Below, piece after piece: positions 1-64,000 of a stretch of 64,000 nucleotides of DNA. Numbering within the stretch: the stretch's first letter is position 1; each line of letters starts with the position of its first letter. The notes under the pieces were generated by a model. That model worked only from the letters and a program-made list of their open reading frames with translations. It was not told the DNA's origin and did no database searches. The position numbers were made by a program, and so were the translations under genes. This DNA comes from Paramagnetospirillum marisnigri. Lineage in GTDB: Bacteria; Pseudomonadota; Alphaproteobacteria; Rhodospirillales; Magnetospirillaceae. Location: contig NZ_LWQT01000055.1 of NCBI RefSeq assembly GCF_001650715.1, forward strand, positions 62,001-126,000. Reading direction: 5' to 3'.

Positions 1-1491
1 GCCCGGAACGTTGAAGGTGCGGCCCAGCCAGCGGGCGGCGGCGGCGGGGTCGATGGTGGCCACCGCCTCGGGTCCCAACTGGCCCAGGGCCGACAGCCAG
101 GTCAGCATATTGCGCGCATCGCGCTGGGCCTGGGTCTGGGCCAGGGGCGAGCGGTATTGCAGGTCCACCGACCGGCCATCCACCACCAGATCGGGGATTT
201 CACCCCGGCGGCGCAGGATGTGGACGGCGCGCATGACCAGCGGCGTCAGCAGCTCGCTTTGCAGGCGGCCATAGGTGGCCCCCAGCAGCCGGACCATCTG
301 GCTGGACCGCTCCAGAACCTCGGTGGCGGTCATTTTCGGTGCCTCCACCTGGCCCAGGCGGTCCACCATCAAGGCATGGCGGATGCGGGACCGCAGGTCG
401 TCGAGCACCAGTTGCGAAGTGTCGAAGCGGCCGGGGGCGGTCAGAGGCTGCAACCCGGCCGAGCCCACCGCCTTGGGAATGATGGTGCCGGGAACCAGCT
501 TGATATTGGCGGGGTTCAGCACCCCGTCGTCATCGGCCTGCCAGATGCCGGTCACCGCGATGGTGGCGTTCTTCAGCACCAGTTCCACCACCTTGTTGGC
601 GGTCTTGATGTCGGGCAGCGCCTTCATCACCGGCGAGCGGCCATAGACCTCGCCCGGAGCCTTCAGCCAGCGGAAATTGATGAAGGGCGTCATCTCGAAC
701 CGGCCGCTGGCCAGGACGGCGTTGTCATCGTCGTTTTCCAGCACGGCGGCATAGGCATAGCCATGCCCGGCAGGCACCACCGCCTCCACCACCCCGAAGC
801 GCAGATCGGGGTCCTCGGCGGCGGCCTTGACCATCTCCTCGGGCGGATGGGCGCCGGGAAAGCGGCTGGCGAGACCGGCCCAGGTCAGCTCGCTGCGGCG
901 GAAGGTGACATCGGGACGGCCTTCCGGCCCTTCCTCCATCACCACCTGGCCCAGGGGCACGGCGGTGAAGCGGAAGGCCGAGGCCTCGCCCGGCGGCGCC
1001 TCCTCGAACAGCAGCGAGGCGGTGCCGCCCGTGACCACGTCCAGATAGCACTGGTGCATTTCCACCGCGAAATTGGAGCGGTCGAAATGGGATTGCAGCA
1101 CCGCGCCGATGCGTTCCAGCGCCGGGGCGGCCCGCTCGCGCTCGGCTTCGCTCAGTTGCTCACCCGCTGTCAGGCCGAACCATTGCGCCCAGGGCGGCGT
1201 CAGTTCCGACAGCAGGCTGGCGGCCAACTGATCCACCGCGTCGGGAGCGGTGCCGTCGAACAGGCGGTCGGCCTTTTTTTCGCCGGGAATCCCCTGGTGC
1301 AGGATGGCGTCGCGCAGCGGCAAGGCGAAGTCATAGCATTCCTGCCAATGGGACTCCCACACGGCGCGGCGCTCCTTGGCCTTGTGATAGCGTCGCAGCA
1401 GGATCGAGGCATCATCCTCGTCGTCGCCCAATAGCTGTTCGCCACGGGCGGCCAGGGCCAGGGTTTCCGGGGAGGCTGCGCTCATCCTCAT
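1..1491 (-). CDS. Phage portal / head-to-tail connecting protein (partial, C-terminus off the left edge)
   Basis: The minus strand stays open for 497 codons from an ATG at 1491 to the window edge. The product reads as a T7-gp8-type portal (Head-tail_con family), the dodecameric ring through which podovirus DNA is packaged. Supporting stretches are an N-terminal RRYHKAKERRAVWESHWQE, then LPLRDAI, a DRLFDGTAPDAVDQLAASL segment, LTPPWAQWFGL, and later YGRSPVMKALPDIKTANK, typical of this family. About 40-60 C-terminal residues should be missing, judging from the usual length of about 500-560 aa. The start overlaps the stop of the upstream small gene by ATGA, so the two are translationally coupled; a second ATG lies at 1485. 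No frameshift is visible, so the part seen looks intact. Confidence 0.85.
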   Translation of the reverse strand, partial: MRMSAASPETLALAARGEQLLGDDEDDASILLRRYHKAKERRAVWESHWQECYDFALPLRDAILHQGIPGEKKADRLFDGTAPDAVDQLAASLLSELTPPWAQWFGLTAGEQLSEAERERAAPALERIGAVLQSHFDRSNFAVEMHQCYLDVVTGGTASLLFEEAPPGEASAFRFTAVPLGQVVMEEGPEGRPDVTFRRSELTWAGLASRFPGAHPPEEMVKAAAEDPDLRFGVVEAVVPAGHGYAYAAVLENDDDNAVLASGRFEMTPFINFRWLKAPGEVYGRSPVMKALPDIKTANKVVELVLKNATIAVTGIWQADDDGVLNPANIKLVPGTIIPKAVGSAGLQPLTAPGRFDTSQLVLDDLRSRIRHALMVDRLGQVEAPKMTATEVLERSSQMVRLLGATYGRLQSELLTPLVMRAVHILRRRGEIPDLVVDGRSVDLQYRSPLAQTQAQRDARNMLTWLSALGQLGPEAVATIDPAAAARWLGRTFNVPG

Positions 1492-1721
1492 TCTCCCAGC
1501 AGGGATTTGCCGACGCCCTGGCTCGGCTGCAACAGGCCGGTCTCGGAGGTGGCGATGGTTCCGGCCAGGCCGCGGCGGTTGCGGGCGATGGCGTCCTGCC
1601 TGGCCTGGGCGGCCTCGGCTTCGGGATCGGTGACGATCACCGGCGGCGGCGGTGGCGACGGTGGCGGCGGGTCGGGGGTAAAAAATCCACCCATGGCACT
1701 CTCCTGCATCTGATTGATCAT
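1488..1721 (-). CDS. Small proline-rich phage protein preceding the portal gene
   Basis: A 77-residue protein with a run of prolines (about residues 17-27) and a C-terminal RNRRGLAGTIATSETGLL segment. Small proteins ending in an R-R-G-x-A-T-I-type motif sit directly upstream of portal genes in many podovirus-like prophages, which is why I accept it; its function is not known to me. The stop overlaps the portal start (ATGA). An internal ATG at about 1694 (MGGFFTPDP) is an alternative start, since the first nine residues look less family-like. It is a structural or assembly-associated gene by position only. Confidence 0.65.
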   Translation of the reverse strand: MINQMQESAMGGFFTPDPPPPSPPPPPVIVTDPEAEAAQARQDAIARNRRGLAGTIATSETGLLQPSQGVGKSLLGE

Positions 1722-1804
1722 GTTTTGTTCTAATCGCCAAGCAGCCGGGCGCCCTGCGCGGGGCGGCTGATTTTGGGCACAATCATGGCGTTGACAAAAA
1801 CACC

Positions 1805-2230
1805 CTAGGCCGATTTACCGCCGGGTGTCAAGGATGATTTTCCGTTTTTAGATAATGATAGGTATAACTGCCATGGTGTTAGGGCAGCGCACCCCGAAAG
1901 TCCTATGACTCGCTTGACCTCCTCGACGCAAGTATAGGGACGCCATCCAATGGCACGCCGGGGCGGCCGCCGGGGCGTGGCCGAGACACAAATCAACCCC
2001 TGGCTGCGGTACCAGCCCGCCAGATCGAAATCCGGCGCCACCGGCAGCACACTGATCTCGGTGCCATGGGCCATGGGGTTGACGCAGATCCACCCGCCCG
2101 CCGAGCCCAGCACGGCGAAGCAGTGGCGGAAACCCGGGCGCAGCAGCCGCAGCCATACCAGATCGGTGCGTCCGGAGAACACCACCAGCGCCCGGGTCCA
2201 GCCCGAGCCCGCGACCTCCCCGCCGCTCAT
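1805..2230 (-). CDS. Phage-associated protein of unknown function with His...Cys papain-like layout
   Basis: 141 residues from an ATG at 2230 that overlaps the stop of the preceding gene (ATGA); a longer reading in the same frame to 2518 lies in that gene's shadow. The protein has an FRHCFAVL strand-like segment around residue 33 and then a YTCVEEVKRVIGL helix-like segment around residue 105, followed by TPWQLYLSL. I recall this pattern from uncharacterised proteins in alphaproteobacterial prophage cassettes beside portal genes. A His in an early strand and a Cys at the start of a later helix recall circularly permuted papain-like (NlpC/P60-type) hydrolases, but that is inference. The spacing to the 77-aa gene is about 80 bp, with no terminase gene between. 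Confidence 0.65.
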   Translation of the reverse strand: MSGGEVAGSGWTRALVVFSGRTDLVWLRLLRPGFRHCFAVLGSAGGWICVNPMAHGTEISVLPVAPDFDLAGWYRSQGLICVSATPRRPPRRAIGWRPYTCVEEVKRVIGLSGCAALTPWQLYLSLSKNGKSSLTPGGKSA

Positions 2231-2592
2231 GCCACAATTCCCTTGCGCTTCAGCGGCGTCGCCAGCCGGTCCAGCGCCTCGTCCCACAGCAAGGCGGCGG
2301 CGGCGGGATCGTCGCTCCATGGATCCGGGCGCCCGGCCCGGCCAACCAAATGCCCCAGGACGTGGAGATGCGCCGGACGCAGGACACGGCGCATGGCCAG
2401 ACGCCGGACCTCGCGCGCGATGTCGTCGGGCTCGCAAGGGCGCGCCACCATCCCCAGCCCGGCTATGAAGCGGGCGCCATCGTCGCGGGCGGCCTGACAG
2501 CGGACATACCACAGCCACGCCTCCTCAACGGTTGCAAACGGCTCCGTCAACCGGCCACATCCGCCCATCCCGGCACGGCATTGTTTTCCCAT
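2227..2592 (-). CDS. Phage-associated conserved hypothetical protein (RPCEPDDI family)
   Basis: 121 residues from an ATG at 2592, chosen because AAGGAG sits seven bases upstream; the frame continues to 2784 but that part lies under the divergent repressor. Landmarks are EEAWLWYVRCQAARDDGARF, the central RPCEPDDI motif, a short LHVLGHLVGRAGRPDPW segment, LLWDEALDRL and a C-terminal KRKGIV. I recall such proteins upstream of packaging genes in alphaproteobacterial prophages; I cannot name a function. It is the first gene of the minus-strand phage operon, divergent from the S24 repressor, and its stop overlaps the next start by four bases. The acidic C-terminal half looks globular, with no membrane segment. 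Confidence 0.7.
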   Translation of the reverse strand: MGKQCRAGMGGCGRLTEPFATVEEAWLWYVRCQAARDDGARFIAGLGMVARPCEPDDIAREVRRLAMRRVLRPAHLHVLGHLVGRAGRPDPWSDDPAAAALLWDEALDRLATPLKRKGIVA

Positions 2593-2711
2593 TATGTTCT
2601 CCTTTGATAGGAACAAATATGGGATACTCTGCCGCCTACCCGGACTTAATGTCAATATGCTAGGTGTATTTTCCTGCTGCAGCGGGAAGCGATTTGCGAG
2701 ACGATCTTCCC
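2593..2711. promoter_or_regulatory. Divergent control region between phage operon and S24 repressor
   Basis: This 119-bp gap separates two divergently transcribed starts, the normal place for repressor operators. It is more AT-rich than the surroundings. An imperfect dyad, GTTC (2596-2599) and GAAC (2611-2614) separated by 11 bp, overlaps the ribosome-binding site of the minus-strand operon. A TTGACA box on the minus strand near 2650-2655 has no convincing -10 at 16-18 bp, so I do not call exact promoters. Confidence 0.4.
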
Positions 2712-3347
2712 ATGTTGAAACATGCCGACATCTGGGCCGCCCTTGACGCGCTTGCCCGTGACCACGGGTTGACGGCCTCGGCACTTGCCCGGAAGGCGGG
2801 CCTGGACCCCACCACCTTCAACAAGAGCAAGCGGATCACCCGCGAGGGAAAGGCGCGCTGGCCCTCCACCGAAAGCGTGGCCAAAGTCTTGGAGGCCACC
2901 GGCGCCTCCATGAGTGATTTCGTCAGCTATATCGAGGGCGCCACTGCCACCGCCGCCACGGTTGCCACCATCCCCCTGATCGGCTTCGCCCAGGCGGGCG
3001 ACCGCGGATTCTTCGACGACGCGGGCTATCCGGCAGGGGGGGGCTGGGACGAAATTCCATTCCCCGAGATTGGCGACCCCCATTCCTATGCCCTGGAAGT
3101 CAGCGGCGATTCCATGGAGCCCTTGTACCGCGATGGCGATGTGGTGATCGTCTCGCCGGGGGCCGGGGTGCGGCGGGGCGATCGTGTCGTGGTCCGCACC
3201 ACCGAGGGCGAGGTCATGGTCAAGCAGCTGGTGCGCCTGACCGCCAAGCGCATCGACCTAGCCTCCATTAATCCGGCCCATTCCGGCCGATCCCTGGCGT
3301 CCGAGGAAGTGGCCTGGATGGCCCGTATCCTGTGGGCCAGCCAGTAG
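2712..3347 (+). CDS. S24-family (CI/LexA-type) self-cleaving transcriptional repressor
   Basis: 211 residues. The N-terminal part (about 5-70) is a helix-turn-helix DNA-binding domain: DIWAALDALARDHGLTASALARKAGLDP, with the recognition helix around TTFNKSK. The C-terminal part is an S24 peptidase. Ala95-Gly96 in GFAQAGDRG is the expected autocleavage site, Ser134 in SGDSMEP the nucleophile and Lys171 in VMVKQLV the general base. Such proteins repress prophage or stress genes and inactivate themselves on RecA filaments. The start at 2712 matches the family; an in-frame ATG at 2664 adds 16 unlikely residues. Divergence from the phage operon makes it the probable immunity repressor, but chromosomal S24 regulators of this type also exist in Rhodospirillales. 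Confidence 0.85.
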   Translation: MLKHADIWAALDALARDHGLTASALARKAGLDPTTFNKSKRITREGKARWPSTESVAKVLEATGASMSDFVSYIEGATATAATVATIPLIGFAQAGDRGFFDDAGYPAGGGWDEIPFPEIGDPHSYALEVSGDSMEPLYRDGDVVIVSPGAGVRRGDRVVVRTTEGEVMVKQLVRLTAKRIDLASINPAHSGRSLASEEVAWMARILWASQ

Positions 3348-3370
3348 CGGAAGAATTTCCTTGAAATTTT

Positions 3371-3385
3371 GTTCGCCTTAAGTTC
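3371..3385 (+). promoter_or_regulatory. LexA-type (SOS) box GTTC-N7-GTTC
   Basis: GTTC at 3371-3374 and GTTC at 3382-3385 are separated by exactly seven bases, the direct-repeat form of the alphaproteobacterial LexA operator. It lies 22 bp upstream of the 88-codon gene at 3407 and just after the S24 repressor gene. A partly overlapping 8-bp inverted repeat (3380-3387 with 3398-3405) reaches the ribosome-binding site. Confidence 0.5.
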
Positions 3386-3406
3386 TCATCGGCGCGGGAG
3401 AACTTC

Positions 3407-3673
3407 ATGCCGCCATCCTGGTCCCTGCCCCATCGCCTGATGCTGGAACGCCGCTATAACGGCCCGATCCCGCCCGCCGATTCCCCATGGGCAGGCGACC
3501 GCGACGGTTTGTTCCTGCGTCTGGCGGCGGAACAGCGTCGTCTGGCGGCGGCACGGCGGCGGATGCTGGCGGCCGATCAGGCCCTGATGGATCGGGGCCT
3601 GCGGCATGGGCAGGAGGATTTGCGGTTCTATCGCGACCAGGGCGTCGCGTGGTGGAGGGGGCGGCGGGACTGA
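3407..3673 (+). CDS. Small helical protein of unknown function, possibly SOS-controlled
   Basis: 88 residues, preceded by GGGAG six bases before the ATG. The middle (about residues 32-60) is an Ala/Arg-rich helix, LRLAAEQRRLAAARRRML, followed by a short segment ending RFYRDQGVAWWRGRRD. It is strongly basic and could bind nucleic acid, but I do not recognise a domain. The GTTC-N7-GTTC box just upstream suggests DNA-damage control. It converges on fabI with 25 bp between the stops. The opposite-strand reading frame here looks like a shadow. Confidence 0.55.
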   Translation: MPPSWSLPHRLMLERRYNGPIPPADSPWAGDRDGLFLRLAAEQRRLAAARRRMLAADQALMDRGLRHGQEDLRFYRDQGVAWWRGRRD

Positions 3674-3698
3674 TCCCACCGCCCCCAACCGGTCCGGA

Positions 3699-4499
3699 TC
3701 AGCCGACGATGTGAGCGCCGCCGTCGATGAACAAGGTGGTGCCGGTCACCGACTTGGCCAGATCGCTGACCAGATAGGCGGCGAAGGAGCCGCAATCATT
3801 GATGTCGGCCAACTGCTGCGTGGGAGCCTTGGCGGCGGCCTCGTCCAGCAGTTCGTCGAAGCGGTCGATGCCCGAGGCGGCACGGGTCTTCAGCGGGCCG
3901 GGCGACAGCGCCAGGACGCGGATGCCCTTGGGGCCCAACTCGTGGGCCAGGTATTTGGTGGCGCTTTCCAGGGCGGCCTTGACCGGCCCCATGACGTTGT
4001 AATGCTCGACCACCTTGCGACCGCCATAGAAGGACACGGTCATCAGGCAGCCGCCATTGGTCATCAGCGGCTCGGCCAGCTTGGCGCAGCGGAGGAAGGA
4101 ATGGCACGACACGTCCATGGCCAGGGCGAAGCCGTCGCGCGAGCAATCGGTCACCCGGCCGTGCAGGTCCTCGCGATTGGCGAAGGCGATGGAGTGGATG
4201 ACGAAATCGAGCCGACCCCACTTCTCCTTGATGGCCTCGAACACCGCTTCCAGCTCGCCGTCGACGCGGACGTCGCAGGGCACGATGATGGGAGCGTGCA
4301 GGCCCTCGGCCAGCGGGCGGACGTATTTCTCGCTCTTTTCGTTGAGATAGGTGATGGCCAGTTCGGCGCCATAGGCGTCACAATGGCGCGCGATGCCATA
4401 GGCGATGCTCTGCTCGTTGGCGATACCGATGATCAAGCCCTTCTTGCCGCGAAGGTCAAGCAGTTGCAGGGGCGCCTGGGCGCCGTTGGTTCCATTCAT
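3699..4499 (-). CDS. fabI: Enoyl-[acyl-carrier-protein] reductase (NADH), FabI type
   Basis: 266 residues, the usual FabI length, of the short-chain dehydrogenase fold. It catalyses the last, committing step of each fatty-acid elongation round, reducing enoyl-ACP in the cytoplasm. The Rossmann segment GLIIGIANEQSIAYGIA (about 21-37) carries the FabI-type divergent glycine motif. The catalytic pair is Tyr167 and Lys174 (Y-x6-K in YNVMGPVK), with Tyr158 in the preceding FYGG. The C-terminal FIDGGAHIVG is typical. The ATG at 4499 begins the conserved part; the frame runs upstream to 4628 without family-like sequence. It is transcribed alone, back to back with the metZ promoter. Alphaproteobacteria often carry two FabI paralogues; I cannot say which this is. 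Confidence 0.9.
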   Translation of the reverse strand: MNGTNGAQAPLQLLDLRGKKGLIIGIANEQSIAYGIARHCDAYGAELAITYLNEKSEKYVRPLAEGLHAPIIVPCDVRVDGELEAVFEAIKEKWGRLDFVIHSIAFANREDLHGRVTDCSRDGFALAMDVSCHSFLRCAKLAEPLMTNGGCLMTVSFYGGRKVVEHYNVMGPVKAALESATKYLAHELGPKGIRVLALSPGPLKTRAASGIDRFDELLDEAAAKAPTQQLADINDCGSFAAYLVSDLAKSVTGTTLFIDGGAHIVG

Positions 4500-4634
4500 G
4501 ACAAGCCCGCTCCAATAGTGATGCTGCAACGCAACATAGGCGTGGAGTCCCCTTGGGGCAAGGCCAGTGGGCGCATGGGTGACATGATTTAGCCAAACCG
4601 CAATATTCGCGGAGACTGAAATAATCACGGGGCC

Positions 4635-4663
4635 TTGACGCCTGCAAGCCAGTGGGTCTAAGA
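4635..4663 (+). promoter_or_regulatory. Predicted sigma-70-type promoter for metZ
   Basis: TTGACG (4635-4640), a 17-bp spacer and CTAAGA (4658-4663). The predicted start, near 4670, coincides with the first base of the SAM-II aptamer, which supports the assignment. Confidence 0.55.
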
Positions 4664-4670
4664 CTTTTCC

Positions 4671-4726
4671 CGTGGTGATTTGTCCGACCGGATTGCGGCC
4701 ACGTTAAACAACCCGCTAAAGAGGTT
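4671..4726 (+). promoter_or_regulatory. SAM-II riboswitch aptamer (metA element)
   Basis: The segment matches the SAM-II pattern as I remember it. CGTGG (4671-4675) pairs with CCACG (4699-4703) as P1. GTGATTTG follows the first P1 strand, GTTAAACAA follows the second, and CGCTAAAG (4715-4722) supplies the conserved GCUAAA. GACC (4686-4689) can pair with GGTT (4723-4726), fitting the pseudoknot. SAM-II elements sit upstream of methionine biosynthesis genes such as metA and metZ in alphaproteobacteria, and here metZ follows. SAM binding should reduce expression. Confidence 0.9.
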
Positions 4727-4743
4727 CGCGCCCGGTATCTCCG

Positions 4744-4780
4744 AGCCCCGACCCTTTTCCACGCGAGGTTGGGGCTTTTT
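4744..4780 (+). terminator. Intrinsic terminator between the SAM-II aptamer and metZ
   Basis: A 10-bp stem, AGCCCCGACC (4744-4753) with GGTTGGGGCT (4767-4776; one G-T pair), has a 13-nt loop and is followed by TTTTT-G-TTTT. It precedes the metZ ribosome-binding site (AGGAGG, 4787-4792), so this riboswitch probably acts at least partly on transcription termination. Confidence 0.85.
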
Positions 4781-4796
4781 GTTTTCAGGAGGCGAG

Positions 4797-5999
4797 ATGG
4801 GCAACGCGGATTCCAGTTCTTCCAAGCAGTGGCGGCCCCGCACCCGCGCCGTGCGCGGCGGCCTGAACCGGACCGGCTTTTCCGAGACCTCGGAAGCGCT
4901 GTTCCTGACCTCGGGCTATGTCTATGGCAGTGCCGCCGAGGCCGAGGCCAGCTTCGACGGCACCTTGGACCGCATGGTCTATTCCCGGTTCAAGAACCCC
5001 ACCATCGCCACCTTCGAGCAGCGCCTGGCCGCGCTGGAAGGTGCCGAGGCCTGCCGCGCCACCGCCTCGGGCATGGCCGCCGTGCATGCCGCCATCGTCT
5101 GCCAGTTGAAGGCGGGCGACCGGGTGGTGGCGTCGCGCGCCCTGTTCGGCTCGTGCCAGTGGATCATCAACGAGTTGCTGCCGCGCTTCGGCATCGAGCG
5201 GGTGTTCGTCGACGGCCCCGACCTGGACGCCTGGGCCGTCGCCCTCGCCAAGCCCACCGCCGTGGTCTTCCTGGAAACCCCGGCCAATCCCACCCTGGAA
5301 ATCATCGATATCCGGGCGGTATCCGACCTCGCCCATGCCGCCGGAGCCAAGGTGGTGGTGGACAATGTCTTCGCCACGCCGATGCTGCAGAGCCCGCTGA
5401 AGCTGGGCGCCGACATCGTGGTCTATTCCGCCACCAAGCATATCGACGGCCAGGGCCGCTGCCTGGGGGGAGCGGTGCTGTCCGATCAGGCCTTCTGCCA
5501 GGACGTGCTGGGGCCTTACCTGCGCAATACCGGACCGACGCTCTCGCCCTTCAATGCCTGGGTCCTGCTGAAGGGGTTGGAAACCCTGGACCTGCGGGTC
5601 GAGCGCCATTGCGCCAATGCCCTGAAGATCGCCCGTTTCCTGGAAAGCCGCCCCGAGGTGGCCCGGGTGCTGTATCCCGGCCTGGAAAGCCATCCCCAGC
5701 ACGCGCTGGCGGCGCGGCAGATGACCGGCTGGGGCTCGATCCTGGCCCTGGAGCTGAAGGGCGGCAAGCCGGCGGCCTATACCTTGCTCGACCGCCTGGG
5801 GCTGATCGACATCTCCAACAATCTGGGCGACGCCAAAAGTCTGATCACCCACCCCTGGACCACCACCCACCAGCGCCTCGCCGCCGAGGACAAGCTGGCC
5901 ATGGGCATTTCCGAAGGCATGCTGCGGCTTTCGGTGGGCCTGGAAGACGGTGACGATCTGGTGGAGGACCTGGCCCAGGCCCTGGATGGCCTGGGATGA
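4797..5999 (+). CDS. metZ: O-succinylhomoserine sulfhydrylase
   Basis: 400 residues, a Cys/Met-metabolism PLP enzyme. It makes homocysteine directly from O-succinylhomoserine and sulfide. The PLP lysine is Lys214 in YSATKHIDGQGR; other family marks are SGMAAVHAA, ETPANPTLEIID and the C-terminal SEGMLRLSVGLED. The tetramer is cytoplasmic. The ATG at 4797 follows AGGAGG by four bases and lies after the riboswitch terminator; an in-frame start at 4680 would fall inside the aptamer and is rejected. The SAM-II element and its terminator give feedback control by SAM. The next gene, apaG, is a common alphaproteobacterial neighbour. GQGRCLGG separates MetZ from cystathionine-synthase relatives only by family knowledge. 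Confidence 0.92.
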   Translation: MGNADSSSSKQWRPRTRAVRGGLNRTGFSETSEALFLTSGYVYGSAAEAEASFDGTLDRMVYSRFKNPTIATFEQRLAALEGAEACRATASGMAAVHAAIVCQLKAGDRVVASRALFGSCQWIINELLPRFGIERVFVDGPDLDAWAVALAKPTAVVFLETPANPTLEIIDIRAVSDLAHAAGAKVVVDNVFATPMLQSPLKLGADIVVYSATKHIDGQGRCLGGAVLSDQAFCQDVLGPYLRNTGPTLSPFNAWVLLKGLETLDLRVERHCANALKIARFLESRPEVARVLYPGLESHPQHALAARQMTGWGSILALELKGGKPAAYTLLDRLGLIDISNNLGDAKSLITHPWTTTHQRLAAEDKLAMGISEGMLRLSVGLEDGDDLVEDLAQALDGLG

Positions 6000-6077
6000 C
6001 CTGATCTGGAATCATTTTACTTCGGCCCCGTCCGCCCTAGAATGGACGGAGTCGGAGTTCAGGCGAGGCATTACGGA

Positions 6078-6470
6078 ATGTACAGTCAAACCACCCGCGA
6101 CATCGTGGTCACGGTGAAGCCGTTCTTCCTGGATGACCAGTCGTCACCCGCCGACAACCATTATGTCTGGGCCTATCGCGTCCGCATCGAGAATCGGGGC
6201 TCGCGCACCGTCCAGCTCATCAACCGTCACTGGATCATCACCGATGGCATCGGCCGGGTCCAGGAGGTCAAGGGGCCCGGCGTGGTGGGGGAACAGCCGG
6301 TCCTGCGCCCGGGTGATGGCTACGAATACACCAGCGGCACGCCGCTGCCGACGCCGTCGGGCATCATGCACGGCACCTATGAGATGAAGGACGAAGGCGG
6401 CGAAAGCTTCGACATCGTCATTCCCGCCTTCTCGCTGGACAGCCCCCATGACCACCCCAGCGTGAACTGA
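6078..6470 (+). CDS. apaG: ApaG protein (Co2+/Mg2+ efflux-associated, ApaG domain)
   Basis: 130 residues forming a single ApaG domain, a fibronectin-III-like beta sandwich. It starts at [13 protein letters not shown], as the family usually does; twelve further residues upstream (start at 6042) are not family-like. Conserved marks are [25 protein letters not shown], the [27 protein letters not shown] glycine-rich part, and the GTYEM segment. ApaG has been linked to cation efflux and Ap4A metabolism, but its biochemical role is unsettled. It lies 78 bp after metZ with no obvious terminator between, so they may share a transcript. Confidence 0.92.
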
Positions 6471-6491
6471 GCCCGGCCGGACGGGGGGTTG

Positions 6492-6517
6492 CATTTGGTG
6501 CGGCACGGAACCAAATG
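6492..6517. repeat. Inverted repeat upstream of folE
   Basis: CATTTGGT (6492-6499) and ACCAAATG (6510-6517) form a perfect 8-bp inverted repeat around 10 bp, 38 bp before the folE start. No T-run follows, so it looks more like an operator than a terminator. The regulator is unknown. Confidence 0.4.
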
Positions 6518-6555
6518 GCGTATGGTCAAGGGATTGTCCGCCAGGAGATAACGCC

Positions 6556-7215
6556 GTGAATACCAAGGACACCAGCCTCGTCCTGCCCCGGGAACTGCTG
6601 CCCCAGGAGCGGTCGCACCCATCGCGTCCCAGCCGGGCCGAGGCGGAAGCGGCGGTGCGCACCTTGCTGCGCTGGGCCGGCGACGACCCCGACCGCGAGG
6701 GTCTGGTGGGCACGCCGGATCGGGTGGTCCGCGCCTATGAGGAATTCTTCCAGGGCTACGACCAGGACCCCACCGAAATCCTGCACCGCACCTTCGAGGA
6801 AACCGACGGCTACGACGAGATGGTGCTGCTGCGCGACATCCGCCTGGAATCCCATTGCGAGCACCATGTGGTCCCCATCATCGGCAAGGCCCATGTGGCC
6901 TATCTGCCCAATCGCCGGGTGGTCGGCATTTCCAAACTGGCCCGGGTGGTGGAAATCTATTCCCGCCGCCTGCAGATCCAGGAAAAGCTCACTGCCCAGA
7001 TCGCCAACACCATCAACGACGTGTTGCAGCCCAAGGGCGTGGCGGTGGTGATCGAAGCGGCGCATCAATGCATGACCACCCGGGGCATCCACAAGCCCGG
7101 CGTCACCATGGTCACCAGCCGCATGCTGGGCGAGTTCCGCGACAATCCGGCGACCCGGCGCGAATTCATGGCGCTGATCCACAATCAGCACGGCGGCGGC
7201 CTGTCCAACGTCTGA
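6556..7215 (+). CDS. folE: GTP cyclohydrolase I (FolE, type IA)
   Basis: 219 residues, GTG start with GGAG nine bases upstream (6543-6546). It opens the imidazole ring of GTP to give dihydroneopterin triphosphate, the first step of folate (and other pterin) synthesis. The zinc ligands are visible: Cys101 and His104 in SHCEHH and Cys172 in [10 protein letters not shown], which identifies the zinc-dependent type [19 protein letters not shown] is the usual central motif. It acts as a cytoplasmic homodecamer. The gene is followed after 6 bp by the stop of the convergent radical SAM gene. Confidence 0.95.
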
Positions 7216-7221
7216 CGGAGG

Positions 7222-8067
7222 TTATGGCTTTCCGGGCGCCCGGAACGGCGTGGTGACGTCCTCGTGCTCGAAAAAGTCCAATTGGGTCGGGCACATGCCG
7301 CAAATGGGCTCGGGGCCGAAATTCGCCTTCATGAAGGCGGCGTATTCGGGCATGGAGGCATGAACATCGAGGCCGCGATAGGCCAGATAGGGCGCCCAGG
7401 CCTCATGCCCCTCCAACCCGAATTTGCGCAGCACCATCTCCAGGAAGGCGATGGGCGGGCATTTCCATAACCGTCCCTGATACAGGCTCATGCAATAGCG
7501 GTTGGCGCAGACGGTCCAGGACTGGCCGGGGTTGCCCTCGGCGAAGGGGCGCATGCCTGGCCCCTCGCCCTGATAGGTCCGGTAGAAGGCGTAATAGCCC
7601 TCGCGCCGGATCAGATTGACGCCATGGCGTTTGGCCATTTCCTCCGCCTTGACCATGGCGGGCTCGAACTTGTCGAGATAGGGCTGGTCCGAGCGGGAAT
7701 GGCGGCTGATGGCGAGGATGGTGCCGGTTTCAGCCAGGGTGCTCCACAGATCGGGATGGCGGTCCAGCATCAGCCCATTGGTGACGACACCACGCTCGAT
7801 GTCCGGCCACAGCTCGGCGACCAGCCAGATATAGTCGCACAGATCGGGATTCAGGGTGGGCTCGCCCCCCAGGATGTAGAAGCTGTTGGGGATCACCTTG
7901 CGGTGCAGGGCGTCCAGCCAGGGCGCGGCCGTGGCCAGCGGCACCACCCCTTTCAGGGTATAGTTGGAATAATGGCTGCAGAAACGGCAATGCAGATTGC
8001 AGACATGGGCGATGTCCATCTCGACGCCGTGGGGCAGCGATATTCTTTGGCTGTCGGCGCTATCCAT
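7222..8067 (-). CDS. Radical SAM protein with C-terminal cysteine cluster, function unknown
   Basis: 281 residues. Cys23, Cys27 and Cys30 in CNLHCRFC are the CxxxCxxC ligands of the radical SAM [4Fe-4S] cluster; ILGGEPTLNPDL is the GGE motif that binds SAM. Two further Cys groups (CANRYCMS...LWKCPP and ICGMCPTQ, roughly residues 185-265) suggest a second, SPASM-like cluster. Such enzymes modify peptides or sugars by radical chemistry. The substrate is not deducible. It is divergent from the DUF4910-AAC(3)-ligase operon across an intergenic palindrome, and similar radical SAM proteins occur in surface-glycan clusters, so a role in that cassette is my inference. The ATG at 8067 is the only plausible start. 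Confidence 0.75.
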   Translation of the reverse strand: MDSADSQRISLPHGVEMDIAHVCNLHCRFCSHYSNYTLKGVVPLATAAPWLDALHRKVIPNSFYILGGEPTLNPDLCDYIWLVAELWPDIERGVVTNGLMLDRHPDLWSTLAETGTILAISRHSRSDQPYLDKFEPAMVKAEEMAKRHGVNLIRREGYYAFYRTYQGEGPGMRPFAEGNPGQSWTVCANRYCMSLYQGRLWKCPPIAFLEMVLRKFGLEGHEAWAPYLAYRGLDVHASMPEYAAFMKANFGPEPICGMCPTQLDFFEHEDVTTPFRAPGKP

Positions 8068-8111
8068 GCTCGGCCCTTGCTCCGGGAAGGCGTGCCCAAC
8101 CTACCCTAGGG

Positions 8112-8130
8112 TGCGTTGGGCGCCAACGCA
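8112..8130. promoter_or_regulatory. Perfect 19-bp palindrome in a divergent intergenic region (candidate operator)
   Basis: TGCGTTGG (8112-8119), GCG, CCAACGCA (8123-8130) lies between the divergent starts of the radical SAM gene (8067) and the DUF4910 operon (8247). There is no T-run on either side, so it is not a terminator. A shared operator is the simplest reading. Confidence 0.45.
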
Positions 8131-8246
8131 ATCTTAACACCCTTGACCCCACCATGGGGATGGCACCGGGCACGAGGCACCATGAACGGCGACAACGAAT
8201 TTCCCAGGCGATGGATCGGGCCGGATTTCTCCGGCTGGAGGCGTCC

Positions 8247-9584
8247 ATGACCGGACTGCCCAGCCCGGACGAGGTCGAAGGCTGGCTGCGGCGGCTGTGG
8301 CCGATCATGCGCAGCATCACCGGCGCCGGTCAGCGCCTGACCCACGACATGCTGGCCGAACTGGTGCCCTTCGACCACTGGGACATTCCGTCGGGAACCC
8401 GGATTCTCGACTGGGAGGTGCCCCGGGAATGGGTGTTCCGCCGGGCCACTCTGGAGGACCCCGCCGGACGGCGCATCCTGGACGCCGCCGAGCATACCCT
8501 GCATCTGGTCAACTACTCCCAGCCCTTCCAGGGCAGCCTCGATCTGGCGGAGTTGCAGCCCCATCTCCACTCGCTGCCCGACCGGCCCTGGGCCATTCCC
8601 TATGTGACCAGCTACTACGCCCCCCATTGGGGTTTCTGCCTGTCCGACGAGATGCGCGCCGGGCTGGCCGAGGGACGCTATGGCGTGACCATCGATACCG
8701 AGATGATCGACGGCGTGATGCGAGTGTCCGACTGCGTCCTGCCCCCCAGCCCGGGAGAGGAGGATGGCGGCGAGGTGCTGTTCTCGTCCTATAGCTGCCA
8801 TCCCTCCATGGCCAATAACGAGTTGTCGGGACCGCTGGTGCTGGCCTTCCTCTACCGTGCCCTGGCGGCGCTGCCCCGGCGGCGGATGACCTACCGCTTC
8901 GTGCTGGGGCCGGAGAATGTCGGCTCCATCGCCTATCTGTCGCGCCATGGCGAGCATCTGCGGCAGCGGCTGCGGGCGGGCTATGTCCTGACCAATATCG
9001 GCGATCGCCAGCCGCTCAGCCTGAAGAAATCACAGCGCGGCGACACCCTGGCCGAGCGGGCGGCGATCCAGGCCTTCACCGACCGGGACATCCCCCACCG
9101 GCTGCTGGACTTCGACCCGCGCGGCGCCGACGAGCGCAATTACTGCTCGCCCGGCTACAACTTCCCGGTCTGTGCCCTGATGCGCAGCTATTTCCAGCAA
9201 AATCCCGCCTATCACACCTCCGACGACAATCTGGATTTCGTGACCGCCGAATCCATCATCGCGGCGGTGGAGGCCTGTGTGGACATCTGCCGGGTGATCG
9301 AGGCCAACCGGATCTGGCGCAACACCGCCCCCTTCGGCGAGCCGTTCTTCTCGCGCCACGACCTGGCGCCGACCCTGTCGACTCCGGGGGTCTCCGCCGA
9401 TCGCCAGTTGCTGGCGCGCCGCTGGCTGCTGAACCAGTGCGATGGCAGCCGCGACATCCTCGCCATCGCCCAACGCTGCCACATGCCCGTGGCCCTGCTG
9501 GCGGAACAGGCCGCCATCCTGGCCCAGGCTGGGCTCCTTGCTCCCGGATCGGACCATGCCGTTTCCCACCACCTCCGCGGCTGA
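8247..9584 (+). CDS. DUF4910/DUF2172-type aminopeptidase-like hydrolase
   Basis: 445 residues. The N-terminal RLWPIMRSITGAGQRLT is the hallmark of DUF4910 proteins. SSYSCHPSMANNELSGP is the expected metal-site region of an M28-like fold, and YCSPGYNFPVCALMRS with YHTSDDNLDFV is the late conserved block. The last 70 residues (LARRWLLNQCDGSRDILAIAQ) form an added helix-turn-helix-like tail. These proteins resemble zinc aminopeptidases and are often found in polysaccharide clusters, but substrates are unknown to me. The ATG at 8247 follows TGGAGG; 8211 is an alternative. The stop overlaps the next gene by 29 bp, giving an operon with the acyltransferase and ligase. Confidence 0.75.
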   Translation: MTGLPSPDEVEGWLRRLWPIMRSITGAGQRLTHDMLAELVPFDHWDIPSGTRILDWEVPREWVFRRATLEDPAGRRILDAAEHTLHLVNYSQPFQGSLDLAELQPHLHSLPDRPWAIPYVTSYYAPHWGFCLSDEMRAGLAEGRYGVTIDTEMIDGVMRVSDCVLPPSPGEEDGGEVLFSSYSCHPSMANNELSGPLVLAFLYRALAALPRRRMTYRFVLGPENVGSIAYLSRHGEHLRQRLRAGYVLTNIGDRQPLSLKKSQRGDTLAERAAIQAFTDRDIPHRLLDFDPRGADERNYCSPGYNFPVCALMRSYFQQNPAYHTSDDNLDFVTAESIIAAVEACVDICRVIEANRIWRNTAPFGEPFFSRHDLAPTLSTPGVSADRQLLARRWLLNQCDGSRDILAIAQRCHMPVALLAEQAAILAQAGLLAPGSDHAVSHHLRG

Positions 9585-10311
9585 GCTGCGCCACCATCTC
9601 GACCGCCTGGGCATCGAACCCGGCGACCGGCTGGCGGTGCACAGCCGCCTGCTGTCGTTCGGCCGGGTGGAAGGCGGCCCCGCCCTGGTCTGCCAGGTGC
9701 TGCGCGAGCGCATCGGCGAATCCGGAACCCTGATCGTGCCGGCCTATACCTTCGATCCCGTGCCGCCCTTCGACCCCGCCCACCGGCCGGGCGAGGGGGT
9801 GGGGGCGCTGTCCGACCATGTGCGCCTGCTGCCCGGCGCCATCCGCAGCCTGTGCCCCATCCACAGCCATGCCGGAATCGGCCCCGAGGCGGTGCTGCTG
9901 CGCCAGTCCGACCCGGAATGCTCGCTGGGGCCCGGATCGGATTTCGACCTGATGCGGCGCCACGGCTTCAAGGTGCTGCTGCTGGGCTGCGGCTTCAGCG
10001 AGGGCTGCGCCTATATCCATCATGTGGAGGCGGTGGCCGGGGTGCCCTATCGCCACTGGCTGACCCTGGCGCGGCAGCGGGTCGAGCCCGATGGCGGTCT
10101 GCGGCCGGTGATCTGTCGCTATTACGCCCGTTCGCGCACCGACCTCACCCCGGATTTCGAGCCGGTGCGACGGCGGCTGGATGCGGCGGGGCTGGTGGCC
10201 TCGGCGCCCTGCCCCCTGGGGGAGAGCCATGCCTGCCGGATCGAGGACCTCCATGCCGTCACCCTCGCCCTGCTGCGCGACGACCCCATGGCCCTGATGG
10301 GCGGAGGCTGA
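9556..10311 (+). CDS. AAC(3)-family N-acyltransferase (antibiotic NAT fold)
   Basis: 251 residues of the aminoglycoside N(3)-acetyltransferase family. Marks are LAVHSRLLSFGRVEGG near the N-terminus, TLIVPAYTFDP, a CPIHSHAGIGP segment, SLGPGSDFDLMRRHGFKVLLLGCGF and a following CAYIHHVE. The family transfers acetyl or acyl groups from CoA to amines; members in glycan clusters N-acylate amino sugars, and nothing here points to drug resistance specifically. The ATG at 9556 lies inside the DUF4910 gene (29-bp overlap); longer readings are shadow. The next gene begins one base after its stop, so coupling with the adenylation enzyme is likely. Confidence 0.8.
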   Translation: MPFPTTSAAELRHHLDRLGIEPGDRLAVHSRLLSFGRVEGGPALVCQVLRERIGESGTLIVPAYTFDPVPPFDPAHRPGEGVGALSDHVRLLPGAIRSLCPIHSHAGIGPEAVLLRQSDPECSLGPGSDFDLMRRHGFKVLLLGCGFSEGCAYIHHVEAVAGVPYRHWLTLARQRVEPDGGLRPVICRYYARSRTDLTPDFEPVRRRLDAAGLVASAPCPLGESHACRIEDLHAVTLALLRDDPMALMGGG

Positions 10312-10312
10312 G

Positions 10313-11788
10313 ATGGGCGGCGATGTGATCGAGCGCATCCTGGCCTGGGCCGCCACCGATCCCACCCTTCCCGCCGTGGTCGAGGGCGGCGTCGCCGTCT
10401 CCTATGGCGAGCTGGTGGCGCGCGCCTGGGGGCTGGCCGGGGAACTGGCCCGCTTCGGGGCCCATCCCAAGGTGGCGGTGCTGCTGCCCCAGGGCGCCGA
10501 TGCCTATGCCGCCATGATCGCCAGCCTGCTGGCGGGCGGCACCTACCTGCCGTGCAATACCGCCTCGGTGGCGGCCAAGATCGAGGCGGTGATCGGGCGC
10601 TTTGGCCCCGACGTGCTGGTGGCCGGGCCGGAGCAGACCGCCGGTCTGGCGCTGCCCCCCGGCCTGCCGGTGCTGCACAAGGTCCCGCCCCGGGATGGAA
10701 TGCCCCAGATACGCGCGCCCCACCGGCTGGCCTATGTGATCTTCACCTCGGGCTCCACCGGCATGCCCAAGGGGGTGATGATCCCCCGCGCCGCGCTGAA
10801 CCATTACGTCGACTGGGCCCTGGCGGCCATGCGCCCCGGCCCTGGCGACCGCTGGTCGCAGCACCCCAATATCAGTTTCGATCTCAGCGTCCTCGACATC
10901 TTCGGCGCCCTGTGTTCGGGGGCGGCCCTCTATCCGTTGCGCAGCGAGAGCGAGCGCATGCTGCCCGCCCGCTTCATCGCCGCCCACCGCCTGACCATCT
11001 GGAACTCGGTTCCCAGCGTCGTCGACATGATGTCCAAGGCCCGCGAGCTGACGCCCGAGCGGCTGGCCTCGCTGCGGCTGCTTACCTTTTGCGGCGAAGC
11101 CCTGCACACCGCCCAGGTCGAGGCCCTGTTCCAGGCGGCGCCGCAAGCGGTGATCCACAACACCTACGGCCCCACCGAATGCACCGTGTCCTGCACCGAG
11201 CTGCGCCTGACCGCCGAGCGCTTCCGCCATGCCTGCGACGACACCGTCGCCCTGGGCACGGCCATCGACGGCATGCGGCTGCATCTTCTCGACGGCGAGC
11301 AGGGGACCGAACTGGCCATCAGCGGGCCGCAACTGGCCGATGGCTATTGGGAGGACGAGGCCCGCACCCGCGACGCTTTCATCACCCTGGAGGAAGAAGG
11401 CGAGGCGATTCGCGCCTATCGCACCGGCGACATGGTGCGAATGCGCGATGGACAGTTGTTCTTTGCCCGCCGCAAGGACACCCAGGTCAAGATTCGCGGC
11501 TATCGCCTGGAACTGGACGAGGTCAATTCCGCCCTGCGCGGCCTGGGCTTCGCCGAGGCGGCAACGGTGCTGGTGGAGGGCCGGCTGCACGCCTTCGTCG
11601 GCGCCCCTCCCCCCCTGGACGAGAGCAAGCTGCGCCATGAGTTGGGGCGCAGGCTCGACCCCCACGCGGTTCCCGAGCGGATTCACCGCCTCGACCAGTT
11701 GCCGCGCAACGCCAATGACAAGATCGACCTGGGCGCCTTGGCCGGTCTGGTGACTTTAGCCGAAGGTGGCGTCGATCACCGGTCCTAG
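10313..11788 (+). CDS. Stand-alone adenylation enzyme (DltA/NRPS A-domain-like amino acid ligase)
   Basis: 491 residues of the ANL (AMP-forming) superfamily. The ATP loop is YVIFTSGSTGMPKGVM, the A5 motif NTYGPTECTVSC, the A8 hinge region YRTGDMVRMRDGQLFFARRKD followed by QVKIRGYRLELDEV, and the A10 lysine lies in LPRNANDKIDLG. In A4 (SFDLSVLDIFG), Asp190 corresponds to the residue that binds the alpha-amino group in amino-acid-activating domains, so an amino acid substrate is likely. There is no carrier (PCP/ACP) domain in the protein and none encoded beside it, as with DltA, which loads a separate carrier. It is the last gene of the three-gene operon and overlaps the convergent maf gene by 33 bp. 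Confidence 0.82.
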   Translation: MGGDVIERILAWAATDPTLPAVVEGGVAVSYGELVARAWGLAGELARFGAHPKVAVLLPQGADAYAAMIASLLAGGTYLPCNTASVAAKIEAVIGRFGPDVLVAGPEQTAGLALPPGLPVLHKVPPRDGMPQIRAPHRLAYVIFTSGSTGMPKGVMIPRAALNHYVDWALAAMRPGPGDRWSQHPNISFDLSVLDIFGALCSGAALYPLRSESERMLPARFIAAHRLTIWNSVPSVVDMMSKARELTPERLASLRLLTFCGEALHTAQVEALFQAAPQAVIHNTYGPTECTVSCTELRLTAERFRHACDDTVALGTAIDGMRLHLLDGEQGTELAISGPQLADGYWEDEARTRDAFITLEEEGEAIRAYRTGDMVRMRDGQLFFARRKDTQVKIRGYRLELDEVNSALRGLGFAEAATVLVEGRLHAFVGAPPPLDESKLRHELGRRLDPHAVPERIHRLDQLPRNANDKIDLGALAGLVTLAEGGVDHRS

Positions 11789-13690
11789 CCGGGCAAGCCC
11801 CTCGTCCAGCACCGCGATCAGGGCGGCCAGCCCGCCGCCGTCATCGGCCTGATCCAGGGTCGAGGCATAATGGAAGGCACCCGAGGTCAAGGCCCGGGAA
11901 TGGCCGATGATGATGCCATAGGCGGCGCCGCCATCTTCCTTCAGCGCGCCCAGGCGCCGGTTGACCTGATCGCAGAAGGCGACGATCACCCCCTGGGGAG
12001 CGCCATGGGGATCGAGCCGGTGCAGGATGTCGCGGCAGTCGGCGGCAAAGCCGCGCAGGCTGGCCCCCAGCCGGGCGAAATCATCGGGCCGGGTCAAGGG
12101 CTCGCCCACCCGGGCCAGCTCGGCCAGGGCGGCTTCCAGGTCCACCGCCACGGAACAGGGCGGATCGGCCAGGGCGATGGCTTCCGCCGCCAGCGGCGCC
12201 GCGCCGGGAATGCGGCAGCCATCGCTGCAATTCATGACGCGGGCATCACCGATCTGGGCGATGGCCTGCCCGACCACGGTCTGGCCCAGATTGAGCAGCC
12301 AGCCGGTATTGACCGCACCGCCGAAATTGCCCGGCAGAGTGTAGTCGAACTGATAGGGGGTATAGGTCGCCAGTTCGGCCTCGTCCTCATAGGTGAAATA
12401 GACCGAGTGGCGGGAATGATGGTGATTGGGGTCCCGGGCACCGAAATCGAGGCCGAACAGATAGATTTCCTTGAAGCCCAGCGACAGGGCGCAATACACC
12501 GCCGTATTGCCCGATGTGGGCTCGGCCAGGGGGGTATGGTCGGCGCCCTGGCCATAGAAGACGGTGGAACTGAGGCCGCTGCGGAAGAAATAGACCGTCT
12601 TGTCGAAGCAGGGCGAGATGCGCGGATCGACCGATGGCGTGGCGTAGAGGGTGATGCCGGACAGGTCGTATTTGGCGGCCAGGCTTTCGGCGACGTCGCC
12701 CAGGCCGGGGGAGTTCTCCAACTCGCAGTGGATATCCGGGCGGATGCCGTTTTCCAGGCAGGGCTTCAGCCCGCTGCTGGCGGTGATCACCACCACCTGG
12801 TCGCGACAGCGCTTGATGTCGTCCAGATCCTTGTCCAGCGAGGGGCCGGCGCCGATCACGAAGGCCGGTCGCCGCCGCCTTGACGGCACCCTGGCCCGCT
12901 GCAGCCAATAGCCGCTGCGGGCGAAATTGGCGGTGGCGTTGCGGAACACCAGCAGCTGATCCTCGACCCATCCCGGCAGCATGGTGAGATCCTTGGCCTT
13001 GAAGAACAGCTTCTGGATCAGGTCGGTGTATTCCGGGGTCTGGTAGTGGGCATACAGATAGGAGCCGTCCAGCAGAGCGTAGTCGTCGCTGTTGATGATG
13101 GAAACGATCTGGCCGTAAAGATTCGGCCCGCGCACGAAATGCAGGCTGCGGTCGCTGCGGGCCAGCGACTGGGCCAGTCCGGCCCAATCCACCACATGGA
13201 GGCTGTGATTGATGAAATCGTCATGGGTCTCGATCACGATCAGCGCCTTGAAGCGCAATCGCTCGGCCAGCATCCTGACGTGATGGCCCAGCCCCAGGCC
13301 GAACACCACCAGGAAACCCGCGAAGGGGGCCTGGGTCTCGGCCTTGGGGAAGGACGCCAGTCGGTCGCGCAGACTGCGATACAGCCAGTTGACCTCGGCC
13401 CCGTCCTCGAAGACCTCCTCGGGCTTGCAAAAGCAGCGTGACGGGGTTTCGAGGAAACTGGCGACCTGCCGTTCCACCGCCGCCTGGGCATCGCCGGGAT
13501 AAAGCAGATTGCCGCCACCGATATCGACATTCAGATTGCCCGCCCCGTCGATCACCAGCCGGGTCGCGGCCGATGACAGCGGCGGCAGCCCGCTCAGATG
13601 GCCATGGCGCGACAATTGCCGCAGATTGCTCTTGTACCGATCGGCATTCTGATAGGGTCTCATGGGCTCGGCTTGGCTCGGCTGGGTCAT
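11756..13690 (-). CDS. Maf-type motility-associated glycosyltransferase (DUF115 / MAF_flag10)
   Basis: 644 residues. The central domain carries RRPAFVIGAGPSLDKDLDDI and IRPDIHCELEN, the signature of the MptE-like/MAF_flag10 family. Maf proteins transfer nonulosonic acids (pseudaminic or legionaminic type) to flagellin in the cytoplasm before export; to my knowledge a Maf from Magnetospirillum magneticum has a solved structure. An N-terminal domain of about 200 residues (with LLYPGDAQAAVERQVASFLETPSR) and a C-terminal helical region fit that architecture. Starts at 13690 (MTQPSQAE) or 13663 (MRPYQNAD) are both possible. It overlaps the adenylation gene tail-to-tail and lies 145 bp downstream of guaA. 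No flagellin or nonulosonate synthase gene is in the window. Confidence 0.85.
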   Translation of the reverse strand: MTQPSQAEPMRPYQNADRYKSNLRQLSRHGHLSGLPPLSSAATRLVIDGAGNLNVDIGGGNLLYPGDAQAAVERQVASFLETPSRCFCKPEEVFEDGAEVNWLYRSLRDRLASFPKAETQAPFAGFLVVFGLGLGHHVRMLAERLRFKALIVIETHDDFINHSLHVVDWAGLAQSLARSDRSLHFVRGPNLYGQIVSIINSDDYALLDGSYLYAHYQTPEYTDLIQKLFFKAKDLTMLPGWVEDQLLVFRNATANFARSGYWLQRARVPSRRRRPAFVIGAGPSLDKDLDDIKRCRDQVVVITASSGLKPCLENGIRPDIHCELENSPGLGDVAESLAAKYDLSGITLYATPSVDPRISPCFDKTVYFFRSGLSSTVFYGQGADHTPLAEPTSGNTAVYCALSLGFKEIYLFGLDFGARDPNHHHSRHSVYFTYEDEAELATYTPYQFDYTLPGNFGGAVNTGWLLNLGQTVVGQAIAQIGDARVMNCSDGCRIPGAAPLAAEAIALADPPCSVAVDLEAALAELARVGEPLTRPDDFARLGASLRGFAADCRDILHRLDPHGAPQGVIVAFCDQVNRRLGALKEDGGAAYGIIIGHSRALTSGAFHYASTLDQADDGGGLAALIAVLDEGLARLGPVIDATFG

Positions 13691-13834
13691 GGGGTGTCCG
13701 GCGCCCGCGCCCGCGTTCGCCCGGCCGCGATGGTAGGGGCCAACCCGTTAACGCCCCGTTTCCATCACCAGCGAGGTCATATGCCCGCGATGACGTCCTC
13801 TGCAAAGGGACACCTGGGGCCAACCCCTTGCAAC

Positions 13835-15389
<1,555 letters not shown>

Positions 15390-15433
15390 GATTCCTCCGG
15401 GGGATAAGGCAGCGGGACTTTAGCGATTCGCCC

Positions 15434-15459
15434 CGGCCGGAACAAGCACTTGGCCGGGG
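15434..15459. repeat. 26-bp repeat, copy 1, containing a GC-rich hairpin
   Basis: The 26 bp beginning CGGCCGGAACAAGCACTT and ending GGCCGGGG recur exactly at 15563-15588, 129 bp on. Here the flanking bases extend an inverted repeat, CCCCGGCC (15431-15438) with GGCCGGGG (15452-15459). Function unknown; possibly an extragenic palindromic element. Confidence 0.8.
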
Positions 15460-15562
15460 CGGTTTTCACCATGGGCCTCAGGCGTCGGCGGGCGCTTGCG
15501 CGCCCTTGGCTTCCGCGCCATGGGGCGCGCGCCCTCAATGGGCTAGTCGCTCCGCTCCGCCT

Positions 15563-15588
15563 CGGCCGGAACAAGCACTTGGCCGGGG
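15563..15588. repeat. 26-bp repeat, copy 2
   Basis: An identical copy of 15434-15459, in the same orientation. The hairpin here is shorter, CGGCC (15563-15567) with GGCCG (15581-15585). Between the copies lies a GC-rich 103-bp stretch with its own palindromic pieces, such as GGGCGCGCGCCC near 15534, and no gene. Confidence 0.8.
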
Positions 15589-15654
15589 TCAATTCCGCTT
15601 CGGCGGGGGGATGCTAGGCTCGGGCATCGCTTTCCACCGATCCGGAACCGTGCC

Positions 15655-16149
15655 ATGCGCCGTCTTCTCGCCCTTGCCTTGCTGCTGCTGGTCTCCGCCT
15701 GTTATCAGGTGGACGGCGATGTCGTGCCGCTATCCTCGTCGGTGCGGGTCGAGGGGGTCAGGGATGGGCTGTATCGCCGACCCGATGGGGTCGAGGTGCG
15801 GGTGCACTGGAACGAGGCCGACAAGGTCTATGACGTGGTGGCCCCCGGATCTGAACAGGGTCGCGGCGGCACCGCCCGGGCCCAGCGCGTCGCCTCGGGG
15901 CTGTATCTGGTGCAGTATATGGACGTCACCCGGCTGGCGCTGCTGGCCAGGATGGACGGGTCCGACATGGTGCTGATGGCGCCCAACAAGGATGCCGAGC
16001 CGCGCCTGCTCAAGGCCCACGGCCTGGGCCTGAAGCCCGGCCCCATCAACGGCCTGCTGGGGTCCGGGGGCATGGCGCGCAACTTCTTCAAGGATCTGGC
16101 GGCCTCGGGCGATTTCGCCGAGGGCGGCCGCATGACCTTTGTGAAATAA
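15655..16149 (+). CDS. Predicted outer-membrane or periplasmic lipoprotein, function unknown
   Basis: 164 residues with a lipoprotein signal: MRR, a hydrophobic stretch and the lipobox LVSAC, so Cys16 would be the lipidated residue. The mature part is beta-rich (GLYRRPDGVEVRVHWNEADKVYDVV) and ends in GRMTFVK. I do not recognise a family. It starts 66 bp after the second 26-bp repeat and ends one base before the stop of the convergent mlaC-like gene. Confidence 0.75.
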   Translation: MRRLLALALLLLVSACYQVDGDVVPLSSSVRVEGVRDGLYRRPDGVEVRVHWNEADKVYDVVAPGSEQGRGGTARAQRVASGLYLVQYMDVTRLALLARMDGSDMVLMAPNKDAEPRLLKAHGLGLKPGPINGLLGSGGMARNFFKDLAASGDFAEGGRMTFVK

Positions 16150-16150
16150 C

Positions 16151-16795
16151 TCAGCGCGCCGCGTTGACCTGATCGTTCTCGGCGATCTTGCGGGCCAGGG
16201 CATCCAGCAGCGGCGCGACCTTGCCGCCAGAGCTGCGCAGCACCGAGGCGAAATCGTCCTTCATGGCGCGGATGATGCTGATGCCATCGGCGGTGACGTC
16301 CACCACCACCAGTCGGCCATCGGGTTTGGTCACCAGATCCCAGTCCACCGGCAGCGGCACGCCCGGCTGGGACGGCAGGGTTACCGTCGACGACACCCGG
16401 ACCTTGCCGCCGGGGGCTTCCGTCGCCTCGCCGATCTTGACCACGGTTCCGCCCTGCAGATTCTTCAGAAGCCCCACATAGCTGGAGACCACATAGCGCA
16501 TGAAGGTGGTGGTGAACTCGGCCTGCTCGGCCGGGGTCAGCTTGGGCCAGTGGCGGCCCAGGGAGCCCGAGGCCAGCAGCTCGGCGTCGCTGTAGCGACG
16601 CAGCAGGCTGTCGAGCAGCCGGGCGCGCTCATCCAGGGGATAGGTCTTGCTGGTGAAGGTCCCCAGGCCCTCGTCAACGGCGGCCTGGACCAGGGCACGC
16701 CCCTTGTCGGCCTCGCCGGCATGGGACGGACCCGCCGCCACCAGGAAAAACACCCCCAACAGGGAGAAGAACGCGCGCATGACCGACATCACCAT
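16151..16795 (-). CDS. MlaC/Ttg2D-family periplasmic phospholipid-binding protein
   Basis: 214 residues with a Sec signal peptide (hydrophobic to about residue 24, cleavage after SHA). The body matches the MlaC family: SLLRRYSDAELLASGSLGRHWPKLTPAEQAEFTTTFMRYVVSSYVGLL, then TLPSQPGVPLPVDWDLVTKPDGRLVVVDVTADGISII. MlaC-type proteins shuttle phospholipids across the periplasm between Mla complexes; paralogues also partner hopanoid transport (HpnM). No mlaA, mlaD, mlaE or mlaF gene lies in the window, so the partner is unknown. The start at 16795 has GGAG seven bases upstream; 16789 and 16780 are alternatives. Confidence 0.85.
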   Translation of the reverse strand: MVMSVMRAFFSLLGVFFLVAAGPSHAGEADKGRALVQAAVDEGLGTFTSKTYPLDERARLLDSLLRRYSDAELLASGSLGRHWPKLTPAEQAEFTTTFMRYVVSSYVGLLKNLQGGTVVKIGEATEAPGGKVRVSSTVTLPSQPGVPLPVDWDLVTKPDGRLVVVDVTADGISIIRAMKDDFASVLRSSGGKVAPLLDALARKIAENDQVNAAR

Positions 16796-16875
16796 TCCCG
16801 ACTCCAGCCCGACCCTGGCCAACTTTAGGTCCTGGCCGAACGAGATACCGTAATTGCCGGTTTATCGGCAAGAGG

Positions 16876-17373
16876 CTACAGCGATACCACTTCAGGAAGA
16901 TGGCCGGTGTGTCCGAGGAAGCGCAGCAACCCCTCGGACGGGATGGTGGTGGTCATGTCGTTGCGCAGGGGATGGTAGTTGACCAGCGGCTGTTCCATCA
17001 TCCAGCGGTCCAGCACCGGGGTGACCTTGCGCTCGTGGTCATTGATCAGGGCGAAGGGTGTCACCGATCCCGGCTCGATGCCCAGGGTCCGGCCCAGCAG
17101 CTCGGCCGAGCCGAAGCTGAGGCGGGCGGAGCCGATGGCCTCGGGCAGGCGTTTCAGGTCGATGCGGCGCTCGGCCGGGGCCACCACCAGCCACAACCGC
17201 CCCTTGCCGTCCTTGAGAAACAGGTTCTTGCAATGCACGCCGGGAATGGCGCCCCACACCGCGTTGCCCTGCTCCACCGTGAAGGCGGGGTCATGCCGGT
17301 GGGTGGTGGCGGGTATCTCCAGGCGCCGCAGCAGGGACAGCAGGTCGTCCGGGGTGGCTTGGGTCGGCGGCAT
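16876..17373 (-). CDS. Prolyl-tRNA editing protein ProXp-ala (PrdX/YbaK-like deacylase)
   Basis: 165 residues forming a single YbaK/INS editing domain, the free-standing deacylase that removes alanine mischarged onto tRNA-Pro. The catalytic Lys region is HCKNLFLKDGKGRLWLV, and the late FGSAELLGRTLGIEPGSVTPFALINDHERKVTPVLD with NYHPLRNDMTTTIPSEGLLRFL is the family signature. It acts in the cytoplasm alongside ProRS. The start lies three bases from the stop of the P-type ATPase gene upstream, so the two are almost certainly cotranscribed. Confidence 0.88.
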   Translation of the reverse strand: MPPTQATPDDLLSLLRRLEIPATTHRHDPAFTVEQGNAVWGAIPGVHCKNLFLKDGKGRLWLVVAPAERRIDLKRLPEAIGSARLSFGSAELLGRTLGIEPGSVTPFALINDHERKVTPVLDRWMMEQPLVNYHPLRNDMTTTIPSEGLLRFLGHTGHLPEVVSL

Positions 17374-17376
17374 GGG

Positions 17377-20037
17377 TCAGACTCTCCCTCGCATCAGCAG
17401 CTTGCGCAATTCCTCGGCCACCAGCACCAAGGAGGCCAATCCGGCGGCCAGCAGCCACTGGTCCAGCGACAGGTCGCGGGTGTGGAACAGGGCCTGGGCC
17501 ACCGACCAATGCACCACCACGGCCTGAAGGGCAAGCACCGCCGCCAGGGTCAGCCACAGCTTGCCATTGGCCAGCGCCATCCGGCCCAGCGCGCTTTCGC
17601 GTCCGACCCGGGCGTTGAACACATTGACCACCTGGAACAGCACGAAAGTGGTGAAGGCCAGGCTGCGGGCGGTTGCCGTGTCCTGGCCCGCCGCCAGGGC
17701 CAGATGCAGCGCCGCCAGGGTGCCCGCCGCCATCAGCCCGCCCAGCCAGGCCAGCCGCGCCAGGCGTCGCGCTCCAAGAATCGGCTGGTCCTGGTCGCGC
17801 GGCGGCTCGCGCATGGCGCCCCGGCGCGGTGGATCGAAAGCCAGCGCCATGGCGGGCGGCCCGTCCATGATGATGTTGACCCACAGGATCTGGATGGCGC
17901 CGAAAGGCAGCGGCAGGCCGAACAGCGGCGCCGCCAGCACCGCCAGCAGGGCGCCCATATTGGTGGATAGCTGGAAGCGCAGGAATTTGACGATGTTGTC
18001 GGCGATGGTGCGGCCTTCCCGCACCGCCCGGACCACGGTGGAAAAGTCGTCGTCGGTCAGCACCATGGCGGCGGCCTCGCGGGTGACGTCCGAGCCGGAA
18101 CGGCCCATGGCGACGCCGAGATGGGCGCTTTTCAGCGCCGCGGCGTCATTGACGCCATCGCCGGTCATGGCGATGACCTGACCATCGGCCTTCAGCGCCT
18201 CGACGATGCGGACCTTGTGCTCCGGCGCCACCCGGGCGAAGACGGCGATGGCGCCGACGCGGCGCGCCAACTCCTCGGGCGCCATGCGGTCCAGATCCGC
18301 CCCGGTGACCACCTCTCCCCCGTTTGCCCCTTTGCCCATGATGCCCAACTGGGTGGCGATGGCGGCGGCGGTGACGGCATGGTCGCCGGTGATCATCTTG
18401 ACCGCGATACCCGCTTGATGGCAGGCCGCCACCGACTCCTTCACCCCCGGCCGGGGAGGATCGGCCAGCCCCACCAGGGCCTGCAGGCACAGACCGTCCA
18501 GGGAGGCGGCCGGGTCGGCGCCCGACGCCACCGGGCGCGAGGCCAGGGCCATGACCCGCAGCGCCTGACCGGCCATATGGGCGATTTCGTCGTCCAGGAC
18601 CCGGCGGGACTCGGCATCCAGCGGAATTTCACCCTCCGGCCCCATGGCCGAGACGCAGAGCGCAGCCACCACGTCGGGAGCGCCCTTGACGCTGAGCAGC
18701 GGGCCTTCGGGGCCGTCATGGATGGTCGCCATCAGCTTGCGCGCCGAATCGAAGGGCAGTTCCGCCCGCCGCTGCCATTCTCCCGGCGGAGGTACCGCGT
18801 CGGCTCGCGCCGCCAGCACCAGCAGCGCCGCCTCGGTGGGATCGCCCGAAGCGACGCCATCGGCGCCCAACCGGGCATCGTTGCACAGGGCGGCGACCAG
18901 CAGCGACCGGCTCATTTCCGCCATATCGGCCTCGCCGAAACGGCGGCCGCGCGCCCAGCCCGCCAGGGCGGTCATGCGGTTCATGGTCAGGGTGCCGGTC
19001 TTGTCCGAGCAGATCACCGTGGTGGAGCCCAGGGTCTCCACCGCCGACAGGCGGCGCACGATGGCGCCGCGCCGGGCCATGCGGAACATGCCGATGGCCA
19101 GGGTCACGGTGACCACGGCGGGCAGGCCTTCGGGGATGGCCGCCACCGCCAGGGCCACGGCGGTCAGCAGGATGTCCACCGCCGTCTCGCCCCGCAGCCA
19201 GCCTTGCAGCGCCACCACCGCCACCACGACCGCCGCCACCAGGGCGAGACGGCGGCCCAGGGCGTCGAGGCGTTGCTGCAACGGCGTCGCCGGAGCCTCC
19301 ACCGTCGCCAGCAAATGGGCGATGCGTCCCATCTCGGTGGCGCCACCGGTTTCGGTGACCACCATTTCGGCGCGACCGGCGGTCATCACCGTGTTCATGA
19401 ACGCCATGCCCAGGCGGTCGCCCAGGGGGGCGGCGGCGGCGGAGATGGTCTCGGCCTGCTTGTCCACCGGCAGGGACTCGCCGGTCAGCGCCGATTCGTC
19501 CACCATGGCGGCGCGGGTCAGGATCAGGCGGCCATCGGCGGGAATGCGGTCCCCGGCCTCCAGCAGGACAAGGTCGCCCGGCACCAGGGCCTCGGCGGGG
19601 ATGTCGCGCACCTGGCCGCCGCGGCGTATCCGCGCCTGTTGCGCCAGCATGGATTTGAGCGTCGCCAGGATGCGTTCGGCCCGGCGTTCCTGGACGAAGC
19701 CGAGCACCGCGTTGAAGGCGGTGACGGCGAGGACCGCCACCATATCGGTAACGTCGCCGATCAGACCGGCCAACAGACCGGCGCCCAGCAGCATCAGGGT
19801 CAGCAGATTGCGGAACTGGTCCAGGAACACCGCCCAGGCGGGGCGGGGCGGATGTTCGGGCAGGCGGTTGGGGCCATGGCTGGCCAGCCGCCGGGCGGCT
19901 TCTTCCTCGCCCAGTCCATGGCCATCGCTCCCCAGGGCCGCCAAGACCTCGGCGGCGGCCTGGGAATGCCACGGCTTAACCTCAGTGGCGTGGTTCAGGA
20001 GCGCTGAGTCCCAAATGGGAGGCGGCCACCACCGCAC
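17377..20037 (-). CDS. P-type cation-transporting ATPase (P2A-like, probable Ca2+ ATPase)
   Basis: Up to 886 residues with the full P-type layout: N-terminal cation-ATPase domain, TGES in the actuator domain ([13 protein letters not shown]), the M4 PEGLPA motif, phosphorylation site DKTGT (Asp345 from this start), the KGAPD nucleotide-binding motif, [12 protein letters not shown] hinge, and a C-terminal bundle of membrane helices. PEGLP with a long C-terminal domain fits P2A Ca2+/Mn2+ pumps of the inner membrane. The start is uncertain: the only in-frame ATG (20037) makes 56 bp of overlap with the response regulator gene, and the family-like part begins only at [13 protein letters not shown], just after that gene's stop. 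A CTG start near 20006 is possible. Confidence 0.85.
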
Positions 20038-20638
20038 GGGTGCGGTTGTTGACGTTGAGCGCCTTCAAGATGGCGGTGACGTGCAGCTTGACGGTTCCCT
20101 CGGCCAGTTCCAGTACCCGGGCGATCTCCTTGTTGGACTTGCCCTGGCCCAGCAGCGCCAGCACCTCGCGCTGACGCGGTGTCAGCGAGGCCACGGCGGC
20201 GTCGCCCGCCACCGGCATGCCATCGGAATCGGCGTTGTCCGGCTCCAGCAGGGCGGGCGGCAGATAGACACCCCCCGACATCACCAGCTTCAGGGCCGAC
20301 AGCATCACCCGCGACGAGGAGGTCTTGGGGATGAATCCCGACGCCCCCATATTGACCGCCTGCAGCACATGCCGACGGTCGTCGGTGGCCGACAGCACGA
20401 TCACCGGCACGGTGTCGGGCAAGGTTTCCTTCAGCCGGGTCAGGCCCTCGGTCCAGGGCATGCCGGGCATGGACAGGTCCATCAGCACGATGCCGATGTC
20501 CTTGTCTTTCTGAACCAGCGCGATGGCTTCCGGAAAGTCACCCGCTTCCACGATGGTCGGCGGCCCCTCGAACTGGTCGAGAACATGCCGGAGCCCGTCC
20601 CGGAACAACTCATGGTCATCGGCGATCAGGATTTTCAT
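19982..20638 (-). CDS. NarL/LuxR-family response regulator
   Basis: 218 residues. The receiver domain (1-125) has the acidic pair in ADDHE, phospho-acceptor Asp54 in LMDLSMPG and Lys105-type GFIPKTS. A LuxR-type helix-turn-helix follows ([43 protein letters not shown]). It is a DNA-binding output regulator. The ATG at 20638 has GGGGGAG just upstream. No histidine kinase is adjacent, so it is an orphan here. Its end overlaps the P-type ATPase reading frame, suggesting cotranscription and possibly control of that pump. Confidence 0.93.
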
Positions 20639-20847
20639 ATCTCCCCCACCGGGCAGTTGCCGGTCGTAATAATACGTACAGGCTTGACCTCATTGTCGCA
20701 AACAAAGAATGGCTTTGACAGGGAAAAGCAGCGCATTTTCACGCATAAACCCCATGCGTGCGAGTTTATATCATTCTCAATTAAACCCGCAATCCAAAAG
20801 GCGGCGACTCGCCTTTGGCTTCGTCATCTAGTATGGTCCCGCCCGCC

Positions 20848-21204
20848 ATGACCGAAATCACCACCATCTACCATGTCTGCCGCCACGCCGAATGGCAGGC
20901 GGCCCAGGCTTCCGGCAGCTATCCCGGCTCGACCCAGGACGCAGCGGACGGCTTCATCCATTTTTCCGGCCCTGCCCAGGTGGTGGAAAGCGTCGCCAGG
21001 CACCGGGCCGGACAGGATGGGCTGGTGATGCTGGCGGTGGACCCTGCCCGGCTTGGCACAGCGCTGCGGTGGGAGGCATCGCGCGGTGGCGCCTTGTTCC
21101 CCCATCTTTACGGCGCGCTTCCCCTGGCGGCGGTGAAATGGGTCGCCGAGCTTCCCCTTGACCCCGCCAGCGGGCGGCACGTGTTCCCCCAGATCGAGGC
21201 CTGA
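20848..21204 (+). CDS. DUF952 family protein
   Basis: 118 residues of the DUF952 family: [34 protein letters not shown] at the N-terminus, [10 protein letters not shown]-like centre ([17 protein letters not shown]) and [21 protein letters not shown] near the end. The fold resembles glutathione-transferase-like or ART-like folds in my recollection, but function is unknown. The start at 20848 gives the conserved beginning ([10 protein letters not shown]); 20833 is an alternative. The pyrD start is four bases after the stop, so these are cotranscribed. The 209 bp upstream are AT-rich, with a small hairpin (AAAGGCG...CGCCTTT) and no promoter I can call. Confidence 0.85.
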
Positions 21205-21207
21205 ATC

Positions 21208-22275
21208 GTGGATTACTATCGTCTGGTCGGGCCGCTGGTCCGCATGCTCGACGCCGAGACCGCCCACGGGCTGACCGTCCGGCTGCTGGAAGCCGGGGTG
21301 GTACCCAGCCAGCCCCGCTTCAATCCTCCGGCGCTGCGAGTCCGGCTGTGGGGACGCGACTTCGCCAATCCCATCGGCCTGGCCGCCGGGTTCGACAAGA
21401 ACGCCCAGGTGCCCGATGCCATGCTGGCCCAGGGCTTCGGCTTCGTGGAAATCGGCTCGGTGACGCCCCGGCCGCAGCCGGGCAATCCCAAGCCGCGCAT
21501 GTTCCGCCTGCCCGAGGACGAGGCGGTGATCAACCGCATGGGCTTCAACAATGAAGGTGTCGAGGCGGTCCGTGCCCGGCTGAGCGCCCGCCGACGGGTC
21601 GGCGTGGTCGGCGCCAATCTGGGCAAGAACAAGGACACCGAGGACGCCGCCGCCGATTACGAGATCGGCGCCGCCCGGCTGGCGTCGGTCTCCGACTATC
21701 TGGTCATCAATGTCTCGTCTCCCAATACGCCCGGCCTGCGCGCCCTGCAGGGGCGTGATCAGTTGGAGTCCCTGGTAGGCCGCACCCGCGCCGCCTTGCT
21801 CAAGGCCATGCCCAGCGGCGCGCCGCCGCTGCTGCTGAAGATCGCCCCTGATCTGGCCTGGGAGGATCTGGCCGATATCGCGGCGGTGGCGCTGAGCGGC
21901 AGCCTGGACGGGTTGATCGTCTCCAACACCACGGTGGCACGACCCGAGACCCTGCGCTCGGCCAATGCCAAGGAGACCGGAGGTCTGTCAGGCGCGCCGC
22001 TGTTCGAGGCTTCCACCGCCGTGCTGCGGCGCATGTACGAACTGACCCAGGGCAAGCTGCCCATCATCGGTGTCGGCGGCATCGCCTCGGGCTCCGAGGC
22101 CTATGCCAAGATCCGGGCGGGCGCCTCGCTGGTGCAACTGTATTCCGCCATGGTCTATCACGGCCCCGGCCTGGTCACCCGCATCAAGCATGACCTGCTG
22201 GACCTGTTGAGCCGGGACGGATTTTCCACCATCGCCGAGGCGGTGGGCGTCGACCACCGGGAGACCAAGCCGTGA
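21208..22275 (+). CDS. pyrD: Dihydroorotate dehydrogenase (quinone), class 2
   Basis: 355 residues, GTG start. It oxidises dihydroorotate to orotate with FMN and passes electrons to membrane quinones, the fourth step of pyrimidine synthesis. The N-terminal helix region (YYRLVGPLVRMLDAETAHGLTVRLLEAG) is the membrane-docking part that marks class 2. Landmarks are NPIGLAAGFDKNAQVPDAM, GSVTPRPQPGNPKPRMFRL, NRMGFNN, NVSSPNTPGLR with the catalytic Ser, and the FMN-binding GVGGIASG. GTGA overlap with the next gene shows coupling. Confidence 0.96.
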   Translation: MDYYRLVGPLVRMLDAETAHGLTVRLLEAGVVPSQPRFNPPALRVRLWGRDFANPIGLAAGFDKNAQVPDAMLAQGFGFVEIGSVTPRPQPGNPKPRMFRLPEDEAVINRMGFNNEGVEAVRARLSARRRVGVVGANLGKNKDTEDAAADYEIGAARLASVSDYLVINVSSPNTPGLRALQGRDQLESLVGRTRAALLKAMPSGAPPLLLKIAPDLAWEDLADIAAVALSGSLDGLIVSNTTVARPETLRSANAKETGGLSGAPLFEASTAVLRRMYELTQGKLPIIGVGGIASGSEAYAKIRAGASLVQLYSAMVYHGPGLVTRIKHDLLDLLSRDGFSTIAEAVGVDHRETKP

Positions 22276-23138
22276 TCCCGCTGATCTCGGGCCTGTCGCG
22301 CCTGGAAGAGGCCTATGACGGTTTCATCCTCGACCTGTGGGGGGTGATCCATGACGGGGTCGAGGCCTATCCCGGCGTGGCCGAGGCCCTGGCCGGGCTG
22401 AAGCGGGCGGGCAAGCGCACCATCATGCTGTCCAACGCACCGCGCCGCGCCGGGGCGCTGGTGGAGCAACTGACCCGCCTCGGCATCGATCGCGCCCTGT
22501 ATGACCAGGTGCTGTCCTCGGGCGAAGCCGTCCACCTGGAATTGCAGCGGCGAAGCGATCCGGTTTTCGCCGGTCTTGGCAATCGCCTGTATCACCTGGG
22601 CCCCGAGCGTGACCGCAATGTCTTCGAGGGGCTGGACTACCAGGAAACCACCCTGGATCAGGCCGATTTCGTCCTCAATACCGGGCCGGTGGAACTGGAC
22701 GAGACCGTGGCAGATTACCAGGAGCTTCTGTCCAGCGCCCTGGCGCGGCGGCTGCCCATGGTCTCGGCCAATCCCGACCATGTGGTGATCCGCCAGGGCC
22801 GCCGCATCACCTGCGCCGGGGCCATCGCCGCCTGCTATTCCGACATGGGCGGGCTGGTGGTGGAGCGGGGCAAGCCCGATCCCGCCATTTACGACATGGC
22901 GCTGGCCCTGCTGGGGATCGTGGACCGCCGCCGGGTCTGCGCCGTGGGCGACGCGCTGCATACCGATATCCGGGGCGGACGCATGGCCGGGGTCGACGCG
23001 GTGCTGGTCACCGGCGGCATCCATGCCGATGAGCTGGGCATCAAATGGGGCGAGGCCCCCGATCCCGACCGGCTGTCCGAGGTGATCCGCCATCACGGCG
23101 AGCGCCCGGTGGCCGCCATGGTCAAGTTCGAGTGGTAG
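22272..23138 (+). CDS. HAD-superfamily hydrolase, subfamily IIA (TIGR01459-like)
   Basis: 288 residues, GTG start overlapping the pyrD stop (GTGA). The HAD motif I is FILDLWGVIHDG: Asp21 is the nucleophile but the usual second Asp is Trp23. Motif II is in TIMLSNAPRR, motif III around ERGKPDPAIY and motif IV in AVGDALHTDIRGGR. NagD-like (IIA) cap arrangement. These enzymes dephosphorylate small phosphates; the substrate is unknown. Alphaproteobacteria commonly carry this DLWGV version, so the Trp is probably a family feature, not decay. It lies in an operon between pyrD and the ferredoxin reductase. Confidence 0.85.
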   Translation: MIPLISGLSRLEEAYDGFILDLWGVIHDGVEAYPGVAEALAGLKRAGKRTIMLSNAPRRAGALVEQLTRLGIDRALYDQVLSSGEAVHLELQRRSDPVFAGLGNRLYHLGPERDRNVFEGLDYQETTLDQADFVLNTGPVELDETVADYQELLSSALARRLPMVSANPDHVVIRQGRRITCAGAIAACYSDMGGLVVERGKPDPAIYDMALALLGIVDRRRVCAVGDALHTDIRGGRMAGVDAVLVTGGIHADELGIKWGEAPDPDRLSEVIRHHGERPVAAMVKFEW

Positions 23139-23148
23139 GGGACAAGCG

Positions 23149-24165
23149 ATGACGATCCATCAAACCGATGCCGTGGTGATCGGCGCGGGCCCGGCCGGGC
23201 TGTTCAGCGTCTTCCAGTGCGGCATGGTCAAGCTGCGCTGCCATGTGGTGGATGCCCTGGAAGCGGTGGGCGGCCAGTTGTCGGCGCTGTATCCGGAAAA
23301 GCCCATCTACGACATTCCCGGTCACCCCAAGGTGTTGGCCGCCGATCTGGTGGATGGTCTGGCCGAGCAGGCGGCGCCCTTCGCGCCGGTCTATCATTTC
23401 GGCGTCCAGGTCGACAGCCTGGCGCGCGAGGCGGATGGGCGCTGGCGCTGCGGCCTGTCCAACGGTGAGTCCATCCTGGCTCCGGTGGTGATCATCGCGG
23501 CGGGCGGCGGCGCCTTCGGCCCCAACCGGCCGCCGCTGGAGGGGCTGGACCGCTTCGAAGGCAGCTCCGTGTTCTATCTGGTGCGCCGACGCGAGGATTT
23601 CCGCGACAAGCGGGTGGTGATCGCGGGCGGCGGCGATTCGGCGGTGGACTGGGCCATTTCGCTGTCCGAAGTGGCGGCCAAGGTCATGGTGGTGCATCGC
23701 CGCCCCAAGTTCCGCGCCGCCCCGGAAAGCGAGGCAAGGCTGAAGCAGCTGGCCGAGTCCGGGACCATCGACCTGGTGGTGCCCTATCAACTGCACGGGC
23801 TGGAAGGCGAAGGCGCCACCCTGTCGGCGGTGGTGGTGGCCGATCTGGAGGGGGCCACAAAGCGGCTGGAGGCCGATTGCCTGCTGCCGTTCTACGGCCT
23901 GTCCACCAATCTCGGCCCCATCGCCGATTGGGGCCTGACCATGGACCGCCATGTCATCGCCGTGGATCCCGCCAGTTGCGCCACCAGCGCGCCGGGGGTC
24001 TATGCGGTGGGCGATATCTGCACCTATCCCGGCAAGCTGAAGCTGATCCTGTCGGGCTTCGCCGAGGCGGCCCGCGCCGCCCATTCCGCCCATGGCGTGG
24101 TCCATCCCGGCGAGGCGTTGCATTTCGAGCATTCCACCACCTCGGGCGTGCCCGCGAGGGGGTAG
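23149..24165 (+). CDS. Ferredoxin/flavodoxin-NADP+ reductase, thioredoxin-reductase-like type
   Basis: 338 residues with two Rossmann folds: GAGPAGLFSVFQCGM for FAD at the N-terminus, and AGGGDSAVDWAISL for NADPH at about residue 160. The usual TrxR CxxC is absent (ILSGFAEAARAAH and GDICTYPGKLKLI flank the C-terminal FAD contacts), which identifies the TrxR-like FNR family (YumC type). It transfers electrons between NADPH and ferredoxin or flavodoxin. YPEKPIYDIPGHPKV is a family mark. It starts 10 bp after the HAD gene and ends at a bidirectional terminator. Confidence 0.9.
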   Translation: MTIHQTDAVVIGAGPAGLFSVFQCGMVKLRCHVVDALEAVGGQLSALYPEKPIYDIPGHPKVLAADLVDGLAEQAAPFAPVYHFGVQVDSLAREADGRWRCGLSNGESILAPVVIIAAGGGAFGPNRPPLEGLDRFEGSSVFYLVRRREDFRDKRVVIAGGGDSAVDWAISLSEVAAKVMVVHRRPKFRAAPESEARLKQLAESGTIDLVVPYQLHGLEGEGATLSAVVVADLEGATKRLEADCLLPFYGLSTNLGPIADWGLTMDRHVIAVDPASCATSAPGVYAVGDICTYPGKLKLILSGFAEAARAAHSAHGVVHPGEALHFEHSTTSGVPARG

Positions 24166-24196
24166 GGCGGGCGAGGACGCCCGCGCTCCGGCAACG

Positions 24197-24230
24197 AAAA
24201 AGGCGCCCCGCCGAAGCGGGACGCCTTCTT
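24197..24230. terminator. Bidirectional terminator between the FNR gene and pnp
   Basis: AAGGCG-C-CCCGC (24200-24211) pairs with GCGGG-A-CGCCTT (24216-24227) around a CGAA tetraloop, with one C-A mismatch. CTTTCCTT follows on the plus strand and TTTTCG on the minus strand, so it can serve both convergent genes. Confidence 0.75.
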
Positions 24231-24259
24231 TCCTTGGATCAGGCCGTCAGGCCGTGATC

Positions 24260-26413
24260 CTAGTCGCGGTCGCGCTTGCGCTCGGCCTTTTCCGCCTCGA
24301 TCTGGGCGGAGATGTCCTCGCCGGTGGCCTGATCCACCTGCTTCATGGACAGCTTCACCTTGCCGCGATCGTCGAAGCCCAGCACCTTGACCTTGACCAC
24401 ATCGCCCTGCTTCAGCACGTCGGCCACCTTGGCGACCCGATCGCGCGAAAGCTCGGAGATGTGGACCAAGCCGTCGCGCGATCCCAGGAAGTTCACGAAG
24501 GCGCCGAAATCGACCACCTTCACGACCTTGCCGTTGTAGATCACGCCCAGCTCGGGCTCGGCGACGATGCCGCGGATCCAGTCGATGGCGCGCTGGGCGG
24601 CATCGGCATCCACCGAGGCCACCTTGATGGTGCCGTCGTCGTCGATATCGATCTTGGCGCCGGTCTGTTCGCAGATTTCGCGGATGACCTTGCCGCCGGT
24701 GCCGATGACTTCGCGGATCTTTTCCTTGGGAATGCTCATGGTGGTGATGCGGGGCGCGTTGCCCGACACCGAATCACGGGCATGGTCGAGACCCTTGTTC
24801 ATCTCGCCCAGGATGTGGATACGGCCGTCCTTGGCCTGGTTCAGGGCGATCTTCATGATCTCCTCGGTGATCGAGGTGATCTTGATGTCCATCTGCAGCG
24901 CGGTGACGCCGTCGACGGTGCCCGCCACCTTGAAGTCCATGTCGCCCAGGTGATCCTCGTCACCCAGGATGTCGGACAGCACGGCGAAGTCGTTGCCTTC
25001 CTTGATCAGGCCCATGGCGATACCCGCCACCGGCTTGGGCATGGGCACGCCGGAATCCATCAGCGCCAGGGACGAACCGCAGACGGTGGCCATGGAGGAG
25101 GAGCCGTTGGACTCGGTGATTTCCGAGACCACGCGCAACGTGTAGGGGAAGGCTTCCTTGGCCGGCAGGCAGGGACGGATGGCGCGCCAGGCCAGCTTGC
25201 CGTGACCGATCTCGCGACGGCCGGGCGAACCCATGCGGCCAGCTTCGCCCACCGAGTAGGGAGGGAAGTTGTAGTGCAGCATGAAGTGCTCGCGGTACTC
25301 GCCCGCCAGCTGGTCGATGATCTGCTCGTCCTGGCCGGTGCCCAGGGTGGCGACCACCAGGGCCTGGGTCTCGCCACGGGTGAACAGGGCGGAGCCGTGG
25401 GCGCGGGGCAGAACCCCCACTTCCACCTCGATGGCGCGCACCGTCTTGGTGTCGCGGCCGTCGATGCGCAGGCCGGTCTTCAGGATGTTGCCGCGCACCA
25501 CGTCGGATTCCAGGCCCTTGAGGATGCCGGGAGCGACGGCCAGCTCGGCGGCCTCGGTCAGGTCGGCCAGGGCCTTCTTCTTGACCTCGCCGACGGCGGC
25601 GTAACGGTCCTGCTTCTTGACGATCTTGTAGGCTTCGGACAGGGCGGCGGGAATGCCGGCCGCTTCGAACTTGGCCTTGACCACCGCCACTTCGGCGGGG
25701 GGCTCGGGCAGGTCCCACGGGTCCTTGGCGCAAGCTTCGGCCAGTTCGATGATCGCCTGGATCACCGGCTGGAACGACTTGTGGCCAAAGGTCACCGCGC
25801 CCAGCATGACCTCTTCCGACAGCTGCTTGGCTTCGGATTCGACCATCAGCACGCCTTCGACGGTGCCCGCGACCACCAGGTCGAGGGCGCTGTCCTTGAT
25901 GTCGGCGACCAGCGGGTTCAGCACGTATTCGCCATTGGCATAGCCGACGCGGGCGGCGCCCACCGGGCCCATGAAGGGCAGGCCGGACAGGGTCAGGGCG
26001 GCGGAGGTGCCGACCAGGGCGACGATGTCGGGATCGTTTTCCAGATCGTGGCTCAGCACGGTGCAGACCACCTGGACTTCATTGCGGAAGCCATCGGCGA
26101 ACAGCGGACGGATGGGGCGGTCGATCAGGCGGGAGACCAGGGTCTCCTTCTCGGACGGGCGGCCTTCGCGCTTGAAAAAGCCGCCGGGGATCTTGCCGGC
26201 GGCGAAGGCCTTTTCCTGGTAGTTCACGGTGAGCGGGAAGAAATCGATCCCGGGGCGCTGGCTCTTCACACCGACCACGGTGCACAGCACGCTGGTGTCG
26301 CCATAGGTGGCCAGCACGGCGCCGTCAGCCTGGCGGGCGATCTTGCCGGTCTCAAGCACCAGCTTGCGGCCGCCCCAGGTGATCTCCTTGCGGTGAACAT
26401 TGAACATGGACAT
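24260..26413 (-). CDS. pnp: Polynucleotide phosphorylase
   Basis: 717 residues: two RNase PH domains (about 10-230 and 310-540) joined by a helical linker, then KH ([20 protein letters not shown]) and S1 ([34 protein letters not shown]). It degrades RNA phosphorolytically from the 3' end as a trimer and is part of the degradosome. [29 protein letters not shown] is the family signature. ATG 26413 follows [14 protein letters not shown] at 26407 is an alternative. It is last in the rimP-pnp operon, and hairpins upstream resemble the RNase III-processed leader known from other bacteria. Confidence 0.97.
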
Positions 26414-26490
26414 TACAGTCGCTTCCTTATTGCTTAGAACCGTCGCCGGATTGCGATCGGTCCCGACGTCGAAAATATCAAATGCGGAAA

Positions 26491-26516
26491 CCCGCGTGGA
26501 GCCATCCCCACGCGGG
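26491..26516 (-). terminator. Strong hairpin between rpsO and pnp (partial terminator or processing site)
   Basis: CCCGCGTGG (26491-26499) pairs perfectly with CCACGCGGG (26508-26516) around an 8-nt loop. On the minus strand it is followed by TTTCCGCATTTG rather than a clean T-run. In E. coli, the rpsO-pnp gap carries a terminator and an RNase III hairpin; this one sits in the same place. Confidence 0.6.
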
Positions 26517-26562
26517 CACCGTCCCGGCCGACGTCCGGCCGATTATCAAGTCCCGTTTCCGC

Positions 26563-26832
26563 TTACTTGCGGAGGCCGAGGCGGGAGATAAGCCCCTCGT
26601 AGCGCTTGGCATCCTTGGCCTTCAGATAGTCGAGCATGCGGCGACGCTGGCCGACCATGATCAACAGACCGCGACGGGAATGGAAATCCTTCTTGTGCTC
26701 CTTCAGGTGCTCGGTCAGGTTGCGAATGCGCTCCGACAGAATGGCGACCTGGACCTCGGCGGAACCGGTGTCGCCGTCCTTGGTCGCGTATTCCTTCACC
26801 AGCTCCTGGGTGCGTTCAGGCGTGATCGACAT
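26563..26832 (-). CDS. rpsO: 30S ribosomal protein S15
   Basis: 89 residues, the standard S15 length, starting [12 protein letters not shown] with AAGGAG upstream. It binds 16S rRNA helix junctions in the platform of the small subunit. Landmarks are [50 protein letters not shown]. An in-frame ATG six codons upstream is less likely. The start region overlaps the truB stop by 17 bp, so translation is coupled. Confidence 0.97.
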
Positions 26833-27778
26833 CGTCAACTCCTTCGTCATGAGTAAGATTCATCACGCGCACCGGACGGATTTCGCCGCCTTCGATACGC
26901 GCCACCGCCACCAACCGTCCGGTCAGCATCGCCCGGCACATTGTGCCTTCGGCGAATTTGACCTCGGGTTGCAGGGAAGCCACGCGCATCAGTGACACGG
27001 GACAACCGCTCTGGAGGCGGCGGGCCTCGCTTTCTGTCAGGGCCAGGGCCGGGATGTCGTCCAGCGCGGTCTCGACGGGAAGCAGATAGGTCCGAGGGGC
27101 GGGACCTTGCCCCAGCTCGGCCAGAGTTTCAAGGGAAATCGCGTTTTCCAGGGTGAAGGGGCCGCAACTGGTGCGGCGCAACACCGTGACATGGCCCACC
27201 GTGCCCAGCACCCGGGCGATGTCGCGGGCCAGGGAGCGGACATAGGTGCCCTTGCCGCAGACCACCCGGAAATCGGCGAGGTCGGTGTCGGGCATGGCCA
27301 GCAGGGTCAGGGCGTCGATACGGACCCGGCGCGAGGCCAATTCCACCTCTTCCCCGGCCCGCGCCAGGTCATAGGCGCGCTCGCCATCCACCTTGATGGC
27401 GGAAAAGGCGGGCGGAATCTGGTCGATCTCGCCGACAAAACCGGCCAGGGCGGCCTCGATGGCGGCGCGGTCGGGACGGATATCCGAGATGGCGGTGATC
27501 TCGCCCTCGCGGTCCAGGGTGGCGGTCTCCTCGCCCCAGCGCAGCTGGAACTCATAGGTCTTGGTGCCGTCCATGACGTATTGCACCGTCTTGGTGGCCT
27601 CGCCCAGCGCGATGGGCAGCACGCCGGTGGCCAGCGGGTCCAAGGTGCCGCCATGGCCGACCTTGGCGGCCTTCAGCAGCCATTTGACCTTGCCCACCAC
27701 CTGGGTTGACCCCAGGCCCAGGGGCTTGTCGATGGCCAGCCAGCCGGAAATGGGAAGTCCCTTGCGCTTACGGGCCAT
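26816..27778 (-). CDS. truB: tRNA pseudouridine(55) synthase
   Basis: 320 residues, starting [22 protein letters not shown]; 60 further upstream codons are non-conserved. It makes pseudouridine 55 in the T-arm of tRNA. The catalytic Asp is in [22 protein letters not shown], and [18 protein letters not shown] plus [19 protein letters not shown] are family blocks. The C-terminal part is PUA-like. The stop lies inside the rpsO start region. It is separated from rbfA by one inserted unfamiliar gene. Confidence 0.96.
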
Positions 27779-27815
27779 GGGGCGGTGCTTTCTCTGAGGG
27801 CTGCGCCCGATTGAT

Positions 27816-28223
27816 TTAGGCTGAAGTCCGGAAGCTGCGCACGCGATCAAGGAATGCCTGGATTTCCCATTCGCTATAACCGAGCAGACGCCCCAATTCG
27901 ATGTCGTCGGATTCGGCCCATGGCCGAGACAGGGAATAAACGGCCGATTTGATTGCATGCGCGGCCTCGATCCGCCACTCCTCTCCTGGACGGGCGTAAT
28001 AGATGCAACGCACCGGGCGCTCCCCCGGAACGGCGGCGTAGATTTCCTCTCGCATGACTAGGGTGCCCGAAGCTACATGGGGGATGAATTCATCTTCGGG
28101 GAAGTGGTGGCATTCACCGACAACGTCGCAGAACATGGCAAGTGGCTTGAGACCGGCGAGCATCATCTCGCATTCCCGCCCTTCATGCGGACCAATTCCG
28201 GGGGGGAGATCTGCTTCACTCAC
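27816..28223 (-). CDS. Conserved hypothetical protein inserted between rbfA and truB
   Basis: 135 residues, GTG start with GAGG six bases upstream; MMLAGLKPLAM at 28166 is an alternative start. The visible blocks are LAGLKPLAMFCD, EDEFIPHVASGTLVMREE, RCIYYARPGEEWRIEAAHAI and ELGRLLGYSEWEIQAFL. I recall scattered small bacterial proteins with this KPLAMF...Y.ALPDEEWRI pattern; their function is unknown to me. Base composition looks less GC-rich than the neighbours (by eye), and rbfA-truB are usually adjacent, so it may be an acquired gene. It has 30-37 bp gaps on either side. Confidence 0.7.
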   Translation of the reverse strand: MSEADLPPGIGPHEGRECEMMLAGLKPLAMFCDVVGECHHFPEDEFIPHVASGTLVMREEIYAAVPGERPVRCIYYARPGEEWRIEAAHAIKSAVYSLSRPWAESDDIELGRLLGYSEWEIQAFLDRVRSFRTSA

Positions 28224-28252
28224 ATTTCACCTCGAATACGAGAATGGGCCGC

Positions 28253-28678
28253 CTATTCCCCGTCCTCGCCATCGGTCTGGAAATCGTCGCCCTCGTCCAG
28301 GCCGATATCGCGCCGCACCACCGGCGAGCGCAGGATATCGTCGATGCGGGACGCCTCGTCGAAGCTGGTATCGGGCTGGAACCACAGATCGGGAACGGCG
28401 CGCAGTTGCACGGCGCGGCTGATCTCGTGGCGCAGGAAGGCCTTGGCCCGCTTCAGCCCGGTCAGGACCGGCGCGGGATCGCCGCCGCCCAAGGGCACCA
28501 CGAAGACGGTGGCGTTCCTTAGATCGGGGCTGACCCGCACCTCGGTGACGGTGATGGCGCGGCCCTGCAGGTCGGGATCGCGGAATTCGCCCCGCTCGAT
28601 CACATTGGCGATGGCGTGGCGCAATTCCTCGCCGACGCGCAATTGCCGCTGGGTTGGGGCCTTGTCGCCTCTGGACAT
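28253..28678 (-). CDS. rbfA: 30S ribosome-binding factor A
   Basis: 141 residues from ATG 28678 (MSRGDKAPTQRQLRVGEELRHAIANVIERG). It is a KH-type cold-shock factor that binds the 16S 5' helix during late 30S maturation. ITVTEVRVSPDLRNATVFVVPLGG and KRAKAFLRHEISRAVQLRAVPDLWFQPDTSFDEASRIDDIL are family blocks, and the tail is acidic (LDEGDDFQTDGEDGE). The upstream frame is a shadow of infB's end. Confidence 0.95.
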   Translation of the reverse strand: MSRGDKAPTQRQLRVGEELRHAIANVIERGEFRDPDLQGRAITVTEVRVSPDLRNATVFVVPLGGGDPAPVLTGLKRAKAFLRHEISRAVQLRAVPDLWFQPDTSFDEASRIDDILRSPVVRRDIGLDEGDDFQTDGEDGE

Positions 28679-28722
28679 GAGTCCCTCCGAGCCGTTGAGG
28701 AAAAGGGGAAGCGGTGCGTCCC

Positions 28723-31344
28723 TTACAGGACGCCCGCCACCTCCTCGATCTCGAAGCACTCGATCACGTCGCCCGGGCGGATGTCCTCGTAATTGGTGAA
28801 GGACATGCCGCATTCGTAGCCTTCGCGGACTTCCTTGACGTCGTCCTTGAAGCGCTTGAGCTGGGCGAGATCGCCGGTATGGATCACCACGTCGTCGCGG
28901 AGCAGGCGGACCTTGGAACCGCGCTTGACGGTGCCCTCGGTGATCATGCAGCCCGCCACCTTGCCGACCTTGGTGATGTTGAACACCTCGCGGATGCTGG
29001 CATAGCCCAGGAAATGCTCGCGCAGCGTCGGCGCCAGCATGCCCGACAGCATCTTCTTCAGGTCGTCGGTGACGTCGTAGATGATGGAGTAGTAGCGGAT
29101 ATCGACGCCGTCGCGCCGGGCCATGTCGCGGGCCTGGGGATTGGCGCGGACATTGAAGCCGATGATCAGGCCACCGGTGGCGCGGGCCAGGGTGACATCG
29201 GATTCGTTGATGCCGCCCACCGCCGAATGCAGGGTGCGGACCTTGACATTGTCGTTGCCGATCTTTTCCACGGTGCCGACGATGGCTTCGATGGAGCCCT
29301 GCACGTCGCCCTTGACGACGATGGGCAGTTCCTTGGCCTCGCCGGCCTTGATGGCGGTAAACATCTCTTCCAGGGTACCGCGCTGCTCCAGCTTCGCCTT
29401 GGCCTCGCGGTCCATGCGCTGACGGTAACCGGCGATTTCGCGGGCGCGGGCCTCGTCCTCGACGGCGATGAAATCGTCACCGGCCGACGGCGTGCCTTGC
29501 AGGCCCAGAACTTCCACCGGAGTGGACGGACCGGCTTCCTTGATGGAAGCGCCGTGATCGTCCACCAGGGCGCGCACCCGGCCCCATTCGGCGCCGGCCA
29601 CGAAGACGTCGCCCACCTTCAGCGTGCCCTTCTGGACCAGGACGGTGGCGACGGAGCCACGGCCCTTTTCCATCTTGGCCTCGATCACCACGCCCTGGCC
29701 GACCCGCTCGGGATTGGCCTTGAGGTCGAGGATTTCCGCCTGCAGCAGGATGGCTTCTTCCAGCTTTTCCAGGTTTAGGCGCTTCTTGGCCGACACTTCG
29801 ATGGCCAGGACGTCGCCGCCCAGATCCTCGGTCACCAACTCGTGCTGCAACAGTTCCTGGCGGACCTTGTTGCTGTTGGCCTCGGGCTTGTCGATCTTGT
29901 TGATGGCGACGATGATCGGCACCTGCGCCGCGCGGGCATGGCGGATGGCTTCCACCGTCTGCGGCATGATGCCGTCATCGGCGGCCACCACCAGAACCAC
30001 GATATCGGTCACCTTGGCGCCGCGGGCGCGCATGGCGGTGAAGGCTTCGTGGCCGGGGGTGTCGATGAAGGTGATCTTGCCACCCGTGCTCATGGTCACC
30101 TGATAGGCGCCGATATGCTGGGTGATGCCACCGGCTTCGCCCGACACCACGTCGGTTTCCCGCAGGGCGTCCAGCAACGAGGTCTTGCCGTGATCGACGT
30201 GGCCCATGATGGTGACCACGGGCGGGCGCGAGATCAGATTCTCGTCGGTATCCACGTCGCCTTCCAGGCCCACCAGCACGTCGGCCTCGGACACGCGCTT
30301 CATGTTGTGACCGAATTCGGTCACCACCAGTTCGGCGGTATCGGCATCGATGTTCTGGTTGATGCTGGCCATCACGCCCAGACGCATCAGGCACTTGATG
30401 ACGTCGGCGCCGCGCACGGCCATGCGGTTGGCCAGTTCCTGCACCGTGATGGATTCGGGAACCACCACGTCGCGGATGACCTTTTCCGACCCCTTCTGCA
30501 TGTGCTTCAGGCGGTCGCGTTCGCGGGCGCGCTTGACGGCGGCCAGGGACCGGCCGCGCTCGGAGCGGTCGTCGTCGGTCAGGGCGTCGGTGATGGTCAG
30601 CTTGCCGGTGCGGCGGCGCGGCTCGGTGCGCTTGACCGGGGCGGGCTTGTGGGCGGCGGCGCGCTTACGGGCGCGTTCCTCTTCCTCTTCCTCTTCCTCG
30701 GCGCGCGAGCGGACGGGGGCGACGGCGTCACCAGCGGCGGGAGCGGCGGCGGCGGGTGCGGCCGGACCGGCGGGCTTGGCCACCGGAGCGGCGGCGGGAG
30801 CGGCCACCGGCTGCGAAGCGGCCGGAGCGGGAGCGGCGACCACCGGAGCGGGCTCGGGAGCGATTTCGGGCTCCTCGGCGGCGCGGCGCGCGGCTTCTTC
30901 CTCGGCGAGGCGACGGTCCTCTTCCTCGGCGCGACGGGCGGCCTCGGCCTCGATGGCGGCGCGGACGGCCTCCTCCTCGGCGCGGCGGCGCGCGTCTTCC
31001 TCGGCGGCGCGGGCTTCCTGCAGCGCCCGGGCACGGGCGTTCTTTTCATGATTGGTCAGATCATGGGCGTTGACCGCGCGGGCGGCGGCCTCGACCTTGG
31101 CCACGGCGGCGGCCAGATCGGCTTCGGCGGCGGAGTGGACACCGTCCTTGATCTCGTGCATGGCGCCACCGGCGCTGGAGAAGGTCCGCTTCTTGCGCAC
31201 CTCCACCGTCACCACCTTGGAACGGCCATGGGAGAAGCTCTGGCGGACCTGTCCGGTCTCCACCGTCTTCTTCAGCTCCAGCTTGCCCGGCTGGGAAAGC
31301 TTCAGCGGGGCCTTACGCTCTTGATCCTTGGAATCATCGCTCAT
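28723..31344 (-). CDS. infB: Translation initiation factor IF-2
   Basis: 873 residues. It recruits initiator tRNA to the 30S subunit and hydrolyses GTP on subunit joining. The long N-terminal region (to about 290) is low-complexity, rich in Ala/Glu/Arg (coiled-coil stretch [20 protein letters not shown]) then Pro/Ala. An IF2_N domain ([27 protein letters not shown]) precedes the G domain with [19 protein letters not shown] (G1), DTPGHEAF (G3) and NKIDK (G4). The C-terminal domains end [11 protein letters not shown]. It lies in the nusA operon. Confidence 0.97.
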
Positions 31345-31406
31345 GTAGGACTTCGTCTCTCACGCAGCCAAAACTGGCGGCCGGAATGCCGCCCGATAGT
31401 CATCTC

Positions 31407-32036
31407 TCAGCCGGTTCCGGCGACATCGCCGGTCCCGTCGTCGCGAAATCCCGCTAGCATCGCTGCCTCGGCCAGAAGCCTGAGGGCCAGCTTGCCCGGG
31501 GAAATACACCCATGCACGGCCATGTCGCGGCCGAAGACGGGGCCAAGCTCGGCACCGTCAAAAAGCTCAATCACGGCCAAGCCGCCCCCCAGCGCTCGAA
31601 CCTTTTCGCGGCCATCGCGGGACGCGTCCCGCGCCGCCAGCACCACGGCGGCTCGTCCGGCGCGCACCTCGGCGCAAACCTTCTCGAACCCCGTGACCGC
31701 CTGGCCGGCGCGACGCGCCAGGCCTATGGCATCCAGACACCGGCGGGCCAGCAAGGCCTCGATCCGGTCGGCCAGATCATCCGGCACGCTGACCTGACGG
31801 CGCGCCGCCTTGGCGAAAAGCCGTTTCGCCAGGGCCGTATTTACCACATCCCGGCGGGGGCTCAACCAGATTCCCCGCCCGGGAAGACCGTGCCCCAAAT
31901 CCGGAACCAGCGATCCGTCCGGCCCGACGACGAAGCGCAACAGCTCGCCCTTGGGCCGGATGGCGCCGGTGGCGATGCATCGCCGCTCCGGTCCGGTCAT
32001 CTCGTCCTCGTCCTCGTGGTCCGGGCTGTCGGTCAT
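31407..32036 (-). CDS. YlxR (DUF448) - L7Ae-like RNA-binding fusion protein
   Basis: 209 residues. The N-terminal part (about 14-100) is a YlxR/DUF448 domain: ERRCIATGAIRPKGELLRFVVGPDGSLVPDLGHGLPGRGIWLSPRRDVV. The C-terminal part (about 110-200) resembles the L7Ae/YlxQ RNA-binding fold (IGLARRAGQAVTGFEKVCAEVRAGRAAVVLAARDASRDG). Fused YlxR-YlxQ proteins sit between nusA and infB in alphaproteobacteria; the role is probably in rRNA or transcription-related RNA binding. The start at 32036 precedes the conserved part; the frame extends upstream in shadow. Confidence 0.93.
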   Translation of the reverse strand: MTDSPDHEDEDEMTGPERRCIATGAIRPKGELLRFVVGPDGSLVPDLGHGLPGRGIWLSPRRDVVNTALAKRLFAKAARRQVSVPDDLADRIEALLARRCLDAIGLARRAGQAVTGFEKVCAEVRAGRAAVVLAARDASRDGREKVRALGGGLAVIELFDGAELGPVFGRDMAVHGCISPGKLALRLLAEAAMLAGFRDDGTGDVAGTG

Positions 32037-32059
32037 GCCGCCGGTCCCGGCCCGTCGTC

Positions 32060-33577
32060 TCAGCCCTCGCCCTCGAACCAATGGGCGCGCGCCGCCATGA
32101 TCACGGCATTGGCCTCGTCCTCGGTCATGGCATCGCGGCCGACGATGTCGATCAGTTCGTCCGAGGCCAGATCGCCCAGGTCGTCCAGGGTCTTGACCCC
32201 CTTCTCGCCCAGCTTGACCAGCATGATCGGAGCCAGGCCCTCGATGCCGGTCAGTTCGTCGGCGACGCCCAGATCCTTGCGCATCTGGTCATAGCGTTCG
32301 TCCTGCTCGGCCAGGAAGTTGCGGGCACGGCCCTGCAGCTCTTCCGCCACGCCCTCGTCGAAGCCCTCGATCTCGGCGATGTCCTCCAGCGGCACATAGG
32401 CCACTTCCTCCACCGAGGAGAAGCCCTCGGTCACCAGCAGATGGGCGATGACGTCGTCCACGTCCAGGGCGTTGATGAACATGTTGGAGCGCGAGCGGAA
32501 TTCCTCGGTGCGGCGCTCGGATTCCTCGGCCTCGGTCAGGATGTCGATGTTCCACTGGGTCAGCTGGCTGGCCAGGCGGACATTCTGGCCGCGCCGCCCG
32601 ATGGCGAGCGACAGCTGGTCGTCGGGAACCACCACCTCGATGCGGCCGGCTTCCTCGTCCATCACCACCTTGGTGACCTCGGCCGGAGCCAGGGCGTTCA
32701 CCACGAAGGTGGCGATGTCGGGCGACCACTGGATGATGTCGATCTTCTCGCCCTGCAACTCGGCCACCACCGCCTGGACGCGCGAACCGCGCATGCCGAC
32801 GCAAGCGCCGACCGGGTCGATGGAGGAATCGTGGGACAGCACGGCGATCTTGGCGCGCGAGCCGGGATCGCGGGCCACCGCCTTGATCTCGATGATGCCG
32901 TCATAGATTTCCGGCACTTCCTGGGCGAACAACTTGGCCATGAACACCGGATGGGTGCGCGACAGGAAGATCTGCGGGCCGCGCGGCTCGGCGCGAACGT
33001 CGTAGATATAGGCGCGCACGCGGTCGCCGGTGCGGAAGGTCTCGCGCGGGATCAACTCGTCGCGGCGCAGCAGGCCCTCGGCGCGGCCCAGGTCGATGAT
33101 GACATTGCCGAACTCGACGCGCTTGACCAGACCGTTGCTGATCTCGCCGATGCGGTCCTTGTATTCGTTGAACTGGCGCTGGCGCTCGGCGTCGCGCACC
33201 TTCTGGACGATGACCTGCTTGGCGGTCTGCGCCGCGATGCGGCCGAAATCGATGGGCGGCAGCGGGTCCACCAGGAAGTCGCCGATGGCGGCGTCGGACT
33301 TCTTCTTCAGCGCCTGCTTCAGGGTGAACTGGGTGGCCTCGTTCTCGACCTCTTCCACCACCTCGATGAAGCGGGCCAGCTGAATCTCGCCGGTCTTGCG
33401 GTCGATATGGGCGCGAATATCGTGTTCGTGGCCGTATTTGGAGCGACCGGCCTTCTGGATGGCCTGCTCCATGGCTTCAAGCACCTCGTCGCGGTCGATG
33501 CCCTTGTCCCGGGCGACGGCGTCAGCCACCTGCAGGAGTTCGGGGCGGGGAAGTGCGGCGATCCGTTCCATGGTCAT
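32060..33577 (-). CDS. nusA: Transcription termination/antitermination factor NusA
   Basis: 505 residues: the N-terminal RNA polymerase-binding domain (1-130), S1 (about 135-200; [29 protein letters not shown]), two KH domains ([28 protein letters not shown] and [23 protein letters not shown]) and two C-terminal acidic helix-hairpin repeats. It binds the elongation complex and stimulates pausing and intrinsic termination, or takes part in antitermination. The operon it lies in is preceded by a leader terminator, which makes autoregulation plausible. Start at 33577 or 33571. Confidence 0.97.
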
Positions 33578-33592
33578 CGTACTCGTTCGTCC

Positions 33593-34090
33593 TCAGTCTT
33601 CTGTCTGGTCCCGCATGGTCGCGGCGATCAACTCGTCGGTCAGCACCAGCTTGGCGCCCCTGACATCCGCCATGGGAATGGCGACTTCACCGGTCTCGAC
33701 GCCCAGGCGGACATTGCCCGCCTCGTCCAGACCCAGCAGCTTGCCCCGGAACCGCTTGCGGCCGTCGATGGGCTGGCTGGCCTCCATCTTGGCCTCGAAA
33801 CCGGCCCAGATCTCGAAATCCTTGGCCCGGGTCAGCGGCCGGTCGATGCCGGGCGAGCTGACCTCCAGGGTGTAGGCCGCCGAGATGGGGTCCTCGACAT
33901 CGAGCAGCGCCGAAATCGAGCGCGAGATATCGGCGCAATCCTCCACCGTCATCATCACGCCGTCCTTGCGGTCGGCCATGACCTGCAGCGTCAATCGCTG
34001 CTTGCCCTGAAGCTGAACGCGCACCAACTCGTAGCCCATGGCATCGAGGGACGGCGCGATCAGGGCCTCCAAACGGCTTTGAAGATCCAT
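33593..34090 (-). CDS. rimP: Ribosome maturation factor RimP
   Basis: 165 residues from MDLQSRLEALIAPSLDAMGYELVRVQLQG; longer readings run through the leader and are rejected. It assists 30S maturation by helping S12 and its neighbours bind. The conserved core is TVEDCADISRSISALLDVEDPISAAYTLEVSSPGIDRPL. It is the first gene of the operon and 15 bp before nusA. Expression is probably governed by the promoter at 34196-34223 and the attenuator at 34121-34150. Confidence 0.95.
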   Translation of the reverse strand: MDLQSRLEALIAPSLDAMGYELVRVQLQGKQRLTLQVMADRKDGVMMTVEDCADISRSISALLDVEDPISAAYTLEVSSPGIDRPLTRAKDFEIWAGFEAKMEASQPIDGRKRFRGKLLGLDEAGNVRLGVETGEVAIPMADVRGAKLVLTDELIAATMRDQTED

Positions 34091-34120
34091 ACCCTGTCGC
34101 CTGCGACCGTAGCGGTCCCT

Positions 34121-34150
34121 AAAAAAGAAAAAAGTGGGCCAATGGCCCAC
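34121..34150 (-). terminator. Intrinsic terminator (attenuator) in the rimP-nusA leader
   Basis: GTGGGCC (34134-34140) and GGCCCAC (34144-34150) make a 7-bp GC-rich stem with a 3-nt loop, followed on the minus strand by TTTTTTCTTTTTT (34133 down to 34121). It lies about 30 bp upstream of the rimP start and about 40 bp after the predicted transcription start, so it must be read through for the operon to be expressed. Confidence 0.85.
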
Positions 34151-34195
34151 CCTCACAATCCCGTCGAGCGGGCACGTAAGAATGTGTCTAGGCGC

Positions 34196-34223
34196 ATAAT
34201 AACCAAAACGCGCCGTGAGGCAA
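34196..34223 (-). promoter_or_regulatory. Predicted sigma-70-type promoter of the rimP-nusA-infB operon
   Basis: On the minus strand, TTGCCT (34223-34218), a 16-bp spacer and TATTAT (34201-34196). The start would be near 34189, giving a leader of about 99 nt that contains the attenuator. The remainder of the 297-bp gap up to 34387 holds GC-rich sequence and an inverted repeat near GAGAGTGATCACC/GCGAACGCTCTC without a clear role. Confidence 0.65.
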
Positions 34224-34387
34224 GGGTGTTGTGACTCCGCCCCCGTTCGCGGCGGGCCACGGCGCTTGCGCCGCCCGGCCGCTTGCGGCACTTTGGGACC
34301 GGCCAGAGCCGGATGCTTCGAGAGTGATCACCCGGCGAACGCTCTCGAAACTGAATCCGTCCCACTTCAATAGGCTAGAGTGGTGCC

Positions 34388-36874
34388 ATGCGCGCGGCTG
34401 TCGCGGCCATAACGGTTTTTGTGCTGACAAGCGGTGCGGCCCTCGCCCAGGACGCCCAGGGAACGGCGCCGTCTTCGTCGGGCTGGCTGGACCCGACATC
34501 GGCGGCCATGGGCGCCCTGGTGGTGCTGTTGCCCGCCTTGGCGGCCCTGGCGGGGCTGCGGCTGCGCATGGCGGCGTGGGAGCGCGAAGCCGCCCGCGCT
34601 CAAACCGAAACCGAACGATTACAGGAAAGCCTGCTGGCCGCCCCCGATGGCTTCTATGCCTGGCTGGGCGAGCGCGAAATCTGTTCGCGGCGCCTGGCCG
34701 TGCTGCTGGGCCTGTTCGCCGGCACCGACTCCACTTTCATGGACGTGCTGGAATCCTTCACCGCCACCGATGCCGCCCGCCTGGACGGAGTGTTGCGCCA
34801 ATTGCGCCAGGACGGGCGCGGCTTCGAGATCGAGATCAGCCTGCGCGACGGATTGCGGCGGGTGCGCGCCTCGGGCGTGCGGGCCGCCGATGCCGATGGC
34901 ACCCCCCTGGCCGACCTGGTCTGGATGCAGGATGTGACCGAGGGCGCCGCGGTGGAGGAGGAACTGGCCGAACGCATCGACGGCATGGCGGCCGAGCGTC
35001 AGCGTCTGGACGGACTGCTGGGCGTGCTGCCGGTGCCGGTCTGGGTCCGCGACGATGACCTCTCCCTGGTCCATGTCAATCGGGCCTATGCCCGCTCGGT
35101 GGATGCCGCCAGCCCTCAGGCGGCGGTGGCCGGGCAGATCGAGCTGGCCTCGGAGGGCTCGGTGCGCGAGGCGAGGGCCCTGGCGGCGCGCGCCCGGGCG
35201 GCGGGCGAATCCCGCTCCGAGCGCTTCCACCTGGTGCTGGGCGGCCAGCGCCGCTTCACCGAGATCACCGAGGCGCCGTTCGAGACCGGCGACGGCGAGC
35301 GCCTGACCGCCGGATACGCCATGGACCTGACCCCCATCGAGGAGCTTCAGGCCGAACTGGCCCGTCACGCCACCGCCCATGCCGAGGTGCTGGAGCATCT
35401 GGCCACCGCCATCGCCATCTTCTCCACCGATACCAGGCTGACCTTCTTCAATACCGCCTTCGTGCGGCTGTGGCGGCTGGAGGAGGAGTGGTTGCGGGCC
35501 CAGCCCACCTATGGCGCGGTGCTGGACGCGCTGCGCGAGCGCCGCCTGCTGCCCGAGGCCGCCGATTACCGCGCCTATAAGGAAGACGAGCTGAAGCGCT
35601 TCATCTCGCTGATCGACGCCGCCGAGACCCTGCTGCACCTGCCCGATGGCCGCACCCTGCGCCGGATGATCTCGGCCCATCCCTATGGCGGGCTGATCTT
35701 CACCTATGAGGACGTCACCGATACCCTGGCGCTGGAACGCTCGTTCAACACCATGCTGGCGGTGCAACGCGAGACCCTGGACCACCTGCATGAAGGCGTG
35801 GCGGTGTTCAAGGGCGATGGCCGCCTGCGGCTCTACAATCCCGCCTTCGCCCGGATCTGGTCGCTGAGCGAGGCCAGCCTGGCGGGCGAGCCCCATCTGG
35901 CGGAACTGGTGGAGGCTCATCGGCCGTTCTTCGAGGGCCGCCCCGATCGCGCCTCGGACTGGCCGCTGGTGCGCGAGCGGCTGATTGCCCTGTTCAACGA
36001 CCGTGTCCCGCGCGAAGGCCGCCTGGAACGCTTCGACGACACCATCGTGGATTTCGCCTCGGTGCCGTTGCCCGACGGGGCCCTGCTGCTGACCTGGCTG
36101 GACGTCACCGACACCGCCCGGGTGGAAAAGGCGCTGCGCGAGCGCAACGAGGCGCTGGCGGCCGCCGACACCCTGAAAAGCGAGTTCATCGCCAATGTCT
36201 CGGCCGAAGTGCGAAAGCCGCTGACCACGGTGATCGGTTTTTCCGAAATGCTGTCGGCCGAGTATTTCGGCAAGCTGAACAAGCGCCAGCACGAATACGC
36301 CCGGGGCATCACCGAGGCCGGCCAGGGCTTGCAGGCGCTGATTTCCGACATTCTCGACCTCGCCGCCATCGATGCCGGGCAGATGCGCCTGGAACTGGAT
36401 ACCGTGGACGTCCATCCCATGCTGTCGGCGGTGCTGGGGCTGGTGCGCGAGCGGGTGCGCGAGAAGAAGCTGTCGCTGGATTTCGACTGTGCCCTGAACA
36501 TCGGCTGGATCGTCGCCGACGAACGCCGCCTGAAACAGGTGCTGTTCAATCTGATCGGCAACGCGGTCAAGGATTCCCCTTCCGGCGGACGGGTGCTGGT
36601 GCGGGCCGAACGTCGCGGGGCGGAAATCGCCTTCACCATCGCCGATTCCGGCCCCGGCATGACGCCGGAGGACAAGGCCCGGCTGTTCGACGGCGATGCC
36701 TATCGCCGCCGCTCCGAGGTGGTGCCGGTGGGCGGCGGACCGGCGGCCGGGCTGGGTCTGGCCCTGGTGGAACGCTTCGTCGACCTGCATGGCGGGCGCA
36801 TGGAGGTGGCCACCGCTCCGGGCGAGGGCACCACCGTCACGGTGCGGCTGCCCTCGGGCGCGGGCACGGTGTGA
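34388..36874 (+). CDS. Multi-PAS DivL-like sensor kinase homologue lacking the phospho-acceptor His
   Basis: 828 residues. A signal-like start and a membrane helix (about 38-60) precede several PAS-type domains (roughly 75-190, 205-320, 335-440, 455-580; e.g. VLEHLATAIAIFSTDTRLTFFNTAF and TLDHLHEGVAVFKGDGRLRLYNPAF). The HisKA segment reads SEFIANVSAEVRKPLTTVIGF, where the usual His is Ala606 (codon GCC, 36203-36205). The ATP-binding domain keeps Asn725 in NLIGNAVKDS, DSGPGM and GLGLALV. DivL of Caulobacter, a similar PAS-rich homologue, has Tyr at this site and acts as a binding partner of CckA rather than a kinase. This protein may do the same; orthology is inference. It diverges from the rimP operon. 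Confidence 0.8.
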   Translation: MRAAVAAITVFVLTSGAALAQDAQGTAPSSSGWLDPTSAAMGALVVLLPALAALAGLRLRMAAWEREAARAQTETERLQESLLAAPDGFYAWLGEREICSRRLAVLLGLFAGTDSTFMDVLESFTATDAARLDGVLRQLRQDGRGFEIEISLRDGLRRVRASGVRAADADGTPLADLVWMQDVTEGAAVEEELAERIDGMAAERQRLDGLLGVLPVPVWVRDDDLSLVHVNRAYARSVDAASPQAAVAGQIELASEGSVREARALAARARAAGESRSERFHLVLGGQRRFTEITEAPFETGDGERLTAGYAMDLTPIEELQAELARHATAHAEVLEHLATAIAIFSTDTRLTFFNTAFVRLWRLEEEWLRAQPTYGAVLDALRERRLLPEAADYRAYKEDELKRFISLIDAAETLLHLPDGRTLRRMISAHPYGGLIFTYEDVTDTLALERSFNTMLAVQRETLDHLHEGVAVFKGDGRLRLYNPAFARIWSLSEASLAGEPHLAELVEAHRPFFEGRPDRASDWPLVRERLIALFNDRVPREGRLERFDDTIVDFASVPLPDGALLLTWLDVTDTARVEKALRERNEALAAADTLKSEFIANVSAEVRKPLTTVIGFSEMLSAEYFGKLNKRQHEYARGITEAGQGLQALISDILDLAAIDAGQMRLELDTVDVHPMLSAVLGLVRERVREKKLSLDFDCALNIGWIVADERRLKQVLFNLIGNAVKDSPSGGRVLVRAERRGAEIAFTIADSGPGMTPEDKARLFDGDAYRRRSEVVPVGGGPAAGLGLALVERFVDLHGGRMEVATAPGEGTTVTVRLPSGAGTV

Positions 36875-36942
36875 GACGGGGTGTTTACCGGCGGTGGCGA
36901 AGCCGCCAAAATGGACGAATGACGGTGGGGGAGGAGACACGA

Positions 36943-37989
36943 ATGAGCCGCAGACTGTTGGGATGGATGTGGAGTCTGGCCGTGGTGGCGGGGGCCATGG
37001 TGGTCGGGTTGGTGGGACCGGCCGACGCCGCCGCGGTGATGACCGAGGAGTTCACCATCAGCGGCCACAAGCCCGATGTCCGGCTGTATCTGCGCAACAA
37101 GCATCCCGATGAGCTTAACAACGCCAAGGCGAACAAGACGGTGCTGTTCATCCACGGCGCCTCCTATCCCGCCCATTCCTCCTTCGACCTGGCGGTGGAG
37201 GGCAAGAGCTGGATGGACTGGATGGCCGAGCGCGGCTTCGACGTCTATGCCCTGGATATCCGCGGCTATGGCAAGTCGAGCCGCCCCGCCGCCATGAGCC
37301 AGACCCCCGAGGCCAATGCCCCGGTGGTGGATACCACCCAGGCGGTGGAGGATGTCGCCGCCGCCGTGGATTTCATCCTGTCGCGGCGCAGTACCGACAA
37401 GCTGGTGCTGGTGGGCTGGTCATGGGGCGCCACCGTGGCCGGAACCTATGCCACCCAGACCCCGCAGCGGGTCGAGCGTCTGGTGCTTTACGCCCCGCAA
37501 TGGCTGCGCGATGTGGCGCCGCCATCGGAAGCCGACATCGCCCGGGTTCCCGCCTGGCGCAGCGTCGATCCCCGCCTGGCCCGCGACATCTGGCTGAAAT
37601 CGGTGCCCGAGGCCAAGCGCGACACCGTCCTGCCCAAGTCGGTCTTCACCACCTGGATGAATGCCACCCTGAACAGCGACAAGGAACCGGCGATGCCGGG
37701 CACGGTGCGCGCCCCCAACGGGGTGGTGGCCGACACCATGAAATATTGGGCCATGGGCAAGCCGCGCTGGAAACCCGAATCCGTGTCGGTTCCCTGCCTG
37801 GTGATCCAGGGCGAATGGGATTCCGAGGCGCCGCCCGCCATGGGCATGACGGTGTTCAACCGACTGAGCCAAACCCCGCTCAAGCGCTATGTCATGGTGG
37901 GCGAGACCACCCATGCCGCCCTGTTCGAGGCCAACCGCCACCAGTTGTACAACGCGGTGAAGGAATTCCTGGAAACGCCCGTGCAGTAA
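36943..37989 (+). CDS. Secreted alpha/beta hydrolase
   Basis: 348 residues with a Sec signal peptide (MSRRLLGWMWSLAVVAGAMVVGLVGPADAAA), so it is probably periplasmic. The alpha/beta hydrolase core has the oxyanion region VLFIHGASYPA, the nucleophile elbow GWSWGA, an acid in IQGEWDSEAPP and a His in VGETTHAALFE. It has no lipobox. The substrate is unknown; esterase or dienelactone-hydrolase-like activities are possible. GGAGGAG lies eight bases upstream of the ATG at 36943; the frame upstream of this has no conserved sequence. It converges on pirin with a 4-bp gap. Confidence 0.85.
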   Translation: MSRRLLGWMWSLAVVAGAMVVGLVGPADAAAVMTEEFTISGHKPDVRLYLRNKHPDELNNAKANKTVLFIHGASYPAHSSFDLAVEGKSWMDWMAERGFDVYALDIRGYGKSSRPAAMSQTPEANAPVVDTTQAVEDVAAAVDFILSRRSTDKLVLVGWSWGATVAGTYATQTPQRVERLVLYAPQWLRDVAPPSEADIARVPAWRSVDPRLARDIWLKSVPEAKRDTVLPKSVFTTWMNATLNSDKEPAMPGTVRAPNGVVADTMKYWAMGKPRWKPESVSVPCLVIQGEWDSEAPPAMGMTVFNRLSQTPLKRYVMVGETTHAALFEANRHQLYNAVKEFLETPVQ

Positions 37990-37993
37990 GGGA

Positions 37994-38695
37994 TCAGCCC
38001 AGGTCGAACAGCAGGAACTCCGAGTCCTCCTCGGCCTGGATCATGATCTCCGTCATATGCTCCAGGGCGGCACCGTCACCCTGGACCAGGGGGGTGCCAT
38101 TGGCCTGGATGCGGCCGCGCACCATCTGGATCCAGGCGCCGCGTCCCGGCGCCAGGGAGTGGCCGAGGCTGGACCCCGCCGACAGCACCGAGGCGTAGAT
38201 GGCGACGTCCTGGTGCAGCACCACCGAGCCGTCGCGGCCATCGCGCGACGCGATCAGCCGCAGCCGGTCGCGCTTGTCGGCGTCATCGAAACGGGCTTGA
38301 CGGTAGCCCGGCGTCAGGCTCCGGGCCTCGGGCAGGATCCAGATCTGCAGCAGCCTCAGCGGCTCGGTGGCCGAGGCATTGAACTCGCTGTGGCGAACTC
38401 CGGTACCGGCAGTCATGGCCTGCACGTCGCCGCGGACGGTGATGCCGTGGCCACCGGTGCTGTCCTGGTGTTCCACCCCGCCCTCGGTGACATAGGTCAG
38501 GATTTCCATGTCGCGGTGGGGATGGGTGGGAAAGCCCGCTCCCGGGGCGATCCAGTCGTCGTTGATCACTCGCAGCGCCCGGAATCCCATATGATTTGGA
38601 TCATGAAATTCCGCGAAGGAGAAGCTGTGCCGCGAGTCCAGCCAGCCATGCTGGCCATGGAAGCGGGCGTCGGCGGGGCGTAGGGTCATGGTCAT
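37994..38695 (-). CDS. Pirin family protein (YhhW-like bicupin)
   Basis: 233 residues with the pirin signature: HGWLDSRHSFSFAEFHDP, then FPTHPHRDMEILTYVTEGGVEHQDSTGG, whose His-x-His and later His/Glu (VRHSEFN) bind the metal of the N-terminal cupin. The second cupin is less conserved. YhhW-type pirins have quercetinase activity in vitro; physiological roles are unclear. Starts at 38695 or 38689 are both possible. It diverges from the efflux operon across a 195-bp gap. Confidence 0.9.
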   Translation of the reverse strand: MTMTLRPADARFHGQHGWLDSRHSFSFAEFHDPNHMGFRALRVINDDWIAPGAGFPTHPHRDMEILTYVTEGGVEHQDSTGGHGITVRGDVQAMTAGTGVRHSEFNASATEPLRLLQIWILPEARSLTPGYRQARFDDADKRDRLRLIASRDGRDGSVVLHQDVAIYASVLSAGSSLGHSLAPGRGAWIQMVRGRIQANGTPLVQGDGAALEHMTEIMIQAEEDSEFLLFDLG

Positions 38696-38834
38696 GGCGA
38701 TACCTTCCGAAAATGGGGGGCACCACTGTGCCGCTTGCTTGCCTAGAAGATAGGCCTTGGACGCCGATGGGATAATCCTTCAATTGAAAATCGCAACGTT
38801 GCGAGATCGGCAACAATGATTCTGTGCCTTGGCA

Positions 38835-38864
38835 TTGACTCCCGGCGGCGGGTACGTCTATAAA
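38835..38864 (+). promoter_or_regulatory. Predicted strong promoter of the EmrAB-type efflux operon
   Basis: TTGACT (38835-38840), an 18-bp spacer and TATAAA (38859-38864). Transcription would start around 38871, inside the adjacent palindrome, leaving a very short leader before the ATG. Confidence 0.7.
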
Positions 38865-38867
38865 CTG

Positions 38868-38884
38868 AACTGAACGGTTCAGTT
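38868..38884. promoter_or_regulatory. TetR-type operator palindrome AACTGAACGGTTCAGTT
   Basis: A perfect 8-bp inverted repeat around one G, directly after the -10 box and over the predicted transcription start. Palindromes of the form TGAAC-N-GTTCA are bound by TetR/AcrR-type repressors of efflux genes in many Proteobacteria. No such regulator is encoded in the window. Confidence 0.75.
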
Positions 38885-38890
38885 TAAGAT

Positions 38891-39934
38891 ATGTGGTCCA
38901 TCATGAAAAAGCCCGTCGCCGCCCTCATGGTTCTTGGCCTGCTCGCCGGGGCGGGCTGGACCGCCAGCCGCTGGGCCAGCGACTGGCGCTGGCAGGAAGC
39001 CACCGACGACGCCTATGTGGACGGCGACGTCACCGCCATCCTGCCCAAGGTTTCCGGCTATGTGGTCGAGTTGCGGGGCCAGGATAACCGGCCGGTGGCC
39101 AAGGGCGAGGTGCTGCTGCGCATCGACGACCGCGATTACCGCGCCAAGGTGGAAGAGGCCCGCGCCCAGGTGGCGGCGCGCATGGCCCAGCTGATCCAGA
39201 TCGAGGACCGGGAAGCGGTGCAGCGGTCGGTGATCGCCCAGTCCGGCGCCACCATCACGGCGGCGCGGGCCGATGTGGTCCGCGCCAGGGCCGATTTCGA
39301 GCGGACCCAACGCCTGGTGCGCGAGGATTTCGTCAGCCGCCAGCGTTTCGACCTGATGGCCGCCGACGCCGCCAAGGCCCAGGCCAGCTTGACCGGATCG
39401 GGCGCCGGGTTGCAGGCGGCGCAGCGGCAACTGGCGGTGCTGGCCTCGGAAAAGGTCATGGTCCAGGCCCAGATGGAACAGGCCAAGGCCGCCCTGACCC
39501 TGGCCGATACCGATCTGGAAGCCACGGTGGTGCGGGCGCCGGTGGACGGCGTGGTGGGCAACCGCGCCGTACGCGACGGCCAGTATGTGCGGCCGGGCCA
39601 GATGCTGATGGCGGTGGTGCCCTTGGGCCGCGTCTGGATCGACGCCAATTTCAAGGAAACCCAGCTGGGCCGCATCCGGGCGGGGCAGAAGGTGCTGATC
39701 AAGGTCGACGCCTTTCCCGGCCAGTCCATCACCGGCCGGGTGGACAGCTTCGCCCCCGCCACCGGGTCCAAGTTCAGCCTGCTGCCCCCGGAAAACGCCA
39801 CCGGCAATTTCACCAAGATCGTGCAGCGGGTGCCGGTGCGCATCCTGCCCGATGACGACAATGCCCTGAAGGGTCTGCTGCGGCCCGGCCTGTCGGTGGT
39901 GGTGACGGTGGATACCAGGGACCCGCCGCCGTGA
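38891..39934 (+). CDS. EmrA/HlyD-family membrane fusion protein
   Basis: 347 residues: one N-terminal membrane helix (about 8-25), then a lipoyl/barrel-sandwich part (DDAYVDGDVTAILPKVSGYVVEL), a long coiled-coil hairpin (about 75-200), the second lipoyl half (LEATVVRAPVDGVVGN) and a beta-barrel domain. It links the inner-membrane MFS pump to an outer-membrane channel, so drugs or toxic compounds leave the cell directly. No TolC gene is nearby. The start may be 38891 or 38903 (MKKPVAAL). The stop overlaps emrB by GTGA. Confidence 0.92.
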   Translation: MWSIMKKPVAALMVLGLLAGAGWTASRWASDWRWQEATDDAYVDGDVTAILPKVSGYVVELRGQDNRPVAKGEVLLRIDDRDYRAKVEEARAQVAARMAQLIQIEDREAVQRSVIAQSGATITAARADVVRARADFERTQRLVREDFVSRQRFDLMAADAAKAQASLTGSGAGLQAAQRQLAVLASEKVMVQAQMEQAKAALTLADTDLEATVVRAPVDGVVGNRAVRDGQYVRPGQMLMAVVPLGRVWIDANFKETQLGRIRAGQKVLIKVDAFPGQSITGRVDSFAPATGSKFSLLPPENATGNFTKIVQRVPVRILPDDDNALKGLLRPGLSVVVTVDTRDPPP

Positions 39935-41496
39935 CCACTCCCCTTTCCCCCCAGGACAGGGTCGTCTCCACCAAGGACTGGATCGCCTTCCTGGCCATGG
40001 TGCTGGGCATGTTCATGGCCATCCTCGACATCCAGATCGTCGCCAGTTCCATCGCCCAGATCCAGGCGGGGATTTCCGCCTCGACCGAGGAGGTCAGCTG
40101 GGTCCAGACCTCGTATCTGATCGCCGAGGTGGTGATGATCCCGCTGTCGGGCTGGGCGGCGCGGCTGGTTTCGACCCGCATCCTGTTCTTCGCCTCCTGC
40201 GTCACCTTCACCCTGGCTTCCGCCGCCTGCGCCGCGTCCTGGTCCATCGAGTCCATGATCGTGTTCCGGGCGATCCAGGGCTTTCTGGGCGGGGCCATGA
40301 TCCCCACCGTCTTCGCCACCACCTATATGATCTTCCCGCCCCGCATGCAGGCGAGCCTGTCGGTGGTGATCGGCCTGGTGGCCACCATGGCGCCCACCAT
40401 CGGCCCCACCCTGGGCGGCTGGCTGACCGAATCCTGGAGCTGGCACTGGCTGTTCCTGGTCAATGTGGTGCCCGGCGCGGTGGTGGCCTCGCTGGTCTTC
40501 GCCTTCGGACGGCGCGAGGCGCCGCAATGGTCCATGCTGAAGGGCTTCGACGCCGCCGGAATCGTGCTGGTGGCGGTGTTCCTGGGCTCGCTGCAATACG
40601 TGCTGGAGGAAGGCCCCGGCGACGACTGGTTCGACGATGGCCGCATCGTGCTGATGAGCCTGGTCTCGACCTCGGCGGGTCTGGGCTTCGTCTGGCGGGA
40701 ACTGCGCGCCAGCCATCCGGTGGTGGACCTGCGCGCCTTCGCCGACAGCAATTTCGCAGTGGGCTGCCTCTATTCCTTCATCATCGGCATCGGCCTTTAC
40801 GGCTCGGTCTATGTGGTGCCGCTGTATCTGGGCCGGGTGCGCGGCTATTCCGCCCTGGAAATCGGCACCACCATGATGGTCACCGGCCTGTTCCAGGCCC
40901 TGTCGGCGCCGCTGGCGGGCAACCTGGCCCGCCACATGGACCTGCGCCACATGCTCGGGCTGGGGCTCGCCCTGTTCGGCGGCGGGTTGTGGCTCAATTC
41001 CGCGCTGACCTCGGAATGGGGCTATTGGGAAATGTTCCTGCCCCAGGCGGTGCGCGGTCTGTCGCTGATGTTCTGCTTCGTGCCCATCAACGCCGTGGCC
41101 CTGGGCCATCTGCCCCCGGGCCAGGTGCAGAATGCCTCGGGTCTGTACAATCTGATGCGTAATCTCGGAGGTGCCATCGGTCTGGCGGTGATCAATACCG
41201 CGCTGACCCATCGCCTCGACCTCCATATGAGTCGCCTCGGCGACCATCTGACCGCCGCCAATGGCGCCGCCTTAGGCCTGCTGGACGAACTGACGGCCCG
41301 GCTGCAGCCGATTCTCGATGGGGCCGCCGATCGGGCCGCCCTAAAACTGCTTTGGCAGTTAACGCGGCGGGAAGCCACCACCCTGGCCTTCGGTGACGTG
41401 TTCATGATGATGTCCACGGTGTTCGTCCTGGGGCTGCTGCTGCTGCCACTGCTGCAGAAAGTCGGTCACCCCAGCGCGGGCGGCGGCGACCACTGA
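39931..41496 (+). CDS. EmrB/QacA-family (DHA2) MFS multidrug efflux transporter
   Basis: 521 residues, GTG start overlapping the emrA stop. About 14 membrane helices are visible as hydrophobic runs, as expected for DHA2 proton-antiporters. The motif-D-like ILDIQIVASSIAQIQAGISASTEEVSWVQTSYLIAEV and motif C GPTLGGWLTESWSWHWLFLVNVVPG are the DHA2 marks. It pairs with the preceding fusion protein to export drugs or lipophilic acids. No resistance substrate can be deduced. Confidence 0.93.
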   Translation: MTTPLSPQDRVVSTKDWIAFLAMVLGMFMAILDIQIVASSIAQIQAGISASTEEVSWVQTSYLIAEVVMIPLSGWAARLVSTRILFFASCVTFTLASAACAASWSIESMIVFRAIQGFLGGAMIPTVFATTYMIFPPRMQASLSVVIGLVATMAPTIGPTLGGWLTESWSWHWLFLVNVVPGAVVASLVFAFGRREAPQWSMLKGFDAAGIVLVAVFLGSLQYVLEEGPGDDWFDDGRIVLMSLVSTSAGLGFVWRELRASHPVVDLRAFADSNFAVGCLYSFIIGIGLYGSVYVVPLYLGRVRGYSALEIGTTMMVTGLFQALSAPLAGNLARHMDLRHMLGLGLALFGGGLWLNSALTSEWGYWEMFLPQAVRGLSLMFCFVPINAVALGHLPPGQVQNASGLYNLMRNLGGAIGLAVINTALTHRLDLHMSRLGDHLTAANGAALGLLDELTARLQPILDGAADRAALKLLWQLTRREATTLAFGDVFMMMSTVFVLGLLLLPLLQKVGHPSAGGGDH

Positions 41497-41634
41497 AGAC
41501 GGGGCGGAGTCGTTTCGATCTCGACACGGCGACCGTTTCGCGTGTAAATCCATCCTGGGAAGGGAAGGTTCGACACATCGAATGAGGGTGATGGTGCAAG
41601 TCTATAAGGCGGCGTTTGGGGCCGTTCAGGGCCA

Positions 41635-41853
41635 ATGAGCCTGTTTTCACGCGGTCGCGGCGGTGAAGAGGTCGGCCCGGGGCAGATTTTTCGCAAGATC
41701 GGGACCTATGGTGCCGACTGGCGGGTGGAACGGGTGTTCGACTATCCCGATATTCCTCGCCATGTCCGTCTGGTGGATCAGGGCAGCGGCCGCGTCATGA
41801 CGGTGGCGCTCAGCATGCTGCTGGATCCGGAGATGTTCCAGCGGACCGGCTGA
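41635..41853 (+). CDS. Small conserved hypothetical protein
   Basis: 72 residues: GQIFRKIGTYGADWRVERVFDYPDIPRHVRLVDQGSGRVMTVALSMLLDPEMF. The alternating hydrophobic pattern and the WRVERV...HVRLV...V...LLD spacing resemble small SH3-like proteins of unknown function in alphaproteobacteria. The preceding bases (GGCCA) give no strong ribosome-binding site. It converges on the lipoprotein gene with a 5-bp gap. The 138 bp between emrB and this gene hold no other feature I can support. Confidence 0.6.
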   Translation: MSLFSRGRGGEEVGPGQIFRKIGTYGADWRVERVFDYPDIPRHVRLVDQGSGRVMTVALSMLLDPEMFQRTG

Positions 41854-41858
41854 CCGGT

Positions 41859-42275
41859 TCAGCGCGGTTGGCAATCCGACTTGTTCTGGAAATACTTGTC
41901 GATCAGGGCGCCGTAATCGGTCAGCAGCAGCGCGTCGCGCTGGCGCACGGTCACCTGGGTGTCCGAACCACCGCGCAGGAATTCCACCACCAGGAAATAC
42001 TCGGTGCGCACCACCTGCTCCATGGTGCCGTTCAACTCGGAGCGGGCATTGCCGCTCTGGCTGTCGCAGCGATAGTGGAAGCCGAGCCCGCCCGCGCACC
42101 ACATCAGCATGCGCGCGGTCTTGGCGCAGGCCTGGTCGGGTGGCAGGGAAATGCGCAAATTGGTCATGCGTTCCGCATTGACGCGGGTGGCCTCGACGCT
42201 GCGGTCAGGACTCACGATCGAGCAGCCCCCGACAGCCGCCACACCCACCATCATCAGCAACCAATTCCGTATCAT
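41859..42275 (-). CDS. Predicted lipoprotein of unknown function
   Basis: 138 residues. The N-terminus MIRNWLLMMVGVAAVGGC has a lipobox with the lipidated Cys at residue 18. The mature part contains further cysteines (CAKTARMLMWCAG, YRCDSQSG, SDCQPR) that could form disulfides in the periplasm. No domain is recognised. The start at 42275 is preferred because it gives a proper signal; six codons upstream are also open. Confidence 0.7.
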   Translation of the reverse strand: MIRNWLLMMVGVAAVGGCSIVSPDRSVEATRVNAERMTNLRISLPPDQACAKTARMLMWCAGGLGFHYRCDSQSGNARSELNGTMEQVVRTEYFLVVEFLRGGSDTQVTVRQRDALLLTDYGALIDKYFQNKSDCQPR

Positions 42276-42352
42276 GCGGCAATCCAAGTCCATGACCGGA
42301 CGCAGCCTAGCGCGTCTGGCGGCGGAACGGAACTAGGGTCTTTGCTCTATGT

Positions 42353-43141
42353 TTATCGGATGGTAGACAAAAGACTGTCCACCACCCGGCACAGCCGGGC
42401 GATGTCCTGGTCGCGGGACAAGCGGTGGTCGCCGTCCTTGACCAGCACCACCTCCACATCCTCCGAGGCAAGGCAATCGCTGATGGCCAGGGCGGTGCGC
42501 CACGGCACATCGGCATCCTGCTGGCCATGGATCAGCCGCACCGGGCAGGCGATATTGATGGTGTCGCGCAGCAAAAGGTGATTGCGCCCGTCCTCGATCA
42601 GCGAGCGATGGACCCGCCAGGGATTTTCGGGTTCGTAACAATTGGGCAGGCTGACTTCGCCCGTTTCCAGCAATTGGCGGCGCTGCTCGAAGCTGAAATC
42701 GGCCCACATCAGATCCTCGGTGAAGTCCGGCGCGGCGGCCACCCCCACCAATCCCACCACCCGGTCGCGCAGCTCCAGCGCCGTCAGCAGGGCAATCCAG
42801 CCGCCCAGGCTGGACCCCACCAGTACCACCGGACCCTGGGTCAGCTGCTCGATCACCGCCCGCGCGTCCTCGGCCCAGCGGCCCACGGTGCCGAACAGGA
42901 CATCGCCCGAGGACTGGCCATGGCCGAAATAATCGAAGCGCAGGAAGGCGCGGCCCTGCTCGCGGCACAGGGCCTCCAGGGCCAGGGCCTTGGTGCCCGT
43001 CATGTCGGAATGATAGCCATGCAGGAAGACGACAGCGGGGTTTTTGCCCTCCAGCCTATGGTAAGCGATTGTCGCGCCGTCCGGGCGTGATACACTCCCG
43101 CCCCCTACGGGCATCGCGTCTGCATCCCGATCATTCGTCAT
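42353..43141 (-). CDS. Alpha/beta hydrolase (ABHD10/palmitoyl-thioesterase-like)
   Basis: 262 residues, cytoplasmic. The core has VVFLHGYHSDMTGTKALALEALC, FDYFGHGQSSGD, nucleophile elbow GSSLGGW, acid in HGQQDADVPW and His in DGDHRLS. The YHSDMTGTKA segment is typical of the ABHD10-like group, thioesterases that deacylate cysteine or esters. Its ATG overlaps the ATG region of the divergent glycosyltransferase gene. A substrate cannot be named. Confidence 0.87.
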   Translation of the reverse strand: MTNDRDADAMPVGGGSVSRPDGATIAYHRLEGKNPAVVFLHGYHSDMTGTKALALEALCREQGRAFLRFDYFGHGQSSGDVLFGTVGRWAEDARAVIEQLTQGPVVLVGSSLGGWIALLTALELRDRVVGLVGVAAAPDFTEDLMWADFSFEQRRQLLETGEVSLPNCYEPENPWRVHRSLIEDGRNHLLLRDTINIACPVRLIHGQQDADVPWRTALAISDCLASEDVEVVLVKDGDHRLSRDQDIARLCRVVDSLLSTIR

Positions 43142-43163
43142 GGCAAGAGCACACCTTCAGTCA

Positions 43164-44387
43164 ATGTCCACGGACCCCACTACGTCAATCGATGCGCCGT
43201 CGCCCCAGGCACGTCAACCCCTTCCCGATGGCCAGCGGCCGCCGGTGGTGTTGCAGGTGCTGCCCGCCCTGGTGACCGGCGGCGTCGAGCGCGGCGCGGT
43301 GGACATGGCCATCGCCCTGGCCGAGGCGGGCTGGACCGCCATCGTCGCCTCGGAAGGCGGCCCCATGACCCGCGAACTCAGCCGGGTGGGCGCCGAGCAC
43401 ATCACCTTGCCGCTGGCCAGCAAGAATCCGCTGGTGATCCGCAAGAACGCCGACCGGCTGGCCGAGCTTGTGACGCAGCGCGGCGTCGACATCCTGCACG
43501 CCCGCTCGCGCGCCCCGGCCTGGAGCGCCCTGATGGCGGCGGAGGCCACCGGCTGCCGCTTTCTCACCACCTTCCACGGCACCTACAATACCGGCGGCTG
43601 GTTCGGCCTGAAGAACCGCTACAACGCGGTGATGACCAAGGGCGAGCGGGTGATCGCCATCTCGGAATTCATCGCCGAGCATGCCAGGCGGGTCTATGGC
43701 CTGGACCCCGACCGCATCCGGGTGGTCCATCGCGGCATCGACCTGGGCCGCTTCGACCCCGCCCGGGTCAGCCCTGAACGCATCATCCAGCTGGCGCAGA
43801 AATGGCGGCTGCCCGACGGCCATCGCGTCATCATGCTGCCCGGCCGCCTGACCCGCTGGAAGGGCCAGTCGGTGCTGATCGAGGCGCTGGCCCTGCTGGG
43901 CCGCCATGACGTGCGCTGCCTGCTGGTGGGGTCCGACCAGGGCCGCACCGGCTATCGCGAGGAGCTGGAGCAACTGGTCCGCCGCCGCGATCTGGTGGAC
44001 GTGGTCCACCTGACCGGCGAGTGCAACGACATGCCCGCCGCCTATATGCTGACCGACGCGGTGGTGTCGGCCTCCACCGATCCGGAAGCCTTCGGCCGGG
44101 TGGCGGTGGAAGCCCAGGCCATGGGCCGCCCGGTGATCGTCACCGCCCACGGCGCCACCGGCGAAACCGTGCTGCCCGGCCGCACCGGCTGGCTGACGCC
44201 TCCGGGCGATCCGGAAGCCCTGGCCCAGGCGCTGGACCGTTTCCTGGCCCTGTCGGCGGAGGAACGCGGCGGCATGGCCCAGGTGGCCATCGAGCATGTG
44301 CGGGCCAATTTCAGCAAGGAAACCATGTGCGCCAAGACCCTGGAGGTCTATCGCGAAGTCCTGGGCCTTGCCGCGGCCGATGCCTGA
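43164..44387 (+). CDS. Glycosyltransferase family 4 protein
   Basis: 407 residues of the GT-B fold. N-terminal LQVLPALVTGGVERGAVDMAIALAEAGW is the acceptor domain; the donor site carries LPGRLTRWKGQSVLIEALALL and the E-x7-E motif (EAFGRVAVEAQAMG). Such enzymes build LPS core or other surface glycans on the cytoplasmic face. The ATG at 43164 avoids running into the divergent hydrolase start, but 43140 is possible. It overlaps the next gene by 8 bp, so an LPS-type operon with the GT9 gene is likely. Confidence 0.88.
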   Translation: MSTDPTTSIDAPSPQARQPLPDGQRPPVVLQVLPALVTGGVERGAVDMAIALAEAGWTAIVASEGGPMTRELSRVGAEHITLPLASKNPLVIRKNADRLAELVTQRGVDILHARSRAPAWSALMAAEATGCRFLTTFHGTYNTGGWFGLKNRYNAVMTKGERVIAISEFIAEHARRVYGLDPDRIRVVHRGIDLGRFDPARVSPERIIQLAQKWRLPDGHRVIMLPGRLTRWKGQSVLIEALALLGRHDVRCLLVGSDQGRTGYREELEQLVRRRDLVDVVHLTGECNDMPAAYMLTDAVVSASTDPEAFGRVAVEAQAMGRPVIVTAHGATGETVLPGRTGWLTPPGDPEALAQALDRFLALSAEERGGMAQVAIEHVRANFSKETMCAKTLEVYREVLGLAAADA

Positions 44388-45306
44388 CACAGAAAACATT
44401 CTCGTCATCAAGCTGGGCGCCCTGGGGGATTTCGTCCAGGCCATGGGGCCCTTCGCCGCCATCCGCGCCCATCACCCCGACGCCCATATCACCCTGCTGA
44501 CCACGGCGCCCTTCGCCGATCTGGCGCGGGCCTCGCCCTGGTTCGACGAGGTCTGGATCGACACCCGCCCCAAGGCCTGGCAACTGGGCCGCCTGCTGGC
44601 CTTGCGCGCCCGCCTGCGCGGCGGCAATTTCTCGCGGGTCTACGATCTCCAGACCTCCGACCGTTCGTCCTCCTATTTCCGCCTCATGGGCCGCAAGCCG
44701 GAATGGTCGGGCATCGCCAAGGGCTGCTCGCATCCCCATGCCAATCCCCGGCGCGATTCCATGCACACCATCGAGCGCCAGCGCGAGCAACTGGCGACGG
44801 CGGGGGTTGCGGCGGTGGCAGCGCCCGATCTCGGCTGGGCCAAGGCCGATCCCGGCCGCTACGGCCTGTCGGCGCCCTTTGCCCTGCTGTGTCCCGGCGG
44901 TGCCGCCCACCGTCCGGCCAAGCGCTGGCCGTCCGAGCGCTTCGCCGCCCTGGCCCGCTGGCTGGCGGAACGGGAACTCACGCCAGTGCTGCTGGGCACC
45001 GACAAGGAAGCGGCCGAACTCCGGGCCATTGCCGAGGCCTGCCCCGATGTCGTGGATCTATGCGGCAAGACCTCGGTGCTCGACATCCTTGCCTTGGCGC
45101 GCCAGGCGGTGGCGGCGGTGGGCAACGATACCGGCCCCATGCACCTGATCGCCGCCGGGGGCTGCCCATCGGTGGTGCTGTTCTCCCACGAGTCCGACCC
45201 GGCGCTGTGCGCGCCGCGCGGCCGGGTCACGGTGCTGCGCCGTCCCAGTCTCGCCGACCTGGAAGAATCCGAAGTGCAATCCGCCCTGGAGCGGGTACTG
45301 CCGTGA
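44380..45306 (+). CDS. Glycosyltransferase family 9 (ADP-heptosyltransferase-like)
   Basis: 308 residues, starting MPDTENILVIKLGALGDFVQAMGPFAAIRAHHPDAHITLLT, the GT9 signature. VYDLQTSDRSSSYFRLMG, PGGAAHRPAKRWP and the donor-site VGNDTGPMHLIAAGGCPSVVLFS follow. Family members add heptose to lipid A-Kdo in the inner core of LPS. Exact sugar specificity is not deducible. It overlaps the GT4 gene by 8 bp and the following phosphoesterase by 4 bp (GTGA). Confidence 0.88.
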   Translation: MPDTENILVIKLGALGDFVQAMGPFAAIRAHHPDAHITLLTTAPFADLARASPWFDEVWIDTRPKAWQLGRLLALRARLRGGNFSRVYDLQTSDRSSSYFRLMGRKPEWSGIAKGCSHPHANPRRDSMHTIERQREQLATAGVAAVAAPDLGWAKADPGRYGLSAPFALLCPGGAAHRPAKRWPSERFAALARWLAERELTPVLLGTDKEAAELRAIAEACPDVVDLCGKTSVLDILALARQAVAAVGNDTGPMHLIAAGGCPSVVLFSHESDPALCAPRGRVTVLRRPSLADLEESEVQSALERVLP

Positions 45307-46208
45307 CCTGGCTGGAGCAGAGACGACGGGCAGAGGAGCGGCTGCACCGCGAGCGGTGGCGGCGTAATCCCCAGGGAGAGTTTCTCAGTCCGCCCTACAC
45401 CTTGATCAACAACGGCTTTTCCCTCGCCTTCAGACTGAGCGGACTTTACGATCGCGGCCGCCGCAATGCCCTGAACTTCCATCTGAACGAGATGGAGATC
45501 CGACATCCCGCCCTTCCCCTTGGCCTCGATGGGATGCGCATTCTATTTTTATCCGACTTGCATGCGGCCTCGGTCCCCGAAATATTCCCAGCGGCAGCCC
45601 ATCGTTTGGATGGGGTGAAGTACGACTTGGCTGTGCTGGGAGGCGATTACCAGAGCTTTGGTCAACCGTCCGCCGACCAGACCATATCATTGATGGAACC
45701 TCTGTTGGCGGCCTTGCGCCCGACTTTCGGAATTTATGGAGTGCTTGGCAACCACGATCGGCACGACATGGCAGGGGCGCTGCTCCGGCGCGGCGTCAGA
45801 CTTCTGGTCAATCAAAGCGCCGTGATCGAGATTGGCGGCGACCGGTTGGTGCTGGTGGGAACCGACGATGTCAATTGCTTCTATACGGAAGAAGCTCTGT
45901 CTGCCCTGAAGAATGCGCCCCATGGATTCAGGATTGCACTGGTTCACAGCCCTGAATTCGCGGACCAGGCCGTCGCAACTGGAATGAACCTCTATCTCGC
46001 TGGGCATACTCATGCCGGTCAGGTGTGCCTGCCCGGTGGCCGCCCGATCCTGACAGCCCTGCCGCGACTTAAGTCCCTGGCTGCCGGCCATTGGAATCAT
46101 CACGGCATGCGTGGCTATACCAGTGCAGGTCTCGGTTCGGGAACGCCGCCGGTGCGATTCAACTGCCGCCCCGAGATGGCGTTGATCACCTTGCGGCGCA
46201 TTTCTTGA
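45303..46208 (+). CDS. Calcineurin-like metallophosphoesterase (YaeI type)
   Basis: 301 residues, GTG start overlapping the GT9 stop. The metal motifs are all present: SDLHA, GGDY, GNHDR, the later VHSPEF, and GHTHAGQV. The N-terminal third ([25 protein letters not shown]) is basic and may touch the membrane. Family members include UDP-2,3-diacylglucosamine and phospholipid-related phosphodiesterases. The sequence from about 45540 to the stop is visibly less GC-rich with different codon choice from its neighbours, so this part may have a separate origin. Confidence 0.85.
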
Positions 46209-46232
46209 CTCCGTGGCGTTTCCCCGTAGAGT
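46205..46232 (+). promoter_or_regulatory. Predicted promoter for thrS
   Basis: TTGACT (46205-46210), a 16-bp spacer and TAGAGT (46227-46232), 42 bp before the thrS ATG. The -35 box overlaps the stop codon of the preceding gene. Confidence 0.5.
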
Positions 46233-46273
46233 CCTTCCCCCTGTCAGCGCTTGCAGCCCGAAGAGAGAGTTCC

Positions 46274-48190
46274 ATGGTCGCCATTACCCTGCCCGACGGC
46301 TCCGTCCGTCAGTTCGATGCCCCGGTGACGGGTCTGGACGTGGCCAAGTCCATCGGCCCCGGCCTGGCCAAGGCGGCGCTGGCGGTGACCGTGGACGGCG
46401 AGATGAAGGATCTCGCCACCGTGCTGGACCGCGATGTGGCTCTGTCCATCATCACCGCCAAAAGCGGCCCCGACGCGCTGGAGCTGCTGCGCCACGACGC
46501 CGCCCATGTGATGGCCGAGGCGGTGAAGGAACTCTATCCCGAGACCCAGGTGACCATCGGCCCGTCCATCGAGAACGGTTTCTACTACGACTTCGCGCGG
46601 CCGACCCCGTTCGGCCCCGAGGACCTGGAGAAGATCGAGAAGCGCATGGCCGAGATCGTCGATCGCGACGAGGCCATCACCCGCGAGGAATGGGACCGCG
46701 ACGAGGCGGTCAGGTTCTTCGAATCCCTGGGCGAAAAATACAAGGCGGAGATCATCGCCTCGATCCCCACCGACCAGAAGATCGGCCTGTATCGCCAGGG
46801 CAATTTCATCGATCTGTGCCGCGGGCCGCATCTGCCGTCGACCGGCAAGCTGGGCAAGGCCTTCAAGCTGATGAAGCTGGCCGGCGCCTATTGGCGCGGC
46901 GATTCCCGGAACGAGATGCTCCAGCGCATCTATGGCACCGCCTGGTTCGACAAGAAGGACCTGGACGCCTATCTCACCATGCTGGAAGAGGCGGAAAAGC
47001 GCGACCACCGCCGCCTGGGCCGCGAGATGGAGCTGTTCCACCAGCAGGAGGAAGCCGCCGGTTCGGTGTTCTGGCACCAGAAGGGCTGGCAGCTCTATCG
47101 CACGGTGGAAAGCTATATGCGCCGCCGCCTGGAAGCCAACGACTACCAGGAGGTCAAGACGCCGCAACTGGTGGACTTCTCGCTGTGGGAGGCCTCGGGC
47201 CACGCCGACAAGTTCTCCGAGTCCATGTTCACCATCAAGACCCAGGACGAGCGCCATCTGGCGGTGAAGCCCATGAACTGCCCCTGCCATGTGCAGATCT
47301 TCCGCCAGGGCATCAAGAGCTATCGCGACCTGCCGCTGCGCATGGCGGAATTCGGCTCGTGCCACCGCTACGAACCCTCGGGTGCCCTGCACGGCATCAT
47401 GCGGGTGCGCGCCTTTACCCAGGACGACGCCCATATCTTCTGCACCGAGGACCAGATCACCTCGGAGACCATCGAATTCTGCCAGTTGCTGAAGGAGGTC
47501 TATACCGATTTCGGCTTCACCGATGTGCGGGTCAAGTTCTCCGACCGTCCGGCCAAGCGGGCCGGGTCCGACGAGACCTGGGACAAGGCGGAAAGCGCGC
47601 TGCTGGAGGCCGCCAAGGCCGCCGGGCTGGAAACCATCCTCAATCCGGGCGAGGGCGCCTTCTACGGCCCCAAGCTGGAATTCGTGCTGCGCGACGCCAT
47701 CGGCCGCGACTGGCAGTGCGGCACGTTGCAGGTGGATTTCGTGCTGCCCGAGCGGCTCGACGCCTCCTATGTGGCCGAGGACGGCGGCCGTCGCCGCCCG
47801 GTCATGCTGCACCGGGCCATCCTGGGCTCGTTCGAGCGCTTCCTCGGCATCCTGATCGAGAATTTCGCCGGTCGCTTCCCGGTGTGGTTGGCGCCGACCC
47901 AGGCGGTGGTGGCCACCATCGTCTCCGAGGCCGACGACTTCGCCGTTGAGGTCCAGGCGGCGCTGAAAGCCGCCGGAATCCGGGCCGAACTCGACTTGCG
48001 GAACGAAAAGATCAACTACAAGGTCCGGGAACACTCGGTGGCCAAGGTGCCGGTGATGCTGGTGGTGGGTAAGCGCGAGGCCGAAAGCCGCCAGGTCGCC
48101 ATCCGTCGCCTGGGAAGTCAGAGTCAAGAAATTGTTGCGCTGGATCAAGCAGTCGCTACACTTGCCAGGGAAGCGACCCCGCCCGCGTGA
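46274..48190 (+). CDS. thrS: Threonyl-tRNA synthetase
   Basis: 638 residues: TGS domain (1-60; [23 protein letters not shown]), editing domain with [11 protein letters not shown] (HxxxH) that removes Ser from tRNA-Thr, class II catalytic core with the zinc-site [10 protein letters not shown], motif 2 [30 protein letters not shown] and motif 3 [16 protein letters not shown], and the anticodon-binding domain. It charges tRNA-Thr. The start at 46274 gives [10 protein letters not shown]; 61 upstream codons in the same frame lie in the preceding gene. No T-box or operator is recognised. Confidence 0.97.
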
Positions 48191-48277
48191 CGGGGTCTCG
48201 CCGTTCAAGTCGGCGGTCCGGCTCGCGGAACGAGCGCCCGGACCCGTCGGCGTACTCGAAACGATGGAGACTGTTCT

Positions 48278-48814
48278 ATAGCTAGGCCCCCAATGCAGAC
48301 GCCGCCCAAGAATGATGGGCCGCGCGTCAACCGCGAGATCGATGTGCGTTCCATCCGCCTGGTGGGCGCCGACGGAGAAATGATCGGAGTCGTGACCCTG
48401 CGCGAGGGTCTGACCATGGCCGAGGAAGCCGGTCTCGATCTGGTCGAGGTCTCCCCCAACGCCGATCCGCCCGTCTGTAAGATTCTGGACTTCGGAAAGT
48501 TCAAGTACGAAGACCAGAAGAAGAAGAATGCCGCCCGCAAGAAGCAGAAGGTCATCGAGGTCAAGGAAATCAAGCTGCGGCCGAACATCGACGACCATGA
48601 CTATGACGTCAAGATGCGCAGCATGCGGAAATTCCTCGAGGAAGGTGACAAGGTCAAGGTGACGCTCCGCTTCCGTGGACGCGAACTGGCCCACCAGGAT
48701 CTCGGCATGAAGGTGCTGGAAAAGGTCAAGGAAGACCTGGACGATCTCGGCAAGGTCGAGCAGCTCCCCAAGATGGAAGGCCGTCAGATGGTGATGGTGA
48801 TCGCGCCCCGCTAA
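48278..48814 (+). CDS. infC: Translation initiation factor IF-3, probably starting at a rare AUA codon
   Basis: From ATA at 48278 the product is 178 residues; from the first ATG (48293) it is 173. GGAG (48266-48269) is spaced eight bases from the ATA but too far from the ATG, where no ribosome-binding site exists, and IARPP precedes [16 protein letters not shown] in frame. IF-3 genes in many bacteria start with rare codons (AUU in E. coli), which IF-3 itself discriminates against, giving autoregulation. The N-domain has [24 protein letters not shown], the linker is Lys-rich, and the C-domain includes [38 protein letters not shown]. It discriminates initiator tRNA and blocks subunit joining. 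Confidence 0.9.
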
Positions 48815-48846
48815 GGCTGGCGCGACCCTCGTCAACTTCTTGCGAT

Positions 48847-48892
48847 GCCGGGACTAAAGCGGGTTGCCTCGTCCCGGCCTTTGCGCTATTTT
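48847..48892 (+). terminator. Possible terminator after infC
   Basis: GCCGGGAC (48847-48854) pairs with GTCCCGGC (48871-48878) across a 16-nt loop, followed by the broken T-tract CTTTGCGCTATTTT. The stem is convincing; the tract is weak. Confidence 0.45.
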
Positions 48893-48930
48893 CCGCGCCT
48901 CCCCACCGACCCGGGGATCAAGCGACCCTT

Positions 48931-49020
48931 GGAGGGGTGGCAGAGTGGTCGAATGCGCCGGTCTCGAAAACCGGTATGGGTGCAAGCTCATCGTGGGTTC
49001 GAATCCCACCCCCTCCGCCA
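48931..49020 (+). tRNA. tRNA-Ser (anticodon CGA)
   Basis: 90 nt including encoded CCA. The acceptor stem GGAGGGG pairs with CCCCTCC, the anticodon loop is CTCGAAA (anticodon CGA, reads UCG), a long variable arm follows (class II), and the T-loop is GTTCGAATC. It lies between infC and a very strong terminator. Confidence 0.97.
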
Positions 49021-49021
49021 T

Positions 49022-49062
49022 CCAAAAGAAAAGGCCGTCCCTGTGACGGCCTTTTCTTTTGG
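49022..49062 (+). terminator. Long perfect intrinsic terminator after tRNA-Ser
   Basis: An 18-bp perfect stem (49022-49039 with 49045-49062) around a CCTGT loop. The GC core GGCCGTC/GACGGCC is flanked by AAAAGAAAA on one side and TTTTCTTTT on the other, so termination works in both directions. Confidence 0.9.
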
Positions 49063-49243
49063 ACAGGTGCGGGGAGCGGACGGCTTCACCAACACCATTC
49101 ACCGCTTCGTGTTTAGTCCTGGGGGGCAGGGGCAATCTGAATCCCGCCGGGACCGGCATCCCCCGACTCCCAGTCGGCTTGACGGATGGCCGCGACCTGC
49201 CAATATGGTCGGAAGTCCTCTCCAGCCAAGGGATTCCCTTCCC

Positions 49244-49831
49244 ATGAAGCACTTCCACCTGGTGGTGGTCGTGATGGCCGCCCTGGCCGCCACCGCCTGC
49301 CAGACCGTCCCGCCCATGCAGAAGCTGCCCGAGATCAGCTTCACCAGCCAGCGCCCCTTCCAGCTGAATGTCGGCCAGTTGGAAATCGTGTCGGAATATG
49401 CCGCCCCGGGCCGCAGTCCCAATATCGAGCATCTGATGCCGGTATCGCCCGAAGCCGCCATCCAGCGATGGGCCCAGGACCGCCTGCGTCCCATGGGCAA
49501 GACCGGGCTGGCCCGGGTGGTGATCCGTGACGCCAAGGTGGTCGAGGTGCCCCTGGCCATCGACAAGGGGGTCAGCGGTTCCTTCAAGAAGGAGCAGGAA
49601 TACCGCTATGACGCCGCCTTGGACGTGGCGGTCCAGATCCTTGACGCCCGCCAAATGGTGATCGGCGAGGCCCTGGCCAATGCCACCCGATCGCGGACCG
49701 TGCCCGAGGGTCTGAGCATCAACCAGCGTGACCGGATCTGGTGGGAAATCACCGACGCCCTGTCCCGCGACATCGACGAGCAATTGACCCCGCTGATCCG
49801 CGGCTATCTCAACCGCTGGGTCATTCAGTAG
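49244..49831 (+). CDS. Predicted lipoprotein of unknown function
   Basis: 195 residues. MKHFHLVVVVMAALAATAC gives a lipoprotein signal with lipidated Cys19. The mature part has FTSQRPFQLNVGQLEIVSEYAAPG, MPVSPEAAIQRWAQDRLRPMGKTGLARVVIRDAKVVEVPL, a central FKKEQEYRYDAALDVAVQILD and a conserved-looking C-terminus (DIDEQLTPLIRGYLNRWVIQ). I recall similar uncharacterised lipoproteins in Rhodospirillales. The start is set by the signal; the frame runs upstream into the tRNA region. The 181 bp before it hold no gene. Confidence 0.75.
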   Translation: MKHFHLVVVVMAALAATACQTVPPMQKLPEISFTSQRPFQLNVGQLEIVSEYAAPGRSPNIEHLMPVSPEAAIQRWAQDRLRPMGKTGLARVVIRDAKVVEVPLAIDKGVSGSFKKEQEYRYDAALDVAVQILDARQMVIGEALANATRSRTVPEGLSINQRDRIWWEITDALSRDIDEQLTPLIRGYLNRWVIQ

Positions 49832-49849
49832 AACCGCCGTGGCGCGGCG

Positions 49850-51499
49850 TCAGAGCCTGGGACGGAAGGCCACGAAAGTGGTGTCGTCACGCAGCGCCTG
49901 ACCGCCGCGCCACTCGGCCAGCAAGGCGAACAGCTTTTCCTTCTGCTGCTCCAGCGGCAAATCGGCCACGCCGCTCAGCGCCTCCAGCAGGCGGCGGCGC
50001 CCGAACAGCCGCTGCGACGGCCCGCCCATCTGGTCCACCAATCCATCGGTGTAGAGATAGAAGGTATCGCCCTCGGCGATATCGAAATCATGACGGGTCA
50101 GCGCCAGCTCGGCCGGTGAATCGCAATAGCCCAGGCTGCAGCGATCGCCCTGGACCAGCTTCATCTCGCCTTTGGACCAGATCAGCAGCGGCTGGTTGGC
50201 GCCGGCGAAGGACAAAATCCGGCGGCCATGGTCCACCACGCAGATGGCGGCGTCCAGACCGTCATTGGCGGGAGCATCGGCGCGGTCCTGCCGCAAGGCC
50301 GATTTCACCAGCGTATTGAGCAGGGCCAGGATGGCGGCCGGATCCTCGTGCTGGTGATGGTGCAGCACGCGGGCCAGGATCGACGACACCACCGCCGTCA
50401 TGAAGGCGCCGGGGACGCCGTGACCGGTGCAGTCCATCACCGTCACCACCGTCTTGTCGCCGAACTTGCCCGCCCAGTAATAGTCGCCGCCCACGATCTC
50501 GAACGGATGCCAGCCCACCGCGAAATCCATCATGCTGCCGCTCAGGGTGGCGGGATCGGGCAGCAGCGCCGTCTGGATGCGGCTGGCGTAGCGGATACCA
50601 TCGGAGATGAAGCGGCTGGCCTTTTCCAGTTCCATATTGGCCCGTTCCACCACTTCCTTTTCCTGGGCAAGTTCGGCGGTGCGTTCCACCACCCGCTGTT
50701 CCAGGTCGCGGGCCAGGGCGGCCAGTTCCGCCTCGGCGGCGTCGCGGGCCCGCAGGCCGCGTTGGGTCTGGTCCAGCAGAGCGTTGACGGTGGAGGCCAG
50801 CAATCCCAATTCGTCGCGCTGATGGCGGGGCGGCATGGCGATGAGGAAATCGCCCGGCCGCTCGGGATCGACCTTGCCGATGGCGGCGCTGATCTTCAGC
50901 AGCGGCTTGGTGATCAGGACATAGAACACCGCCACTACCAGCAGGCACAACAGCACGGTGCGCGCCGCCCCCGCCGCCGCCGTGCTGGCGATATGGGAGA
51001 TATAGCGGCTCATCAGCCGCCCGGGATCGAGCCGCAGGTCCAGCCGCCCCACATCCAGGCTGGTGCCCTTCTGGTCGCTTTTCAGCAAGAGGCTGTGGCT
51101 GGTGAAATCGCCGAACAGCCATTGGGCCAGCTCGGGGAAGGCGGTTTCGGCCCCCGGCCGCTCCTTGCGGCCCAGTACGTCGCCGAAATTGTCCACCAGC
51201 CTGACCTCGGCCACCACCGGGTCCTGCATCAGGCCATTGGCGACCTCGCCCGCCAGATCGGCCGACAGCAGGAAGGCGGCTTCCACCGCCAGGCCGCGCA
51301 CCAAGGCCAGATTGGCGGTGGTGGCGTCGGTAACTTCCTGGCGCATGCGGCGATAGTCGGCCATCAGGTCCCAGGCCCCGGCGACAAGGCCAAGGGTCAG
51401 CGCGATGACCAGGGTGGCCACCGCCTGCTTGAACGACAATCCCTCGAACACGCCGACCGAGCGGGTCACGCCCTGGTCGGGAATCACGAAGTCTTTCAC
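49850..51499 (-). CDS. Membrane-bound SpoIIE/PP2C-type serine phosphatase with HAMP domain
   Basis: 549 residues, GTG start. Two membrane helices (about 22-46 and 180-200) enclose a periplasmic sensor part, followed by a HAMP-like segment (KPLLKISAAIGKVDPERPGDF...ELGLLASTVNALLDQ), a coiled coil (about 250-310) and a SpoIIE phosphatase domain. Metal-site motifs are VGGDYYWAGKFGDKTVVTVMDCTGHGVPGAFM and LDAAICVVDHG, ending LRDDTTFVAFRPRL. Such proteins dephosphorylate anti-anti-sigma factors in partner-switching systems; no STAS or RsbW-type gene is in the window. It is divergent from the helicase gene. Confidence 0.9.
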   Translation of the reverse strand: MKDFVIPDQGVTRSVGVFEGLSFKQAVATLVIALTLGLVAGAWDLMADYRRMRQEVTDATTANLALVRGLAVEAAFLLSADLAGEVANGLMQDPVVAEVRLVDNFGDVLGRKERPGAETAFPELAQWLFGDFTSHSLLLKSDQKGTSLDVGRLDLRLDPGRLMSRYISHIASTAAAGAARTVLLCLLVVAVFYVLITKPLLKISAAIGKVDPERPGDFLIAMPPRHQRDELGLLASTVNALLDQTQRGLRARDAAEAELAALARDLEQRVVERTAELAQEKEVVERANMELEKASRFISDGIRYASRIQTALLPDPATLSGSMMDFAVGWHPFEIVGGDYYWAGKFGDKTVVTVMDCTGHGVPGAFMTAVVSSILARVLHHHQHEDPAAILALLNTLVKSALRQDRADAPANDGLDAAICVVDHGRRILSFAGANQPLLIWSKGEMKLVQGDRCSLGYCDSPAELALTRHDFDIAEGDTFYLYTDGLVDQMGGPSQRLFGRRRLLEALSGVADLPLEQQKEKLFALLAEWRGGQALRDDTTFVAFRPRL

Positions 51500-51628
51500 C
51501 TGACGCCCTTCAAACCGGAATCCATTCCGACCATGATATGCAGTGGAACGCCCCTGTCACGCGCAATTCCCACCTCTCCCCCCCAATCTCTTGCCATAGG
51601 CCGCCAATCGGGCGACTCTGGACCGGCC

Positions 51629-54073
<2,445 letters not shown>

Positions 54074-54182
54074 CGGAATTGCCGCCAAAGCGGTTGGGGG
54101 GTGCTGACGAATGGGTTAGGCTTGCCTATCTGATGTGCCATGGGGACAAATTGCCCCTTCACTTGATCCCGGGGGGAGCGTG

Positions 54183-54572
54183 ATGACAGCCACCAAGAAA
54201 CTGCTGGACGCCGCCATGGCGGCGGCAGCCATCATCGCCAAGGCCGATGGCTGGGTTTCCGAGGAGGAATCCAATGTGGTGGCCCGCCTGGCGCGGGGTA
54301 TCGATGATGTATCCTCCAGCCACGGCTCGCAGGCCATGGCACTCTATGCCGGCTATGTGCGCAAGCTGGGCCAGGATAACGGCGCCGCCGCCCGCGAGGC
54401 CTGGAACGCCCTGGCAGCGGTGGCCGACGACCCCGAAACGGCCAAGGCCGTGCTGGCCATCGCCTGCCGCATCGCCGACGTGGATTCCAAGATCTATGCC
54501 GAGGAAGCCTTGCTGTTGCGCATGATCGCCAACGAACTGCGCCAGGAACTCCCCGCCGCCTATATCCGCTAA
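54183..54572 (+). CDS. TerB-like protein
   Basis: 129 residues, ATG preceded by GGGGGAG. The helical pattern AMAAAAIIAKADGWVSEEESNVVARL resembles TerB/DjlA-type (tellurite-resistance B) domains with the acidic ADG...EEE metal-type site, repeated at IACRIADVDSKIYAEEALLLRMIANEL. Role unknown; related proteins connect to stress and metal sensing. It is 7 bp from the convergent mtnP stop. Confidence 0.75.
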   Translation: MTATKKLLDAAMAAAAIIAKADGWVSEEESNVVARLARGIDDVSSSHGSQAMALYAGYVRKLGQDNGAAAREAWNALAAVADDPETAKAVLAIACRIADVDSKIYAEEALLLRMIANELRQELPAAYIR

Positions 54573-54579
54573 GCGCCCG

Positions 54580-55464
<885 letters not shown>

Positions 55465-55574
55465 GAAACCGCCCTTTCGCCGATGAAATTCACCGCAATG
55501 TGTTAGGGGAAAAGCCCGGCGGAGGCAAGGGCGCGGCTCTCGACTCACCGCTTGCGTTCATGTTATGTTCGATC

Positions 55575-56648
55575 ATGACCCGCACCGAGTCCTGGCCCAA
55601 GGCGCGCGGCGCCCGCTTCAACCCCGCCACCCGCTTCGACCGGCTGCGGCGGGAAGCGGTGGATGACGGCTGGGCGCCGGACGAGGACGAGCCGCCCGCG
55701 CCTCCCACCATCCTCCATGTGGACGCCACCCGCTCCATCATCACCCGCAACAACTCACCCGACATCCCGTTCGACCGCTCGGTCAATCCCTATCGCGGCT
55801 GCGGCCATGGCTGCGTCTACTGTTTCGCCCGGCCCAGCCACGCCTATCTGGAACTGTCGCCCGGGCTGGATTTCGAGACCCAGCTGTTCGTCAAGCCCGA
55901 GGCACCGCGCCTGCTGGAGGCGGAATTGCGCAAGCCCGGCTATCGCGCCGCCGTCCTGGCCATCGGCACCAATACCGATCCCTACCAGCCCATCGAGCGC
56001 GACCACCGCATCATGCGCGGCTGCCTTGATGTGTTGGCCGCCTTCAATCACCCGGTGAGCATCACCACCAAGGGCGTCCTGATCACTCGCGATATCGACC
56101 TCCTGGCGCCCATGGCGGCCAAGGGACTGGTCCTGGCGGCCATCAGCGTCACCACCCTGGATGCCCGTCTGCACGGTCTGTTGGAGCCGCGCGCCAGTTC
56201 CCCGGCCCGGCGGCTGGACACCATCCGCCGCCTGTCCCAGGCCGGGATTCCCACCATGGTGATGGCGGCGCCCATGATTCCGCGCGTCAATGACCACGAG
56301 TTGGAACATATCCTGGAGGCGGCCAAGGCGGCGGGGGCCACCGCCGCCGCCTATACCCTGCTGCGGCTGCCGCGCGAGGTGAAGGACCTGTTCGCCGACT
56401 GGCTGGAGGCCCATTTCCCCGACCGCAAGGCGCATGTCCTGTCGCTGGTGGCGGATCAGCGCGGCGGCATGCTGAACGAGTCCCGCTTCGGCGCCCGGTT
56501 CAGCGGCACCGGCGAGCATGCCGCCCTGCTGTCCCAGCGCTTCCGCGTCGCCCTGACCAAACTGGGCCTGAACGGCGCCCGCCTGAGCCTGGACGCCAGC
56601 CGCTTCCGGGTGCCGCCCAGGGCCGGGGACCAGTTGAGCCTGTTCTGA
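55575..56648 (+). CDS. PA0069-family radical SAM protein
   Basis: 357 residues. The radical SAM cluster is in NPYRGCGHGCVYCFARPSHAYL (CxxxCxxC), preceded by NNSPDIPFDRSVNPYRG. A late FVIG-type repeat is replaced by LVADQRGGMLNESRFGARFSGTGEHAALLSQRF, typical of the group. The function is unknown; it is related to Rv2578c-type proteins that resemble spore photoproduct lyase-like enzymes. The start at 55575 (MTRTESWPK) is preferred; the frame begins at 55500. It converges on msrB. Confidence 0.88.
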   Translation: MTRTESWPKARGARFNPATRFDRLRREAVDDGWAPDEDEPPAPPTILHVDATRSIITRNNSPDIPFDRSVNPYRGCGHGCVYCFARPSHAYLELSPGLDFETQLFVKPEAPRLLEAELRKPGYRAAVLAIGTNTDPYQPIERDHRIMRGCLDVLAAFNHPVSITTKGVLITRDIDLLAPMAAKGLVLAAISVTTLDARLHGLLEPRASSPARRLDTIRRLSQAGIPTMVMAAPMIPRVNDHELEHILEAAKAAGATAAAYTLLRLPREVKDLFADWLEAHFPDRKAHVLSLVADQRGGMLNESRFGARFSGTGEHAALLSQRFRVALTKLGLNGARLSLDASRFRVPPRAGDQLSLF

Positions 56649-56651
56649 GCC

Positions 56652-57047
<396 letters not shown>

Positions 57048-57110
57048 GGCATCCTCCTTGGATCGACCCTCAATTCAGTCTGTCCGGCTAAGGTGGAACC
57101 GCTCTCTCTT

Positions 57111-57170
57111 CGTCATGCCCGGACTTGATCCGGGCATCCATGGACCCTCGGGTCCAGCCCGAGGGTGACG
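57111..57170. repeat. Dispersed palindromic repeat element
   Basis: A 60-bp element with terminal CGTCA...TGACG. It contains two hairpins: ATGCCCGGA (57115-57123) with TCCGGGCAT (57129-57137), and ACCCTCGG (57144-57151) with CCGAGGGT (57159-57166). The GTCATGCCCGGACTTG core is one I recall as very common in alphaproteobacterial intergenic regions. Only one copy is seen in this window. Confidence 0.75.
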
Positions 57171-57237
57171 AAAAGAAAATCGATTCCGCCAAACTCCGAT
57201 AACGTTAGGCATGGAGACATGGATTTGAAAGGGGGGA

Positions 57238-58761
57238 TCAGATCACCGGCAGGGTGAAGCGGAAGGTGGTGCCCTGGCCGGGCCGCGACTCGACCCAGAT
57301 GGCGCCGCCATGGCGCTGTACGATGCGCTTGCAGATGGCCAGGCCGACGCCGGTTCCGGGATAGGCATGGGCGGGGTGTTGGCGACGGAAAATTTCGAAG
57401 GGGTCGCTGCCATCGGCCATCATGCCGATGCCGTCGTCGGCGACGCCGAACCGCCAGACTCCGTCCATGCGCTCCACCGTCACCTCGATCCGGGGGGACT
57501 GGCCCGGGCGATGAAACTTGACGGCGTTGCTGAGCAGGTTCTGGAACAACTGCATCAACTGGATCTCGTCGCCCCAAACCTCGGGCAGATCGGCCACCGT
57601 GATGATGGCGCCGGATTCCCGGATGCTGTCGGTCATATTCTCCAGCGCACTGGCACAGGCCCGCGCCGCCGAGACCCGTTGGAACGCATTGCCATCCTGG
57701 TCCAGCCGGGAATAGGCCAGCAGATCGTTGATCAAGGCATGCATGCGCTTGCCCGCCGTGACCACGAAACCGATATATTCATCGGCGCGCGCATCCAGCC
57801 GCCCGGCATAGTGGCGCGACAGCAACTGGGCGAAGGAGACGATGCTGCGCAACGGCTCCTGCAGATCGTGGGAGGCGACGAAGGCGAAGCGCTCCAATTC
57901 CCGGTTGGCGGCGGCCAGCCGGTCCAGCGCCTGCTGCAATTCCCGCTCTCGGGCTTGGCGCTCGGCGATGTCCCATTCCAGTTCGGCATTGGCCCCCGCC
58001 AGTTCGCGATAGGCGGATTCCAGCCCCAGCGACATGGCGCGGAAGGCGTCCACCAACTGGTCCAATTCGTCGGGCTGCCGGGGCTGGGTGCGGTTCAGGC
58101 GCAATTCGGGCCCGGAACCGTGGGAGTCGTAGCGACTGAAGAACTGGGCGATGGCCACCAGATGCCGGGTGATCAGGCGATGGACGATATACAGGGTGAA
58201 CAGCGACACCAGGAAGGTCTTCAGCCCCTGGGCCACCAGGATCACCACCACCTTCTCCCGCAGCCGGTCGTAGACGCCCTCCAGGCTGGCCTCGGCCCGC
58301 AAGCTCGCCACCTCGCGAACAGTCCCGCGATCGTCGTAGCGCAGCACATAGTCGCGGGCCAGGATGGCCTGGCCGCCGCTGCCACCCACCACCACCAGCA
58401 AGGGATTCGACACCCCCGGCGTGGTTTCGCGCACTTCCAGGCGCTGCATGTCGGGCAGGCGGAGGATGCCCTCCAGCTGCACCCGCAACCCCTCGGAATC
58501 CACGTTCCACACCGCCACCGACAGGCTGGTGAGGTTGCTGCGGCCGATATCGTCGAGCCGCCCCTCGATCTGGCGCAGGTCGTGGGAATAGTCGAGTCCG
58601 AGCTGGGCCAGGGTCGAGACCAGGGTCACCATGGAACTGAACAGCACGATCAGGGCCAGCACCCGAAGCCCGATGCCGCGCGCCATGGCCGGATGCGGCC
58701 GGGACAGGCCGGGGCGCTCGTCCTGATCCTCGGACGACGGGGGCGGGGCCAGCGCGGTCAC
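57238..58761 (-). CDS. Membrane sensor histidine kinase paired with a periplasmic binding protein
   Basis: 507 residues, GTG start overlapping the stop of the binding-protein gene (GTGA). Helices at about 31-53 and 171-194 enclose a periplasmic sensing segment of about 115 residues. A coiled coil (245-295) leads to a HisKA domain with His298 in VASHDLQEPLRS, the phytochrome-type H-box. The ATP-binding domain has NLLSNAVKFH, VADDGIGM and GTGVGLAICKRIVQRHGG. It should autophosphorylate and pass phosphate to an unlinked response regulator; none is adjacent. Confidence 0.9.
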   Translation of the reverse strand: MTALAPPPSSEDQDERPGLSRPHPAMARGIGLRVLALIVLFSSMVTLVSTLAQLGLDYSHDLRQIEGRLDDIGRSNLTSLSVAVWNVDSEGLRVQLEGILRLPDMQRLEVRETTPGVSNPLLVVVGGSGGQAILARDYVLRYDDRGTVREVASLRAEASLEGVYDRLREKVVVILVAQGLKTFLVSLFTLYIVHRLITRHLVAIAQFFSRYDSHGSGPELRLNRTQPRQPDELDQLVDAFRAMSLGLESAYRELAGANAELEWDIAERQARERELQQALDRLAAANRELERFAFVASHDLQEPLRSIVSFAQLLSRHYAGRLDARADEYIGFVVTAGKRMHALINDLLAYSRLDQDGNAFQRVSAARACASALENMTDSIRESGAIITVADLPEVWGDEIQLMQLFQNLLSNAVKFHRPGQSPRIEVTVERMDGVWRFGVADDGIGMMADGSDPFEIFRRQHPAHAYPGTGVGLAICKRIVQRHGGAIWVESRPGQGTTFRFTLPVI

Positions 58762-59492
58762 GAGAAGTAGTTCTCCTTGAAGATGCGCTCAAGGGTACCG
58801 TCGTCCCGCATGTCGCGGATGGCGCGGTTGAACTGGTCCATCAGGTCGAGATGGGGCGATTTCAACGAGCATTGCAGCACCAGCTCCATGCTTCCCAGCG
58901 ACAGCCGTTCGCCCAGATGCTGGTTCAGCCCCATCTGGGCCGCCAGATACAAGATGGTGGGAACCGCCCCGGCAATGGCGTCGACCCGCCCATGGGCGAT
59001 CTTGCGCAGCCCGGTCTGGTAGTCGGTGTCGAATTCCTTGGCGATGGCGGGGTCGTGGTCGAAACGCGCTCCCAGCGACAGGCCGCGCAGTACCGAGATG
59101 GACTTCAGCCCGCGCAGATCGTCATAGCCGGCCAATCGGGAGCCCTTGGCGGCGATGACGCCGATGGGATGGTCCGAGACCAGTTCGCCCTTGCGGACGA
59201 CGCGGGCGCGCTGGTCGTTCCAGACGATGATGGTGCAGTCCTGGGCGCCCGCCTCCAATTCGCGATCGATGCGGGCGAAAGGATGCAGCGACATGGCGAT
59301 GCGGTGGCCGGTGCGCCGCTCCAATTCTCGGACCACGTCGGGAAACACCCCCGACAGCCGGGTGCTGGCGGACTCCGCATAGGCCCAGGGCGCCACGTCG
59401 ATGGTGATGAATTTCAGGTCGCGGGCCTGGGCTTGGGCGGCGACCAACGTCATCCACACCAGCCCCAGCACCGGAAGCAGACTCCGTCGCAT
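58758..59492 (-). CDS. Extracellular solute-binding protein (SBP_bac_3) upstream of a histidine kinase
   Basis: 244 residues with a Sec signal peptide (cleaved after AQA). The fold is the amino-acid-binding type: LKFITIDVAPWAYAESAS, VFPDVVRELERRTGHRI, a central LGARFDHDPAIAKEFDTDYQTG and the late DDGTLERIFKENYF. No permease or ATPase gene is near, and the stop overlaps the kinase start, so this protein more likely presents a ligand to the kinase than feeds a transporter. The ligand is unknown. Confidence 0.87.
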   Translation of the reverse strand: MRRSLLPVLGLVWMTLVAAQAQARDLKFITIDVAPWAYAESASTRLSGVFPDVVRELERRTGHRIAMSLHPFARIDRELEAGAQDCTIIVWNDQRARVVRKGELVSDHPIGVIAAKGSRLAGYDDLRGLKSISVLRGLSLGARFDHDPAIAKEFDTDYQTGLRKIAHGRVDAIAGAVPTILYLAAQMGLNQHLGERLSLGSMELVLQCSLKSPHLDLMDQFNRAIRDMRDDGTLERIFKENYFS

Positions 59493-59565
59493 CCCGTCTC
59501 CCCAGCCTTAGCCTCCCGTTGGGGGATGATAGCGGCAATGTGGACAGCCGAGAACCAAAACCCGA

Positions 59566-60594
59566 TCACGGGGCCGCAAGAACCCGCCGCAGCCGCTCCA
59601 GCCCGCCCGAATCGGAAGGCAGGCCGAAGCGCAGCCGGTCCGGCCGGTCCGCGAAGGCCCGGGTCAGGATTCCCGCCCGCCCCAGCCGGTCATACAGCCG
59701 CGCCGCCTCGTCATGGGGCAAGCGGTTGGGGCGGGCCAGCACGAACAGGTCGGTGCCGCCCAGCACCTCCCAGCCGCCCGCGGTCAGCACCTGGCGCAGT
59801 TCGGCGGTGGCTTGGGCCAGACGCGGTCGGGTGGCGGCGGCCCAGCCCTCATCGGCTAGGGCGACGGTACCCACCGTCAGGGCAGGCCCCGAAACCGCCC
59901 AAGGCCCCATCATGGCCCGCAACCGCTCGACCAGGACGGGCTCGGCCAGGGCGAAACCGAGGCGCAGCCCGGCGAGGCCATGGAACTTGCCGAAGGATTT
60001 CAGCACCACCAGACCGGGGCCAACCCGCCCGGCCAGGGACAGATCGGGGCGGAGATCGCCGAAGGCTTCGTCCACCACCAGCAACCCACCTTGTCGGGCC
60101 AGCCGCGCCGCCAGGGCGGACAGAATTTCAGGCGACGTGATCCGGCCATCGGGATTGTTGGGATTGACCACCACCACCGCCCCGACTTCGTCCACCGAGG
60201 ACAAATCCTCCACATCCGACACCTGGTGCCCCACCGCCGCCCAGGCACGGCCATGTTCGCCATAGGTGGGCGAGACGATGGCGACACGGCCCGGAGCCAG
60301 CAGACGGGGCACCGCCTGGATCAGCGGCTGGCTGCCCGCCGCCGTCACCACCAGGGCCGCATCGGCGACACCCCAGCAGCGGGCGGCGGCCCGGCGCAAG
60401 GCCTCTTCCTCGGCGGCACCGGGCAGGCGGTGCCAGGCCTCGGCCGGAATGTGGGGCAAGGGATAAGGCCAGGGATTGATGCCGGTGGAGAGATCAAGCC
60501 AGCCCTCGGCCGGGCGTCCCCACCGCGCCGCCGCCCCCGCCAGATCGCCGCCATGAAGGGGAAGCGGGGCCAGGGGTAGCTGGGTCGGGCTCAC
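59566..60594 (-). CDS. cobC: L-threonine-O-3-phosphate decarboxylase (CobC/CobD-type, cobalamin synthesis)
   Basis: 342 residues of PLP aminotransferase fold I, starting from GTG 60594 that overlaps the preceding stop (GTGA). LHGGDLAGAAARWGRPAEGWLDLSTGINPWPYP, VVVNPNNPDGR and the PLP lysine in VLKSFGKFHGLAGLRLGF are CobC marks that separate it from histidinol-phosphate aminotransferases. It supplies (R)-1-amino-2-propanol phosphate for the nucleotide loop of cobalamin. No other cobalamin gene is in the window. Longer starts at 60600 are possible. Confidence 0.87.
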   Translation of the reverse strand: MSPTQLPLAPLPLHGGDLAGAAARWGRPAEGWLDLSTGINPWPYPLPHIPAEAWHRLPGAAEEEALRRAAARCWGVADAALVVTAAGSQPLIQAVPRLLAPGRVAIVSPTYGEHGRAWAAVGHQVSDVEDLSSVDEVGAVVVVNPNNPDGRITSPEILSALAARLARQGGLLVVDEAFGDLRPDLSLAGRVGPGLVVLKSFGKFHGLAGLRLGFALAEPVLVERLRAMMGPWAVSGPALTVGTVALADEGWAAATRPRLAQATAELRQVLTAGGWEVLGGTDLFVLARPNRLPHDEAARLYDRLGRAGILTRAFADRPDRLRFGLPSDSGGLERLRRVLAAP

Positions 60595-61697
60595 CGCCAA
60601 TCCGCCAGCACCGCCTCGGCACCGCGCTCCACCAGCGGGCGGCGGTCGCGCACCCGCTGACCATCCATCAGCATGGGCAGGGCCACGTCGATGATGCCGT
60701 CAGCGGCCCGCCTGACGAAGCCGCGCGCCCGGTGATGGGGATGGTCCGCCACCTCGGAGGGGTCCAGCACCGGCTCGAAGGTGCAATCGGCGGGTTCCAG
60801 CAGCGTGGTCCACTCGGCCAGGGTCTTTGAGGCGAACAGGGCCTCCAACTCGGCGATCATGGCGGTCTGGGGCAGGGGATCGGCCTGACGCGCGATCCAA
60901 TCGGGCCGCTCCACGGCGGTGCAGAACGACCGCCAGAACTTCTCCTCCAGCGCCGCGATGGCGGCGAAGCGGCCGTCCCTGGTGCGATAGATGCGGTAAT
61001 GGGCGGCGCCGCCATTGATCAGGTCGGCCTCGCGTCCCGGCGTGCCCCAGCGTTCCGCCATGGTCAGCACCCCACCCATCCAGGACAGCGCCGCCTCGGA
61101 CAGGCTGACATCGATGACGGCGCCCTTGCCGGTGGTGGCGCGGCGCAACAGGGCGGCCAGGATGGCATTGACCGCCAGCATGGCCCCGGCATGGTCGGCC
61201 AGGGGGGGAAAGGTCATCACCGGCCGCTCGGCGGGACCGCTGGCCGCCAGCATTCCCGCCGCCGCCAGATAGGTGACATCATGGCCCGCCCGCTCGGCGA
61301 AGGGGCCGGTGCCGCCATAGCCCGACAGGCGGCAGGTGATCAGGCGAGGGTTCAAGCCGACCAGCCGCTCGTCGCCGAAGCCCAGCCGGGCCAGCACGCC
61401 GGGACGGAACCCGTCCAGCAGCACATCGGCCTTTTCCAGCAAGCCCGCGAACGCCGCCTTGCCCCCGGCGCTTTTCAGATCCAGCGCCACCACCGTCTTG
61501 TTGCGGTTGGCCAGCTTGTAGAAAGCGGTGGTGCCATCGGCATCCACCGGCCCCATCACCCGCATGGGGTCGCCCAGCGGACCTTCCACCTTGACCACCT
61601 CGGCGCCCAGATCCGAGAGCCACATGGTAGCCAGCGGGCCGGGGATATACATGGACAGGTCGAGGACGCGAAGGCCGGAAAGACAGTCGGACAGCAT
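60591..61697 (-). CDS. CaiB/BaiF-family (class III) CoA-transferase
   Basis: 368 residues. The family blocks are LRVLDLSMYIPGPLATMWLSDLGAEVVKVE, NRNKTVVALDLKSAGGKAAF, then the catalytic Asp in ERAGHDVTYLA, and ISLSEAAL-type (VIDVSLSEAALSW). It transfers CoA between carboxylic acids; the substrates cannot be inferred. AMACR-like racemase is an alternative subfamily. Its stop overlaps the cobC start, though the two have no obvious biochemical link. Confidence 0.88.
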   Translation of the reverse strand: MLSDCLSGLRVLDLSMYIPGPLATMWLSDLGAEVVKVEGPLGDPMRVMGPVDADGTTAFYKLANRNKTVVALDLKSAGGKAAFAGLLEKADVLLDGFRPGVLARLGFGDERLVGLNPRLITCRLSGYGGTGPFAERAGHDVTYLAAAGMLAASGPAERPVMTFPPLADHAGAMLAVNAILAALLRRATTGKGAVIDVSLSEAALSWMGGVLTMAERWGTPGREADLINGGAAHYRIYRTRDGRFAAIAALEEKFWRSFCTAVERPDWIARQADPLPQTAMIAELEALFASKTLAEWTTLLEPADCTFEPVLDPSEVADHPHHRARGFVRRAADGIIDVALPMLMDGQRVRDRRPLVERGAEAVLADWR

Positions 61698-61766
61698 GGC
61701 GGGCTCCGGAACAGGGTCACCCCAGGGAAGCAGCCCCGGCGCCCATGGTCAACACCCTCCTGAACG

Positions 61767-61796
61767 GAAAAGGGCCCCCTCGGAGGAGGGGGCCCT
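61767..61796 (-). terminator. Intrinsic terminator downstream of the gene for the OmpA-like porin
   Basis: AGGGCCCCCT (61771-61780) pairs perfectly with AGGGGGCCCT (61787-61796), loop CGGAGG, followed on the minus strand by TTTT (61770-61767). It ends the transcript of the ompA-like gene. Confidence 0.85.
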
Positions 61797-61822
61797 GATC
61801 GGACGCTGATGATCGGCCGGAA

Positions 61823-62848
61823 TTACGGCATCACGATCTCGACGCGACGGTTCTGCGGCTCGCGCACGCCATCGGGGGTGGCGACCATGGGCGAGGACTT
61901 GCCCTTGGCGACGGTGATGATCTGGTTGGCGGGCACGCCCTGGGCGACCAACTGGGCCTTCACGGCATCGGCACGCTTCTGCGACAGGGCCTGATTGTAC
62001 TTGGCGCTGCCGGCCAGATCGGTGTGACCGGTCAGGTCGATACGGGCGGCACCCGACGACTTGACGGCGGAGGCGGCCTGCTGGATCACCCGGTTGGCCT
62101 CGGGGGTGATGGCGGACTTGTCGAAGTCGAAGAACACGATGAAGTTCTTGGCCACCTGCGGCACGGCCTTGGGGGCCGGGGCCGGAGCCGCCACCGGGAC
62201 GGGGGCCGGAGCGGGAGCCGCCACCGGAGCGGGCTTGTTGAACTTGTAGGTGAAGCCCAGCAGCACCGCGTGATCGCGATACTCGCTGTCCAGTGTGGTG
62301 TTGTTGGCGTTGGCCTTGGTCTCGTAGTCCAGGGTCGCGAAGTAGCGATACTGGGCCTTCAGCTCGAGATTCTTGTTGATGTCGTAGGCGACACCGGCAA
62401 AGCCCTGATAGGCGAACTGCCAGTCGTCGCCGTTATAGACGCTGGTGTTGTTCTGCTTGACGGTTCCAGCATCGACCATGGCCGCGCCGATACCGGCGCC
62501 GACGAAGGGATGCCAGGACGACTGCGGCATGAAGTAGTAGGCGCCGTTGACCATGGTGGCCAGCGCAGTGGTGTCACCGCTGCCGGTGGCGCCGCCGACC
62601 TTGTCGATGCCGCTGGAGCGGTAGCTGAGTTCGCCTTCCAGCCGCCACTGGCCGAAGGCATAGCCCACCTGGCCCTGGACCAGCCAGCCGATATCGGACT
62701 CGCTCTTGTAGCCGAGGCCGGTGCCGCTGTTCTTGGAGTCTTGCAGCCACTGGGCGCCGGCATCGGCACCCACATACCACTCGGCCTGGGCCAGAGCGGG
62801 CACGGCGGCGATCACCGCGGCGGCGAGGAGGGTCTTGAAGCTGCGCAT
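61823..62848 (-). CDS. OmpA-like outer membrane protein
   Basis: 341 residues. The signal peptide is MRSFKTLLAAAVIAAVPALAQA. The next 190 residues form an eight-stranded-type beta barrel (EWYVGADAGAQWLQD... to LGFTYKFNKP), a Pro/Ala linker (about 210-235) follows, and the C-terminal OmpA domain (FFDFDKSAITPEANRVIQQAA...LTGHTDLAGSAKYNQALSQKRADAV) binds peptidoglycan. The start at 62848 is set by the signal and an AAGGA box. It has its own promoter and terminator. Confidence 0.93.
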   Translation of the reverse strand: MRSFKTLLAAAVIAAVPALAQAEWYVGADAGAQWLQDSKNSGTGLGYKSESDIGWLVQGQVGYAFGQWRLEGELSYRSSGIDKVGGATGSGDTTALATMVNGAYYFMPQSSWHPFVGAGIGAAMVDAGTVKQNNTSVYNGDDWQFAYQGFAGVAYDINKNLELKAQYRYFATLDYETKANANNTTLDSEYRDHAVLLGFTYKFNKPAPVAAPAPAPVPVAAPAPAPKAVPQVAKNFIVFFDFDKSAITPEANRVIQQAASAVKSSGAARIDLTGHTDLAGSAKYNQALSQKRADAVKAQLVAQGVPANQIITVAKGKSSPMVATPDGVREPQNRRVEIVMP

Positions 62849-62897
62849 GGTGCGAAATCCTTTGAGTCTTGTCATAAGACGAAATTCTGCTTTGTCC

Positions 62898-62926
62898 TAT
62901 GTAGACCGTGACCTTGGCTGCGGCAA
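62898..62926 (-). promoter_or_regulatory. Predicted promoter for the ompA-like gene
   Basis: On the minus strand TTGCCG (62926-62921), a 17-bp spacer and TACATA (62903-62898), giving a leader of about 45 nt before the ATG. Confidence 0.55.
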
Positions 62927-62991
62927 GCAGGCGTAAGTCCTGGGCAGCGCTATTCCCGGCGGGTGTTGCCGCAATGCAACACTGTGACCGG

Positions 62992-63792
62992 TCAATCCGG
63001 GGTTGCGGCGGCGGCGGCGGTATCCAAGGCGGCGCGGTCGGCCTGATCCTTGAGGCGGCGGAACGAGCGCACGGAAAACGGGATCGACGCCATATAGGCC
63101 GAGCCCACCAGCGACAGGGTCAGCCAGGGTTCGGTCACCATGAAGGCGGCGGCCAGCCCCACCACCAGCAAGATGGGCAGCACCCATTTATGGGGAATGC
63201 GCACCTTTTTGAACGAGAAGGTGGGGATCTTGCTGACCATCATGAACGACACGCCCAGCAGGAACAGCGCCACCAGCCAGGGCCGGTCGAAGAAGCCGTC
63301 ACCGAACTGGATGGTGAGGATCAGCGGCAGCAGCACCATGCCCGCCCCGGCGGGAGCGGGCACGCCGGTGAAGAAGTTATAGGCATAGGGCGGCAGGTCG
63401 GGTTCGCCGATCATGGTGTTGAAGCGGGCCAGACGCAGGGCGCAGCAGACCGAGAACAGCAGTACCAGCGCCCAGCCGAAGCCACCCGCGCCGCGCATGG
63501 CCCAGAAATACAGCACCATGGCCGGGGCGACACCGAAGCTGACGAAATCCGACAGGGAATCCAGCTCGGCGCCGAATTTGGAGGTGCCCTGCAACAGTCG
63601 GGCGATACGCCCGTCGAGCCCGTCCAGCACGGCGGCCAGCATGGTGGCCAATACCGCTTCCTTCCACATGTCGTGCATGGCGAAGCGGATGGAGGTCAGG
63701 CCGGCGCACAACGCCAGCAGGGTCAGGATATTGGGAATCAGCTTGTTGATGGACAAGCCGGGAATGCGTGGCGACCGCTTGGGGCGGAACAT
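62992..63792 (-). CDS. pssA: CDP-diacylglycerol-serine O-phosphatidyltransferase
   Basis: 266 residues, starting [39 protein letters not shown]. It is an integral inner-membrane CDP-alcohol phosphotransferase; the catalytic motif D-G-x2-A-R-x8-G-x3-D-x3-D is present as DGLDGRIARLLQGTSKFGAELDSLSD (last Asp at the expected spacing). It makes phosphatidylserine, which Psd decarboxylates to phosphatidylethanolamine. The ATG overlaps the psd stop (TGATG), so synthesis of both enzymes is coupled. Confidence 0.95.
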   Translation of the reverse strand: MFRPKRSPRIPGLSINKLIPNILTLLALCAGLTSIRFAMHDMWKEAVLATMLAAVLDGLDGRIARLLQGTSKFGAELDSLSDFVSFGVAPAMVLYFWAMRGAGGFGWALVLLFSVCCALRLARFNTMIGEPDLPPYAYNFFTGVPAPAGAGMVLLPLILTIQFGDGFFDRPWLVALFLLGVSFMMVSKIPTFSFKKVRIPHKWVLPILLVVGLAAAFMVTEPWLTLSLVGSAYMASIPFSVRSFRRLKDQADRAALDTAAAAATPD

Positions 63793-64000
63793 CAGCGCAC
63801 CTCGCCCGGGCGCGCCGCCTGGGGGCCGTCGAGATCGGCCAGAACCGTCTCGGCCGCCAGCGTGGTCTGGCCCAGCGCCACCAGCGGCTCGACGCCCTCG
63901 GGCAAATAGACATCGACGCGCGAGCCGAAGCGGATCAGGCCGAAGCGCTCGCCCGCCCTCACCTGCTGCCCGTCCTTGAGATCGCATTTGATGCGTCGCG
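63792..64000 (-). CDS. psd: Phosphatidylserine decarboxylase (partial, C-terminal part only)
   Basis: The last 69 residues are visible; the N-terminus lies beyond the right edge. [23 protein letters not shown] contains the FGS autocleavage site, where the Ser becomes the pyruvoyl group of the alpha chain, as in the short bacterial Psd. It ends QAARPGEVR. It is the first known member of the psd-pssA operon in the window. Confidence 0.9.

Follow-up and report, generated by a model that had tools for sequence, protein, structure and literature searches.

What do five neighbouring genes of Paramagnetospirillum marisnigri do, and do they act as one cassette for decorating a glycan, as the original prediction held? 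The window analysed is the whole 64,000-nucleotide stretch of DNA in which they lie. Their positions and families had been predicted correctly; all five reading frames are open, and Pfam agrees for each:

7222 to 8067, minus strand: radical SAM gene (Pfam Radical_SAM, E 1.5e-12), a divergent neighbour that is probably outside the cassette
8094 to 8130, no strand: inverted repeats between the two divergent genes, a putative regulatory site
8247 to 9584, plus strand: DUF4910/DUF2172/HTH_47 metallopeptidase-like protein of 445 aa (Pfam; PDB 3k9t; start set by orthologues)
9556 to 10311, plus strand: AAC(3)-fold (Antibiotic_NAT) acyltransferase (Pfam, E 6e-35; catalytic HxxE)
10313 to 11788, plus strand: stand-alone adenylation enzyme with a putative DltA-type D-alanine pocket (Pfam AMP-binding, E 1e-55; alignment to 3dhv)
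11756 to 13690, minus strand: Maf-type flagellin glycosyltransferase (Pfam Maf_flag10_N, E 1e-38, plus MptE-like; PDB 5mu5)

The predicted translational linkage was also borne out: with the starts preferred by orthologue alignment (ATG 8247 for DUF4910, ATG 9556 for AAC(3)), the DUF4910 and AAC(3)-type genes overlap by 29 bp and a 1-bp gap separates the latter from the ligase gene, which in turn overlaps Maf tail-to-tail by 33 bp. The palindrome described between the radical SAM and DUF4910 genes is present as inverted repeats at 8094-8121 (14-nt arms, 86%) and 8112-8130 (8-nt arms, perfect). Third-position GC of the five genes is ordinary for the window (GC3 0.82-0.88, against 0.81-0.89 in 12 nearby genes); recent import of the three-gene block was rejected on composition, both GC and GC3 being ordinary.

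As a set, the five genes are not conserved. What is conserved is a core of the DUF4910, AAC(3)-type acyltransferase and adenylation-enzyme genes (8247-11788), which in three relatives from the genus (L018, L019, L020) stand in the row LbH–DUF4910–AAC3–ligase–ACP, where LbH is a hexapeptide acyltransferase and ACP a dedicated acyl carrier protein; the three core genes are 60-79% identical to these three sets of orthologues. Maf flanks the row in two of the three relatives, lying immediately 5' of it in L020 and 3' of it in L018. Among the 12 genomes of the family with DUF4910, 10 have an AAC(3)-type gene within 10 kb of it, and the DUF4910 loci include an AMP-ligase in 11, Maf in 7 and flagellin in 2. 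The expected co-occurrence of all five families held for the core three, which recur in relatives, and failed for the five as a unit. Our main reading, given a probability of roughly 0.5, is that these three genes are the displaced core of a flagellin-directed pathway exchanging N-acyl groups on a nonulosonic acid, with its ACP, its LbH and another Maf located on a separate contig, C66. The ACP type occurs in 5/55 genomes of the family, all five of which carry DUF4910 and a ligase scoring above 800 bits (association by Fisher test, in which the genomes are not independent). G010 bears on the main reading both ways: its close ligase and AAC(3)-type gene share a locus with NeuB-like and CMP-transferase-like genes, which favours it, but DUF4910 and this ACP are lacking from the genome, which counts against it. 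Also against it, G037 has LbH and Maf but no core.

The radical SAM gene had been predicted to belong to the cassette, and this we judged unlikely. Its homologues, found in 3/55 genomes, do not track the core: three other copies lie away from it, beside purA/hisZ/serA (a context that for one copy is conserved with G037) or with FTR1 on one side and a glycosyltransferase-like gene on the other, and two genomes with the complete row, G038 and G047, have no homologue. A five-gene pathway in which the radical SAM enzyme is a working step would account for the adjacency, for the presence of LbH in all three genomes with a homologue (Fisher p 4e-4) and of the core in two of them (p 0.01), and for radical SAM genes of different families at L023 and L024; given the absences and the copies elsewhere, we regard it as highly improbable, and the gene is probably outside the set.

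Nor is the cassette complete in the window: its carrier protein is missing there and is encoded on another contig. Six carrier proteins, four of them close and two divergent, gave only chance-level tblastn matches in the window, and three LbH queries found none. In the same genome, C66 carries Maf–LbH–ACP (L035:6788-9733), all open; its LbH and ACP genes lie 10 bp apart at the point where L020 carries the three core genes, so that the C66 order equals the L020 row minus exactly the DUF4910–AAC3–ligase block. A second ACP of the genome (contig C10) lies in another ligase/reductase cluster and matches at E 9e-7, against 1.4e-32 for the C66 protein.

From the gene content, order, split, motifs and co-occurrence, all directly observed, we infer a route whose every reaction, acyl group and target, and the joint working of the two loci, are to be taken as proposals. 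The DUF4910 protein would remove an N-acyl (acetyl) group from the nonulosonic acid or its CMP-form; the adenylation enzyme would activate a small amino acid (D-alanine being the likeliest) and load it onto the phosphopantetheine of the dedicated ACP; the AAC(3)-fold enzyme would move the aminoacyl group off ACP and onto the amine freed on the sugar; and a Maf enzyme would attach the modified sugar to flagellin.

For the first step, the DUF4910 protein clearly belongs to its profile family (PF16254, 251.4 bits against a gathering cut-off of 26.6, E 7e-75) and has the three-domain layout, with DUF2172 at 106.7 against 27 bits and HTH_47 at 44.4 against 27.1 bits; it matches PDB 3k9t at E 1.4e-76. 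The zinc ligands described for that structure are His189, Asp195 and His324, conserved in 82 homologues (PMC4000134). Both histidines are kept here, but the Asp195 position is Asn, and the next residue is Glu where 3k9t has Asn, giving NNE in place of NDN. By profile the protein remains a DUF4910 member despite its differing zinc site. Because the substitution is common to 11/11 close members, this protein included, the hydrolase may have changed or lost its activity, which counts against the main reading. The M28 catalytic Asp and Glu are reported as replaced by Ser191 and Pro225 in the DUF4910 family (PMC4000134), and the window's protein likewise has Ser and Pro rather than the two-zinc M28 pair. 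We propose a sugar N-deacylase or N-acyl exchanger, a role in line with the deprotecting step of the original prediction and backed by gene context. A deacylation step is suggested by analogy with Campylobacter jejuni Cj1295, without which flagellar pseudaminic acid lacks one of its acyl substitutions.

The acyltransferase scores 121.3 bits against the Antibiotic_NAT cut-off of 25 and keeps the catalytic His and Glu of the HxxE motif. Its score against the NCBIfam AAC_3 equivalog is 88.9 bits, where 270 are required, and on this cut-off a resistance gene was rejected. An Antibiotic_NAT+DUF4910 fusion at another locus (L024) counts for the main reading; against it, the motif Thr upstream, present in 7/7 aligned relatives, is Ala here. 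This loss, the split itself and the failure of a scan restricted to sigma-70-like promoters to find one are what a decaying remnant, left after break-up of the gene row, might look like. Such decay is nonetheless quite improbable, as the three core frames are intact at 60-79% identity with their overlaps and catalytic His/Glu kept, and the C66 ACP, LbH and Maf frames are open.

The identity of the acyl group was approached through the adenylation enzyme, aligned to B. cereus DltA (3dhv), with the roles of pocket residues taken from PMC8972799 and PMC4176424. D197, L198, C269, T297 and V301 are identical and M201 is replaced by Leu, so that five of six positions of the D-alanine pocket agree; the same five occur in 6/6 close ligases, and not in a paralogue within the window's own genome. 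These residues would make D-alanine the likeliest substrate. The prediction that such an enzyme, with an N-acyltransferase, caps a sugar amine is backed by gene context. Over its whole length the ligase has its best PDB match in LgrA, a glycine module, and not in DltA, and this counts against the main reading; the score against DltA TIGR01734 is 249.4 bits, far under the cut-off of 559.85. None of the six ligases that are more distant but also sit at DUF4910 loci (L021-L025, L027) has the pocket pattern; these are of other types, and D-alanine is therefore not a general feature. Outside the family, 0/384 other genomes of the class sample had a match to the ligase reaching E 1e-100, with at most four candidates scored per genome. 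It is possible, if doubtful, that the substrate of the ligase is glycine, a hydroxy acid or some other small acid, which would yield another N-acyl sugar, as the LgrA match, the low DltA score, the distant ligases and the glyceric acid added by the best-known relative system (PMC3068675) would suggest; the five pocket positions, Cys269 included, shared by all close ligases argue for D-alanine. Taken furthest, the D-alanine reading becomes a Dlt-like D-alanylation of a glycoprotein sugar, which we offer only tentatively: a DltA-type enzyme and carrier would supply an AAC(3)-fold enzyme acting as aminoacyl-ACP:amino-sugar transferase, and DUF4910 would act as an amide exchanger whose zinc site has shifted by one residue (from NDN to NNE). 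If this is true, the flagellum would carry positively charged D-alanyl groups.

On the acceptor side, Maf scores 133.1 against 23.5 bits for Maf_flag10_N and 97.2 against 34.6 for MptE-like, matches PDB 5mu5 at E 4e-60, and is the probable partner of the cassette. One flagellin query found no flagellin gene in the window, a point against the main reading; in its favour, the genome has NeuB-family genes and flagellin with Maf, and the nonulosonic-acid and flagellin target originally proposed is backed by gene context. Maf was seen beside guaA in this genome only; among genus relatives, 15 had the 1.5-kb flanks needed and none of them showed Maf 3' of guaA (in a sixteenth, L075, a contig end cuts the flank). 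The locus is therefore variable, and this is no proof of an island. The same chemistry might serve a sugar destined for LPS, capsule or another surface glycan, with Maf a chance neighbour. Das et al. 2014 favoured surface polysaccharide (PMC4000134), and such a destination would suit the confined Maf-guaA adjacency and a named Alphaproteobacteria record (L030), where DUF4910, an AAC3-domain gene and an SDR gene lie beside O-antigen-ligase-like and sugar-biosynthesis genes and neither Maf nor an AMP-ligase was recognised. We hold it unlikely, given Maf and flagellin at 7/12 and 2/12 of the family's DUF4910 loci and the action of Cj1295 on flagellin (PMC3068675).

If the flagellin pathway is correct, acyl groups could be swapped on flagellar sugars after sugar assembly, and AAC(3)-fold enzymes, whose main known role is in antibiotic resistance, would be tied to native sugar acylation. 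The compact DUF4910/transferase/ligase/ACP set makes the DUF4910 reaction testable in vitro. As the split shows, such a pathway can have its parts far apart in the genome, where annotation based only on gene neighbourhood would not find them.

The locus had been called undescribed, which is true in part. The association of DUF4910 with Maf, an N-acetyltransferase and an ACP was published by Das et al. 2014 with the structure (PMC4000134), and the Cj1295 flagellin phenotype by Hitchen et al. 2010 (PMC3068675), the reaction itself still being a hypothesis in those reports; the DltA-like module, the split and the shifted zinc-ligand motif are new here. Among the matches listed from the open-licence literature, none described a route to flagellar nonulosonic acids that is DltA-like or uses aminoacyl groups.

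The nearest known system is that of C. jejuni, where the DUF2172-family protein Cj1295 is required for a glyceroyl acyl group on N5 of flagellar Pse, its authors proposing acetamido-group removal, and Maf lies in the locus (PMC3068675); Cj1295 tracks Pse genes across 16,130 C. jejuni genomes (PMC13130089). Unlike here, the acyl group is 2,3-di-O-methylglyceroyl, the passages on the system name no DltA-type ligase, and the N-acetyltransferase Cj1296/7 was out of frame, yet modification occurred (PMC3068675). The CA_C2195 neighbourhood of Clostridium acetobutylicum (PDB 3k9t), for which fusions were reported and sugar transacylation or deacylation proposed, likewise joins DUF4910 with Maf, an aminosugar N-acetyltransferase and an ACP (here on C66), but in Table 2 of that paper (PMC4000134) the ligase is of the ATP-grasp type and an adenylation enzyme does not appear, and the Clostridium zinc motif is NDN where ours is NNE. 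Flagellar glycosylation islands of Aeromonas (PMC7874193) and Enterobacteriaceae (PMC4875605) resemble the present set in their carrier-protein and acyl-activation genes; the word "aminopeptidase" is absent from the main texts of both. AAC(3) aminoglycoside acetyltransferases and FrbF share the Antibiotic_NAT fold and catalytic His/Glu with the enzyme described here, which falls far under the AAC(3) equivalog cut-off, would take its acyl group from aminoacyl-ACP and on present evidence is no resistance gene. Finally, DltA/DltC teichoic-acid D-alanylation also pairs a stand-alone adenylation enzyme, with a D-Ala pocket, with a separate carrier protein, but the enzyme here misses the NCBIfam DltA cut-off, and its proposed acceptor is a sugar amine reached through an AAC(3)-fold enzyme, not by the DltB/DltD route.

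The five reading frames that the original prediction had joined into one glycan-decoration pathway were all open and intact, and Pfam returned the families as named:

7222-8067, minus strand, radical SAM protein
8247-9584, plus strand, DUF4910 protein
9556-10311, plus strand, AAC(3)-type acyltransferase (AAC3)
10313-11788, plus strand, adenylation enzyme (ligase)
11756-13690, minus strand, Maf

Orthologue alignment favoured starts at 8247 (DUF4910) and 9556 (AAC3), so the predicted 29-bp overlap and 1-bp gap are correct, as is the 33-bp overlap between the 3' ends of ligase and Maf. Inverted repeats are present, as described, between the divergent genes; a scan for sigma-70-like promoters found none, and base composition did not mark the block as foreign. 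The grouping of the five genes is wrong; the feature itself is real and in part described before. Its core, DUF4910-AAC3-ligase (8247-11788), is predicted to be a nonulosonic-acid N-acyl exchange module. Predicted reading frames on the 3' side of guaA (13690-13836) varied in length and strand among genus relatives (L066-L081), marking a variable site that is possibly an insertion hot spot.

DUF4910 relatives, counted at E 1e-10, occurred in 12 of 55 genomes sampled from the family, and 12 loci were compared: the window and 10-19 kb around the main DUF4910 copy in 11 genomes. An AMP-ligase was recognised by BLAST at all of these except L028 (11/12), with Pfam confirmation for the window, L021, L023 and L024. 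An AAC(3)-type gene lay within 10 kb of DUF4910 at 10 of the 12, the exceptions being G043 and G028, whose contig stops at DUF4910; the AAC(3) profile, A4, derives from sequences of the window and of seven compared loci, towards which its scores are biased. Association of DUF4910 with AAC3 over the 55 genomes gave a Fisher p of 3e-5, which kinship makes too small. Maf was present at 7/12 loci and flagellin was recognised at two (L023, L026). Carrier proteins were clear in L018, L019, L020 and L026, and also in L021, about 8 kb from DUF4910; Pfam gave no match for the small carrier-like reading frames of L022, L023 and L024. The three closest relatives (L018, L019, L020) share the gene order hexapeptide acyltransferase (LbH)-DUF4910-AAC3-ligase-acyl carrier protein (ACP), with Maf 5' of this row in L020 and 3' of it in L018.

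Two loci that hold a separate full DUF4910 gene also encode 608-aa proteins (L024:3906-5732 and L025:1656-3482, 89% identical); Pfam, run on the L024 protein, revealed a fusion of Antibiotic_NAT with a partial DUF4910 domain. The HxxE pattern was not found in the L024 fusion, suggesting that it may be degenerate. Divergent DUF4910-like proteins with 26-30% identity to that of the window (L018:5759-7042, L029:8336-9607 and L029:10549-11478) adjoin methyltransferase-like genes and are a possible sister subfamily. Orthologues of the genes at 59566-63998, which look by eye like housekeeping genes and lie about 48 kb from the DUF4910 locus in the window, adjoin that locus in L021 and partly in L026 (60-89% identity).

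That the radical SAM enzyme is a working step of the pathway, as originally proposed, is very unlikely. Homologues were found in 3/55 genomes and lie elsewhere: the paralogue in the window's own genome (L047:9860-10696, contig C98; 64% identical, adjoining serA) and the G037 orthologue are flanked by a chemoreceptor gene and serA, with hisZ and purA nearby, and the G048 homologue has an FTR1 permease on one side and a glycosyltransferase-like gene on the other. G038 and G047 carry the full row without such a homologue. All three genomes with the gene do have LbH (p 4e-4) and two have the core (p 0.01), values too small because the genomes are related; this overlap leaves room for a loose link, and we treat the gene as a neighbour rather than a part of the cassette.

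Neither ACP nor LbH was found in the 64-kb window. The cassette-type ACP of the same genome lies on contig C66 (E 1.4e-32; next-best match, E 9e-7), in a Maf-LbH-ACP group (L035:6788-9733) whose Maf is 53% identical to that of the window and whose LbH and ACP are 66-71% and 52-59% identical, respectively, to those of L018, L019 and L020. LbH and ACP are 10 bp apart on C66, at the place where L020 has DUF4910-AAC3-ligase, and each of the six L020 row genes is found at one or other of the two loci. Cassette-type ACP occurred in 5/55 genomes, always together with DUF4910 and a cassette ligase above 800 bits; Fisher tests gave p 2e-6 for ligase with ACP, 2e-4 for DUF4910 with ACP and 7e-5 for LbH with ACP, all too small because the genomes are related. 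LbH was likewise present in five of the 55, four with the core and one (G037) with Maf-LbH and no core, so its role may be tied to Maf and not to acyl exchange. Beyond the five genomes with this ACP, G010 encodes a 645-bit ligase, together with an AAC(3)-type gene (L051:2839-9990), among genes resembling NeuB and the CMP-transferase of C66; no DUF4910 or cassette-type ACP was found in it.

When aligned with the solved DUF4910 structure 3k9t (CA_C2195, Clostridium acetobutylicum), the window protein keeps both zinc histidines, Asp195 is replaced by Asn, and the following Asn by Glu. The acidic residue seems to have moved by one position, and Glu may be used instead. The motif HPSMANNELS is present in 11/11 close members, the window included; L028, a locus with two NeuB-like genes, has HPSLANDNLS, and the divergent copies L018_07 and L029_07 retain Asp. 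The AAC3 His/Glu dyad, with catalytic roles described in PMC8956665, is present in the window copy, which alone among eight aligned has Ala for an upstream Thr. Given the altered zinc motif of DUF4910 and the loss of this Thr in AAC3, activity may be modified or reduced.

The window ligase keeps five of the six DltA positions for D-alanine (PMC8972799, PMC4176424), and the same five are found in 6/6 close ligases (window, L018, L019, L020, L026, L051), Met201 being Leu or Ile. The pattern was not seen in the six less closely related ligases of DUF4910 loci L021-L025 and L027, which suggests, from pocket residues, that the acyl group differs from locus to locus. D-alanine is predicted rather than assigned: the window ligase scores under the DltA cut-off, and over its whole length it matches LgrA best in the PDB. 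A second cluster in the same genome (L037:9065-11606, contig C10) contains an ACP, a 3-ketoacyl-ACP-reductase-like protein and an amino-acid-type adenylation enzyme; the latter is 35% identical to the window ligase, has a different pocket and lacks the five-residue pattern.

We infer, with a probability of about 0.85, that the cassette acts on a surface amino sugar. The target is probably a flagellin nonulosonic acid: NeuB-family and Maf genes number four each in the genome, contig C43 carries a nonulosonic-acid cluster with a Maf 50% identical to that of the window, and C77 has a flagellin near another Maf. An aminoacyl-ACP is the probable donor, D-alanine a tentative choice of acyl group, and DUF4910 slightly favoured as a deacylase or exchanger. 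At L030, an Alphaproteobacteria metagenome record, DUF4910 (HPGMIHDELA, with both acids), an AAC3-domain protein and an SDR protein adjoin O-antigen-like genes, and neither Maf nor AMP-ligase was recognised; the target can thus differ.

Among the closest described systems is that of Cj1295, a DUF2172 protein (PMC6321876) of Campylobacter jejuni. Hitchen et al. (PMC3068675) report that its loss removes di-O-methylglyceroyl pseudaminic acid from flagellin, leaving Pse5Ac7Ac or the acetamidino form, and propose that it cleaves the C5 acetamido group, making way for another acyl; Das et al. (PMC4000134) argue for amino-sugar transacylation, with deacylation less likely. The transferase step there is not performed by the N-acetyltransferase Cj1296/7, which was out of frame while modification occurred (PMC3068675). 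Together, the window cassette and the C66 genes would supply candidates for the adenylation enzyme, carrier and transferase missing from this acyl-replacement model. Such genes cluster in relatives, and the L024 protein fuses one of them to a DUF4910 domain; the DltA-like ligase and the split over two loci are new.
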